From Sulfurovum sp. 16-42-52 (GTDB lineage: Bacteria > Campylobacterota > Campylobacteria > Campylobacterales > Sulfurovaceae), in NCBI GenBank assembly GCA_002281755.1, contig NCHB01000012.1:1-41706 (forward strand): a DNA stretch of 41,706 nt, in the 5' to 3' direction. Shown here one piece after another: positions 1 to 41,706 of this stretch; position 1 is the stretch's first letter, and the number at the start of each line of letters is the position of its first letter. A model generated the notes under the pieces. The model did not search any database. It had not been told where the DNA came from and saw nothing but the letters and a program-made list of their open reading frames with translations. Position numbers and translations under genes: made by a program.

Positions 1-227
1 CGATAATCCCTTGATAGATATTTGTTGCTCTTGATAGTTCTATTTTAGCTAAATTTCGGTTTTATCGTGGTTAGGTGGGGTTAATCAGAGGGTTCAATTT
101 AGTTTAGCCACCTATGAAATGCAGTCAAAATGCATTCTGGCAGAAGCAAAAAGGTTTCTTCGCTATATACTAAACACTCTTTAAGCCAAGCAGCGGTAAA
201 ATCCCGTTTACGTTTTATAGCGTATGT
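1..227. other. Intergenic region upstream of tRNA-Leu
   Basis: I see no convincing gene here on either strand. There is an 8-base direct repeat (CTTGATAG at 10-17 and 30-37, a 20-base period) and a small perfect hairpin (AATGCA 118-123 / TGCATT 131-136, 7-base loop). A TAAAAT hexamer at 197-202 sits about 25 bases before the tRNA and could be its -10 element, with no clear -35. None of this allows a functional call. Confidence 0.4.
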
Positions 228-312
228 GCCTCGGTGATGGAACTGGTAGACTTGGTAGACTCAAAATCTTCTGCCTTCGGGCGTGTCGGTTCGAATCCGA
301 CCCGGGGTACCA
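228..312 (+). tRNA. tRNA-Leu (anticodon CAA)
   Basis: An 85-base class II tRNA with encoded CCA. The acceptor stem GCCTCGG pairs with CCGGGGT (two G-U pairs), followed by ACCA at 309-312. The D loop carries the usual GGTAGAC. The anticodon loop CTCAAAA gives anticodon CAA, reading UUG. The long variable arm is a GCC-TTCG-GGC hairpin, typical of tRNA-Leu. The T arm is GTCGG-TTCGAAT-CCGAC. The anticodon stem has one apparent T-T mismatch, which is odd but does not undermine the call. No attachment-site-like duplication of its 3' end was noticed downstream. Confidence 0.95.
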
Positions 313-439
313 TCTTTTTATACACTTTATCTTCACACTTCTAGACTCCCTCTATTTTTATCTTTTTCTTGTATGATGGCTTTCGTAAAATTTGGCGTTT
401 ATTTCATCGCAGTAAATGCAGCAAAAAAGGTAACGAAAT

Positions 440-904
440 ATGAATAAAATAGGCATAGGCATAGACTATAGTAATGTATGTAAAGACTACAACACCATGT
501 ATCTCGATAGAGACAATACCGACAAAGAGACCATCGTCTGTATGACACAGGTCGTAGAGTGGCTTAAAGCACTTTTAAATGAAATGGTAGAAACCTACAA
601 CTACCGTATCTACAGAATGAACCAGGACACACCTGTAGCCATCGAAGATGTGGCACACAGAAGGTTTCTGTTTTACTCTTTGGAGAAAGAGATGCTGATG
701 CAAACGTTTGTGGTACAAGGCAACCCAATTGCCTATGATACCCTGACACAATGGGCAGAGAATGCACAAGACGGGATGCTCATCCAAAATGATGCTGAAG
801 GAGAAGGACTCTTTTTTTACTTGGAAGAAAACTCTCCGCTACACCACTGGCTAAAGGAAAAATTAAACCATTTTTCTTTGGAAGATGTGCCATTTGATGC
901 CTAA
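440..904 (+). CDS. Conserved hypothetical protein, 154 aa
   Basis: A soluble 154-residue acidic protein that I do not recognise. It has no signal peptide, membrane segment or metal motif that I can point to. The N-terminus (MNKIGIGIDYSNVCKDYNT) suggests a short beta strand, and the remainder alternates predicted helices with a few strands. The start is supported by an AAGG ribosome-binding site about 8 bases upstream. It is transcribed alone, between tRNA-Leu and a convergent exporter gene, and its stop codon lies in the loop of an intrinsic terminator. Length, start signal and clean coding make a real gene likely. Its function is unknown. Confidence 0.75.
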   Translation: MNKIGIGIDYSNVCKDYNTMYLDRDNTDKETIVCMTQVVEWLKALLNEMVETYNYRIYRMNQDTPVAIEDVAHRRFLFYSLEKEMLMQTFVVQGNPIAYDTLTQWAENAQDGMLIQNDAEGEGLFFYLEENSPLHHWLKEKLNHFSLEDVPFDA

Positions 905-921
905 CGCCACAGGCATCTTTT
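896..921 (+). terminator. Intrinsic terminator overlapping the stop of the 154-aa gene
   Basis: GATGCC (896-901) pairs perfectly with GGCATC (912-917) around a 10-base loop that includes the TAA stop at 902-904, followed by TTTT (918-921). The T run is short, so termination may be partial. The opposite strand has no T run after the hairpin, so the element acts in the + direction only, protecting the convergent exporter gene that ends at 920. Confidence 0.5.
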
Positions 922-3412
922 AGCTAGACAAAGGCTTTTTTGTACCAAAGGGTTTAAACACTACGACCAAAAGCGGTGAGAAGATCAGATCTGAGACGAT
1001 CGCTACCAGCAAAACAATCACCGTCAACAGACCAAAGATGAGTGTCGGGATAAAGTTGGACGTAACCAAGACCAAAAACCCTACTATGGTTGCTAGCGAA
1101 TAATAAAACATACCAAAGGCAATCGTTCCGTGTGCTCTGTGCATGGATGCAATATAATCTCCATCATGCGCAAGCTCTTCTCTAAAGCGGTACAAGTAGT
1201 GAATGGTATTGTCCACGGTGATACCAAGGGCGATGGAAGCGATGGTGATGCTCATCATATCCAAAGGAATCCCCGTAACACCCATGATGCCAAAAATGAC
1301 ACTGATGGGAACCATATTGACCGTCATAGCCAGCAAAGCAATCTTGAATGAACGGAACAAAAACAAAAACATAGACCCAAGCAAAAGCATAGCAAGACCC
1401 AGTGTAGCGATCTGCGAATCAAAGAGTGACTGAAGCATATTGTTATACAGTACCATCATCCCCACAAGTTTCACATTTTGGGGCTCTAACCCCACTTTAC
1501 TGACCAGTTCCTCTTTGATTTGAGCCAAGAGTGCATCTCGCCTCAAATCTTTATCCGAATCAACGATGCGTACCACAAAACGGGCTTCATTGTGATCGGT
1601 GTTCACATACGGCAACAGCAATATCTTTCTGTACTCCAAAGAAAGTTCGCTATACAGCAGTGCATACTCGAAATTATCAAAATCCTTACCCTCTTTGACC
1701 ATGCGTCCTACTTTTGAGAGTGTTGCCAAAGAGGAGACATTGCCCACTTGGGGGAGTGAATCCAAGTAGTCATGAACACGCTCAATCGTCTGCATTTTTT
1801 CTGGCGTAAACCAATACTTCGCATCATTGGTGTTTTGCTCGAATTCATCTTCAAAACTATCGAGTAAATCGTCGCTTTTCGCAGAGCTTGCTTGAACTTC
1901 GGTTTTGGCTTCAGGGAAAGTGATGACAATCTCCAAAGGTGTTGTACCGCCCAAGTTATTATCGATTTTTTGCATGCCTTTATAGATTTCTGTATTTTGC
2001 TTAAAGTAGTTTATGAAGCTGTTTTCAACGAACAACTGTGTCACACCATAGAGACTAAAAGCGATGATAAGCACAACCACCGCGATGATTTTTTTGCCAT
2101 GGTGTTCAACCGCATGGGCAAATACGGTATTGAGCGTAAAGGCTTTATCAAACACAAGTACAGGATCTTTTTTTGCTAAAAGCATCATGATAGCAGGAAA
2201 GAGTAAGTAAGCCGTGACTAACGAGACAGTCACACCGATATTCATCATCATACCCAGATCGATGATGGGTAAAATATCGCAGGTCATCAACGATATAAAT
2301 CCCGCATAAGAGGTCAAGATGATAAATATCGAGGGAATCGACATGCGTTTAAGGGTAATGGCTATCAGTTCTTTTTCACTAAAATCGGGATACAGCAGAT
2401 ACTCTTCACGGTAACTCACAATGAGATGAATCACCAATGAAAGTGTGGTGATAAGCTGCATCGCAACATAGTTGGAAGATACAACCGTAATCTCGATACC
2501 CAATAGCGCATTAATACCCGTAGTGATAATGAGCGCACTTAAAGAAACCACTATCGGCAACACCACAAAACGCATCTGCCTGAAAATAATCCAAAGCATC
2601 AACACCATAATAACCAAGATAGCCGTACCGTAAATAGCAATATCGTTTTTAACAAAACCGATCATATCATCGGCTATCATCATCACGCCACCCAAGAAGA
2701 GTTCCTCTTTTTCCTGGTAGGGTTTTAAAGTGGCGCGCACTTTTTCAATGAGTTGATGCATGGTGTCTCGGTTGGCATCATTGTACGCCTTAAACGCCAT
2801 CTTTGCAGTCAAAAACTGCTTATTCTCTTCAGCGCTGAGTTCGCGTGTTGCCTGTAGCTCTATGAAGGCATTGCGAGCTTGAAGCAACTTCGTATAAGTG
2901 CTGTCTTCTTTGAGGTTGATAAGGATGGCGGTTGTTTTAAAATCACTGCTCACAAGATTATTCGCATACAAGGGGCTTGTGGTCAGCTCTTTTTGTGCTA
3001 AGGTTTTGTTTGTATCTGGAGTGGAGAGTGTACGTACATTTTTTACCACTTCAGTGATAGCAATGGGCGGACTCTCAAGCAGTGGAACATCCAACAGTGT
3101 CGTCACGCTCTCCACGCCCTCTATCTGCAATAAAGACTCTTTGAGTGTTTGTATCGTCTTGAGGGTAGTATCTGAAAGCATCGCTGCATCGGGCGTATAA
3201 GCAACCAACAAATAATCAGGACTGATATACCGTCCATGCACTTCACGTGTCAGTTTTAAATCGACATCATTCTCCAACAGTAGCGTTTCAGCTGATGCAT
3301 CGATACTCAAATACTGCGCATAATAGCCCAAGATAGCCGTCGCAAGTGCCACAAAAACAATAATCGCCTTCGCATAGCCCGTAACAAAATCCGTATACTT
3401 CTGTAAAATCAT
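920..3412 (-). CDS. RND-superfamily exporter, MMPL/HAE3 type
   Basis: An inner-membrane transporter of 830 residues with the two-fold RND layout. TM1 lies near residues 15-35, followed by a large periplasmic loop of about 200 residues and a block of five or six helices (about 240-420, including SLVIHLIVSYREE). A second TM near 440-460 precedes another periplasmic domain (about 465-650) and a last helix block with GITVDNTIHYLYRFREE. The paired sterol-sensing-like blocks and the size below AcrB's (about 1,030) fit the HAE3/COG1033 'predicted exporter' family, which often handles lipids or hopanoids. The substrate cannot be read from the sequence. No periplasmic adaptor or lipid gene is adjacent, and it appears monocistronic. 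Confidence 0.85.
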   Translation of the reverse strand: MILQKYTDFVTGYAKAIIVFVALATAILGYYAQYLSIDASAETLLLENDVDLKLTREVHGRYISPDYLLVAYTPDAAMLSDTTLKTIQTLKESLLQIEGVESVTTLLDVPLLESPPIAITEVVKNVRTLSTPDTNKTLAQKELTTSPLYANNLVSSDFKTTAILINLKEDSTYTKLLQARNAFIELQATRELSAEENKQFLTAKMAFKAYNDANRDTMHQLIEKVRATLKPYQEKEELFLGGVMMIADDMIGFVKNDIAIYGTAILVIMVLMLWIIFRQMRFVVLPIVVSLSALIITTGINALLGIEITVVSSNYVAMQLITTLSLVIHLIVSYREEYLLYPDFSEKELIAITLKRMSIPSIFIILTSYAGFISLMTCDILPIIDLGMMMNIGVTVSLVTAYLLFPAIMMLLAKKDPVLVFDKAFTLNTVFAHAVEHHGKKIIAVVVLIIAFSLYGVTQLFVENSFINYFKQNTEIYKGMQKIDNNLGGTTPLEIVITFPEAKTEVQASSAKSDDLLDSFEDEFEQNTNDAKYWFTPEKMQTIERVHDYLDSLPQVGNVSSLATLSKVGRMVKEGKDFDNFEYALLYSELSLEYRKILLLPYVNTDHNEARFVVRIVDSDKDLRRDALLAQIKEELVSKVGLEPQNVKLVGMMVLYNNMLQSLFDSQIATLGLAMLLLGSMFLFLFRSFKIALLAMTVNMVPISVIFGIMGVTGIPLDMMSITIASIALGITVDNTIHYLYRFREELAHDGDYIASMHRAHGTIAFGMFYYSLATIVGFLVLVTSNFIPTLIFGLLTVIVLLVAIVSDLIFSPLLVVVFKPFGTKKPLSS

Positions 3413-3526
3413 TACACCACTTTCATGAACTCACATTGCCACACAGAGTGCCCCAAGATGAATGTTTTTCGAACTATAGCATAGATAAGCTTTTGGGGGA
3501 ACCGGAGAGTAATGTAGTCATGTTTT

Positions 3527-3937
3527 TTACACAACCCTCTGCATAAAATCATCAGCACTCAAACACGCTATACCACAGCTATAAAAATCTTTATCATTGG
3601 TGATAAGTGCATCACAGCCGTTTGCTTTGGCACAAAGGCACTGCATGACATCTTCCAAATCACACGCATTGTCTAGTGTGATGTCGAGTGCAGTCTCTAT
3701 CACATCTTTGCCAAAGGGGACGATGTGCCATTCGTTTATAACAAGTTTGAAAAATTCCAAAACTACTTTCTTATCTTTAGAAATATAGTAGATAGTACTT
3801 ACCATATCTTCACTCATAAGTATCTCAAAATCGTTGCTATACAGGTAGTCAAAGAGTTTTTTAGCCAATAGATTGCCAGCTCTATTGATATCTATAAAAT
3901 CAAGTATAACATTTGTGTCAAGATAAATTTTAGTCAT
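3527..3937 (-). CDS. PIN-domain toxin (VapC-like ribonuclease)
   Basis: A 136-residue single-domain PIN protein. Such toxins are Mg-dependent RNases, many of which cleave tRNA or rRNA. The expected acidic residues are present: D7 in YLDTNVILDF, E43 in MSEDM, E95/D96 in CDLEDVMQ and D115 in ALITNDKDF. The start codon overlaps the last 8 bases of the upstream antitoxin gene, the usual translational coupling of a type II pair. The partner resembles Phd/YefM rather than VapB, so 'PIN toxin' is safer than naming it vapC. All acidic residues are intact, so it is probably active unless neutralised. Confidence 0.85.
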   Translation of the reverse strand: MTKIYLDTNVILDFIDINRAGNLLAKKLFDYLYSNDFEILMSEDMVSTIYYISKDKKVVLEFFKLVINEWHIVPFGKDVIETALDITLDNACDLEDVMQCLCAKANGCDALITNDKDFYSCGIACLSADDFMQRVV

Positions 3938-4211
3938 TATAATACTTTGCTCTTTTGGATGCTTTTATCTCTTGGGATGTCATGTTTTGTGTTTCACCGT
4001 TAAGTATCCCAGCAAACTGCATGATTTTGTCTAACTTGGCTTTTTTTTCCGCGCTTATCTTTTTCTCCAAGAGAGCTTTAAACTCATCGGCATATTTGGG
4101 CGAGATTAATAATCCTTTTTTTTCGTGGGTTTTTTTGTCTTCTATCTCGACATAGTCGTATTGTTCTATGATTTTGGTATTTCTAGCCAATTCTCTGATA
4201 CCTATTGTCAT
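3930..4211 (-). CDS. Phd/YefM-like antitoxin
   Basis: A 93-residue protein encoded immediately before the PIN toxin. The N-terminal half (IRELARNTKIIEQYDYVEI, then GLLISPKYADEFKALLEKK) has the Phd-type pattern, in which an N-terminal DNA-binding fold is followed by a helix and a charged, likely disordered toxin-binding tail. The start has a clear AAGGAC ribosome-binding site 6 bases upstream. The gene lies under a consensus promoter whose -10 is covered by a palindrome, consistent with autorepression. The family call rests on motif resemblance, while the pairing and overlap are seen directly. Confidence 0.75.
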   Translation of the reverse strand: MTIGIRELARNTKIIEQYDYVEIEDKKTHEKKGLLISPKYADEFKALLEKKISAEKKAKLDKIMQFAGILNGETQNMTSQEIKASKRAKYYND

Positions 4212-4232
4212 CTTTTGTCCTTATGTTGTCTT

Positions 4233-4268
4233 TTGTATTATTATACAACCATATAAATATATTGTCAA
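4233..4268 (-). promoter_or_regulatory. Promoter and operator of the PIN toxin-antitoxin operon
   Basis: Read on the minus strand: TTGACA (4268-4263), a 17-base spacer, then TATAAT (4245-4240), a perfect sigma70 consensus. A perfect inverted repeat TTGTAT-N4-ATACAA (4233-4248) covers the -10 box and the likely start of transcription, the expected position for antitoxin autorepression. Transcription should start near 4233, giving a leader of about 20 bases with the AAGGAC site. Confidence 0.8.
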
Positions 4269-4326
4269 TCAATCCAAAGCATAGTTTGAGTAAAATACCT
4301 ACCCTACTCCACCACAAAGAGTCTCT

Positions 4327-5343
4327 ATGTCATCTGCTTTAGTGCTTCAAGCCTCAACCAACATCAAAGCTATGCTTCGTGATGCATTTTTGTATGATGA
4401 GACACATAGGGCGATGGTGATTTATGACCTGAACTCGACTTTATCTGTGACACTCACGCAAGCCTACCGTGAAGCGTTGCCACATGGCATATTTATCGAT
4501 TTTCATGAGACTTCTGCTGAGGCGATACTCTTACAGATAGACGCGTTACAGGAGAGGGATTTTGTGGCACTGGTGCAATCAAGCAGTTTTCGCCTCAACG
4601 CTTTTCGCCTCCGCATCGAGCTGTTTAAGATGAAAATCAAAGTCGCTGAACATCCCCACTTAGGCAGGATGCCATCAGAGGATGAAGTGAAGTATTACAT
4701 TGATGCATTGTCGTATGACAAAGAGTATTATCATCACACAGGGCATACTTTGAAGCAGATACTTCATAACGCCAAAGGTGCGGTGGTGCATAGTGGAAAT
4801 CACGAGCTTATCTTTCGTGGAGGTTTTGAAGAACCAAAACTCAACATCGGCGACTACAGAGAGATGAACAATGTCGGTGGACAGCTTCCTTTGGGAGAGG
4901 TTTTTACCGAATCAAAAGCACTCACTTCTTTAAACGGCAAAACCAACATCATCGCTTTTGGTGACATCCACTACAAGGTCAACATCCCGTCTCATCCTAT
5001 CACTATCGTCATCGAAAACGGTCAACTCATCGCCACGGAAAATACCACGGCTGAGTTTGAAGCGATGTTAGAGATGATAAGAGCAGAAGAAAAGGTGGTG
5101 TTGGTACGGGAACTGGGTTTAGGTCTGAACCGAGCCTTTAGCAAAGAGTGTGCTGTGTCAGACATGGGAACATTTGAGCGTATGTGTGGGCTACATCTCT
5201 CACTGGGAGCCAAACACGGCATCTATGCCAAAGAGGGATTTAAGAGAAATAGCGGTAAATTTCACATAGACGTGATGATAGACACTAGCCTATTTGAGAT
5301 AGACAATCAAACCGTTTTCAGAGAAGATGCTTGGCTCGTATAA
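4327..5343 (+). CDS. M29-like (aminopeptidase T-type) metalloenzyme
   Basis: A 338-residue cytoplasmic protein. The C-terminal half carries what appear to be the complete metal ligands of peptidase family M29: E191 in LPLGEVFTES, E262 in RELGLGLN, H290 in GLHLSLG, Y300, and H313/D315 in FHIDVMID. Aminopeptidase T of this family removes N-terminal residues with two metal ions, but the fold also includes ring-cleaving dioxygenases of the NicX type, so the reaction is open. The N-terminal half is less conserved. A TAAAAT box at 4291-4296 and an AAAGAG site precede the start. The next two genes follow closely and are probably co-transcribed. Confidence 0.6.
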   Translation: MSSALVLQASTNIKAMLRDAFLYDETHRAMVIYDLNSTLSVTLTQAYREALPHGIFIDFHETSAEAILLQIDALQERDFVALVQSSSFRLNAFRLRIELFKMKIKVAEHPHLGRMPSEDEVKYYIDALSYDKEYYHHTGHTLKQILHNAKGAVVHSGNHELIFRGGFEEPKLNIGDYREMNNVGGQLPLGEVFTESKALTSLNGKTNIIAFGDIHYKVNIPSHPITIVIENGQLIATENTTAEFEAMLEMIRAEEKVVLVRELGLGLNRAFSKECAVSDMGTFERMCGLHLSLGAKHGIYAKEGFKRNSGKFHIDVMIDTSLFEIDNQTVFREDAWLV

Positions 5344-5363
5344 ATAGGCAAGAAAGAGAAAAG

Positions 5364-5846
5364 ATGACAGAAAAAGAACAACTCATACAAGAGATAGAAA
5401 ACGCATTTAAAGATGTGGAAATCAAAGACGGCATCGGTATTTACGAGGCAGATGAGATATATGTGGGAAGCAGCCCCAAGCTCATCCAAAAAGGCAAAAA
5501 CAAAGACAGGCTGTGGTGGCGTTCCTGGACGCAAATCGCTGACAAGTATATCGCCTCTTACTCCTCCGTGATGGATTTGATGGATGCACAGGGCATCAAG
5601 TGGGCTTTGCCTGCATATATGATTTACATCATCAACTTCTACAAAGAAGGCTCTTTGAGCGTCGATAGCACGATTTATACGCTCGAAGAAGGGGCTTTGG
5701 GTCGGGATGGAGTGGATCTTTTTACACCGGAACAAAAAAGAGCCATCGCACACTTTTTGGTCTATGTGCTCACGCTGGGTGAAGAGTGGGTCGATGTAGA
5801 GTCAGCGCAAAATGCACTCGATAACATATGGGGAAGATACTTGTGA
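5364..5846 (+). CDS. DUF6714-like hypothetical protein
   Basis: About 160 residues, acidic and soluble. The ATG at 5364 is preferred to the earlier in-frame ATG at 5331, because the latter lies inside the M29-like gene and lacks a ribosome-binding site, while 5364 is preceded by AAGAAAGAGAAAAG. The pattern of an acidic N-terminal helix, a central WWRSW block, a membrane-like YMIYIINFY stretch (too short and buried to be a membrane anchor) and LFTPEQKRAIAHFL near the end resembles small proteins grouped as DUF6714. Function is unknown. It lies 20 bases after the M29-like gene and overlaps the HPP gene by four bases. Confidence 0.55.
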   Translation: MTEKEQLIQEIENAFKDVEIKDGIGIYEADEIYVGSSPKLIQKGKNKDRLWWRSWTQIADKYIASYSSVMDLMDAQGIKWALPAYMIYIINFYKEGSLSVDSTIYTLEEGALGRDGVDLFTPEQKRAIAHFLVYVLTLGEEWVDVESAQNALDNIWGRYL

Positions 5847-6400
5847 CGATGATAAAGAAAATTTTTTACCGTGTAAGAGGTGGTGGTGTTTGTCCTCCAA
5901 GAAAATCGTATAGAGATATTTTCTTTTCATTTTTTGGTGCTTTTTTGGGTATGTATCTCATCTCGACTATCAATCATTTTATGCAGATAGAACCGCTCAA
6001 TCAGCTTTTTGTTGTGGGTTCATTTGGTGCATCTGCTGTGTTGGTGTATGGTGCACCTCAAGCTGACTTTTCGCAGCCTAGAAACCTCATAGGTGGGCAT
6101 CTTATCTCTGCACTGATTGGTGTTTCCCTATACAAATACATCCATCTTGATATCGCTTTACTCAGTGCTTTGGCTGTGTCGCTCTCTATCGTTGCGATGC
6201 ACCTGACTAGAACCCTGCACCCACCTGGGGGAGCCACTGCCCTACTTGCTATCATCGGTTCAAACCAGATTCATACTTTGGGCTTTATGTTTGCATTTAC
6301 GCCCATCTTGACAGGCGCCGTGCTTTTACTGCTTGTCGCTCTTGTGGTCAATAACCAAACAAAAAACAAACAAAAACACTACCCACGCTATTGGTTCTAA
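5843..6400 (+). CDS. HPP-family integral membrane protein
   Basis: About 185 residues with four hydrophobic segments and the family signature LHPPGGATALLA in the third. HPP proteins are small membrane proteins, and a cyanobacterial and plastid member transports nitrite. Whether this one does so is unknown. An ATG exists at 5828 without a ribosome-binding site. I prefer the GTG at 5843, which forms a GTGA overlap with the upstream stop and has GGGGAAG 6 bases before it; ATG 5849 is a further option. The 3' end overlaps the convergent permease gene by four bases. Confidence 0.8.
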   Translation: MTMIKKIFYRVRGGGVCPPRKSYRDIFFSFFGAFLGMYLISTINHFMQIEPLNQLFVVGSFGASAVLVYGAPQADFSQPRNLIGGHLISALIGVSLYKYIHLDIALLSALAVSLSIVAMHLTRTLHPPGGATALLAIIGSNQIHTLGFMFAFTPILTGAVLLLLVALVVNNQTKNKQKHYPRYWF

Positions 6401-7341
6401 GGCAGTAGTTTAAGCTGTTTTTTGTCGATATAGACTGACAAGGGTATCTGCACCACATACCCAAACATGATAGGCAACAGCATCGACACACCAAATGTAC
6501 CCATAGAAAAAGTTGAAATCACCAAAGCAAGGGTCAGATAACGGGTCACACTGTGCCAAAAAGCAGCTCTTTGCTGTGCTGAGTTGAGATCATACACAAA
6601 GCTTGAGACACCCCACGTCAAAAGGTAAAAAACTGCCACCGCTACAAATGCAACAAGAAAGAGTTCTGGTTCAAAGTCATACACTTCGACCAAAAGCTGC
6701 GAATTTTGCAAGCCAAACAGGTAAAAAAGGATGATGAAAATGCTCACTTGGCTGATCACATTTCGATAGGTCTCTATCCAAGCAAGCAGAGGTTTAATGT
6801 AGCGTACTAACCTGCTGGCAAGAAAGGGTATGACGATCAAAAGCTCTATCACAGCACTTGCAAAACGCTCAATACTGATCTCTTCATCATAGCCGGTACC
6901 AAAATATCCTGCACTGTAGGTCGCAAAAATATGCAGTAAAAGCAGAGAAAATGAGATAAAAAGTAGGTTGATAAACAGCAGCAAAAACCCCAAAGAGGTA
7001 TCAGCATTGGTTTTTTTAATCCAGTGCATCACCATACCTCCTCCAGAAAGTACCGAGATTAAAAACAAGCCTGCAGCGATACCGAAATTTTGTGTAGCCA
7101 ATCCGATACCCACTGCAAAAATCGGCAGCACCAGATAGTTGATTACAAATCCTTTGAGTAATACTATTTTATGCTCCCAGACCAGTCTGATATCGCCCAG
7201 TTCAAACTTAAACAGCGAAGGCATAATGAGAGCAAGCCCTGCAAAAAGACAGATAGCAGTAGAAAATATAAAACCGTCTGTATAGCTTCCATACACAAAA
7301 CCAAGCACTGCTCCTAGAAAGATGACAACAATTAACTGCAT
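6397..7341 (-). CDS. Membrane permease of the bile acid:sodium symporter/auxin-efflux type
   Basis: About 314 residues, with nine or ten predicted membrane helices and a BART-superfamily look (residues 100-125 hold SVLSGGGMVMHW, a glycine-rich broken-helix motif). Members export or import organic anions or arsenite. No substrate can be assigned here, and no arsenic genes flank it. An in-frame ATG 15 codons upstream (7386) was not chosen, because the ATG at 7341 has a perfect GGAG site 5 bases before it and starts directly in the first membrane helix (MQLIVVIFLGAVLGFVYG). It appears monocistronic. Confidence 0.65.
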   Translation of the reverse strand: MQLIVVIFLGAVLGFVYGSYTDGFIFSTAICLFAGLALIMPSLFKFELGDIRLVWEHKIVLLKGFVINYLVLPIFAVGIGLATQNFGIAAGLFLISVLSGGGMVMHWIKKTNADTSLGFLLLFINLLFISFSLLLLHIFATYSAGYFGTGYDEEISIERFASAVIELLIVIPFLASRLVRYIKPLLAWIETYRNVISQVSIFIILFYLFGLQNSQLLVEVYDFEPELFLVAFVAVAVFYLLTWGVSSFVYDLNSAQQRAAFWHSVTRYLTLALVISTFSMGTFGVSMLLPIMFGYVVQIPLSVYIDKKQLKLLP

Positions 7342-7465
7342 TTTTTCTCCATTTATATAAACTTTAAAGACCTTAATCATACACAAAAATAGGCACTTTT
7401 TAGACAGGTTTCATTATAACTTGGTTATTATCGCCACCATTACAATTTAAACAGGGAAGCGCATT

Positions 7466-8119
7466 GTGGAAAACTGGTACAGTAACATAAGACTAAAAAG
7501 TGAAGAAATCTATCAATCCATCATCAAACACGGTTTTATCACAGATCTCATAGAGGGAAGGCTGGACAAAGATATTTTTGGCTTTTATATCAATCAGGAC
7601 TCACTGTATCTTGCAGAGTATAAAAAATCACTCGTTGCTGTAGGTACGAAATGCCACGATGCAGCACATACACAGTTTTTCTATGCTTCAGCCACCGGCA
7701 TCTTAGCGGTTGAGGATGCACTGCATAAACTGTTTCTCAAAAAAGAGTACTTCAACCCCGAACCCTCACCTGCTTGTGAACTTTATAACAGCTATCTTGC
7801 ACGTGTCGTGCATCATAGTTCGGTTGAAGTTGGTATTGCTGCTGTTTTACCTTGTTTTACCATCTACAAAGAGGTAGGAGACTACATAGCAGCACAGCAA
7901 CGCAACACAAAAGACAACCCCTACCAAAGCTGGATAGACACCTATGCCAGTGATGAATTTACCAAAGCTGTTGAGCAAGCTATCGCTATCGCTGATCACT
8001 ATGCGCTTAGCACATCGCCACAAAATCTGGCAAAAATGGAAGAAGCATTTCTCAAAACATCACGTCTGGAATGGATGTTTTGGGACAGTGCATACCAAAA
8101 GGAGAAATGGAAAATATGA
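7466..8119 (+). CDS. tenA: TenA-family thiaminase II / aminopyrimidine aminohydrolase
   Basis: A 217-residue all-helical enzyme that hydrolyses aminopyrimidines from degraded thiamin to return HMP to thiamin synthesis. Family residues are present: D45 in INQDSLYL, the catalytic cysteine C130 in AAVLPCFTIY, and E202 in the C-terminal RLEWMFWDSAY. The start codon is GTG with AGGGAAG 6 bases upstream. The gene ends in an ATGA overlap with thiD, so the HMP salvage enzyme and the HMP kinase are translationally coupled. I looked for a TPP riboswitch in the 80-base leader and found none. Confidence 0.93.
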   Translation: MENWYSNIRLKSEEIYQSIIKHGFITDLIEGRLDKDIFGFYINQDSLYLAEYKKSLVAVGTKCHDAAHTQFFYASATGILAVEDALHKLFLKKEYFNPEPSPACELYNSYLARVVHHSSVEVGIAAVLPCFTIYKEVGDYIAAQQRNTKDNPYQSWIDTYASDEFTKAVEQAIAIADHYALSTSPQNLAKMEEAFLKTSRLEWMFWDSAYQKEKWKI

Positions 8120-8916
8120 GTGCTACATACCATAGTGTTTTAACCATCGCAGGAAGCGACTCAGGCGGCTGTGCCGGCATACAGGCAGACATCAAAAGCA
8201 TCTCTGCAAACGGCGGGTACGCAGCCTCTGTCATCACTGCAACGACTGCGCAGAACACGCAAGGAGTCACGGACATCCATGCTATCCCCATACCGCACAT
8301 TATCGCACAAATGGAAGCGGTTTTAAGTGATATCGATTTTGGCGCGGTCAAGATAGGGATGCTGCACTCCAGTGAAGTGATAGAAGCCGTACAACAAACG
8401 CTGGCAAAATATGCTGTGAAAAACATCATTCTTGACCCTGTGATGGTAGCCACTTCTGGGGACAATCTCATTGATGATGTCGCCATTGAACGGCTCAAGG
8501 CATTTTTGCCCCACGTGATGCTCGTCACCCCCAACATACCAGAAGCACAGGTCCTCATAGGTCACACCATAGACTTGAACAATCTTGAAGCAAGTGCCAA
8601 GGAGATAGGTGAGACATACAAGGTCTCGGTACTGCTTAAAGGCGGTCATTTGGAATTCACAGATACCATGACCGATGCACTCTACAATCACGCAACAGGT
8701 ACAGTCACACTCATCAAAAATCAAGCCATCGACACCATCAACACCCACGGCACAGGATGCAGCCTCTCTTCAAGCATCGCTACGTTTATCGCTTTGGGTG
8801 AGAGTTTGGAGGAGGCTACCATCAAAGGATGTGCATACCTCAACAAAGCCATAGCAGAGGGCAAAGACAAAGTCTTGGGTAAAGGACATGGTCCTGTCAA
8901 TCATTTTGGACTTTAA
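8116..8916 (+). CDS. thiD: Hydroxymethylpyrimidine / HMP-phosphate kinase ThiD
   Basis: A 266-residue ribokinase-fold enzyme that phosphorylates HMP and then HMP-P to HMP-PP for thiamin synthesis. It shows the N-terminal LTIAGSDSGGCAGIQADI substrate-binding motif and the C-terminal anion-hole motif GTGCSLSSSIATF. The reading frame is open 15 codons further upstream, but the ATG at 8116 is the right start: it overlaps the tenA stop (ATGA), and a GGAG site lies 11 bases upstream. The stop codon abuts the ATG of the following transporter directly. Confidence 0.95.
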   Translation: MSATYHSVLTIAGSDSGGCAGIQADIKSISANGGYAASVITATTAQNTQGVTDIHAIPIPHIIAQMEAVLSDIDFGAVKIGMLHSSEVIEAVQQTLAKYAVKNIILDPVMVATSGDNLIDDVAIERLKAFLPHVMLVTPNIPEAQVLIGHTIDLNNLEASAKEIGETYKVSVLLKGGHLEFTDTMTDALYNHATGTVTLIKNQAIDTINTHGTGCSLSSSIATFIALGESLEEATIKGCAYLNKAIAEGKDKVLGKGHGPVNHFGL

Positions 8917-10050
8917 ATGACATCTTCTGTCTCAAAAAATATCCAGATATCTCTCTTACTTGTCGCCACGCTAGGTGTGATGTCCGGCATCACCGTGGTC
9001 TCTTCTTTACCCCTCATTAGCCATACATTTGCAGCAATACCCCATATCGAGTTTCTGTCCAAACTGATGCTCACCATCCCCTCCATTATCATCGCACTCT
9101 TTGCACCGTTTGCAGGACACATCGTCGATAAATTTGGACGGCTCAAACCGCTCTATGCAGGCATCATCCTCTTCATCTTAGGAGGAAGTTCGGGATTTTA
9201 TCTACATGATTTTTATGTTATTTTGGTTGGTCGCGCCATTTTAGGGTTTGGTGTTGCACTCATCATGACCAGCTCTACTGCACTTGTGGGAGACTACTTC
9301 AGTGAGCATGCACGACACAAGTTTATGTCCAAGCAAGGTTTGGCTGTCGGCATGGGTGGCATTCTCTTCATTACTACAGGGGGTTTGTTGGCTCAGATGC
9401 ATTGGTCTTACCCTTTTGCCATCTATCTTGTACCCCTACTTTTTTTACCCTTCTTGCTCAAGTCTCTTTATGAGCCGCCCAAACCAACCCATCTGCCTGA
9501 GCAAGAACTCGAAGCCAAACTTCTACCCGTCTATCTTACGGGGTTTTTCGTCATGGTACTGTTTTATATGCTTCCCACCCAACTGCCCTATCTCATCGTC
9601 AACACCTTGGGAGGCAAACCCCAAACAGTCGGTTTTGTCATCGCAACGGCTATGACATTTAACGCACTCACTTCCATGCAGTATGCTAAAATCAAAGCAA
9701 GACTGAGTTATGTGCAGATTTACAGTGCAACCTTTTTGCTTTTTGGATTGGGGCTGTATTTGTTTTCTCGTGCGCAGAGTATCGCCGAACTCTTTTGGGC
9801 AACTGCTCCCACAGGAATGGCGTTTGGGCTTCTACTTGTCAACACAAATGCATGGTTTCTCTCCCAAGTACCCCCAAGCAAACGCGGCCGTGCTTCGGGC
9901 TTACTCACCTCTAGCTTTTTTTTGGGTCAGTTTGCTTCCCCACTACTCTTCCAACCCATCGTCGCTCACTTTGGCATTCAAGGATTGTTTTTACTTGTAA
10001 GCGGTTTTGCTGTGTTCATTTCGGTGGTACTTTTTGTAAAAAGTCGTTGA
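8917..10050 (+). CDS. Major facilitator superfamily transporter (thiamin-locus)
   Basis: A 377-residue protein with about 12 membrane helices. The MFS loop 2-3 motif appears as GHIVDKFGRLKPLYAG (residues 67-82), and PPSKRGRASGLLTSSFFLGQ near residue 325 is the equivalent second-half signature. Its ATG follows the thiD stop with no base between, so it is surely translated with the thiamin salvage genes. That context suggests import or export of a thiamin-related pyrimidine, which is inference. By family alone it could equally be a drug-type exporter. Confidence 0.85.
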   Translation: MTSSVSKNIQISLLLVATLGVMSGITVVSSLPLISHTFAAIPHIEFLSKLMLTIPSIIIALFAPFAGHIVDKFGRLKPLYAGIILFILGGSSGFYLHDFYVILVGRAILGFGVALIMTSSTALVGDYFSEHARHKFMSKQGLAVGMGGILFITTGGLLAQMHWSYPFAIYLVPLLFLPFLLKSLYEPPKPTHLPEQELEAKLLPVYLTGFFVMVLFYMLPTQLPYLIVNTLGGKPQTVGFVIATAMTFNALTSMQYAKIKARLSYVQIYSATFLLFGLGLYLFSRAQSIAELFWATAPTGMAFGLLLVNTNAWFLSQVPPSKRGRASGLLTSSFFLGQFASPLLFQPIVAHFGIQGLFLLVSGFAVFISVVLFVKSR

Positions 10051-10072
10051 ATATTGCCGATTTATTCATAAC

Positions 10073-11389
10073 TTACGGTTGCTTCACCCACTGGCTCATT
10101 CCCCATTTATCGAGCGTTTTATCTGCCCATTCTATGCTTTTATCACTATGACAATTATTGCAGGCATTGGGAACCGCGTATTTTTGAGTCTCTTTTGGTG
10201 TGATAAACCCAAAGACATGCGCTCTAACCGTCAAAGGCGACTCTGGAAGATGTCTGCTTGTTTTAGGCATATGACACTCGATACAGCTTGAACCGTTGGA
10301 GTCGGCCTTGTGGTGCGTATGTTCTTCAAGTGTAGCCTGATGTGGTCCTATGGCTGAGCCAAGCGTATGGCACTTCATGCATACCGCATCACCCAAAGGT
10401 TTTGTGGTCGTACTGTTAAGCACATGTGGGTCGTGACAGTTGATGCAGGTAATGCCATGCTTGTACATCATGGATTGAACAAACTCATTGCCTTGGGTAC
10501 GGTTTTTCTTGCCAACGCCATTGCCGTAAAATTCACCCGTTTCTTTACCTTCAAAAGGTGCAGGCATCTTGTAGGGATGCAAAGGTTTACCCGGTTCATA
10601 CCCTTTTGGGTAGTCACGTACATCTCCAAAGAGTGCTGCCAAACTTGTATGTTCCATGCGCTTGTCGCGGTTACGCATATGGCACTGCAAACACACTTCA
10701 GTGGCACGCTTTGGGTCTGAACTGCTTGCTACATACAGTGGATTCACTTCTGGATCTTCGACATGACTGCTGGCAGGTCCATGACAGGATTCGCAAGAGA
10801 TAGCAGGCTCTGTACGCTTCCCTTGGCTCATGTATCCCGTAAAATGGCACCCATCACAGGTTTTTGATGTACCGATGGCACTATTGTTATGCTCAAACCC
10901 ATTTTCATACCAGTCTTTATAGGTTTTATACCCTTGCCACTGTTTGGTTTGTGTGTTCCACTGATAATTTCCTACTACATAATCTTGCGTGCTGTTTATC
11001 TCTTTATGGAGCATATAACGTTGTTTGAACTTGCCCCCGATAGTAAATGCCACATCTTCTTTTTTAAAATTGGCTTCTTTGGGAAGCGTCGCAAAATCTC
11101 CTACAATCACCGCACTATTTTGATGTGGGTCTTGTATCATCTTGGAGTGATACGAAGCTTTCCATGCAGTATATTGCTCTTCATGGCACTTTTTACATTT
11201 TTGTGAGCCTACATAGGCAGCATCTTTTTGTGAAGTAGGTTGCACATCCAGATTATCTCTTACTTGCGCTTTACTGAGTTGTCCGACATAAGGAATGATT
11301 TTCCCGTGTTCCTGATAGAGTTTGTAGCCATAAAATGCTACCCATACTGCGATAACAGATAAAAATATAATGATGATTTTCTTTTGCAT
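10073..11389 (-). CDS. Octaheme c-type cytochrome with N-terminal signal anchor
   Basis: A 438-residue periplasmic electron carrier or oxidoreductase. Residues 4-20 form a signal anchor with no obvious cleavage site. Eight CxxCH heme sites lie at about residues 65, 178, 199, 233, 315, 337, 369 and 410. The start YVGSQKCKKCHEEQYTAWK is typical of cytochrome c554-like multiheme proteins. All eight are standard CxxCH, with no CxxCK, so it is not an ordinary octaheme nitrite reductase. I see no reason to call it a hydroxylamine oxidoreductase either. It lies 42 bases after a DedA gene on the same strand. No quinol dehydrogenase or maturation gene is nearby. Confidence 0.85.
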   Translation of the reverse strand: MQKKIIIIFLSVIAVWVAFYGYKLYQEHGKIIPYVGQLSKAQVRDNLDVQPTSQKDAAYVGSQKCKKCHEEQYTAWKASYHSKMIQDPHQNSAVIVGDFATLPKEANFKKEDVAFTIGGKFKQRYMLHKEINSTQDYVVGNYQWNTQTKQWQGYKTYKDWYENGFEHNNSAIGTSKTCDGCHFTGYMSQGKRTEPAISCESCHGPASSHVEDPEVNPLYVASSSDPKRATEVCLQCHMRNRDKRMEHTSLAALFGDVRDYPKGYEPGKPLHPYKMPAPFEGKETGEFYGNGVGKKNRTQGNEFVQSMMYKHGITCINCHDPHVLNSTTTKPLGDAVCMKCHTLGSAIGPHQATLEEHTHHKADSNGSSCIECHMPKTSRHLPESPLTVRAHVFGFITPKETQKYAVPNACNNCHSDKSIEWADKTLDKWGMSQWVKQP

Positions 11390-11431
11390 GGCATACCTTT
11401 TTTAGGTCAATTTACAACCATTTACCAAATA

Positions 11432-12118
11432 TTATGGCGTAATTTTTTGAGTAGCACGGTGAAAATAGTAAAATAATCCTCCACCCACCACAATGACAAA
11501 AGGCAATGCAAAATACCAGTGTGCTTTTGCCCAGACTATGAGCTGCAGAATCTGCTCACCAAAATACCACGCTAACAAAATAGTAATCGCCGCCCAGCAC
11601 CACGCGCTGATAAGATTGATAAAAGCAAAAGTCTTCGCATCATACCGTGTAAGACCGATGGAGATAGGAATAATGGTTCGCATCCCATACATATAGCGTT
11701 GCACAAAGATAATCGGCCATCCGTATTTTTTAAGCAAAAGGTGTGCCAAGGCAACCTTTCTTCTTTGACCTTTGAACTTTTTATGCACATACGGTTTGTT
11801 AAATCTACCGATATAAAAGTAAATCTGATCTCCGGCAAAGCCGCCAAGACCAGCTATAAATATGGCTAAAAAGAGATTCATATCTCCCGTATGGGACATA
11901 ATACCCGCCATAATCAACCCAGCCTCACCCTCAAGTATACTCCATACAAAAAGGATGATATACCCATGCGTTTTTAAGAGTTGTATAAACTTTTCTTCCA
12001 TGCCTTCACCTGGTGCATTGTAAAGCACATAGATGAGGAGCAAAGCAAAAGCCACTAAAATGGAGGCAAATATCTTTCCGGAATTTTTCTTGAGTATCTC
12101 TATAAGGCTATTTTGCAT
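11432..12118 (-). CDS. DedA-family (SNARE-associated, VTT domain) membrane protein
   Basis: A 228-residue integral membrane protein. It shows the DedA hallmarks: ILEGEAGLIMAGIMSH (about 61-76), GGFAGDQIYFYIGR (about 91-104) and the amphipathic FVQRYMYGMRTIIPISIGL (about 138-156). Some DedA proteins flip undecaprenyl-phosphate or phospholipids across the inner membrane. A GGA site precedes the ATG, and two TATAAT hexamers lie upstream on its strand. It is divergent from a polyprenyl-phosphate-sugar module (12.2-15 kb), a possible functional link through undecaprenyl-phosphate recycling, though only by proximity. Confidence 0.9.
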   Translation of the reverse strand: MQNSLIEILKKNSGKIFASILVAFALLLIYVLYNAPGEGMEEKFIQLLKTHGYIILFVWSILEGEAGLIMAGIMSHTGDMNLFLAIFIAGLGGFAGDQIYFYIGRFNKPYVHKKFKGQRRKVALAHLLLKKYGWPIIFVQRYMYGMRTIIPISIGLTRYDAKTFAFINLISAWCWAAITILLAWYFGEQILQLIVWAKAHWYFALPFVIVVGGGLFYYFHRATQKITP

Positions 12119-12236
12119 GGTGTTCCGATTGGATTTAAATTATAAGCCTATCATTATAGCGTGAGTGAACTAAAAACATTTTACGATTTTGGATATACTT
12201 CAAAGTTAAAATACCAAGCACCTATAAAGTATATAC

Positions 12237-13691
12237 ATGACAAAAACATCAAAATACCTATTCTATCTTTTAGCAGCCATCCTGCTTTCTCGTCTTATCT
12301 CCATGTTTCTTGTACCTCTGACAGATACCACCGAAGCACGGTATGCAGAGATGGCGAGGATCATGGCACAAACAGGGGACTACATCACACCCTACATTGA
12401 CTACAACATCCCTTTTTGGGGGAAACCCCCTTTGTCTTTTTGGGCGCAAGCACTCTTCATAGACTGCTTTGGCACCCATGAGTTTGTACCCCGTTTTCCA
12501 TCATGGCTGGCAGAGCTTGCGACTCTTGCACTTATCTTTAAGTTGCTCCTAACCATTGCCAACAGACACACTGCTTTATGGGGTTCGCTGATCTATGCAA
12601 GTACACTCCTTGCCTATGCGCTTATGGGTGCAGTGCTTACTGATCCTTTTTTAAACTTGGCACTCACACTGTGCTTTGTTGCGTTTATCATGGTTTTAAA
12701 AGAGCAAGGTGCTTACTGGGGGTATCTCTTTTTTGTAGGGCTCTCCATAGGACTTTTAGCCAAAGGTCCGCTTGTTCTGGTCATTACAGGTGGCACCATA
12801 GGGCTGTGGTTACTGTTCTCTACGAAACGATGGCGTGTTTTTGGGATGTACCCTTGGGTAAGAGGAGTAACTCTGATGCTTGTTCTTTCTTTGCCTTGGT
12901 ACATCATGGCGGAACTCAAAACACCAGGGTTTTTAAACTATTTTATCTTGGGTGAGCATTTTTACCGCTTCGTTGATCCGGGTTGGGCGGGTGATCTGTA
13001 TGGTTCAGCGCACAAAAGAGCACTGGGGACTATCTGGCTACACTTCTTGGCTGCTTCACTGCCATGGGGACTGATTGCGCTGGCTTTTATGTTTAAGCAT
13101 CTCTCTACCTCTAAGCCATTGCATCTTGTGCGTGAAGCTTTTGCTAAAGAAGACCATAGCTTTTATCTGATTTGGGCTCTTTTTCCGATGCTCTTTTTTA
13201 CCTTTTCTGGCAATGTTTTATGGACGTATGTCTTGCCTGCACTGGCTGCACTGGCTATCTTGCTCGCACTGTATCTGGGCCAAGATGAGCAGCCCCTCAC
13301 TGCACGGTATCCAAAAACATTCATCGCAACGACACTCTTTATCCCTTTGTTGGCAACAGGCGCCGTGCTTTACCTTTACAAAAATGACTACCGCTTACCC
13401 ACTGAGAAATATTTGGTTGAACACTATAGGACTCTCTCAGAAGGCAAAAAACCTCTCTACTGTTTAGGTGAGAAAAAATTCTCTGCACGCTACTACACCC
13501 ACGGCACAGCAAAAGAGATCACGCAAGAACAACTCAACACCCTGCTTACACAACAACAAGAAGGTTTTTACCTCAGCGTACCCAATGCCACACTCACCCA
13601 CATCCATCAGCTAGACAGGATCAAGGCAGAAGATTTGTATCAAAATAAACGTTTTACTTTGATTGAAGTCATGCCTAAAAAGACAAAATAA
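12237..13691 (+). CDS. ArnT-like glycosyltransferase (GT39/83 family)
   Basis: A 484-residue membrane enzyme with about 10-12 helices. It should transfer a sugar from a polyprenyl-phosphate carrier to an acceptor on the periplasmic face, such as lipid A, a glycan or a protein. The first periplasmic loop has the family motif DTTEARYAEMARIM (about residues 28-41), followed by GKPPLSFWAQ. The C-terminal 100 residues form a soluble domain. The ribosome-binding site is poor, but the start falls right before the first helix. The two genes after it supply the lipid-linked donor and probably its flippase. The acceptor and sugar cannot be deduced. Confidence 0.85.
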   Translation: MTKTSKYLFYLLAAILLSRLISMFLVPLTDTTEARYAEMARIMAQTGDYITPYIDYNIPFWGKPPLSFWAQALFIDCFGTHEFVPRFPSWLAELATLALIFKLLLTIANRHTALWGSLIYASTLLAYALMGAVLTDPFLNLALTLCFVAFIMVLKEQGAYWGYLFFVGLSIGLLAKGPLVLVITGGTIGLWLLFSTKRWRVFGMYPWVRGVTLMLVLSLPWYIMAELKTPGFLNYFILGEHFYRFVDPGWAGDLYGSAHKRALGTIWLHFLAASLPWGLIALAFMFKHLSTSKPLHLVREAFAKEDHSFYLIWALFPMLFFTFSGNVLWTYVLPALAALAILLALYLGQDEQPLTARYPKTFIATTLFIPLLATGAVLYLYKNDYRLPTEKYLVEHYRTLSEGKKPLYCLGEKKFSARYYTHGTAKEITQEQLNTLLTQQQEGFYLSVPNATLTHIHQLDRIKAEDLYQNKRFTLIEVMPKKTK

Positions 13692-13705
13692 AAGGAAAAC
13701 CCCAG

Positions 13706-14647
13706 ATGCAAACCAACAACACACCTCAACCCGTCATCTCCCTTGTTTGTCCGTGTTACAACGAAGAAGAAGTGATTGCGCTCTTTTTACAAGAAGTAGA
13801 GCCTATATTAAATGATATTGGCAAATCCTATGAGATTATTTTTGTCAATGACGGAAGTCGTGATGCTACGATGGAGGTGCTCTTAGATGCAAAACAACAC
13901 AACCCTTGCTTACGCATCATCAACCTCTCACGCAATTTTGGCAAAGAAGCGGCACTCACAGCGGGACTTGACTATGCAAGAGGTGAAGTGATTATCCCGA
14001 TGGATGTCGATCTTCAAGACCCACCCTCACTCCTAAAATCATTCATCAAAGAGTGGGAAAAAGGCTATGATGTGGTCTTGGCCAAACGTGTGGATCGCTC
14101 TTCAGACAGCCGTGCAAAGATACTCAGTGCCAAATACTTTTACAAAATCCATAAACGATTAGCCCATGTTGACATCCCCGAAAATGTAGGTGATTATCGT
14201 CTTATCACCAAAAAAGTACTCACAGCACTGCAACAACTACCCGAAAACCAGCGTTTCATGAAAGGTATCTTTGCATGGGTCGGATTTAAAACCACTGTCG
14301 TTGAGTACAAACGCGATAAACGACAAGCAGGCAGTACAAGTTTTAACGCATGGAAACTCTGGAATCTCGCACTTGAGGGCATCACTAGTTTTTCTACCGT
14401 ACCCTTACGCGTCTGGCTCTACCTGGGTACACTCATTTCTACCTTTGCATTTTTTTACGGCAGTTTTATTGTGATCAAAACCGTCATATTTGGCGTAGAC
14501 AGTCCGGGATATGCTTCCATCATGACAGCCATTTTGTTTTTAGGCGGTGTGCAGCTCATCGGTATTGGTGTCTTGGGTGAATATATCGGGCGTATGTATA
14601 TGGAGTCAAAAAGACGACCGACCTATATTGTCGAGGATGAATACTAA
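13706..14647 (+). CDS. GtrB/ArnC-type polyprenyl-phosphate glycosyltransferase (GT2)
   Basis: A 313-residue GT2 enzyme that loads a sugar from a nucleotide-sugar onto undecaprenyl-phosphate at the cytoplasmic face. The catalytic domain opens with VCPCYNEEEV and holds VNDGSRDAT and the metal-binding MDVDLQDPPSLL (about residues 95-108). Two C-terminal membrane helices (about 230-290) are typical of the DPM1/GtrB/ArnC group. An AAAGGAAAA site precedes the ATG, 14 bases after the GT39 gene. The donor sugar cannot be read from the sequence. Confidence 0.9.
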   Translation: MQTNNTPQPVISLVCPCYNEEEVIALFLQEVEPILNDIGKSYEIIFVNDGSRDATMEVLLDAKQHNPCLRIINLSRNFGKEAALTAGLDYARGEVIIPMDVDLQDPPSLLKSFIKEWEKGYDVVLAKRVDRSSDSRAKILSAKYFYKIHKRLAHVDIPENVGDYRLITKKVLTALQQLPENQRFMKGIFAWVGFKTTVVEYKRDKRQAGSTSFNAWKLWNLALEGITSFSTVPLRVWLYLGTLISTFAFFYGSFIVIKTVIFGVDSPGYASIMTAILFLGGVQLIGIGVLGEYIGRMYMESKRRPTYIVEDEY

Positions 14648-14652
14648 TATCC

Positions 14653-15030
14653 ATGATACAAAAGATAAGCTCTCATAAAATCCTCAGGTATGCCCTCATC
14701 GGTGCACTCTCAACCCTGATTCACATCATGATGGCATTTCTTACTATCTACTATGTGAACGATTCTGTTTTTATCTCTAACAGTGTGGGTTTTCTTTGCG
14801 CTTTTGGCTTTTCGTATTGGCTTCAGTCTGTTTTGGTTTTCAAACACCCTCTTTCTGTCCACAAAGCACTGAAGTATTTTGTGGTGCAGTTTGCTGCGCT
14901 TTTACTTTCCATGGGTGTTTCCTACCTAGCACCGCTAGATAACACCTATCTTAAAGTGCTTTTGGTTGTCATCATCCTGCCGTTATGCACGTATGCTATC
15001 CATCATCTTTGGACATTTTCGAAGCCATAA
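14653..15030 (+). CDS. GtrA-like lipid-linked sugar flippase
   Basis: A 125-residue protein made of four membrane helices. The family features are LRYALIGALSTLIHIMMAF at the start, FGFSYWLQSVLVFK in the middle and the C-terminal YAIHHLWTF. GtrA proteins are thought to flip the polyprenyl-phosphate-linked sugar made by GtrB. It begins 5 bases after the GT2 gene, closing a GT39-GT2-GtrA operon. It meets the convergent GyrI-like gene with four bases between stops and no obvious terminator. Confidence 0.88.
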   Translation: MIQKISSHKILRYALIGALSTLIHIMMAFLTIYYVNDSVFISNSVGFLCAFGFSYWLQSVLVFKHPLSVHKALKYFVVQFAALLLSMGVSYLAPLDNTYLKVLLVVIILPLCTYAIHHLWTFSKP

Positions 15031-15034
15031 CACA

Positions 15035-15478
15035 CTAAAAGTAATGCACCCCTATATAGACTGACACTTCATCCATTGAACTATAGACTTCAAAATCTGT
15101 CTCATACGCGCGTCTTTCATCCACGCTAGGGTCTTCAAAATACGCCCAAATATGCTTCCAACACTCCATCACCGCTTCATGGAGTTCACCTTTGGCGGAA
15201 AACTTGAGGTATCTGCCTTCTTGGATTCTTACACTCCCCGTACAACCATCACAGCTACCTTCAACACCTACCAAGAAATCATACATCCCATTTAAGTCAG
15301 ACTCATAATGATGATACACACCATAATGCGGAAACGGCGGTGTGTAAGTGCCTATCAACTCACCCCAAAGTGCACCTATCTTGTGGGTCTCTGGGTTCAT
15401 CTCATCGGCATTAGAAGTTCTGATTTTGAGTCCACTTATTTGCTTACTAGCGATATCTACTTTTTCTATATGGGTCAT
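15035..15478 (-). CDS. GyrI-like / AraC effector-binding domain protein
   Basis: A 147-residue stand-alone small-molecule-binding domain with no DNA-binding part. It shows the double SHS2 pattern of GyrI-like proteins: a strand-rich start (KQISGLKIRTSN), the IGALWGELIG helix, YHHYESDLNGMYDFLVGVE, and the closing FEVYSSMDEVSVYIGVHYF. Such proteins bind or hydrolyse small toxic or planar molecules. It is last in a minus-strand run with the ArsC/Spx-like protein and nhaA, 10 bases after the former. The role is not assignable. Confidence 0.75.
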   Translation of the reverse strand: MTHIEKVDIASKQISGLKIRTSNADEMNPETHKIGALWGELIGTYTPPFPHYGVYHHYESDLNGMYDFLVGVEGSCDGCTGSVRIQEGRYLKFSAKGELHEAVMECWKHIWAYFEDPSVDERRAYETDFEVYSSMDEVSVYIGVHYF

Positions 15479-15488
15479 AACTCAGACT

Positions 15489-15827
15489 TTAAAAGGTATC
15501 CGCATACTGCTCTTCATTATATCCGACTAAGACCTTGCCTTCATCATACTCGATAACAGGTCGCTTGATGAGATAGTTCTCTTTTACCATCCATAGAATC
15601 TTGCCTTCATCATCCAGATTGAGCTCTTTGAGTTTGAGGTCTCTGTACTTCGTGCCTTTGGCATTAAAAAGGAGTGCCAAGTCAACCTTGGTGAGCCAGT
15701 CACGTATCTTTGCTTCATCTACCTTTTCTTTTTTGTAGTCGACAAAATCAAACGCGATGTCTTTGTCTTTCATAAATTTGATTGCCTTGCCTACACTTGA
15801 GCAGGTCTTAATCCCGTACATGGTCAT
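15489..15827 (-). CDS. ArsC/Spx/YffB-family protein
   Basis: About 112 residues with the thioredoxin-like ArsC fold. The single active-site cysteine sits in MYGIKTCSSVGKAIKF. It lacks the second cysteine of Spx and resembles YffB, whose substrate is unclear; glutathione-linked thiol chemistry has been suggested. The C-terminal half has LLIKRP-like ENYLIKRPVIEYDEGKVLVGY, the usual arginine-containing motif. ATG codons exist at 15833, 15827 and 15821. I chose 15827 because AAGGA lies 7 bases before it but only about 2 bases before 15833. Confidence 0.8.
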   Translation of the reverse strand: MTMYGIKTCSSVGKAIKFMKDKDIAFDFVDYKKEKVDEAKIRDWLTKVDLALLFNAKGTKYRDLKLKELNLDDEGKILWMVKENYLIKRPVIEYDEGKVLVGYNEEQYADTF

Positions 15828-15845
15828 ACTCATATCCTTTGTAAA

Positions 15846-17180
15846 TTAGTTGCTTGCTTTGGCGACAAACCTCAGCCATGCATACCCAAATAGTCCTGCA
15901 AATAAAGAGGCTGCCAAGATGCCTACTTTAGCCTGAAAGATGAGTTCAGGATTGCTTGCAAATGCCAAATCTGCCACAAAGATAGACATCGTAAAGCCGA
16001 TGCCACCCAAAAAGGCTACACCAAAAATCTGGTTCATTGTGCTCTGTTTTGGAAGTGTCGCAATATTCAGCCGTATCGCCAGCCATGCTACACCAAAGAT
16101 ACCCAATACTTTACCCAGCACCAAACCTGCAATGATACCCAAAGAGACAGGTTTCAAGAGTGTCTCACCCATAGAACCAAAGTCGATGCTTATACCTGCA
16201 TTGGCAAGGGCAAACAGTGGAATGATGACGATAGAGACGGGAAGATGCAAGTCGTGTTCAAGTTTGGCTGCGGGCGTTTCAACACTACTGATTCTTTTTT
16301 TGATTTGTGTGAGTATCGCTTTTTGCGTCTCATTCATGGTATGAGCATCCACACAAGGCTGGGCATCAAACGCATCCAATAGATCTTCAAGCCCTGCTCT
16401 TAGATTGTGCGGGTCTCTTTTGGGCATAGAGGGGATAGAGAGTGCGGCGATGATCCCGGCGATGGTAGCATGTACCCCTGATTGGAGCATGAAAAACCAC
16501 ATCACGACCCCTACCATAAAATACGGTAACACTCTGCGGATACCCAAGCGGTTCATCAAGATCATAAGTAAAAACATGACTCCGGCTAAAGCCAAAGGAG
16601 TGATAGCGATCTGTTCAGTGTAAAAAAGTGCTATCACCACCACAGCCCCCAAGTCATCGACAATCGCCAACGCCACCAAGAAAGTCACCAACGCAGGCGG
16701 CACGCGCTTACCCAAAATCACCAAAGCACTGATAGCAAAGGCAATATCCGTAGCCATCGGAATGCCCCAGCCAGCTTCACCTGGAGAGCCTGCATTGATA
16801 CCCATATAGATTAGTGCCGGCATCGCCATACCGCCTAAAGCAGCCAAGATAGGAAGAATCGCCACTTTAAGGTCAGAAAGCTCCCCCACCGAGACTTCCC
16901 GTTTGATCTCCAACCCTATCATAAAAAAGAAAATTGCCATCAGGGCATCGTTTATCCAGTGGTGTATGCTGTGAGAAAGGCTCCACTCACCTACACTGAG
17001 TGCTATTTTAGTGTGCAAAAGATGTTCATAGCTCTGTGCAAGCGGTGAATTGGCAAGCAGCAGTGCAACAAGCGTCATACACAAAAGCACAATACCCGTT
17101 GTGGTCTGTGCATGTAAAAAAGCTTCAAAAGGTGTGATTATTTTTTCAAATTGCTTCTGCCACGGTGCGTAAATCTTCAT
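15846..17180 (-). CDS. nhaA: Na+/H+ antiporter NhaA
   Basis: A 444-residue inner-membrane antiporter that expels Na+ in exchange for protons and controls internal pH. It is recognised by the NhaA pattern IHHWINDALMAIFFFMIGLEIKRE and by ATDIAFAISALVILGKRVP followed by ALAIVDDLGAVVVIALFYTEQ, which holds the two adjacent transport aspartates. It is somewhat longer than E. coli NhaA because of a hydrophilic loop near residues 255-300. It starts four bases after the stop of a 54-codon membrane-protein gene, so the two are probably co-translated. Confidence 0.96.
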   Translation of the reverse strand: MKIYAPWQKQFEKIITPFEAFLHAQTTTGIVLLCMTLVALLLANSPLAQSYEHLLHTKIALSVGEWSLSHSIHHWINDALMAIFFFMIGLEIKREVSVGELSDLKVAILPILAALGGMAMPALIYMGINAGSPGEAGWGIPMATDIAFAISALVILGKRVPPALVTFLVALAIVDDLGAVVVIALFYTEQIAITPLALAGVMFLLMILMNRLGIRRVLPYFMVGVVMWFFMLQSGVHATIAGIIAALSIPSMPKRDPHNLRAGLEDLLDAFDAQPCVDAHTMNETQKAILTQIKKRISSVETPAAKLEHDLHLPVSIVIIPLFALANAGISIDFGSMGETLLKPVSLGIIAGLVLGKVLGIFGVAWLAIRLNIATLPKQSTMNQIFGVAFLGGIGFTMSIFVADLAFASNPELIFQAKVGILAASLFAGLFGYAWLRFVAKASN

Positions 17181-17184
17181 GGCT

Positions 17185-17349
17185 CTACTTGTAAGTGTGC
17201 GGAACGAGTCTGTTATCCTGTCCTAAATTTTCTCTAAATTCCAACTCTCTTGGATCAGATCGCATCACGTGCAAAAACATATAGACATACCCCCCCACGA
17301 CTGTAACCAGTGCAAACAGACAAAAAGGTATCACGATTAAAAGTTCCAT
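17185..17349 (-). CDS. Small single-span membrane protein upstream of nhaA (54 aa)
   Basis: A short reading frame of 54 codons. The protein begins MELLIVIPFCLFALVTVVGG, forms one membrane helix to about residue 27, and ends in a charged tail containing RSDPRELEFRENLGQDN. It has an excellent GGGGG ribosome-binding site 4 bases before the ATG, a TACAAT -10 box at 17376-17381, and a stop only four bases before the nhaA start. It vaguely recalls small oxidase-assembly proteins such as CcoS, but the match is too weak to name. Given its place, an accessory subunit or regulator of NhaA is possible (inference). Confidence 0.65.
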   Translation of the reverse strand: MELLIVIPFCLFALVTVVGGYVYMFLHVMRSDPRELEFRENLGQDNRLVPHTYK

Positions 17350-17375
17350 ATTTCCCCCAAAAACAGTATTTCTTT

Positions 17376-17381
17376 ATTGTA
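17376..17381 (-). promoter_or_regulatory. Probable -10 element for the small ORF-nhaA operon
   Basis: TACAAT on the minus strand, about 27 bases before the small gene's ATG, in a 49-base gap after the thioredoxin gene that holds no terminator. No -35 match is visible, as is common in Campylobacterota promoters. Read-through from the upstream stress block remains possible. Confidence 0.4.
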
Positions 17382-17398
17382 GCAAAAACTTTACAAAC

Positions 17399-18217
17399 CT
17401 ACTTGAATAGTTGCAAAAATTCATCACGGCTGCTATAGCCGACAAACTCTTTTTCTATGCTCTCGTCCGTGCTTGAAACAATGTAGAGTATGGGCGTGAA
17501 GCGTGATTTGGCAAACTGTTTGGGAAAAGAGTCTGCATCAATATTGAGCATCACTGGGATAAATTTTGCCTTTATTTTTGTATCAATATCGGTTTGGGAC
17601 AAAACGCGATTTTCCAATTTTCTACACCAAGGACAGTAGGAAGTCGTCATAAAGAGCATCAGAGCTTTGCCCTCTTTTTTAGCTTTACTACGTGCTGCAT
17701 TGTAGTCTGTAAAATACCCCATTTTTGTTGCAAAGTCCTCATGACTGAATATTTTTTGTTCTTTGGAGAGCTTTTGGTTGTCTTCTTGATACTGCAGTTT
17801 AAACGCCTCCAGCATCTCTTCAGTGGCATCAGCGAGCTGATCTTCCACATCTTCCTCGTCTTTAAAGTCCGGCGCCAGTAATCTGGTATCTTTATAGGTC
17901 AAGGCAAACACCGCCTGCTTGCCATCTTTTCTGTGCACATACTCACCCAGCTCTAAGTCCACTCTTATGCCCACTGTCTCACCGACAGATATATCTGAGA
18001 TCACAAAGACCAGCACACGGGAAGGATGCCCTGAGGTATCGATACCCAACTCTTTAGAGACACCTTGCATCAGCAGCTTAATCTCTTCACTGTAGGCTTG
18101 TGTCTTAGATGACATATTGGCTACGATGGGATCGTAAGAGTTTACATCTGTGAGCACATAAAAACTTTGTGCCTGTAGGCTGAGTGAGGTAAAAAATGTA
18201 AGTAGTAAGAGTCTCAT
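17399..18217 (-). CDS. Periplasmic thioredoxin-fold protein with N-terminal extension
   Basis: About 272 residues. A signal peptide (MRLLLLTFFTSLSLQAQ) directs it to the periplasm. Residues about 20-150 form an unrecognised domain rich in acidic residues. The last 110 residues are a thioredoxin domain with the active site TTSYCPWCRKLENRV and the cis-proline context SRFTPILYIV. The CPWC centre resembles SoxW/DUF255-type reductases that keep periplasmic thiols reduced. The ATG at 18217 (AAGGA 9 bases upstream) is preferred to an in-frame ATG at 18289 that would lie inside the methyltransferase gene. It follows that gene by four bases. Confidence 0.78.
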   Translation of the reverse strand: MRLLLLTFFTSLSLQAQSFYVLTDVNSYDPIVANMSSKTQAYSEEIKLLMQGVSKELGIDTSGHPSRVLVFVISDISVGETVGIRVDLELGEYVHRKDGKQAVFALTYKDTRLLAPDFKDEEDVEDQLADATEEMLEAFKLQYQEDNQKLSKEQKIFSHEDFATKMGYFTDYNAARSKAKKEGKALMLFMTTSYCPWCRKLENRVLSQTDIDTKIKAKFIPVMLNIDADSFPKQFAKSRFTPILYIVSSTDESIEKEFVGYSSRDEFLQLFK

Positions 18218-18221
18218 GGGA

Positions 18222-18833
18222 TTATTCCTTTGTGTAGAGGTTGCAAAATTTCGTGCCTGAAATCTTCGATGTTTCTCTGTGCAGTTCACAGCTTAGCTGA
18301 GTGAGTCCAAACGCCTTGAACCACTCCAGCTCATGATCTTCAAGTGGCCATGGTGGTCCTTTGAACACCGCTTCTTTTTTGTGTGCCACAAGGAGCAGAT
18401 GGGCTTTAGGCGCAAGAGTGTCAGCGATGGCTTTGATCATTTTTTCTCGAAACGCTACGGGCAACGACTGTATCGTGAGCGCCTCAAATACAAAGTCAAA
18501 ATAGCCCAGATAACACTCTGGCATATCAAAGATATCTTGTTTCTCAAAAACGACTTTAGACTCTGCAAATCGCTCTTTGGCTACATCCAAAGCAGTCTGG
18601 GAGATATCAATCGCCGTTACCTCGTACCCTGCGGCCTCAAGTGCTACCGCATCATCACCCAAACCACACCCTATGACCAATGCTTTACCATGATGATGTT
18701 CAGTTTTGTTCAGATACGCTTCAAGCAAAGGATTGACCGCCAATCTTGCCCATGGAATGTTCTCATGCCTGTCTTTATGCTCTTTATAGAGTTCATCAAA
18801 CCATTGTGTGGCTTCTTTGTGTGACTGTTTCAT
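18222..18833 (-). CDS. SAM-dependent methyltransferase (thiopurine methyltransferase-like)
   Basis: A 203-residue class I methyltransferase. Motif I is ALVIGCGLGDDAVALEAAG (about 51-69), followed by the acidic strand EVTAIDIS (about 71-78) and VVFEKQDIFD. The N-terminal WFDELYKEH and the lack of other domains fit the TPMT/TehB-like group that methylates small thiols, selenium or tellurium compounds. The true substrate is unknown. It starts 11 bases after the NssR-like regulator gene and is followed four bases later by the thioredoxin gene, so a role in thiol or electrophile detoxification is a reasonable inference. Confidence 0.8.
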   Translation of the reverse strand: MKQSHKEATQWFDELYKEHKDRHENIPWARLAVNPLLEAYLNKTEHHHGKALVIGCGLGDDAVALEAAGYEVTAIDISQTALDVAKERFAESKVVFEKQDIFDMPECYLGYFDFVFEALTIQSLPVAFREKMIKAIADTLAPKAHLLLVAHKKEAVFKGPPWPLEDHELEWFKAFGLTQLSCELHRETSKISGTKFCNLYTKE

Positions 18834-18844
18834 CTTGCTTTCCT

Positions 18845-19471
18845 TTAAGCTATCTTATAGCCCGTGCTTACTTTTATGAGCTTCTTGTCTTTGACCAGTT
18901 TTCGAATGTTTCGAGAGAAAGTCTCAGCTGTCATACCCAGTACCGAAGCGATTTCATATTGTTTAAGATCAAGACTGAGTTGTGGGTTTTTACTGTAAAA
19001 GTGCAGTATTTTGTCTATGGATTTTGATGCGATGTTGAAGTGTATGTTTTGCTGTAAAAGTTCTATTTTTGTTAGCAATGACTGCATAATGGCATACGAG
19101 ATACCCGGATGCATCATAAAAAGTTTCTCAAACGCTTCCAAATCGATTTTAATGAGTCTTCCCTCAGTCACAAAGCGCGCAGAAGAAGGCAAAGGGCTAT
19201 GTCTGAGCGTGGCAGGTTCAGCGATGAGCTCGTGACGCTTAAAGTAGTTGATGACGATCTCATTGCCTTTATCATCGTGCTTAAAGACACTCACCACACC
19301 CTCAATCAAGAGCATCAACGCTTTACTCGTATCACCGACAGTGAAGAGTGTTTCACCCTCTTGGTAGTGATGCAGGTGTGAGATGCCTTCTAGTGAAGTG
19401 AACTCCTCATCATTAAGTGAGGCAAACAGACTCGTCTCTTGTAGTTGTTGCTTGATGGATGCCTTATTCAT
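18845..19471 (-). CDS. Crp/Fnr-family regulator, NssR-like
   Basis: A 208-residue regulator. It has a cyclic-nucleotide-binding-like beta roll (about 15-110), a long dimerisation helix (about 125-150) and a winged helix. The recognition helix contains TAETFSRNIRKL, with E183, S186 and R187 forming the ExxSR pattern of Fnr-type readers of TTGA half-sites. There is no cysteine anywhere, so it cannot hold an iron-sulfur cluster as Fnr does. That matches NssR of Campylobacter jejuni, which controls the nitrosative-stress globins. The globin gene directly upstream carries a fitting box. No ribosome-binding site precedes the ATG, and a TATAAT lies 6 bases upstream, hinting at a leaderless transcript. 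Confidence 0.8.
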   Translation of the reverse strand: MNKASIKQQLQETSLFASLNDEEFTSLEGISHLHHYQEGETLFTVGDTSKALMLLIEGVVSVFKHDDKGNEIVINYFKRHELIAEPATLRHSPLPSSARFVTEGRLIKIDLEAFEKLFMMHPGISYAIMQSLLTKIELLQQNIHFNIASKSIDKILHFYSKNPQLSLDLKQYEIASVLGMTAETFSRNIRKLVKDKKLIKVSTGYKIA

Positions 19472-19520
19472 GGCATGATTATAGCAGAGCTACTTTATAA
19501 AAGAATGAACCTAAAACTGC

Positions 19521-19943
19521 TTAGCGTTCTGCGTAAAGCTCTTTTTCTCTTGCTATCAAGACATTAGCCAAAAAGCCATACGCCTCTTGCCAAGCTGCCA
19601 TGACTTCATCACTTGCGCCATCACCCAATACAGACTTAATCGCTTGCAGCAATGCATCCCCTACCATCGGGTAATGCTCAGGCAAAACATGTGTTTTGAC
19701 ATGCACAGAAGCCATCTTCTCGATGCCTTTACCTAGATTTTCCAGCTGATCGATATTTGCTGCATACGCATACACCGCGTTGGCAAGTTTTTTATGCTGA
19801 TCGGCTGAAGCGTCTTTAAAAAGCTCTTGTGTCTGCGGATACTTTTCAAAAAGCACCTTGTACATCGCTGTGGTGATGGCTTCACCGTGTTGTTTGAGTA
19901 TCGGAGCGGTTGCTTTGATGATTGCTTTTGTTTCGTTGTTCAT
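19521..19943 (-). CDS. cgb: Single-domain globin, Cgb/Vgb type (nitric oxide detoxification)
   Basis: A 140-residue three-over-three globin with no reductase domain. Key residues are Y28 (B10), probable Q49 (E7), and the proximal histidine H81, seven residues before the PEHYPMVG motif shared with flavohemoglobins and Campylobacter Cgb. In that relative it oxidises nitric oxide to nitrate. The start has an AAAGGAT site. The promoter shows a Fnr-type palindrome (19999-20012) placed for activation, and an NssR-like regulator follows 49 bases downstream, which supports a nitrosative-stress role. Confidence 0.9.
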   Translation of the reverse strand: MNNETKAIIKATAPILKQHGEAITTAMYKVLFEKYPQTQELFKDASADQHKKLANAVYAYAANIDQLENLGKGIEKMASVHVKTHVLPEHYPMVGDALLQAIKSVLGDGASDEVMAAWQEAYGFLANVLIAREKELYAER

Positions 19944-19970
19944 AGACTATCCTTTAGTGTGAGATAGCGC

Positions 19971-20012
19971 ACTATAACCAAGAAAATTGGGTGCACACTT
20001 GACAATTATCAA
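19971..20012 (-). promoter_or_regulatory. Globin promoter with Fnr/NssR-type operator at about -41.5
   Basis: The + strand reads TTGAC-AATT-ATCAA at 19999-20012, one mismatch from the symmetric Fnr box TTGAT-N4-ATCAA. On the minus strand a TATAGT -10 lies at 19976-19971, giving a start of transcription near 19964. The box centre (20005.5) is then about 41.5 bases upstream, the classic class II activator position. A second inverted repeat, TAGTGTG-N6-CGCACTA (19955-19974, one mismatched pair), covers the -10 and start. The Fnr-type box overlaps the stop codon of ogt at 20009-20011. Confidence 0.65.
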
Positions 20013-20518
20013 TTCTCGTGTGTCTCCAAATCCAAGAGCATCTTCTTTGCCTCCAACCCACCCGCATAACCCGTTAGTGTGCCGTTTGAGCCTATGATGC
20101 GGTGACAGGGTATAAACAATGACAGTGCATTGGCACCCACAGCAGAGGCTACAGCTCTCACTGCTTTTTCATTGCCTATGGCTTTTGCCAAAGATACATA
20201 CGAAGCGGTATCTCCATAAGAAATGTCACCCAAAGCATCCCATACCTGCTTTTGAAACACCGTTCCTACGCACAAATAAGGCAGGTCAAAGTGTTGAAGT
20301 TCACCCCTAAAGTACAACTCAAGTTGCTCTTTGGCTTTCTGCGTGACAACACTTTTTTGCTCCACATAAGTCGAATGAAGCCCTCTTTGGAGTCTTGCAT
20401 CTACACTAGAACGCGCTTTTCTGTCTCTCCAGTCAGCCAAACAAAGCCTCTCTTCATAACTTCCCAAGATAAGCTCACCTGCTGGGCTTGTGTAGTAGTC
20501 TACGGCTATCATGGACAT
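20009..20518 (-). CDS. ogt: O6-alkylguanine-DNA alkyltransferase
   Basis: A 169-residue suicide repair enzyme that moves alkyl groups from O6 of guanine to its own cysteine. The active site FIPCHRIIGSNG carries the acceptor C138. The helix-turn-helix region with VRAVASAVGANAL precedes it, and the asparagine-hinge equivalent is intact. There is no Ada-type N-terminal domain, so it is the Ogt/MGMT form. The start overlaps the MmcQ/YjbR gene by 10 bases, and the end overlaps the globin operator, placing it in a run of alkylation-repair genes read into the nitric oxide genes. Confidence 0.93.
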   Translation of the reverse strand: MSMIAVDYYTSPAGELILGSYEERLCLADWRDRKARSSVDARLQRGLHSTYVEQKSVVTQKAKEQLELYFRGELQHFDLPYLCVGTVFQKQVWDALGDISYGDTASYVSLAKAIGNEKAVRAVASAVGANALSLFIPCHRIIGSNGTLTGYAGGLEAKKMLLDLETHEN

Positions 20519-20871
20519 CCTTGCAGTAAATGTGCTTTTTGTTTTTTCGTCAAACTAGAAAATACCAATTCATACGAGTGGTCTATGAGTTCTTTAATGG
20601 TCTCCTCATCCACATCACTATCTTCTACGCTAACCGTATTCCAATGCTTTTTGTTCATATGATACCCCGATACAACACCCTCATACAACGAACGCAACTC
20701 CAACGCATACAGCGGGTCACACTTAAGATTGACGCGAACAGGATGCTCTTCTGAAGTCAAAGCAAACATCTTATCTCCCACGCGATACACCCTAGTCGTC
20801 TCATCAAAAGGGTAATCAAACGAAGCACCTTCTTTTGAAAGCAAATAGGTATTGAGTTCTTCAAAATTCAT
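20509..20871 (-). CDS. MmcQ/YjbR-family protein
   Basis: A 120-residue protein with the CyaY-like double-wing fold of the MmcQ/YjbR family. Family marks include FDYPFDETTRVYRVGDKMFAL (residues 18-38, partly) and YHMNKKHWNTVSVE, with a conserved histidine and tryptophan. No biochemical role is established for the family, although DNA-binding has been proposed. It lies between an AlkC-like glycosylase and ogt and overlaps ogt by 10 bases, so an accessory role in alkylation repair is a context-based guess. Confidence 0.85.
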   Translation of the reverse strand: MNFEELNTYLLSKEGASFDYPFDETTRVYRVGDKMFALTSEEHPVRVNLKCDPLYALELRSLYEGVVSGYHMNKKHWNTVSVEDSDVDEETIKELIDHSYELVFSSLTKKQKAHLLQGCP

Positions 20872-20886
20872 TGTTTTCCTTTCAGT

Positions 20887-22014
20887 TTACAGACTTAATT
20901 CAAAACACTTCACACCACAAGACTTTCCATTGATTTGAAGTTCTACTTTGTGTTCGCCACCGTAAAGGGTACGTGTGGTCATATTGGCTTTAAAGATATG
21001 TATTTTGTGGAGTGTAAGCACTTCGTCTTTTTTGACGGTGACTTTTTTGAGCTTATGGACTTTGGAACTTGGTGTACCTGATTTGGTTTGATAATGCACG
21101 ATGTAGTCAATCATCAAAGCAAGCGCTTCTTTCGCTTCGATACGCACACTAAACCCAAGTGATTCACCCACGCAAACCCTGTCATGATGCAGCACAAACT
21201 CACTCACTTCAAAAGAGGCTTGGCTCTTGTAACCAAGCAATGCCAAAGCATCCTCATCTCCTTGTTTTACCAGCGTTCGCAAAGCGTGTCGCATGATGTA
21301 GTCCATCTCTTTAGGGTTCTGTTTTCCTGAAGCCTTCCATCGCTTGAGTGTTTCTATCACCACTGTGGGATCTATCTTGGAGAGGTCGTTGAGATGGTTG
21401 GCAACAGAACGGGTCACAAAACGGGTTTTGTCAGTAAAAAGCACCTCAAGTACACCCAAAGCACTCGTGTATTTGAGTGTTATCTTCTTACCCCAAGGCA
21501 ATTTTGGTCTCAAACCCTCTGAAGCCAGTCTTCGTTCATGGTAGTGCGGTGAACGAGCACAAGCCTCTAACATCTTCAGTGTTTCATCAGGAAAGACATT
21601 AATGAAATCGCGTATAGCATACTCAACCGAAAAACGTTTGGTTACCTCTCTGAGTGCCCCCAGCGAAACATCGACATAACTTTCACAACATCCATGATAA
21701 GCAATAAACTCCCCATACGGCGCATAGATAAAATCCCCAAAATCATCATCGGTTTTACTGCTATCTAGTTCCTGCGGGAGTGAAGCCAAAAGTAACTTTG
21801 TTGCGTGTTCAAAATCGTCAGGTAGATACACACTCAGCATATCGCGTATATGATAAATGCGCTCTTTTAGCTCCAGTTCGCCAAAGCGTGAGAGCACTGC
21901 TTCTTCAAACATTTCCTGCTTAAACTCCTCAAACACAGCCTTTATCTCAGTCGCTATCTTGTGTACTTTTGAGGCCGAAAATAGCGTGTCCTTGAGCAGT
22001 ATTTTTTCTTTCAT
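20887..22014 (-). CDS. AlkC/AlkD-like DNA alkylation repair glycosylase
   Basis: A 375-residue protein. Residues about 1-250 form HEAT-like helical repeats of the AlkC/AlkD superfamily, which remove 3-methyladenine and other N-alkyl bases without base flipping. Diagnostic stretches are SPHYHERRLASEGLRPKLPW (about 156-175) and TRFVTRSVANHLNDLSKIDP (about 197-216). The last 110 residues look like a beta-sandwich, matching the Ig-like C-terminal domain of AlkC proteins, so AlkC is more likely than AlkD. It is the first gene of the run AlkC-YjbR-Ogt. A TATAAT lies at 22042-22047 on its strand. Confidence 0.85.
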   Translation of the reverse strand: MKEKILLKDTLFSASKVHKIATEIKAVFEEFKQEMFEEAVLSRFGELELKERIYHIRDMLSVYLPDDFEHATKLLLASLPQELDSSKTDDDFGDFIYAPYGEFIAYHGCCESYVDVSLGALREVTKRFSVEYAIRDFINVFPDETLKMLEACARSPHYHERRLASEGLRPKLPWGKKITLKYTSALGVLEVLFTDKTRFVTRSVANHLNDLSKIDPTVVIETLKRWKASGKQNPKEMDYIMRHALRTLVKQGDEDALALLGYKSQASFEVSEFVLHHDRVCVGESLGFSVRIEAKEALALMIDYIVHYQTKSGTPSSKVHKLKKVTVKKDEVLTLHKIHIFKANMTTRTLYGGEHKVELQINGKSCGVKCFELSL

Positions 22015-22115
22015 ATTTTTCCTTGAGGCTTCAGTTGGCTCATTATAGCAATAAGATGGTGGATAAACGCTAAGGTGTCAACAACGAGTAGCTTAGCATC
22101 TCTCACTCCAAACCT

Positions 22116-22144
22116 TTGACAATTGTATATAAATAATATATAAT
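22116..22144 (+). promoter_or_regulatory. Consensus promoter of the RHH/RelE toxin-antitoxin operon
   Basis: TTGACA (22116-22121), a 17-base spacer and TATAAT (22139-22144): a perfect sigma70 promoter. The spacer and -10 are pure A/T repeats around TATATA-N5-TATATA (22126-22142), a possible site for the ribbon-helix-helix antitoxin. Transcription should start near 22151, with an AAAGGAT ribosome-binding site just before the ATG at 22170. Confidence 0.75.
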
Positions 22145-22169
22145 ATTGAAAAACACACAAAGGATAAGT

Positions 22170-22448
22170 ATGCATACATTATCTCAATTGGAAAAACAAC
22201 AAGTGGGTTTAAGGCTTCCAAAATATTTAATTGATGAGATTGATACATTTACAAAACAGTTTTCACTTAACAGAACAGATATCATCACAGAAGCAGTCAA
22301 AGCGTATGTCAATGAGCAAAAAGCAAAGATGTTTTATGATAATTTTGATGACGCATGCAAAGAGCTTAAAACACTCACAGATGGAACACAAAAAAGAGAT
22401 TCCATGCAAACACTTGATGAACTCATAAATGAACTTGAAGATTATTAG
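22170..22448 (+). CDS. Ribbon-helix-helix antitoxin
   Basis: A 92-residue protein. The N-terminal 50 residues read as a ribbon-helix-helix DNA-binding fold: strand QVGLRLPKYLIDEIDTF, then helices with SLNRTDIITEAVKAYV. The acidic C-terminal half (FDDACKEL, then TLDELINELEDY) would wrap the toxin. An in-frame ATG at 22146 exists, but the one at 22170 has AAAGGA 5 bases upstream and fits the predicted transcript start. The end overlaps the RelE-like toxin gene by 20 bases, a strong mark of a type II pair. Confidence 0.82.
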   Translation: MHTLSQLEKQQVGLRLPKYLIDEIDTFTKQFSLNRTDIITEAVKAYVNEQKAKMFYDNFDDACKELKTLTDGTQKRDSMQTLDELINELEDY

Positions 22449-22761
22449 TCTGGACTCTTTTGGCAGAGATGTCAAAAGACTTTATAAAAAATACAAACAG
22501 CTCTCAACAGATCTTAAAAATTTGCAAGATATTTTAAAAGAAGATCCAAAAGCAGGTATTGAACTTGGGAAAAACTGCTATAAAATACGATTGGCAAACA
22601 CATCGGTTCCGACAGGGAAAAGTGGTGGCTTTAGGGTAATTTATTATTTTTTAGATAAAGATGTGCACATTTATCTCATAGCAATGTACTCCAAAAGTGA
22701 ATTGGAAAATATCAGTGAAGAGAAGATTATCAAGATATTGACGGGTAATCATCTAATATAA
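22429..22761 (+). CDS. RelE/ParE-superfamily toxin
   Basis: A 110-residue basic protein. It has the RelE-type fold: an N-terminal helical hairpin (FGRDVKRLYKKYKQL), then strands with CYKIRLANTSVPTGKSGGFRVIYYF and DVHIYLIAMYSKSE. The GKSGGFRVIYYF stretch is typical of RelE/HigB-type mRNA interferases of the GKxGG group. The start lies within the antitoxin gene (20-base overlap). The stop is one base from the convergent mutarotase stop, so the pair is wedged tightly between two operons. Confidence 0.85.
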   Translation: MNLKIISLDSFGRDVKRLYKKYKQLSTDLKNLQDILKEDPKAGIELGKNCYKIRLANTSVPTGKSGGFRVIYYFLDKDVHIYLIAMYSKSELENISEEKIIKILTGNHLI

Positions 22762-22762
22762 T

Positions 22763-23623
22763 CTAATTTTTTACAATACCCTCTTGCACATAAACAGCCT
22801 GAAGCCTATGCACTTGAAGGGGTTGCAACACCCTCACATCTTCTAAGGCGTTGGCTGTTTCGATGCAAACGAAGGTTTTGTACCCCTCATCATTCATGTC
22901 TGCTAGTTGTTTTGACTTTTCTGTCCATGGGTTCCATACTATGGTGGAGTTTGAGCCTGTTTGTTCTATGGTCGTTTTACGGGTGTCGTCTTGTAAGATG
23001 ATCGTTTTTTCTGGGTTCATATAGACTCTGTCTATCTCTTTGTCTATGATGAGCTCACTTTTTTGAATCTCTTTAGTATTATTTAGAGTTTCATAATACA
23101 CCTTATCTTTAAACCCATAGAGCGAAACATTGTCAATGTTGCTTACCAAAAAATAGGTATGCAAGGCTGCGCCGAGTTCAAAGGGCTTGCTGTCTGTATT
23201 TTTGACCTCCAACGCCACATCCAGTCTCTCACCTACGCTAAAGTGCATCGTGGCTTCAAACTTAAACGGCCAGAGACTCAAAGTATGTGCATTGGGCGTG
23301 AGTTGCAGGCTAATGCTTGTGCTACCATCAGCCTGTTCTTCTTGACTGACAAGAGTCCATTCCTGTGTACGCCCAAAACCGTGCTGAGGCAAGGTTGCAT
23401 CATCTTTATGTTTGCCAAACCATGGAAAACACACAGGAATACCGCCTCTAATGGCTTTTCCTGACTCAAAATGTGCTTTGTCGCTACACCACAATAATGC
23501 AGGTTTTCCTTTTGCTTTGTACTCAAAGAGGTGTGCACCTTGCAGTGCTATCTTCGCATGGGCATGGGGGTTGTGTATCTCTAGGTATCTAAACCCGTTA
23601 GGAAATGTTTTAAGCTCTATCAT
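22763..23623 (-). CDS. D-hexose-6-phosphate mutarotase (YeaD-like)
   Basis: A 286-residue beta-sandwich enzyme of the aldose 1-epimerase superfamily that interconverts alpha and beta anomers of hexose 6-phosphates. Family marks are IRGGIPVCFPWFGKH (about 58-72), LPQHGFGRTQEW (about 78-89) with its histidine, and GAALHTYFLVSNI (about 147-159), followed by an acidic residue in CIETANALED near the end. It is the last gene of the gltB operon and overlaps thiE by 14 bases. Confidence 0.9.
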   Translation of the reverse strand: MIELKTFPNGFRYLEIHNPHAHAKIALQGAHLFEYKAKGKPALLWCSDKAHFESGKAIRGGIPVCFPWFGKHKDDATLPQHGFGRTQEWTLVSQEEQADGSTSISLQLTPNAHTLSLWPFKFEATMHFSVGERLDVALEVKNTDSKPFELGAALHTYFLVSNIDNVSLYGFKDKVYYETLNNTKEIQKSELIIDKEIDRVYMNPEKTIILQDDTRKTTIEQTGSNSTIVWNPWTEKSKQLADMNDEGYKTFVCIETANALEDVRVLQPLQVHRLQAVYVQEGIVKN

Positions 23624-24200
23624 CTGAGTTTCTAGTAAGCGTGCTATAGAGTCCTGAGCCTATCACCTTGTAAACAATGGGTGCCTCAAAACTGTCATCC
23701 ATTCTTACCCCGCCTATGATGGCTACAGGGTGCTTGGAGGATTTTGCAGCTAACAGTAAATTTTCACCCCCAACATTCGCTTCACTTTTGGTACTCGTAG
23801 CGCGATAAGCACCTAAACCAATGTAGTTTAGATCTAGTTCATTTGCTTCCACAATCTCTTCTTTGTTGTGTGTTGAGAGCCCTAGTAGTTTAGAGCCTAT
23901 TTTCTCTCGTATCAGACGGACTGCAACTTTAGGCTCATGGCTGTATTTGCGTATATCTTCCTGTCCTATATGGAGACCATCGACGTAGTCAATCAGCTCG
24001 ATGCTGTCATTGATGATGAGTTTTCCGGTATAGATTTTTCGTATATCAAGCAAATCGGATTTTTTTTCTTCTAGGGAGCCGTTTTTATTGCGGTATTGCA
24101 ACATAACTATATTTGGAATGGTTTTAAGATGAAGAAGGAAATCAGATAAAGAGACATCTTTAGCCAAAAGCGTCTCTTTATCTAGGAGTGCGTAAATCAT
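23610..24200 (-). CDS. thiE: Thiamin-phosphate synthase (ThiE)
   Basis: A 196-residue TIM barrel that joins HMP-PP and thiazole phosphate to give thiamin phosphate. Motifs in order are MLQYRNKNGS, KLIINDSIELIDYVDGLHIGQED, LLGLSTHNKEEI, LNYIGLGAYRATSTKSE and AIIGGV. It is shorter and more divergent than E. coli ThiE, in line with Campylobacterota versions. The gene sits in an unrelated operon two bases after accD, while the HMP genes tenA-thiD are 15 kb away. A TenI-like role is less likely, since the phosphate- and pyrimidine-binding motifs are kept. Confidence 0.85.
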   Translation of the reverse strand: MIYALLDKETLLAKDVSLSDFLLHLKTIPNIVMLQYRNKNGSLEEKKSDLLDIRKIYTGKLIINDSIELIDYVDGLHIGQEDIRKYSHEPKVAVRLIREKIGSKLLGLSTHNKEEIVEANELDLNYIGLGAYRATSTKSEANVGGENLLLAAKSSKHPVAIIGGVRMDDSFEAPIVYKVIGSGLYSTLTRNSDDRA

Positions 24201-24202
24201 GA

Positions 24203-25054
24203 TTAGGCTGCAGGTGTTTCTTTTTTAAAAAGCCTCAAAAAATCTGCAAGTGTTTGATGCATTGCTTCGCGGTCTACTATCATATCAATAAGACCATGTT
24301 CAAGCAAAAACTCTGAACGCTGAAACCCTTCAGGCAAATCGACACCGACGGTTTGTTTGATGACTCTTTGTCCTGCAAATCCTATGAGCGCACCTGGTTC
24401 AGCCATGATGATATCACCCAGCATCGCAAATGAAGCAGAAACACCACCCATCGTAGGGTCAGTCAAGATAGAGATAAAAGGTAAGCCTTTCTGACTCAGC
24501 CTATTAAGAGCAGCCGATGTTTTAGACATTTGCAGCAAAGCATAGGTACTCTCCTGCATACGTGCACCGCCTGAAGCAGAAACGATGATAAATCCACAGC
24601 CTTTTTGCATGGCTCTATTGACCCCGCGCACGATCTTCTCGCCCTCAACCGAACCCAGACTCCCACCCATAAAAGAGAAGTCAAATACGACTATCTCAAC
24701 TTCCATACCGCCAATGGTACAAGAACCGCTGACCACGGATGAGGTTTTACCTGTTCGTGCTTTTTCTTCTTCCAAACGTTTTTTGTACGATTTTTTATCT
24801 GAAAACTTCAAAGGATCGGTGGGTGCCAACGACGCATCATGCTCAACAAAAGAACCTCTATCTACGATGGATTCAATACGTTTTTCCGCAGAGATACGAA
24901 AATGGTGGTTACATTTGGGACAGACATTTTGTTTGGCTTCAACCTCTTTATAAAACATGAGTGCCGTACACTTAGGACATTTTATCCACTGGTTGGTTGT
25001 CTGCTGCGCGGTGGCGACATCCTTTTTCATACTTCCAAAAATTTTTCCAAACAT
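24203..25054 (-). CDS. accD: Acetyl-CoA carboxylase carboxyltransferase subunit beta
   Basis: A 283-residue subunit that, with AccA, moves the carboxyl group from biotin to acetyl-CoA to make malonyl-CoA for fatty acid synthesis. The N-terminal zinc ribbon has C26, C29, C45 and C48 (CPKC and CPKC). The carboxyltransferase core shows SGGARMQESTYALLQMSKT and SILTDPTMGGVSASFAMLGD. Full family length and no defects are seen. It sits two bases from each neighbour in the gltB operon. Confidence 0.97.
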   Translation of the reverse strand: MFGKIFGSMKKDVATAQQTTNQWIKCPKCTALMFYKEVEAKQNVCPKCNHHFRISAEKRIESIVDRGSFVEHDASLAPTDPLKFSDKKSYKKRLEEEKARTGKTSSVVSGSCTIGGMEVEIVVFDFSFMGGSLGSVEGEKIVRGVNRAMQKGCGFIIVSASGGARMQESTYALLQMSKTSAALNRLSQKGLPFISILTDPTMGGVSASFAMLGDIIMAEPGALIGFAGQRVIKQTVGVDLPEGFQRSEFLLEHGLIDMIVDREAMHQTLADFLRLFKKETPAA

Positions 25055-25056
25055 CT

Positions 25057-25797
25057 CTAATCCTCGTACTGTGCTCGTGTAAGCATAAGTGCTTCTATCT
25101 TATCTGCTACAGATTTTTCTTTTGATACTATAACATAATCACCCTCAACAATGACTTCAAGCCCCTCGCAAAGTGCCAAACCAGCAGCAAAATCATAGAT
25201 ACGAAACTCCCCCACAAACAGTACATACTTCACCGTATGGGCATACGCAAGAGAAAGTGCCACAGCACCTGGAGATCTGAATTTTAACCTTTCCTTGTCC
25301 AGTGCAGCTACAACAAAGGGATTGGCATAGGCTTTTTCAAAAAGTCCTATCTCGGCAGTCGGTGCAGTGTGTGGGGTGTGAAACTGTGTTGAAAAAAGTT
25401 TGCCTTGCAGTAAAGCAGCGTTTTCAGACTTGATAAAGAGATCTCCATTTGCCAGATTACAAACAATGGCTGCATCCAAAATGCCTTCAGCATTGACCTT
25501 TGCAACGGAAGTGCCATAATAGGGAAAAAGTGACAAGGCATTGGCAGAACCATCCAAGGGATCAATAATGATCTGCACTTCACCCTCACCAATAATCCCG
25601 CTCTCTTCAGATTCTATTCTTCCAAAAGAGCCTAAGTGTTTGACAAAAACAGCTTCGGCAAACAGATCGAGTCTAGAGCTGACATCTCCACCTGCACCGA
25701 CCGCTTCTTTCTCAAACCAAGAAGCATCAAACCCCTCTTTGATCGCCTCTGCTATCTCTTTATTGGCTTTGATGCAGGCCTCTATAAATGCTGTCAT
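25057..25797 (-). CDS. Inositol-monophosphatase-family phosphatase
   Basis: A 246-residue Mg-dependent phosphatase of the IMPase/FBPase/CysQ superfamily. Metal ligands are seen in IESEESG (about 61-67), IIDPLDGSANALS (about 77-89) and RIYDFAAGLALCEGLEV (about 198-215). It could act on inositol phosphate, fructose bisphosphate or 3'-phosphoadenosine phosphate, and the sequence does not decide among them. It is the second gene of the gltB operon and ends two bases before accD. Confidence 0.85.
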   Translation of the reverse strand: MTAFIEACIKANKEIAEAIKEGFDASWFEKEAVGAGGDVSSRLDLFAEAVFVKHLGSFGRIESEESGIIGEGEVQIIIDPLDGSANALSLFPYYGTSVAKVNAEGILDAAIVCNLANGDLFIKSENAALLQGKLFSTQFHTPHTAPTAEIGLFEKAYANPFVVAALDKERLKFRSPGAVALSLAYAHTVKYVLFVGEFRIYDFAAGLALCEGLEVIVEGDYVIVSKEKSVADKIEALMLTRAQYED

Positions 25798-25806
25798 CTT
25801 TGAGGC

Positions 25807-28800
25807 TTATTCGCCTTTTTTTCCTGCAACAATCGTTGGGAGTACACCCCTTGGTGCTACCATCCAGAACTTTCTAATCTCAGTTCTAAAATGCTCCAAG
25901 ATGTACTGTGCACGCTTCGAGCCTGTTTTTTCTGCGTAGTCTTTAAGCAACGCTTTAAGCTCAAACATCTCTGTATCCCACTCATCGGTGTCGATACGGA
26001 TCGGTTCAACCAGTTCAGGGTTTACTTTTTCATAAAAGCCACCTTCAGTGTCATAGACAAATGCCTTACCGCCGGTCATACCTGCACCGAAATTCACACC
26101 TGTTTTACCCAGTATCACCGCTGTACCGCCTGTCATGTACTCACAAGGGTGATCTCCTGTACCTTCAACAACTGTCACGGCACCTGAGTTACGCACCGCA
26201 AAACGCTCACCTACTTTTCCATGCACATAGAGAGTACCGCCCGTTGCACCGTACAAACAGGTGTTTCCGCCCAACGCAAACTCTGTACCTGCATTTTGTG
26301 AGGTAATCACGATACGTCCCCCGTTCATCCCCTTACCGATATAGTCATTCCCTGCACCCTCAATATTAATATTGACACCTTTAGAAAGGAAGGCACCCAG
26401 TGACTGTCCTGCTGTTCCTTTCATGTTAAGAGTAATAGTATCCGCAGGTAAACCTGTATTTCCATAAAGCGCTGCTATTTCACCAGAGATTCTGGTTGCG
26501 AAACTTCGGTTGAGGTTTGAAATATTTTTATTGAGCACGATAGGCTTAGACGGATCTTTAATTGTAGGCATCAACTCTTTGATGATTTCCTGCTCAAATT
26601 CATTTTTATCGTATGGTTCGTTGGATTTCACTTGGCAGGTATTGACACCTTCGAGCTTATACAAAAGCTCTTCAAAGTTAAATTTTTGAGCAAGTGTATC
26701 GTCTACCACTTCCAGCAAATGGTTCTGTCCTACAATCTCTTTAAGTGATTTGTAGCCTAAGGTGGCGAGTATCTCTCTTACTTCTTCGGCCACGAAGGTA
26801 AAGTAGTTAATCACTTTTTGTACATTACCGCTAAATCGTTCTCTTAGATGCGGGTCTTGTGTTGCGACACCCACTGCACAGGTATTGAGGTGACAGACTC
26901 TCAGCATGATGCACCCGACGATGACCAATGCACCTGTACCAAAAGCATACTCTTCTGCACCCAAGATGGCTGCTTTGACGACATCCAAACCTGTTTTTAG
27001 TCCGCCGTCTGTCTCGAGTGTCACTTGTCCTCTGAGGTTGTTGGCTTTAAGTGCGTTATGCGCTTCGATCAGACCCAACTCCCATGGATTTCCTGCAAAC
27101 CTGATAGAGCCTATCGGTGCTGCGCCCGTACCGCCGTCTCCACCGGAGATGATAATCTTATCAGCATAGGCTTTTGCAACTCCCGCAGCCACCGTTCCTA
27201 CACCTGCAGTGGAGACAAGCTTCACAGCTACTCTGGCATTGGGGTTTATCTGCTTCATATCAAAAATGAGTTGTGCCAAATCTTCGATAGAATAAATATC
27301 ATGGTGTGGCGGTGGTGAAATGAGTGTGATACCCGGTTTGGTAAACCGCAATGTTGCAATGAGTGGGGAGACTTTGCTTCCAGGAAGCTGACCACCCTCA
27401 CCCGGTTTTGCACCTTGGGCTACTTTGATTTGTATCTCTGTAGCTGAACGCAGATACTCAGGTGTCACACCAAAACGCCCTGAAGCAATCTGTTTAATGG
27501 ATGAGTTTTTAATCGTGCCGTAACGCGCAGGATCTTCCCCTCCCTCACCTGAGTTTGACTTCGCCCCGATGGTATTCATCGCAACAGCCAGTGTTTCGTG
27601 TGCTTCTTGGGAGATAGACCCCATGGACATCGCAGCGGTGGAGAAACGCTTGAAGATTGCAGAAAGCGGTTCTACTTCATCGATGCTGATGGGTGCTCTG
27701 TCAGTTTTAAGATCATAAAAATCACGGATAAACTTTTTATCTCTGCCGTTTACTAGGCGCTGAACTTCGGCATAGTCCTCTTTTTTACCCGATTCTGCAC
27801 AGGTTTGGATGGCTTTGATGGTAGGGCGGGAGAAGTCATGATACTCTTCACCTTTTCTGTATCGGTAGTATCCGCCTCTATATAAACTATTTTTCTCGCC
27901 TTCGAGTTCTGGCCAAAACGCACGCTGATGATTAGCGCTGAGTCGTGCGTCGATATCATCATAGCCCAAGCCGTACAAAAGTCCTTTTGCAGCAGGGAAA
28001 CACTCCAAAAGTATCTCTTTACTCAGTCCAATCACATCAAACAAAGAGGAGTTTCTGTACGATGAAAGCGTTGAGATACCCATCTTGGACATAATCTTCA
28101 ACAACCCAGCACCCATGGCTCGTCTGAACTTTTTAAGGGTCGGGTTGACATCTTCACTGTCTTCTTCAAGCTGAGCTACGGTGTAGTAAAGCAGATACGG
28201 GAAAATCGCTGCCGCGCCAAAGGCTATCATACAGGCTGCAGTGTGCGGGTCAAAAACTTCTCCTGTCACGGCTACCATACTAGTGAGGTGTCTGAGTTTT
28301 GCTTTTAAGAGAGCCTGAGAGAGACGTCCCACTACCATCAGCATAGGGATGACTTTTGTCGTTTCATCCATATTTCTGTCATCAAGTATGATGGTTCTTA
28401 CACCGTTCTCTCTGACATCTGTAATGATGGTTTCTACCAGTGCTTCTAATGATTTTTTAAGGTCTGTTTCATATGTGGTATTGTATTTTCCTACTTTGTA
28501 CGCAGGGTCATACTTCTCATTGCTCTCATCCCCAAATTCCTGAAGAATGCAAAATTTCTCAGCCGACATCACCGGAAGCACTGTTTTAAGTCTTTTTGCA
28601 TGCTCTGCATCATCGGCAAGAACGTTTCTTACTTCACCAAAACCTGTATTAAGACTCATCACGGTTTTTTCACGAATCGGGTCTATAGGCGGGTTGGTCA
28701 CTTGTGCAAATTTTTGTTTAAAAAAGTCGGTAAAGTTTCGCTGCTCGCTTGAAAAAGCAGCTAAAGGTGTATCATCACCCATAGAGCCTGTTGTCTCTTT

Positions 28801-30222
28801 ACCCTCAGCTATCATAGGCTTGATGATCTCTTTCATCACCTCTTGCGTGTAGTTGAAGTACCGCTGCTTAGCTTCCATATCACCATACACCGTTGAACAC
28901 TTCTCAACCGATGCCGTAGGGACATGTTCTTGCAGATAGCTCATATTTTCACCCAGCCACTTATCATAGGGATGAGCGGATTTGATATAGTCGTCTATAT
29001 CGCCTGTTTTAAGAACGGTGCCGTGCTTGAGATCGATTCCCATCATTTCACCTGATTGCAATCTACCTCGCTCTAAGATATCTTCTTCAGGAATTTGAAG
29101 TACCCCATACTCTGAAGAGATGAGGAGTCTATTGTCTTTAGTTCTGATGTATTTAGCTGGTCTAAGTCCGTTTCTATCAAGTACACACCCGATGTAGCGA
29201 CCATCTGTCATACTCACAGCAGCCGGACCGTCCCAAGGCTCAAAACAGGTACTTGCATACTCATAAAAGGCTCTCAGTTTTGTATCCATATGCGGTGCAT
29301 TATGCCAGGGTGCAGGGATGAGTGAACGGGCTGCTTTGAAAAAATCAACACCATTGACGCGTAAAAATTCCATAAAGTTATCTAAACTTGCCGAGTCACT
29401 CATGCCATTTTGTATGACGCTAGTCAGTCGTGTCATCTCTTGATCGGTAAAAACATTTGACTTTGCTGCAGCCATTTTAGCCGCGACGTTAAAGCGGTTT
29501 GCAGTGACAGAGTTGATCTCACCATTATGCGCGATCATTCTAAACGGCTGGGCAAGTTTCCACTGTGGCAGAGTATTGGTGGAGAAACGCTGATGAAAGA
29601 GACAAAATGAGATTTCAAAGGCTTCATCAGCAAGGTCTTTGTAAAACTCCTTGATGTGCGTTGGCATCACAAGACCTTTGTAAGAGATCACAGAGGTTGA
29701 GAACGAGGGGATGTAGAAACTTGCATCTTCTATCAATTCTGCTTCTATCTCTTTGCGACAGAGATACACCAAGGCTTCAAAGCGGTTGGCAGCCACTGCA
29801 GACTGCGGTGCCACAAATACCTGTTTTATCATAGGAAGTGAGGCAAGTGCCTGCTCTCCTAAGGCATTGATATCTACCGGTACGGTTCTAGTGTAAAGGA
29901 CTTTAAGGTCATTGTGTTCACACACTTTGCTGATGACATCAAAATCACTCTCATTGTTTGAAAACACCATCGCCACGGCATACATCTCGGGTAACTCTAT
30001 GCCGTGAGCTGCTGCTTCTTTAGAAAAAAAAGTTTTAGGAAGAGAAAGCAAAAGTCCTGAACCGTCTCCGGTTTTACCGTCAGCCGCGATGGCACCTCGG
30101 TGCATCATGCGTGACAGTGATGTAATGGCATCTTCCAAGTTTTTATGTGAAGGTGTATTGTCAATCGATGCTAAAAGTCCAAATCCGCAATTGTCCTTAA
30201 ATGACGTAAATAAATCTCTCAT
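25807..30222 (-). CDS. gltB: Glutamate synthase large subunit
   Basis: About 1,471 residues. It makes two glutamates from glutamine and 2-oxoglutarate. In order: class II glutaminase (mature N-terminal cysteine C12 in KDNCGFGLLAS), central domain, FMN domain with GGDGGTGAAPIGSIRFAG, the [3Fe-4S] ligands in CIMLRVCHLNTCAVGVAT, and the C-terminal glycine-rich helix (GATGGTLYVHGK). The frame is open 11 codons upstream, but the ATG at 30222 has AAGG 8 bases before it and gives an 11-residue propeptide. No small subunit (gltD) lies within the window. A TATAAT at 30284-30289 is the likely -10. Confidence 0.97.
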   Translation of the reverse strand: MRDLFTSFKDNCGFGLLASIDNTPSHKNLEDAITSLSRMMHRGAIAADGKTGDGSGLLLSLPKTFFSKEAAAHGIELPEMYAVAMVFSNNESDFDVISKVCEHNDLKVLYTRTVPVDINALGEQALASLPMIKQVFVAPQSAVAANRFEALVYLCRKEIEAELIEDASFYIPSFSTSVISYKGLVMPTHIKEFYKDLADEAFEISFCLFHQRFSTNTLPQWKLAQPFRMIAHNGEINSVTANRFNVAAKMAAAKSNVFTDQEMTRLTSVIQNGMSDSASLDNFMEFLRVNGVDFFKAARSLIPAPWHNAPHMDTKLRAFYEYASTCFEPWDGPAAVSMTDGRYIGCVLDRNGLRPAKYIRTKDNRLLISSEYGVLQIPEEDILERGRLQSGEMMGIDLKHGTVLKTGDIDDYIKSAHPYDKWLGENMSYLQEHVPTASVEKCSTVYGDMEAKQRYFNYTQEVMKEIIKPMIAEGKETTGSMGDDTPLAAFSSEQRNFTDFFKQKFAQVTNPPIDPIREKTVMSLNTGFGEVRNVLADDAEHAKRLKTVLPVMSAEKFCILQEFGDESNEKYDPAYKVGKYNTTYETDLKKSLEALVETIITDVRENGVRTIILDDRNMDETTKVIPMLMVVGRLSQALLKAKLRHLTSMVAVTGEVFDPHTAACMIAFGAAAIFPYLLYYTVAQLEEDSEDVNPTLKKFRRAMGAGLLKIMSKMGISTLSSYRNSSLFDVIGLSKEILLECFPAAKGLLYGLGYDDIDARLSANHQRAFWPELEGEKNSLYRGGYYRYRKGEEYHDFSRPTIKAIQTCAESGKKEDYAEVQRLVNGRDKKFIRDFYDLKTDRAPISIDEVEPLSAIFKRFSTAAMSMGSISQEAHETLAVAMNTIGAKSNSGEGGEDPARYGTIKNSSIKQIASGRFGVTPEYLRSATEIQIKVAQGAKPGEGGQLPGSKVSPLIATLRFTKPGITLISPPPHHDIYSIEDLAQLIFDMKQINPNARVAVKLVSTAGVGTVAAGVAKAYADKIIISGGDGGTGAAPIGSIRFAGNPWELGLIEAHNALKANNLRGQVTLETDGGLKTGLDVVKAAILGAEEYAFGTGALVIVGCIMLRVCHLNTCAVGVATQDPHLRERFSGNVQKVINYFTFVAEEVREILATLGYKSLKEIVGQNHLLEVVDDTLAQKFNFEELLYKLEGVNTCQVKSNEPYDKNEFEQEIIKELMPTIKDPSKPIVLNKNISNLNRSFATRISGEIAALYGNTGLPADTITLNMKGTAGQSLGAFLSKGVNINIEGAGNDYIGKGMNGGRIVITSQNAGTEFALGGNTCLYGATGGTLYVHGKVGERFAVRNSGAVTVVEGTGDHPCEYMTGGTAVILGKTGVNFGAGMTGGKAFVYDTEGGFYEKVNPELVEPIRIDTDEWDTEMFELKALLKDYAEKTGSKRAQYILEHFRTEIRKFWMVAPRGVLPTIVAGKKGE

Positions 30223-30283
30223 TTTATAAACCTTAAATAGTGATAGACTCAGCATAACCTGCCATCGTCCCGTAATAAGCTGG

Positions 30284-30321
30284 ATTATACTTAATCGTTC
30301 GTTATAATTTGTTTAAGTATA
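30284..30321. promoter_or_regulatory. Divergent gltB/recO promoter region with perfect 9-bp inverted repeat
   Basis: TATACTTAA (30286-30294) and TTAAGTATA (30313-30321) are perfect reverse complements 18 bases apart, in a gap with no gene. The left arm overlaps a minus-strand TATAAT (30289-30284) that fits as the gltB -10, and a + strand TATAAT (30303-30308) lies between the arms and fits recO. The symmetry with a 27-base centre-to-centre distance could be a two-site operator or simply facing promoter elements. Confidence 0.5.
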
Positions 30322-30371
30322 GCCGTAATTACGTCAGTCAGGCACAAAGCACTGCTTAATTTTTAACATCT

Positions 30372-31022
30372 TTGTCTATAATAAAAAAAATTTCGGGGTG
30401 TGATATCAAAGGATTTATTCTTTCGGTGAGAAAAGCTAAAAATGAGGACTCTATTGTACTCATCCTCAGTAATACAGAAGTCAAAACCTACTACCGTTTT
30501 TTTGGTGCCAGGCACTCCATCTTGCAGCTTGGCAATCTCATCGACTTTGAAACTGAAGGTGAGAGTTCGGGCTTTTTACCCCGTTTACGATCGCTTTCAC
30601 ACATGGGATTTCCTTGGCTTTTTGACAAAAACAAACTGTTGCTTTGGCACAATTTCATCAAAAAATTTGAACCTCATCTTAAAGATGCCCAAGAGGTAGA
30701 CTCTTTTTACTTCGACCTGCTACTTTTGGCTGCCAAAAAATGGGACAGACAAAACCCCAAACGCATTGTCTGTGAGAGTTACATTACCCTGCTGCATCAT
30801 GAAGGCAGGATGCACGATGATGAACACTGCTACATCTGCGAAGATCGCATCGAAGAAGAGATAGCGCTGATGCAGGCGTTCATCCCTGCACACCCACACT
30901 GTCTTTATGCACCTCCGCTGCCAAGCAAAAAAATACTGGATTTTTTCGCTACGCAAAAAACCGTTTTTTTGGAAGACCATGAAGTGGATTATCTGTATGA
31001 GATCGTCATGAAAGGCTTTTAG
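30372..31022 (+). CDS. recO: Recombination mediator RecO (Campylobacterota form)
   Basis: A protein of about 205-216 residues that helps RecR load RecA on gapped DNA. It follows the Campylobacter RecO pattern: GFILSVRKAKNEDSIVLIL (OB-fold start), YRFFGARHS, FLPRLRSLSHMGFPWL, NPKRIVCESYITLL, EGRMHDDEHCYICEDRI and AFIPAHPHC. The start is unclear. A TTG at 30372 opens the frame but has no ribosome-binding site and adds 11 residues. The family start aligns with ATC at 30405, preceded four bases earlier by GGGGTG, a good anti-SD match. A GTG at 30426 would remove a conserved strand. Confidence 0.9.
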   Translation: MSIIKKISGCDIKGFILSVRKAKNEDSIVLILSNTEVKTYYRFFGARHSILQLGNLIDFETEGESSGFLPRLRSLSHMGFPWLFDKNKLLLWHNFIKKFEPHLKDAQEVDSFYFDLLLLAAKKWDRQNPKRIVCESYITLLHHEGRMHDDEHCYICEDRIEEEIALMQAFIPAHPHCLYAPPLPSKKILDFFATQKTVFLEDHEVDYLYEIVMKGF

Positions 31023-31114
31023 TCTGTTATCTTTGTTACCGTTACAAAAAGTGCCCCTAAGTCCTTTCTTAAAACAATAGCGATAAAATTCGCATACTGT
31101 TTAAGGAATGCCCC

Positions 31115-32479
31115 ATGGAAAATCAACTACAAGAACAAATAGCACTGTTTGACAAATATCTCTCTGAACACATTGAAGGTGCAAGTCTTGATGTGCATCC
31201 CTTTGAAATCGCTGATACCCTCATGCAAATCAAAAAAGTCGATGAGCAAACCTATCTTGATTTTCTTAACAGACTCCCCCAAACCCTCTTAGCTGAAGTC
31301 ATCATCGAACTGCCAAGACATGAGCAAGAGGAAATTTACGAAAGATTTGGTGCCAAAAAACTTGCTTTGCTCACCGAAGAACTCAATACCAATGATGCAG
31401 CCGATCTGATTTTGCACATTGAAGAGATAGATGAAGACAAGGCCAATGCGGTTTTATCCAATCTCTCCGAAGAAGACAGAGATACCATCAATGAGCTAAT
31501 CTCTTACGAAGAGAATGAAGCCGGTGCACACATGAAGGTGGAAGTTTTTACAGCACACCTTCATGAAAAAATCGGCGATTCTATCTTGCGTCTTAAAAAG
31601 ATGAAACAGAACAATGAAATCGATAATGTGCATCATGTTTTTGTTGTCTCAGACGAGCGTACCTTTGTGGGAATGATTCCACTTGAAGACCTTATCTTAC
31701 ATGGACCCAAAGAGCTTTATAAAGATGTGATAGATGATGAAGGAAAGATTACAGTCTTCGTAAAACCTCATGATGATATCAAAAAAGTGATCGAAGCCGT
31801 AAGTAACTATGACCTCAGTGTGATCCCTGTTGTCAATGATTTTGGTCTCTTGGTCGGACGTATCACTTCAGATGACATTTACGACATCATCTCCGAAGAA
31901 GCGACCGATCAGATCTATCACCTTGCAGGGGTCAATGATGAGGCAGAGCAAGAAGAAAGTCTTTGGCTTATCGGAAAATCAAGAGCGATGTGGCTGGGTT
32001 TAAACCTTTTTACAGCCATAGCCGCGTCGTTGGTCATTGGGCTATTTGATGAAACGCTGCAGTCTTTGGTGGCACTGGCAATCCTCATGCCCATCGTAGC
32101 ATCCATGGGAGGCAATGCGGGTACACAGACACTTACCGTAACCGTAAGACAGATGGCATTGGGCGAGATTGCAGGGGATGAGGCTAAAAAAACCATCTTT
32201 AAAGAGATCAGCATTGCGCTGTTAAATGGTTTGCTTTATGGTATAGTAATGGGAGTGATCGCGTATGTATGGTTTGACATGCCTATGTTGGGTGTTGTGA
32301 TTGGTATGGCAATGGTGACCAACCTTTTTGCAGCCGGTTTTTTCGGTGCGACCATACCCTTAACCCTCAAGAAATTGGGCGTTGATCCTGCCATCGGGTC
32401 AACGGTTATCCTGACAACGGTAACCGATGTGGTGGGTTTTTTCAGCTTTCTTGGTCTAGCAACCCTGATACTCTTATAA
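31115..32479 (+). CDS. mgtE: Magnesium transporter MgtE
   Basis: A 454-residue Mg2+ channel. It has an N-terminal helical superhelix (about 20-130), a CBS pair (about 135-260) that senses cytoplasmic Mg2+, a connecting helix, and five membrane helices with the family's LMPIVASMGGNAGTQTLTV pore motif (about 326-344) and VTDVVGFFSFLGLA at the end. The ATG has AAGGA 8 bases upstream and a TAAAAT at 31084-31089. A ChaA-like exchanger starts 18 bases later, suggesting joint control of divalent cations. Confidence 0.95.
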   Translation: MENQLQEQIALFDKYLSEHIEGASLDVHPFEIADTLMQIKKVDEQTYLDFLNRLPQTLLAEVIIELPRHEQEEIYERFGAKKLALLTEELNTNDAADLILHIEEIDEDKANAVLSNLSEEDRDTINELISYEENEAGAHMKVEVFTAHLHEKIGDSILRLKKMKQNNEIDNVHHVFVVSDERTFVGMIPLEDLILHGPKELYKDVIDDEGKITVFVKPHDDIKKVIEAVSNYDLSVIPVVNDFGLLVGRITSDDIYDIISEEATDQIYHLAGVNDEAEQEESLWLIGKSRAMWLGLNLFTAIAASLVIGLFDETLQSLVALAILMPIVASMGGNAGTQTLTVTVRQMALGEIAGDEAKKTIFKEISIALLNGLLYGIVMGVIAYVWFDMPMLGVVIGMAMVTNLFAAGFFGATIPLTLKKLGVDPAIGSTVILTTVTDVVGFFSFLGLATLILL

Positions 32480-32497
32480 ACAAAGGATTGAAACGAA

Positions 32498-33679
32498 ATG
32501 GAAACAGACAGTCAAAACGGTAATCTTGAACACAGTAGTAACTGGAAATACTATGTCGAAGATTACTGGGACATTGTTGTAGGTATCATCGCTGTTATAA
32601 CGGCTCTTTTTATGCACAAAACAGGACAAGGTGCCATGGCTACGGTATTTGCCGCCATAGGCATAGCCTCACTCTCCTTAACTGTCTCAGAAGTAGCTGA
32701 GATACTTTCTGAAAGGCTTGTCGAGCCTTACGGCAGTATGGTACTGACTTTCTCGGCGGTTATTGTGGAGATCATCCTTTTGTATATCATCTTGCTTGAA
32801 GCGGTGCATACCCCTGCGGTTATAGAGACCGTCAAAGGGGGTATCATCTCAGCGGTCATCGTCGATATGAACGTCTTGCTCGGACTGGCTGTCTTTATCG
32901 GCGGATTAAAATATACCGAACAGGAGCACAACAAAGAGACTTCAAGTACCTATACCACCATCTTATTTGTTACCGCGCTGGCACTTTTGGTTCCCAGCCT
33001 CTTGCGAGAGTCTGAACACGGCAGAGCTGCCATCCATGAAACCAGCTTTATCATTGCTACGGTGTTGATGGCGTTTTACATCATCATCTTTGTCTTTCAA
33101 ACCAGAACCCACACACACTTTTTTCAGGCAACGGCAAAAAGCAGACTTTTTAGGCTCAAACGTAAACTCAAAGAGGGCAATCACGAAATCGATGAAAACG
33201 AGCACAGTGACTATATCTTTGAAAGTTTTAACAATATCGGTAATTTTGCCGTCATACTTGCACTCATCGCCACCATCGCCGTCAGTGCAGAGGTCTTTGC
33301 CACCGATGGGGTCAAACTCGCAACAGATTATGGTATCTCTGCGGGGCTATCGGGTTTGATTATCGCAATCGTGGCGGTTACCCCTGAGATATTTACCGCC
33401 ATCAAAGCAGCACGAAATGACCAGATTCAAAGGGTTGTCAATATCGCCATGGGTGCTTCGGTGGTCTCCATCTTACTGACTGTGCCCATACTGTTGGCTT
33501 TGGCGTACATGAGCGACATTAAACTCATGCTTGATTTTAACCCGCTTCAAGTGGGCGCACTGATTATGACGATCATTTTGGCATGGAAAAGCACTGAAGA
33601 GGGACACACCAACTACTTTGAGGGCTTGTCTCACCTGATGTTCTTTGTCTGTTATGCGATTATTGCGGCGTATTATTAA
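32498..33679 (+). CDS. Calcium/cation:proton antiporter of the ChaA type
   Basis: A 393-residue CaCA-superfamily exchanger with 11 or so membrane helices and inverted repeats. The alpha repeats appear as VEPYGSMVLTFSAVIVEIIL (about 76-95) and IVAVTPEIFTAIKAARNDQI (about 288-307), each with an acidic transport residue. A hydrophilic linker (about 205-245) rich in K/E/H separates the halves. ChaA proteins exchange Ca2+, Na+ or K+ for protons. It lies 18 bases after mgtE and is probably co-transcribed with it. Confidence 0.85.
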   Translation: METDSQNGNLEHSSNWKYYVEDYWDIVVGIIAVITALFMHKTGQGAMATVFAAIGIASLSLTVSEVAEILSERLVEPYGSMVLTFSAVIVEIILLYIILLEAVHTPAVIETVKGGIISAVIVDMNVLLGLAVFIGGLKYTEQEHNKETSSTYTTILFVTALALLVPSLLRESEHGRAAIHETSFIIATVLMAFYIIIFVFQTRTHTHFFQATAKSRLFRLKRKLKEGNHEIDENEHSDYIFESFNNIGNFAVILALIATIAVSAEVFATDGVKLATDYGISAGLSGLIIAIVAVTPEIFTAIKAARNDQIQRVVNIAMGASVVSILLTVPILLALAYMSDIKLMLDFNPLQVGALIMTIILAWKSTEEGHTNYFEGLSHLMFFVCYAIIAAYY

Positions 33680-33701
33680 TCTCTCAATAGGCTTAAGAGG
33701 T

Positions 33702-33707
33702 TATAAT
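33702..33707 (+). promoter_or_regulatory. Probable -10 element of the mscS-like gene
   Basis: TATAAT within GGTTATAATACC, about 21 bases before the ATG of the channel gene, in the 48-base gap after the antiporter gene. No -35 match is visible. It suggests separate transcription from mgtE-chaA. Confidence 0.4.
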
Positions 33708-33727
33708 ACCCAAAAAGTAGTTGCCCC

Positions 33728-35560
33728 ATGAAATTCTTTCTACTCGCCCTAAGCCTGTGCCTTACCCTCACCGCTGCCGACATAGACACCAAACTCTATG
33801 AAGGCAACAACACCGTAGCCTACTATAAAGAAGTCGGTAAAGGCATTGACCTTGAACCTTCAAACACCCAAGAAGACAAAGAACGCATCACTGCTGAACG
33901 CAACATCTTGGGTAAGCTTGACTCCTTGCTTGTTTACGAGCCTAAAATAAACGCATTTCCCAAAAAACTTTTGCCTGATGACCAAAATATCAGCATGGAG
34001 AACTATTTTTCTTTTCTTAATGCCCTGACCGATTTCTACACCACACTGGATACCCTCAAAGAAGAAAAACAGGTGATGCTTGCCAAGCTTGAGTACCTCA
34101 AAGAGACGATTGGCAATACCACAGCGGACAACAAACAAAATCTGCTGCTCAATCAACTCGAATATGCCTTTTACAAACTGAAAAAGAAAAACAACACTGC
34201 TTCTACCAAAGCACATAAAGCACTGCTTGTCACAGAGGAAGAACGTTTTGTCTCCAAACTCAAACAAGTCATCTTTGATACCAATGCGTTAGAGAAAAAA
34301 CTCACCGAGCTCAACACCAAATACGCTGCCGTCCTGCAAGAAGAAACCGCGCTCAATATGAGCAAAGAGCGTGAATTGATGTACCGTGAAACACTCTCAG
34401 ATGTCCTCAACAAAAAACTCTCTTCTAACAGCATCGAAAAGATGAATATCTTAACTGCCAAAATCAACCAAACTCTGCTTTTAACCCTTGCGTATGTACA
34501 GAAAAATGAAACCGAAAAAGTGCTAGATCTCTTTCATGGCAGCAAAGAGGACATACAATCACTAGATACCGCGCTACAAAAACACTTTACCTTTAAACGC
34601 ACGATTGTTAAAACGCTGCTTGATAAAGAAGTGGGTGCTGGAACCGTTGCACTCTCGAATGTACAGCAGGGAGCAGAGAGCCTCTATGTCTACACTTACG
34701 AAAAGCTCACAGAACCGCTTTTTGTTTTCAATGAACACGGAATCTCTACGATCGATATCATCACGGTGATTTTTATCTTTATCTTTGGTTTTTTGCTTGC
34801 AGCTTTTTACAAACGCAAGATCATGAAACTGGCAACCAAACATGAAAAGCTCTCTCTTTCCTCAGCCAAGATGATCTCCAACATCGGCTACTATTTTATC
34901 GTACTAGTCACCCTGTTGGTAGCGCTTAAAAGCATCGGGCTTGACCTCTCTAACTTAGGACTCATCGCAGGAGCACTTTCGATCGGTATCGGGTTTGGAT
35001 TACAGACAGTTGTCTCCAACCTTGCTGCCGGCATCATCCTGATGTTTGAGAGAACCATCCGTTTAGGTGACTACATCGAAGTAAGCGACACCATACGCGG
35101 TACGGTAAACGACATGAAAATGCGTTCCACTACCATCACCACCAATGACAACATCGATGTCATAATCCCAAACTCTTCTTTCATTCAAAACAATGTCATC
35201 AACTGGACCTTGGAAAACGACTACAGACGTATCCATATACCATTCTCTGTTGCCTATGGTACAGACAATGACTTGGTTGAAAAGATTATCTTGGATGAAT
35301 TGAAACATTCAGGTATCAATTACATTGAAATGCCGACAAAATATACGACCGTCATCTGGATGACAGGGATGGGAGCAAGTTCTGTGGACTATGAACTGGT
35401 AGTCTGGGTTCGTGGTACCTCTACGCTTAGACCTGCAGGCACAAAGTCGGATTTTTTAAAGTTTCTCTATGTCATACTAAGAAAACATCAAATAGAAATA
35501 CCTTTCCCTCAGATGGATCTGCACATCAGAAACAATCAAACATTGACGTTGGACGCATAA
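33728..35560 (+). CDS. Large MscS-family mechanosensitive channel
   Basis: A 610-residue channel that relieves turgor on osmotic downshift. A signal peptide (MKFFLLALSLCLTLTAA) precedes about 310 residues of helical, coiled-coil-prone periplasmic sequence. Then come membrane helices (about 335-360 and 380-405) and the pore helix LSIGIGFGLQTVVSNLAAG (about 418-436) running into the MscS beta domain (IRLGDYIEVSDTIRGTV, then IIPNSSFIQNNVINWT). The long extra N-terminal part sets it apart from the small MscS and is closer to MscK/YbdG-type designs. The ribosome-binding site is weak. It ends directly against the next ATG. Confidence 0.9.
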   Translation: MKFFLLALSLCLTLTAADIDTKLYEGNNTVAYYKEVGKGIDLEPSNTQEDKERITAERNILGKLDSLLVYEPKINAFPKKLLPDDQNISMENYFSFLNALTDFYTTLDTLKEEKQVMLAKLEYLKETIGNTTADNKQNLLLNQLEYAFYKLKKKNNTASTKAHKALLVTEEERFVSKLKQVIFDTNALEKKLTELNTKYAAVLQEETALNMSKERELMYRETLSDVLNKKLSSNSIEKMNILTAKINQTLLLTLAYVQKNETEKVLDLFHGSKEDIQSLDTALQKHFTFKRTIVKTLLDKEVGAGTVALSNVQQGAESLYVYTYEKLTEPLFVFNEHGISTIDIITVIFIFIFGFLLAAFYKRKIMKLATKHEKLSLSSAKMISNIGYYFIVLVTLLVALKSIGLDLSNLGLIAGALSIGIGFGLQTVVSNLAAGIILMFERTIRLGDYIEVSDTIRGTVNDMKMRSTTITTNDNIDVIIPNSSFIQNNVINWTLENDYRRIHIPFSVAYGTDNDLVEKIILDELKHSGINYIEMPTKYTTVIWMTGMGASSVDYELVVWVRGTSTLRPAGTKSDFLKFLYVILRKHQIEIPFPQMDLHIRNNQTLTLDA

Positions 35561-35818
35561 ATGAACCCCTCATTCGGTGACATCATAGGCATTGGAGGTG
35601 TGTTCATCATTGTCATCGCCTACATCCTGATGCAAATCGACAGGATGGATCCCAAAGGCTTTGCCTTTTCCTTTCTCAATACCGTCGGGGCGGTACTCAT
35701 ACTCATATCTCTCTACTTTGACTGGAATCTTGCCTCGTTTGTGATGGAAGTTATCTGGTTTACTTTGAGTCTTTATGGGACTTTTAAAGCTGGTTTGCGT
35801 ACCAAATCGCATCGTTAA
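35561..35818 (+). CDS. Small membrane protein of the CBU_0592 type
   Basis: An 85-residue protein with three membrane helices (about 7-26, 33-52 and 56-75) and the pattern IGGVFIIVIAYILMQ, SFLNTVGAVLILISLYFDWN and FVMEVIWFTLSLYG seen in the CBU_0592-like family. No function is established. The ATG follows the channel stop with no spacing and no ribosome-binding site, so translation by re-initiation is likely. It ends three bases from the convergent RND pump gene. Confidence 0.75.
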   Translation: MNPSFGDIIGIGGVFIIVIAYILMQIDRMDPKGFAFSFLNTVGAVLILISLYFDWNLASFVMEVIWFTLSLYGTFKAGLRTKSHR

Positions 35819-35821
35819 ATT

Positions 35822-38800
35822 TCACCCCTCATCCCTGCTGGGGTTTATCTTATTGACCACGGCGTAAAGTGCGGGCAGATAGACAAGATTGAGCGCGGTT
35901 CCCCAGAGCAGACCAAAGCCTATGGAGATGGCGATGGGCTGGAGGATGACGGCTTGTCCTGTGGCATAAAAGATAAGCGTAAAGAGCCCCAAAAAGGTGG
36001 TGATGGAAGTGATGAGTATGGGGCGAAGTCTGAGTTTGGCTCTGGTGTAAAAAGCTTCTACATCCCGCGTACCGTGCAAAAAGTCAAGCATGATGATGCC
36101 GTCGTTGATGACAACCCCCGCAAGCCCCAACATCCCGATGATGGAAGTCATAGAAAGATTGACACCCAAGAACAGATGCCCCAACAGTGCACCCAACATA
36201 CTAAAGGGTATCACCGACATCACCATCAATACTGACGAGATTTTAGGGAAGATGAACAGCAACGTGATCAAAATCAAAAAGAGCGCGATAACCAGTGCGC
36301 GCAAAATATCGTTTTTGAATTGGTTGTTTTTTTCATCTTCACCTAAAAGACTCACCCGTACCCCCTGTGCTTTTGCCTCTTCAAGCAGAGGCTTTATCTC
36401 TTTGAGCACTTCTACTGCGGTGGTTTGTTTTTTGTCGATGTTCGCAAAGACCGATTTAACCGCATTGCCGTCTCTTTTTTCTATCTTCTCGTAAGCGCGG
36501 TTCTTTTCGATGTTTACCACATCTGTGAGTTTGACAAAACTACCCTCTGGTGTGGGTATCATGAAGTTCAAAAGCGCGTCTTCAGAGTCTTTGTTGAATG
36601 CTTTGGTACGTATCTCCATCACACCGTTGTCGCCAAAAGTCATGGCTTTACGGCTGTCAAGGAAGTATCCTGAGAGCGTCTGGGCTATCATCCCTTCACT
36701 CAGCCCCAACTGTTCCCCATAGCTGTTGATACGGAGTTTATACTCCATCTTTCCCAGTTGGGCATTGTTGCTTGCGTCTCTTACATGTGGGATGGAGGAA
36801 AGTTTTGCTTCTACTTTTTGCATCGCTTCAGCTATGGCTTCACTCTTTTTGCCGGCAAAATTGATCTGTATATCCGTTTTGATGAGTCCTGGTTTATCTT
36901 CCATCACACCCAGTTCATCCAGTTTGTACTTTTGCATCAGAGGCTCTATCTCTTTTTGCAGTTTTTGTGCCAAATCATAGGTGTGGTCTTTTCGTATTTT
37001 TTCAGGGTCATTAAACTCAAAACTAAAGGTCAACAGAGGATTGAGGTAGGCATCAATGAAGTTTTGTGGTTCCATATCGAACAGCTCAAGGGTGATGTAA
37101 AACATATTGTCCCCTGCTTCATTATCTCCAGAGAGCGCTCTTCGTGAGCCTACTACCGTCGAAGTTGCCTTGAGTGCATACACATCTTTATTTGCCAAAA
37201 CATGTTCTTCCAGCACTTTGGCTATCTTTTGTGTGTCTTCCAGTGTTGTATCGACCGTAGTTTTGCCCGTAATGTAGAGGTAATTTCCGTCAAAAGAGGG
37301 GAAAAACTGAAAATTTAGCATCTTGGCAACAAAGAGTGTGAGGATGGGGATGAGCACTACAAAGGTAAAAAGAAACACTTTTTTGTAGCGAATAACCTTG
37401 TGAAGCAGTCTCTCATAAGCATCTTGAAGCGGCTCCCAGTTCATAAAATTGTTTTGTTTGATGAGCAGTTCTTGCGCATGCAGAGGCAAAAACAAAAAAC
37501 TCTCCACCAAAGAGCCAATGAGTATCATAATCACGGCAATCGGAATCAGGATGATAAAGTTTTTGATCTCACCCGTGAGCATAAACAGCGGTAAAAAGGC
37601 TACGACGGTGGTGAGAGTTGCCAAAGTTACAGGCAAAAGCATCTCTTTTGTGCCCTCAATGACTGCTTTTTTAGGTTCCATGCCTTCGTTAAGAAGTCGT
37701 TGGATATTTTCAGCGACCACCACCGCATCATCTACCACGATACCGATAACGATAAGTCCACCCAGCAAAGAGATGATATTGATGGAGTAACCCGTATAGT
37801 AGATGAAGATAATCCCCACTGCAAAGGCACTGGGGATACCCAAAGTCACCACCGAAGCAATTCGCAGGTTAATCATTAACGCCATGGAGACAAAGACCAA
37901 AATAAGCCCAAACATGAGGTTTGAAATCACCGTGTTAAGCCTGTCTTTAACAGGCTTAGAGGTGTCCTGATAGACATCAAAATACATGTTCGGATACTCT
38001 TTGCTCAAATCATCTTTTGCATAAGCACGAAGTTCTTTAGCAATCTCTATGGCATTGCCCTGCTCTCCTTTTGAGATAAGCAGCGTAATGTTTTTACGTC
38101 CGTTAAAAGTTGAAAGTGTCGTGTTTTGCGGATACATGATCTGCACGCTTGCGACATCTCCCAGCCTTAGCTGTTTATCCCCTACCTTGATGAGACTGGA
38201 TTCCCACTCTTTAACGTCTGCTTTACCATTGACTGTGGAGAGAAAGATATAGTTGCCGTTTTGCTTGATATCACCGATGGGATAGATGTAGGAGAGTTGC
38301 GACACTGCCGCTATCACCGTGGAGGCATCCAGTCCATAGGCTCTTAGGCTCTCTTCATTGAACTGTACGGAGACTTCCTGGTCTGCATCCCCGTATATCT
38401 TTACCTCACTCACATACGGGTTTCTCGCAATCTTAGACTTGATCTCTTTGGCTGTTTCGATAAGTTCACCGCTACTGAGTAAGCTACTTGAAAGCGATAA
38501 ACTTAAAAGCGGACGTACATGATTAAGTATCTGTGCGGTTGGTTCTATCATATCTGTAGGCAAATACTGTCTGCTTCTTGCGATGGCATCTTTGGCTTTG
38601 TTGAGAGCGTCAGTTTTATCGGCATCTTCAGTCAGACTCAGCAAGATGGTAAAAGTACCAGGTTTGATGACTGTCTCTATCTTATCGATACCCTGAATAT
38701 TGCCCAGTTCATCTTCGATATCCCGCACTGCCATTTTGTCAAGGTTTTCGGCACTTGCACCGGCATACACTCCGGTGATAGCAATTTTATCTAAGGCAAT

Positions 38801-38920
38801 CTCCGGGAAAAGTTCTTTGGGGATTTTCTGATACGAGGTGATACCTAAAAAAAGAATGAAAAAAAGTATCGTATGATTGAGACTTTTGTTCTGTGTAAAA
38901 TAATTGATAATGCGCATCAT
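35822..38920 (-). CDS. RND efflux pump, HAE1 (AcrB-like) family
   Basis: A 1,032-residue trimeric-pump subunit with two copies of TM plus periplasmic porter domain. Recognisable are the N-terminal KIPKELFPEIALDKI, the TM4 region IGIVVDDAVVVAENIQRLL with the two adjacent aspartates used for proton relay, and the second-half GLAGVVINDGIIMLDFLHG. The HAE1 look is clear, but no membrane fusion protein or TolC-like gene lies beside it. An AGGGA site precedes the ATG; the next codon is also ATG. The substrate is unknown. Confidence 0.92.
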   Translation of the reverse strand: MMRIINYFTQNKSLNHTILFFILFLGITSYQKIPKELFPEIALDKIAITGVYAGASAENLDKMAVRDIEDELGNIQGIDKIETVIKPGTFTILLSLTEDADKTDALNKAKDAIARSRQYLPTDMIEPTAQILNHVRPLLSLSLSSSLLSSGELIETAKEIKSKIARNPYVSEVKIYGDADQEVSVQFNEESLRAYGLDASTVIAAVSQLSYIYPIGDIKQNGNYIFLSTVNGKADVKEWESSLIKVGDKQLRLGDVASVQIMYPQNTTLSTFNGRKNITLLISKGEQGNAIEIAKELRAYAKDDLSKEYPNMYFDVYQDTSKPVKDRLNTVISNLMFGLILVFVSMALMINLRIASVVTLGIPSAFAVGIIFIYYTGYSINIISLLGGLIVIGIVVDDAVVVAENIQRLLNEGMEPKKAVIEGTKEMLLPVTLATLTTVVAFLPLFMLTGEIKNFIILIPIAVIMILIGSLVESFLFLPLHAQELLIKQNNFMNWEPLQDAYERLLHKVIRYKKVFLFTFVVLIPILTLFVAKMLNFQFFPSFDGNYLYITGKTTVDTTLEDTQKIAKVLEEHVLANKDVYALKATSTVVGSRRALSGDNEAGDNMFYITLELFDMEPQNFIDAYLNPLLTFSFEFNDPEKIRKDHTYDLAQKLQKEIEPLMQKYKLDELGVMEDKPGLIKTDIQINFAGKKSEAIAEAMQKVEAKLSSIPHVRDASNNAQLGKMEYKLRINSYGEQLGLSEGMIAQTLSGYFLDSRKAMTFGDNGVMEIRTKAFNKDSEDALLNFMIPTPEGSFVKLTDVVNIEKNRAYEKIEKRDGNAVKSVFANIDKKQTTAVEVLKEIKPLLEEAKAQGVRVSLLGEDEKNNQFKNDILRALVIALFLILITLLFIFPKISSVLMVMSVIPFSMLGALLGHLFLGVNLSMTSIIGMLGLAGVVINDGIIMLDFLHGTRDVEAFYTRAKLRLRPILITSITTFLGLFTLIFYATGQAVILQPIAISIGFGLLWGTALNLVYLPALYAVVNKINPSRDEG

Positions 38921-38975
38921 CGTGTATGTCCCTTAATGCAGTGCAGCACTTTTACTGGCACCGCCTGTAACGCTA

Positions 38976-39515
38976 TTAAAGTTTTTTCAAATAAGCTGAG
39001 ATGATAAAAATAACCGTGCCATTCACGCGCCCTTGGATGTGCGTCGGATCACCCGCTACCATACGGATATTTTTCACCGTAGTGCCCTGTTTAGCCGTAA
39101 AACCTGCGCCTTTTACCACAAGGTCTTTGATGATGCTCACAGAGTCACCTTCAACTAAAATCGTCCCATTGGCATCCCGTGTTGGCTCTTGTGATTCCGT
39201 TGCCAATCCAGCCTCCGCCCATGCCCTCACGTCATCTTCCAAATAGAGCATATCGAGCTGATCTTGTGCGCCTAGTTGCGTGAGCAGTCTAAACGCCATC
39301 ACTTGCACAGCGGGCACCCCACTCCACATACTGTCATGCAGACAGTTCCAGTGTTTTGCATCTTCTAACGGCGTATCGATGGTAGCAGCGCAGGTGGAGC
39401 AAATGACGATCGCTTCCTCTTTAGGTGCTACGATGTAGGCTTGCAACCCCTCTTGCGCCCCACACAGTTCACAGCATCCGCCGCTTCTTTCTTGTAATGT
39501 TTTATCTAAACTCAT
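38976..39515 (-). CDS. PhnA/YjdM-like zinc-ribbon protein
   Basis: A 179-residue protein. The N-terminal zinc ribbon uses CCELCGA (about 14-20) and CSTCAAT (about 39-45). The C-terminal 70 residues form the conserved PhnA beta-barrel-like domain (ILVEGDSVSIIKDLVVKG, TVKNIRMVAGD, HIQGRVNGT). Despite the historical name, no phosphonate genes lie near it, and its role is unproven. It follows modE by 18 bases with a good AAAGGAAT site, so it is probably co-transcribed with that regulator. Confidence 0.88.
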   Translation of the reverse strand: MSLDKTLQERSGGCCELCGAQEGLQAYIVAPKEEAIVICSTCAATIDTPLEDAKHWNCLHDSMWSGVPAVQVMAFRLLTQLGAQDQLDMLYLEDDVRAWAEAGLATESQEPTRDANGTILVEGDSVSIIKDLVVKGAGFTAKQGTTVKNIRMVAGDPTHIQGRVNGTVIFIISAYLKKL

Positions 39516-39533
39516 TGTATTCCTTTTGTTTTT

Positions 39534-40319
39534 TTATCTGGCAAGCATCACGTCATTTGATTTGACGATGGCAATCACCTCACTGCCCTCTACAAGCCCC
39601 AACTCTTTAAGCGCGCCTGCTGTGATGACCGCCACAACCACATCACCTTCGCCTATGTCTATGACCACTTCGCTATTCACACTCCCCGCACTGATATGAC
39701 TGATGGTCCCCTTTATCTGATTTCTCGCACTCAGTTGCAGAGCACCCGGCAGCGCAAGCATCACCGTACTGGATTTAAAGACAGCCGTGACATCCTCACC
39801 CGTATGTAAATTTAAGTTTTCAACCGCTTGTTTGGTGATAACAGAGACAAGTTTAGCGCCGCTTTTAAGTCTAAGCTCGACCTGTACATTCACCGCACCC
39901 AACTCGATGGACTCCACTTTTCCTTGTATCTGATTTCTTGCTGAGAGTTGCATGGCTAACCTTCCTATGGTTTTAAATTCTCCACTGTGTATGTCTGTCA
40001 CCTGAGAAAGTCTTTGTAAAAAATGTGCATGTTCTGCTCTGAGTATCTCATAGGTTTGCATCAGTTTCCTGCCATACTCCGTGATAGTCGTACCGCCTCC
40101 GTCTTTGCCGCCTGTTTCTCTTTTGACTATGGGTTGGGTTGAGAGCGTGTTCATCGTATCGACCGCTTCCCACGCACTTTTGTAACTCATAGGAACTGCT
40201 TTAGCCGCCTTTATGATAGAGCCGTGCTCTTCTATGGCATGCAGTAAAGCGATGCGCTTCTCGAGCAAAAAAGGCTCACCCAGCATTTCCAATGTCAGTT
40301 TTGATGTCAGTTCCATCAT
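39534..40319 (-). CDS. modE: Molybdate-responsive regulator ModE
   Basis: A 261-residue regulator. The winged helix (about 20-110, with IIKAAKAVPMSYKSAWEAVD and GGKDGGGTTITEYG) is the LysR-like ModE N-terminal domain. Two MOP (molybdate-binding) domains follow, each starting with QLSARNQI(Q/K)G at about 123 and 195. With molybdate bound it usually represses molybdate uptake genes, but none are adjacent here. Two ATGs are in tandem. The second (40316) has the better spacing from GGGGG. A TATAAT at 40340-40345 on this strand is the likely -10. Confidence 0.95.
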   Translation of the reverse strand: MMELTSKLTLEMLGEPFLLEKRIALLHAIEEHGSIIKAAKAVPMSYKSAWEAVDTMNTLSTQPIVKRETGGKDGGGTTITEYGRKLMQTYEILRAEHAHFLQRLSQVTDIHSGEFKTIGRLAMQLSARNQIQGKVESIELGAVNVQVELRLKSGAKLVSVITKQAVENLNLHTGEDVTAVFKSSTVMLALPGALQLSARNQIKGTISHISAGSVNSEVVIDIGEGDVVVAVITAGALKELGLVEGSEVIAIVKSNDVMLAR

Positions 40320-40399
40320 GCCCCCTTCAAAAGGTCACAATTATAACCTTATAGACTTAAAACGCTAGCGTGAGAAGTGCTATAAGCCGATACATTTAT

Positions 40400-40428
40400 T
40401 TGAAAACAGTACTGTATTACAGTACAAT
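40400..40428 (+). promoter_or_regulatory. Promoter and operator palindrome of the decayed YefM/YoeB locus
   Basis: TTGAAA (40400-40405), a 17-base spacer and TACAAT (40423-40428). The spacer holds a perfect 17-base palindrome, GTACTGTA-T-TACAGTAC (40409-40425), in the position expected for an autoregulating antitoxin. The element is intact although the antitoxin it should serve is reduced to 11 codons. Confidence 0.7.
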
Positions 40429-40455
40429 GACTAAAGTAAAACTTTAGGAGTGAGA

Positions 40456-40720
40456 ATGACTTTATCTGTCAATCAATTTAGAGCCATTTAAAGCACTTCG
40501 CCAAAAAGACCAAACGCTGCATAAAAATTTGCAAAAGATTTTAAAACAACTCTTAAGAGAGGATGACCCTTCTACTGGGTATGGCAAGCCTGAAAAACTG
40601 AAACATTCACTAAGTGGATTATGGTCAAGAAGAATATCGCCAAAAGACAGACTTATCTATGCTTTTGATGAAGAGTCTATACATATTTTCGCCATTGGTG
40701 GATACTATGGAGACACATAG
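40456..40720 (+). pseudogene. Decayed YefM/YoeB-type toxin-antitoxin locus
   Basis: An ATG at 40456 with GGAG 4-7 bases upstream begins MTLSVNQFRAI, an evident YefM/Phd antitoxin start, and stops at TAA 40489-40491. From about 40484, in another frame, the sequence encodes FKALRQKDQTLHKNLQKIL and on through GKPEKLKHSLSGLWSRRI and DRLIYAFDEES, the C-terminal 80 residues of a YoeB/Txe toxin, ending at 40720. The toxin's N-terminal strand and most of the antitoxin are missing, as if one deletion joined the two genes. The usual YoeB C-terminal HY is GYYGDT here, so the catalytic histidine also seems lost. A TTG at 40529 could still start a 63-residue fragment. Confidence 0.75.
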
Positions 40721-40792
40721 AGGCATTGGCATAAACTATATCCATCAAAAAAAAATAGACATATTTTTTCAGAAATAGTCAGTCATTTACGG

Positions 40793-40798
40793 TATAAT
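40793..40798 (+). promoter_or_regulatory. Probable -10 element of the orphan membrane-protein gene
   Basis: TATAAT within ACGGTATAATAC, about 80 bases before the ATG at 40881. The leader is A-rich and includes an imperfect GGGACA/TGTTCCC hairpin (40828-40843). No -35 match is seen. Confidence 0.35.
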
Positions 40799-40880
40799 AC
40801 AAACTAAAAAAAGAAAGCAATAGTGACTGGGACAAAATGTTCCCTTGATAAATAATGAGAGGCTATAAGAATAATTTACC

Positions 40881-41351
40881 ATGACCGACAATATCAATAC
40901 GAAACAAGCAAGCGGACTATCCAAATTCAACCTATTATTAATAATAATTATTGGGATATTAGTTGTTTTTATCTATAGCGAACAACAACGATTTAAAAAG
41001 TTTATGTTTAAATCATTGAACTCTATAAACGATATTCAAAAAACAGTAGATTTCTCGTTAACAACAATTCAACAACTTAGTGATGGTTTTATGTTAGTAG
41101 AGGCGTCACAAAAAAAATACTTAACAGGTATACAATTCACTGGTCGTATTATTAATACACAATCTGTAAACCACTCAGATGTAACATTTAATCTTTCAGT
41201 AAACGGTACAAACAAAGAATTTACAATAAAAAAAATTTCATCAGGCAATAGCACATGGTTTAATCTCTATGTACCTGAACTTAGTGTTAAGAATGCAAGA
41301 TATGCAGAGATAAGATATATTAGATCATCAATTTCTTTTTATACAAAATAG
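40881..41351 (+). CDS. Orphan AT-rich membrane-anchored protein, 156 aa
   Basis: A 156-residue protein I do not recognise. Residues about 16-32 (FNLLLIIIIGILVVFIY) make one membrane helix, oriented with a short cytoplasmic start. Residues 33-75 look like a coiled coil (RFKKFMFKSLNSINDIQ onward), and the rest is a strand-rich domain with GIQFTGRIINTQSV and KNARYAEIRYIRSS. The region is clearly more AT-rich than neighbouring genes and the ribosome-binding site is weak, which suggests recent transfer. It lies alone between a decayed toxin locus and a broken gene. Confidence 0.6.
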   Translation: MTDNINTKQASGLSKFNLLLIIIIGILVVFIYSEQQRFKKFMFKSLNSINDIQKTVDFSLTTIQQLSDGFMLVEASQKKYLTGIQFTGRIINTQSVNHSDVTFNLSVNGTNKEFTIKKISSGNSTWFNLYVPELSVKNARYAEIRYIRSSISFYTK

Positions 41352-41358
41352 AACCTCC

Positions 41359-41424
41359 AATAAGGCATTGCACCAGATGGAAATTCCGCTGTGTTCGATT
41401 GCTGCCGGTGAGCTTTTCCTTATT
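41359..41424. repeat. Imperfect hairpin after the orphan gene
   Basis: AATAAGG (41359-41365) pairs with CCTTATT (41418-41424), and CACC (41371-41374) with GGTG (41407-41410), leaving small internal loops and a 32-base top containing a GGAA/TTCC mini-stem. There is no T run, so it is not an intrinsic terminator. The outline recalls integron attC sites, but the AAC/GTT core triplets are absent. The remaining sequence to 41561 shows no gene. Confidence 0.4.
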
Positions 41425-41561
41425 CCCTAAGTCGGAACGTATACAACCGAAAGCCAAAGTAAAACTTAAAACACCAAGATAACAGCTATCACTCTCAAAA
41501 GACAAACCAAGCCTATCAAACCCACACAAAATAGTATATAATCTAAAAAAAGGAGTACAGT

Positions 41562-41621
41562 ATGATACAAGAATTCTTAACAACAGGTCTAGGCGGTGCG
41601 TTGCTACTTAGTCACCCCTGA
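41562..41621 (+). pseudogene. Truncated phasin-like gene (first 16 codons kept)
   Basis: An ATG at 41562 with a perfect AAAGGAG site 6 bases upstream and TATAAT at 41537-41542 starts MIQEFLTTGLGGALLL and then, after SHP, hits TGA at 41619. The kept residues resemble the N-terminus of small phasin-like helical proteins common in this group, in which a charged helix should follow. Strong expression signals feeding a 19-codon frame point to interruption near 41610. Confidence 0.45.
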
Positions 41622-41706
41622 AAAACCAAATCACCTCCCTAAAATAGGCACTTCGGAAGCGATAAAACGGTATAATAACGACCGATAAACATAGTAAACC
41701 CGATAC
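41611..41706. mobile_element. Possible left end of an insertion element, cut by the window edge
   Basis: From about 41611 the sequence no longer continues the phasin-like gene. It starts GTCACCCCTGAAAAACC, includes a + strand TATAAT at about 41672-41677, and runs to the window end without a gene. TTAG at 41608-41611 fits the YTAR target of IS5-type elements. No transposase is visible within the window, so this is a guess from the broken gene and the abrupt change. Confidence 0.3.

Follow-up and report, generated by a model that had tools for sequence, protein, structure and literature searches.

Results

Seven co-directional genes

In the open reading frame list of the window (the whole 41,706-nucleotide stretch analysed here), we confirmed seven genes, all on the minus strand and transcribed from 22014 towards 17399, in the order AlkC, YjbR, Ogt, globin, Crp/Fnr regulator, TPMT-like methyltransferase and thioredoxin-fold protein (Table 1). 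As the sequence-only reading had described, they are co-directional with small gaps or overlaps, the spacings ranging from -10 to 65 bp: 15 bp between alkC and yjbR, a 10 bp overlap of yjbR and ogt, 65 bp between ogt and the globin gene, 49 bp between globin and regulator, 11 bp between regulator and methyltransferase, and 4 bp between methyltransferase and thioredoxin, given a thioredoxin start at ATG 18217. As the predicted signal peptide begins at 18217, this start is the likelier one, and the listed GTG at 18289 probably lies too far upstream. The limits drawn around the block were less apt: the seven genes are real, but they belong to a longer co-directional run of 11 genes (15035-22014), which also includes nhaA, an arsC/Spx-like gene and a GyrI-like gene. 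The nhaA and arsC-like genes are unrelated to the block.

Table 1. Genes and predicted promoter elements of the block
Feature	Position	Strand	Evidence or remark
AlkC-type alkylpurine DNA glycosylase (predicted), 375 aa, HEAT-like repeats and C-terminal domain	20887..22014	-	PDB 5vhv/5vi0
YjbR/MmcQ family protein, 120 aa	20509..20871	-	PF04237, E 2.5e-29
Ogt, O6-methylguanine-DNA methyltransferase, 169 aa, PCHR motif	20009..20518	-	TIGR00589
Palindromic operator TTGATAATTGTCAA (predicted)	19999..20012	-	69 bp before globin ATG, 22 bp before -10 box
Globin promoter -10 box TATAGT	19971..19976	-	22 bp after operator
Single-domain globin, 140 aa, Vitreoscilla haemoglobin/Cgb type	19521..19943	-	PDB 7dih, 1vhb, 2wy4; NF009805
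TATAAT with TG in front, predicted regulator promoter	19478..19483	-	6 bp before regulator ATG
Crp/Fnr-family regulator, 208 aa, without cysteine	18845..19471	-	PF00027 and PF13545
TPMT-like SAM-dependent methyltransferase, 203 aa	18222..18833	-	PF05724, E 5e-20
Exported thioredoxin-fold protein, CPWC motif	17399..18217	-	PF13098, PF13899; signal peptide MRLLLLTFFTSLSLQAQ

The globin and its operator

The globin aligns end to end with Vitreoscilla haemoglobin (1vhb, E 7.9e-33) and 7dih (E 1.6e-42), matches the single-domain haemoglobin 2wy4 (E 1.9e-26) and keeps the HYP motif of the proximal histidine. It covers only the globin part of the flavohaemoprotein model NF009805 and has no flavohaemoglobin reductase part; judged by these matches, it belongs to the single-domain Vitreoscilla haemoglobin/Cgb type.

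The reported overlap of the globin operator with the ogt stop was borne out, as the TTGA of TTGATAATTGTCAA is shared with the end of ogt and includes its TGA. By chance alone 0.99 TTGATNNNNNTCAA sites are expected in the window, which holds one; the significance of the operator comes from its position and conservation, not from its bare occurrence. The exact TTGAYAATTRTCAA occurs only once in the 1.99 Mb genome, at the globin operator. With 12-14 of 14 matches, the site (consensus TTGAY-N4-RTCAA) precedes all 20 globin genes of the group, and in 19/20 of their promoters it lies exactly 22 bp from the -10 box, with differing flanking sequence; it is degraded in G075, a genome that has lost the globin. 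This spacing corresponds to a predicted activator site at -41.5. From the start of the site to the transcription start predicted from the -10 box we count ~49 bp, which agrees with the 48-49 bp reported for Crp/Fnr sites at Nitrosophilus napA, norE and nosB (PMC11539149).

Does the operator define a wider regulon? Besides the globin site, the genome holds four near-matches, three inside genes and one before the bacteriohemerythrin gene. The 22-bp layout recurs upstream of bacteriohemerythrin, both here and in L201, as well as upstream of norCB in L203. Since the same promoter layout precedes bacteriohemerythrin and norCB, a nitric-oxide regulon is likely, with these genes and the globin as candidate members.

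The regulator

The regulator combines a cNMP-binding domain with HTH_Crp_2 and is free of cysteine over its whole length. Its recognition helix, AETFSR, places A, E and R at CRP positions 180, 181 and 185, and the glutamate at 181 would be in line with TTGA half-sites. In our tree, whose root and long branches are uncertain, the regulator clade (support 100/100) is separate from the NssR candidates (also 100/100), and its nearest neighbour group consists of nor-linked Crp/Fnr proteins. Two NssR candidates from globin-bearing Campylobacter/Helicobacter-like genomes show the A180/Q181 published for C. jejuni NssR, whose motif is TTAAC-N4-GTTAA (PMC1274295). We rejected orthology to C. jejuni NssR on account of the separate clade, TTGA instead of TTAA half-sites and E181 instead of Q181. 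The label "NssR-like" given by the sequence-only reading thus stands only in a loose sense, not as orthology. By its sensor and HTH domains, the lack of Fe-S cysteines and a TTGA-N6-TCAA site ~48-49 bp before the predicted transcription start of the globin gene, the protein can be assigned to the broad Nss/Dnr type.

A TG-preceded TATAAT before the regulator recurs in about 22/29 orthologous loci, and a leaderless promoter of its own probably drives the regulator; leaderless mRNAs and low synteny are general in Campylobacterota (PMC3847290). The genome carries another Crp/Fnr paralogue. The globin adjoins the regulator in 17 of the 31 orthologous regulator loci; both globin-regulator and regulator-globin orders occur, and in each the operator precedes the globin. 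As the remaining 14/31 have no adjacent globin, the main targets of the regulator may be others.

The repair genes

AlkC residues 10-373 match residues 7-359 of PDB 5vhv, C-terminal domain included (E 7.3e-43), and no Pfam or NCBIfam model matched; this full-length match to a solved AlkC makes it a predicted glycosylase of that family. Ogt scored 111.6 bits against a TIGR00589 cut-off of 46.4 and contains IPCHRIIG, with the PCHR active site in the methyltransferase DNA-binding domain.

Neither the window nor L197, the nearest relative, showed a globin-type operator before alkC, yjbR or ogt, and a control of repair genes by such a site would be possible only in L226. The site TTGACAATTGTATA at 22116-22129, a candidate second operator before alkC, was rejected; it contains the -35 element of the relBE promoter, a perfect TTGACA-17-TATAAT. 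The trio lies behind the relBE pair in the window and continues from thiE-galM in L197. Between ogt and the globin gene there is no convincing terminator, so that read-through from ogt is possible.

Conservation of gene order

Is the whole block a conserved operon? We rejected this: when gene order among Campylobacterota was scored, as the sequence-only reading had proposed, the full seven-gene order was kept only in L197 (~85% DNA identity), and elsewhere the genes were scattered. That reading had named scattering in close relatives as part of what would speak against it, and to that extent the outcome goes against it. Among 120 family genomes, the globin occurs in 6, AlkC in about 12 and full-length Ogt in 16; in those other than the window and L197, genes for globin, AlkC or Ogt are found on separate contigs or at distances of kilobases, and the AlkC and Ogt loci examined there have no globin or regulator nearby. 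The repair trio, the methyltransferase and the thioredoxin are located elsewhere in most relatives.

Repair genes nevertheless adjoin the regulator or globin at four loci besides the window. In L226, globin, regulator and alkC stand behind one operator, the alkC start touching the regulator end; L199 has yjbR-ogt-regulator; in L225, MagIII-like and Ada/Ogt-like genes adjoin the globin, and in L214 a MagIII-like gene adjoins the regulator or its globin. The enrichment of repair genes near the regulator (Fisher p 0.013 by locus) is only suggestive, because the MagIII family entered the count only after being seen and p rises to 0.08 when lineages are collapsed by hand. Globin and full-length Ogt co-occur above expectation (naive p 0.0008; p 0.024 after stratification by genus and genome size). 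Co-occurrence with the globin was not significant for the methyltransferase (p 0.33) or the thioredoxin (p 0.23), and a link of either to the globin was rejected on this ground.

Discussion

Based on the operator and the distribution of the genes, we consider it likely that the block consists of two neighbouring units with passengers, the one a nitric-oxide defence switch, the other an alkylation-repair trio. In the first unit, the regulator, probably expressed from a leaderless promoter of its own, would bind TTGATAATTGTCAA and, on sensing nitric oxide or a related signal, act from -41.5 to activate RNA polymerase at the globin promoter; the globin would then oxidise nitric oxide to nitrate, and the bacteriohemerythrin encoded elsewhere in the genome is probably activated by the same regulator. 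The second unit would be alkC, yjbR and ogt, a co-directional repair trio that lies upstream of the operator and has no matching site. Their closeness to the globin probably reflects mostly local history in a low-synteny phylum, with a possible weak selective tie in that nitrosated metabolites alkylate DNA. The sequence itself shows the gene identities, the conserved globin-regulator pair, the conserved operator with its spacing and the failure of the block to be conserved, while nitric oxide as the signal, activation, the match of regulator to operator and the activity of the globin are predictions. Pure local history would not predict repair genes at L226, L199, L225 and L214.

Could the genes instead form a single nitrosative-damage module, as the sequence-only reading had it, whose joint expression removes nitric oxide, repairs alkylated DNA and restores thiols? 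The full order in L197, the L226 arrangement, the Ogt, MagIII-like and Ada/Ogt-like neighbours in L199 and L225, the globin-Ogt co-occurrence and the report that mutagenic alkylation arising within E. coli comes mainly from N-nitroso compounds (PMC6813329) point that way. We regard it as rather unlikely, since no operator stands before the repair genes in L197 or the window, most relatives carry the trio, the methyltransferase and the thioredoxin at other places, the AlkC and Ogt loci examined in other family genomes lack globin and regulator nearby, and neither methyltransferase nor thioredoxin co-occurs significantly with the globin. Of that proposal, a likely nitric-oxide regulon around the globin is supported and the single module is not, although repair neighbours do recur.

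Two further readings concern the switch. The operator could serve a general regulator of the Fnr/Dnr type that governs anaerobic or nitrate respiration while the neighbouring regulator has another target, as TTGA-N6-TCAA is common to many Crp/Fnr proteins, including Nss of Wolinella and Nitrosophilus, and a further paralogue is present; we hold this to be unlikely, given that the AATT-type core and the exact site travel with the regulator, that the site precedes the globin at every adjacent pair in both orders and that it is degraded where the globin is gone. The globin might also supply or store oxygen under micro-oxic conditions, with a regulator sensing oxygen or redox rather than nitric oxide. 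Bacteriohemerythrin binds oxygen, and thermoglobin and Vitreoscilla haemoglobin are the nearest globins of solved structure. This reading seems improbable, as norCB in L203 has the same promoter layout, the regulator lacks cysteines for an Fe-S cluster and homologous single-domain globins give C. jejuni and H. pullorum protection from nitric oxide (PMC5577044).

The predicted switch resembles C. jejuni NssR-Cgb in that a Crp/Fnr regulator goes with a single-domain globin whose start lies ~70 bp after an activator-type site, and Campylobacter/Helicobacter-like genomes carry TTAACATAAATCAA at the place matching our operator; yet the regulator of the window belongs to a separate clade, uses TTGA rather than TTAA and often adjoins the globin. 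The C. jejuni regulator has a truncated globin under its control as well. With Wolinella Nss and the nor-linked NssB type of deep-sea Campylobacterota it shares TTGA-N6-TCAA and the 48-49 bp to the transcription start, and the nor-adjacent regulators are its nearest tree neighbours; it differs as a distinct 100/100 group tied to globin, the likeness to Wolinella being drawn from sites. The predicted DNR-cgb system of Acidithiobacillus ferrooxidans likewise clusters a Dnr-type regulator with a cgb-type globin behind its site (PMC1274295), but in another phylum and with two oxidoreductase genes after the globin. The trio recalls the Ada/AlkA adaptive response, in which O6-alkylguanine and alkylpurine repair genes also lie close together; here, however, there is no Ada regulator domain, Ogt is single-function and the glycosylase is AlkC, not AlkA.

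In summary, two neighbouring units with passengers would give free-living vent and sediment Campylobacterota, whose metabolic regulation has been described as little known (PMC6682613), a predicted nitric-oxide switch with an exact site and a candidate regulon of globin, bacteriohemerythrin and norCB. We also entertain, as an unlikely reading, that the Sulfurovum/Sulfurimonas regulator clade commands a nitrosative-stress programme which repeatedly joins nitric oxide removal with alkylation repair, sometimes in one operon (L226). This would be an alkylation response set off by nitric oxide and not by methylated DNA. If the repair link is real, gene regulation would connect by-products of denitrification with the repair of alkylated DNA.

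Conservation of the gene block

The window is one complete contig (C25) of a 1.99-Mb genome. Sulfurovum MAGs are the closest named relatives of this genome, and the regulator shares 92% identity with its counterpart in Sulfurovum sp. S06.Bin221. The sequence-only reading had listed seven co-directional genes, and all of them were found in that order on the minus strand, in a run that extends past the borders given there to a 54-aa protein, nhaA, an arsC/Spx-like gene and a GyrI-like gene.

The same reading suggested that these genes could form a single nitrosative-damage module, and this proposal is weakened by gene order in relatives, as the block is not conserved across 120 genomes of the family and the regulator loci. 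Of the 120 genomes, 6 carry the globin, about 12 carry AlkC (with a marginal thirteenth match), 16 have a full-length Ogt and 10 have the methyltransferase. We fetched the neighbourhoods of these matches and compared them with the window proteins; among the AlkC and Ogt loci examined in the other genomes of the family, none had the globin or the regulator close by. YjbR, Ogt, AlkC, methyltransferase and thioredoxin, the globin excluded, show a loose tendency to sit within a few kb of one another: ogt, methyltransferase, thioredoxin and alkC lie inside about 8 kb in genome G087, yjbR pairs with ogt in G098 and with alkC in G097, and accD-thiE sometimes adjoins such genes (G098, G067, G092). Only the nearest relative's locus, L197, retains the window order thiE-galM-alkC-yjbR-ogt-globin-regulator-methyltransferase-thioredoxin-nhaA-arsC-gyrI. 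It lacks relBE, and galM overlaps alkC there, so that the two closest relatives place alkC in different transcriptional settings. Synteny across Campylobacterota is reported to be very low (PMC3847290).

Features of the window and of related loci (L) and contigs (C)
Feature	Location	Observation
alkC, yjbR, ogt, single-domain globin, Crp/Fnr regulator, TPMT-like methyltransferase, exported thioredoxin-fold protein	window 22014-17399, minus strand	in order of transcription
Operator	window 19999-20012	14 bp; overlaps ogt stop
Start region of the regulator gene	window 19471-19490	TATAAT 6 bp before ATG; predicted leaderless mRNA
relBE-like toxin-antitoxin pair	window 22170-22761, plus strand	between galM and alkC; perfect TTGACA-17-TATAAT promoter
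Second thioredoxin-fold gene copy	C27:2665-3045, window genome	pieces with stop codons; probably a pseudogene
nhaA	window 15846-17180; L198:1874-3200; L055:16641-17963	near globin or regulator, three differing arrangements
SBF-family transporter homologue	window 6397-7386	11 kb away
Protoglobin-PsiE fusion gene	L199:6651-7556; L203:907-1812	immediately 3' of regulator; no adjoining globin at either locus
Bacteriohemerythrin	L178:1973-2449 (C36, window genome)	globin-type operator 22 bp before -10 box
norC and norB	L203:4162-6129	same operator and spacing upstream

The globin-regulator switch

The conserved part is a globin switch, not the block. An alignment of seven regulator orthologues, scanned against 84,980 species genomes, returned 31 orthologues, every one from Campylobacterota, chiefly Sulfurovum and Sulfurimonas. 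The globin adjoins the regulator at 17 of the 31 loci, in two gene orders, and the palindrome lies upstream of the globin in both. Across 20 globin promoters the site matches at 12-14 of 14 positions. Spacings of 19 to 25 were permitted, yet the best -10 box falls exactly 22 bp downstream in 19 of the 20. A site so placed has its centre near -41.5, the class II position for activators. The distance from site start to predicted transcription start would be about 49 bp, in agreement with the 48-49 bp reported for Nitrosophilus napA, norE and nosB (PMC11539149). Within the same order, genomes resembling Campylobacter and Helicobacter carry TTAACATAAATCAA at the corresponding position before the globin.

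At L058 (G075) the globin appears to have been deleted: its relatives show the order glnB-operator-globin-regulator, whereas here glnB is followed by the regulator and the operator has decayed. An SBF-family transporter lies 3' of the regulator in several relatives (L053, L058, L059, L208-L211).

The regulator contains no cysteine and is therefore not an Fe-S Fnr. Its earlier label, NssR-like, needs correction: the window clade stands apart from the NssR candidates found in Campylobacter/Helicobacter-like genomes that carry a globin, and lies closer to regulators adjoining nor genes. At CRP position 181 the recognition helix carries Glu, which is consistent with the TTGA half-sites; in NssR the residues are A180/Q181 and the site is TTAAC (PMC1274295). 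The system pairs a regulator of the Dnr/Nss type with a globin of the Cgb type. About 22 of 29 loci have a box resembling TATAAT or TATAGT, often preceded by TG, 6-9 bp before the regulator start codon. A leaderless mRNA is therefore predicted, and with it a promoter of the regulator's own between globin and regulator. This layout is kept although leaderless status is reportedly quick to change in the phylum.

Nitric oxide and alkylation repair

The nitric-oxide half of the sequence-only reading is strengthened, as the same promoter layout precedes other genes that point to nitric oxide. In the window genome one further near-match only, TTGACAAATATCAA, precedes a gene, 63 bp before bacteriohemerythrin and 22 bp before TATACT, which makes this gene a candidate second target; bacteriohemerythrin at L201 has the same layout. 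The norC and norB products of L203 match a solved NO reductase (E 3e-55 and 2e-204); a second window-clade regulator adjoins norCB there, and either could serve it.

Besides the window and L197, repair genes lie by the regulator or globin at four loci: alkC directly 3' of the regulator in a presumed operon with one operator upstream (L226), yjbR-ogt upstream of the regulator (L199), MagIII-like and Ada/Ogt-like genes convergent with the globin (L225), and a MagIII-like gene in the neighbourhood (L214). Counting MagIII, a family entered only after being seen, repair genes occur at 5/31 regulator loci vs 2/88 control loci (Fisher p 0.013; p 0.08 once lineages were collapsed by hand). Globin and full-length Ogt occur together in four of the five globin genomes of the family, window excluded (expected 0.63; p 0.0008, or 0.024 with shuffling inside genus and size class). 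Endogenous N-nitroso compounds are held responsible for most spontaneous alkylation mutations in E. coli (PMC6813329), and hmp is induced by MNNG (PMC6505713). The chemistry joining nitrosation to DNA alkylation is plausible, and the globin switch is possibly linked to alkylation repair.
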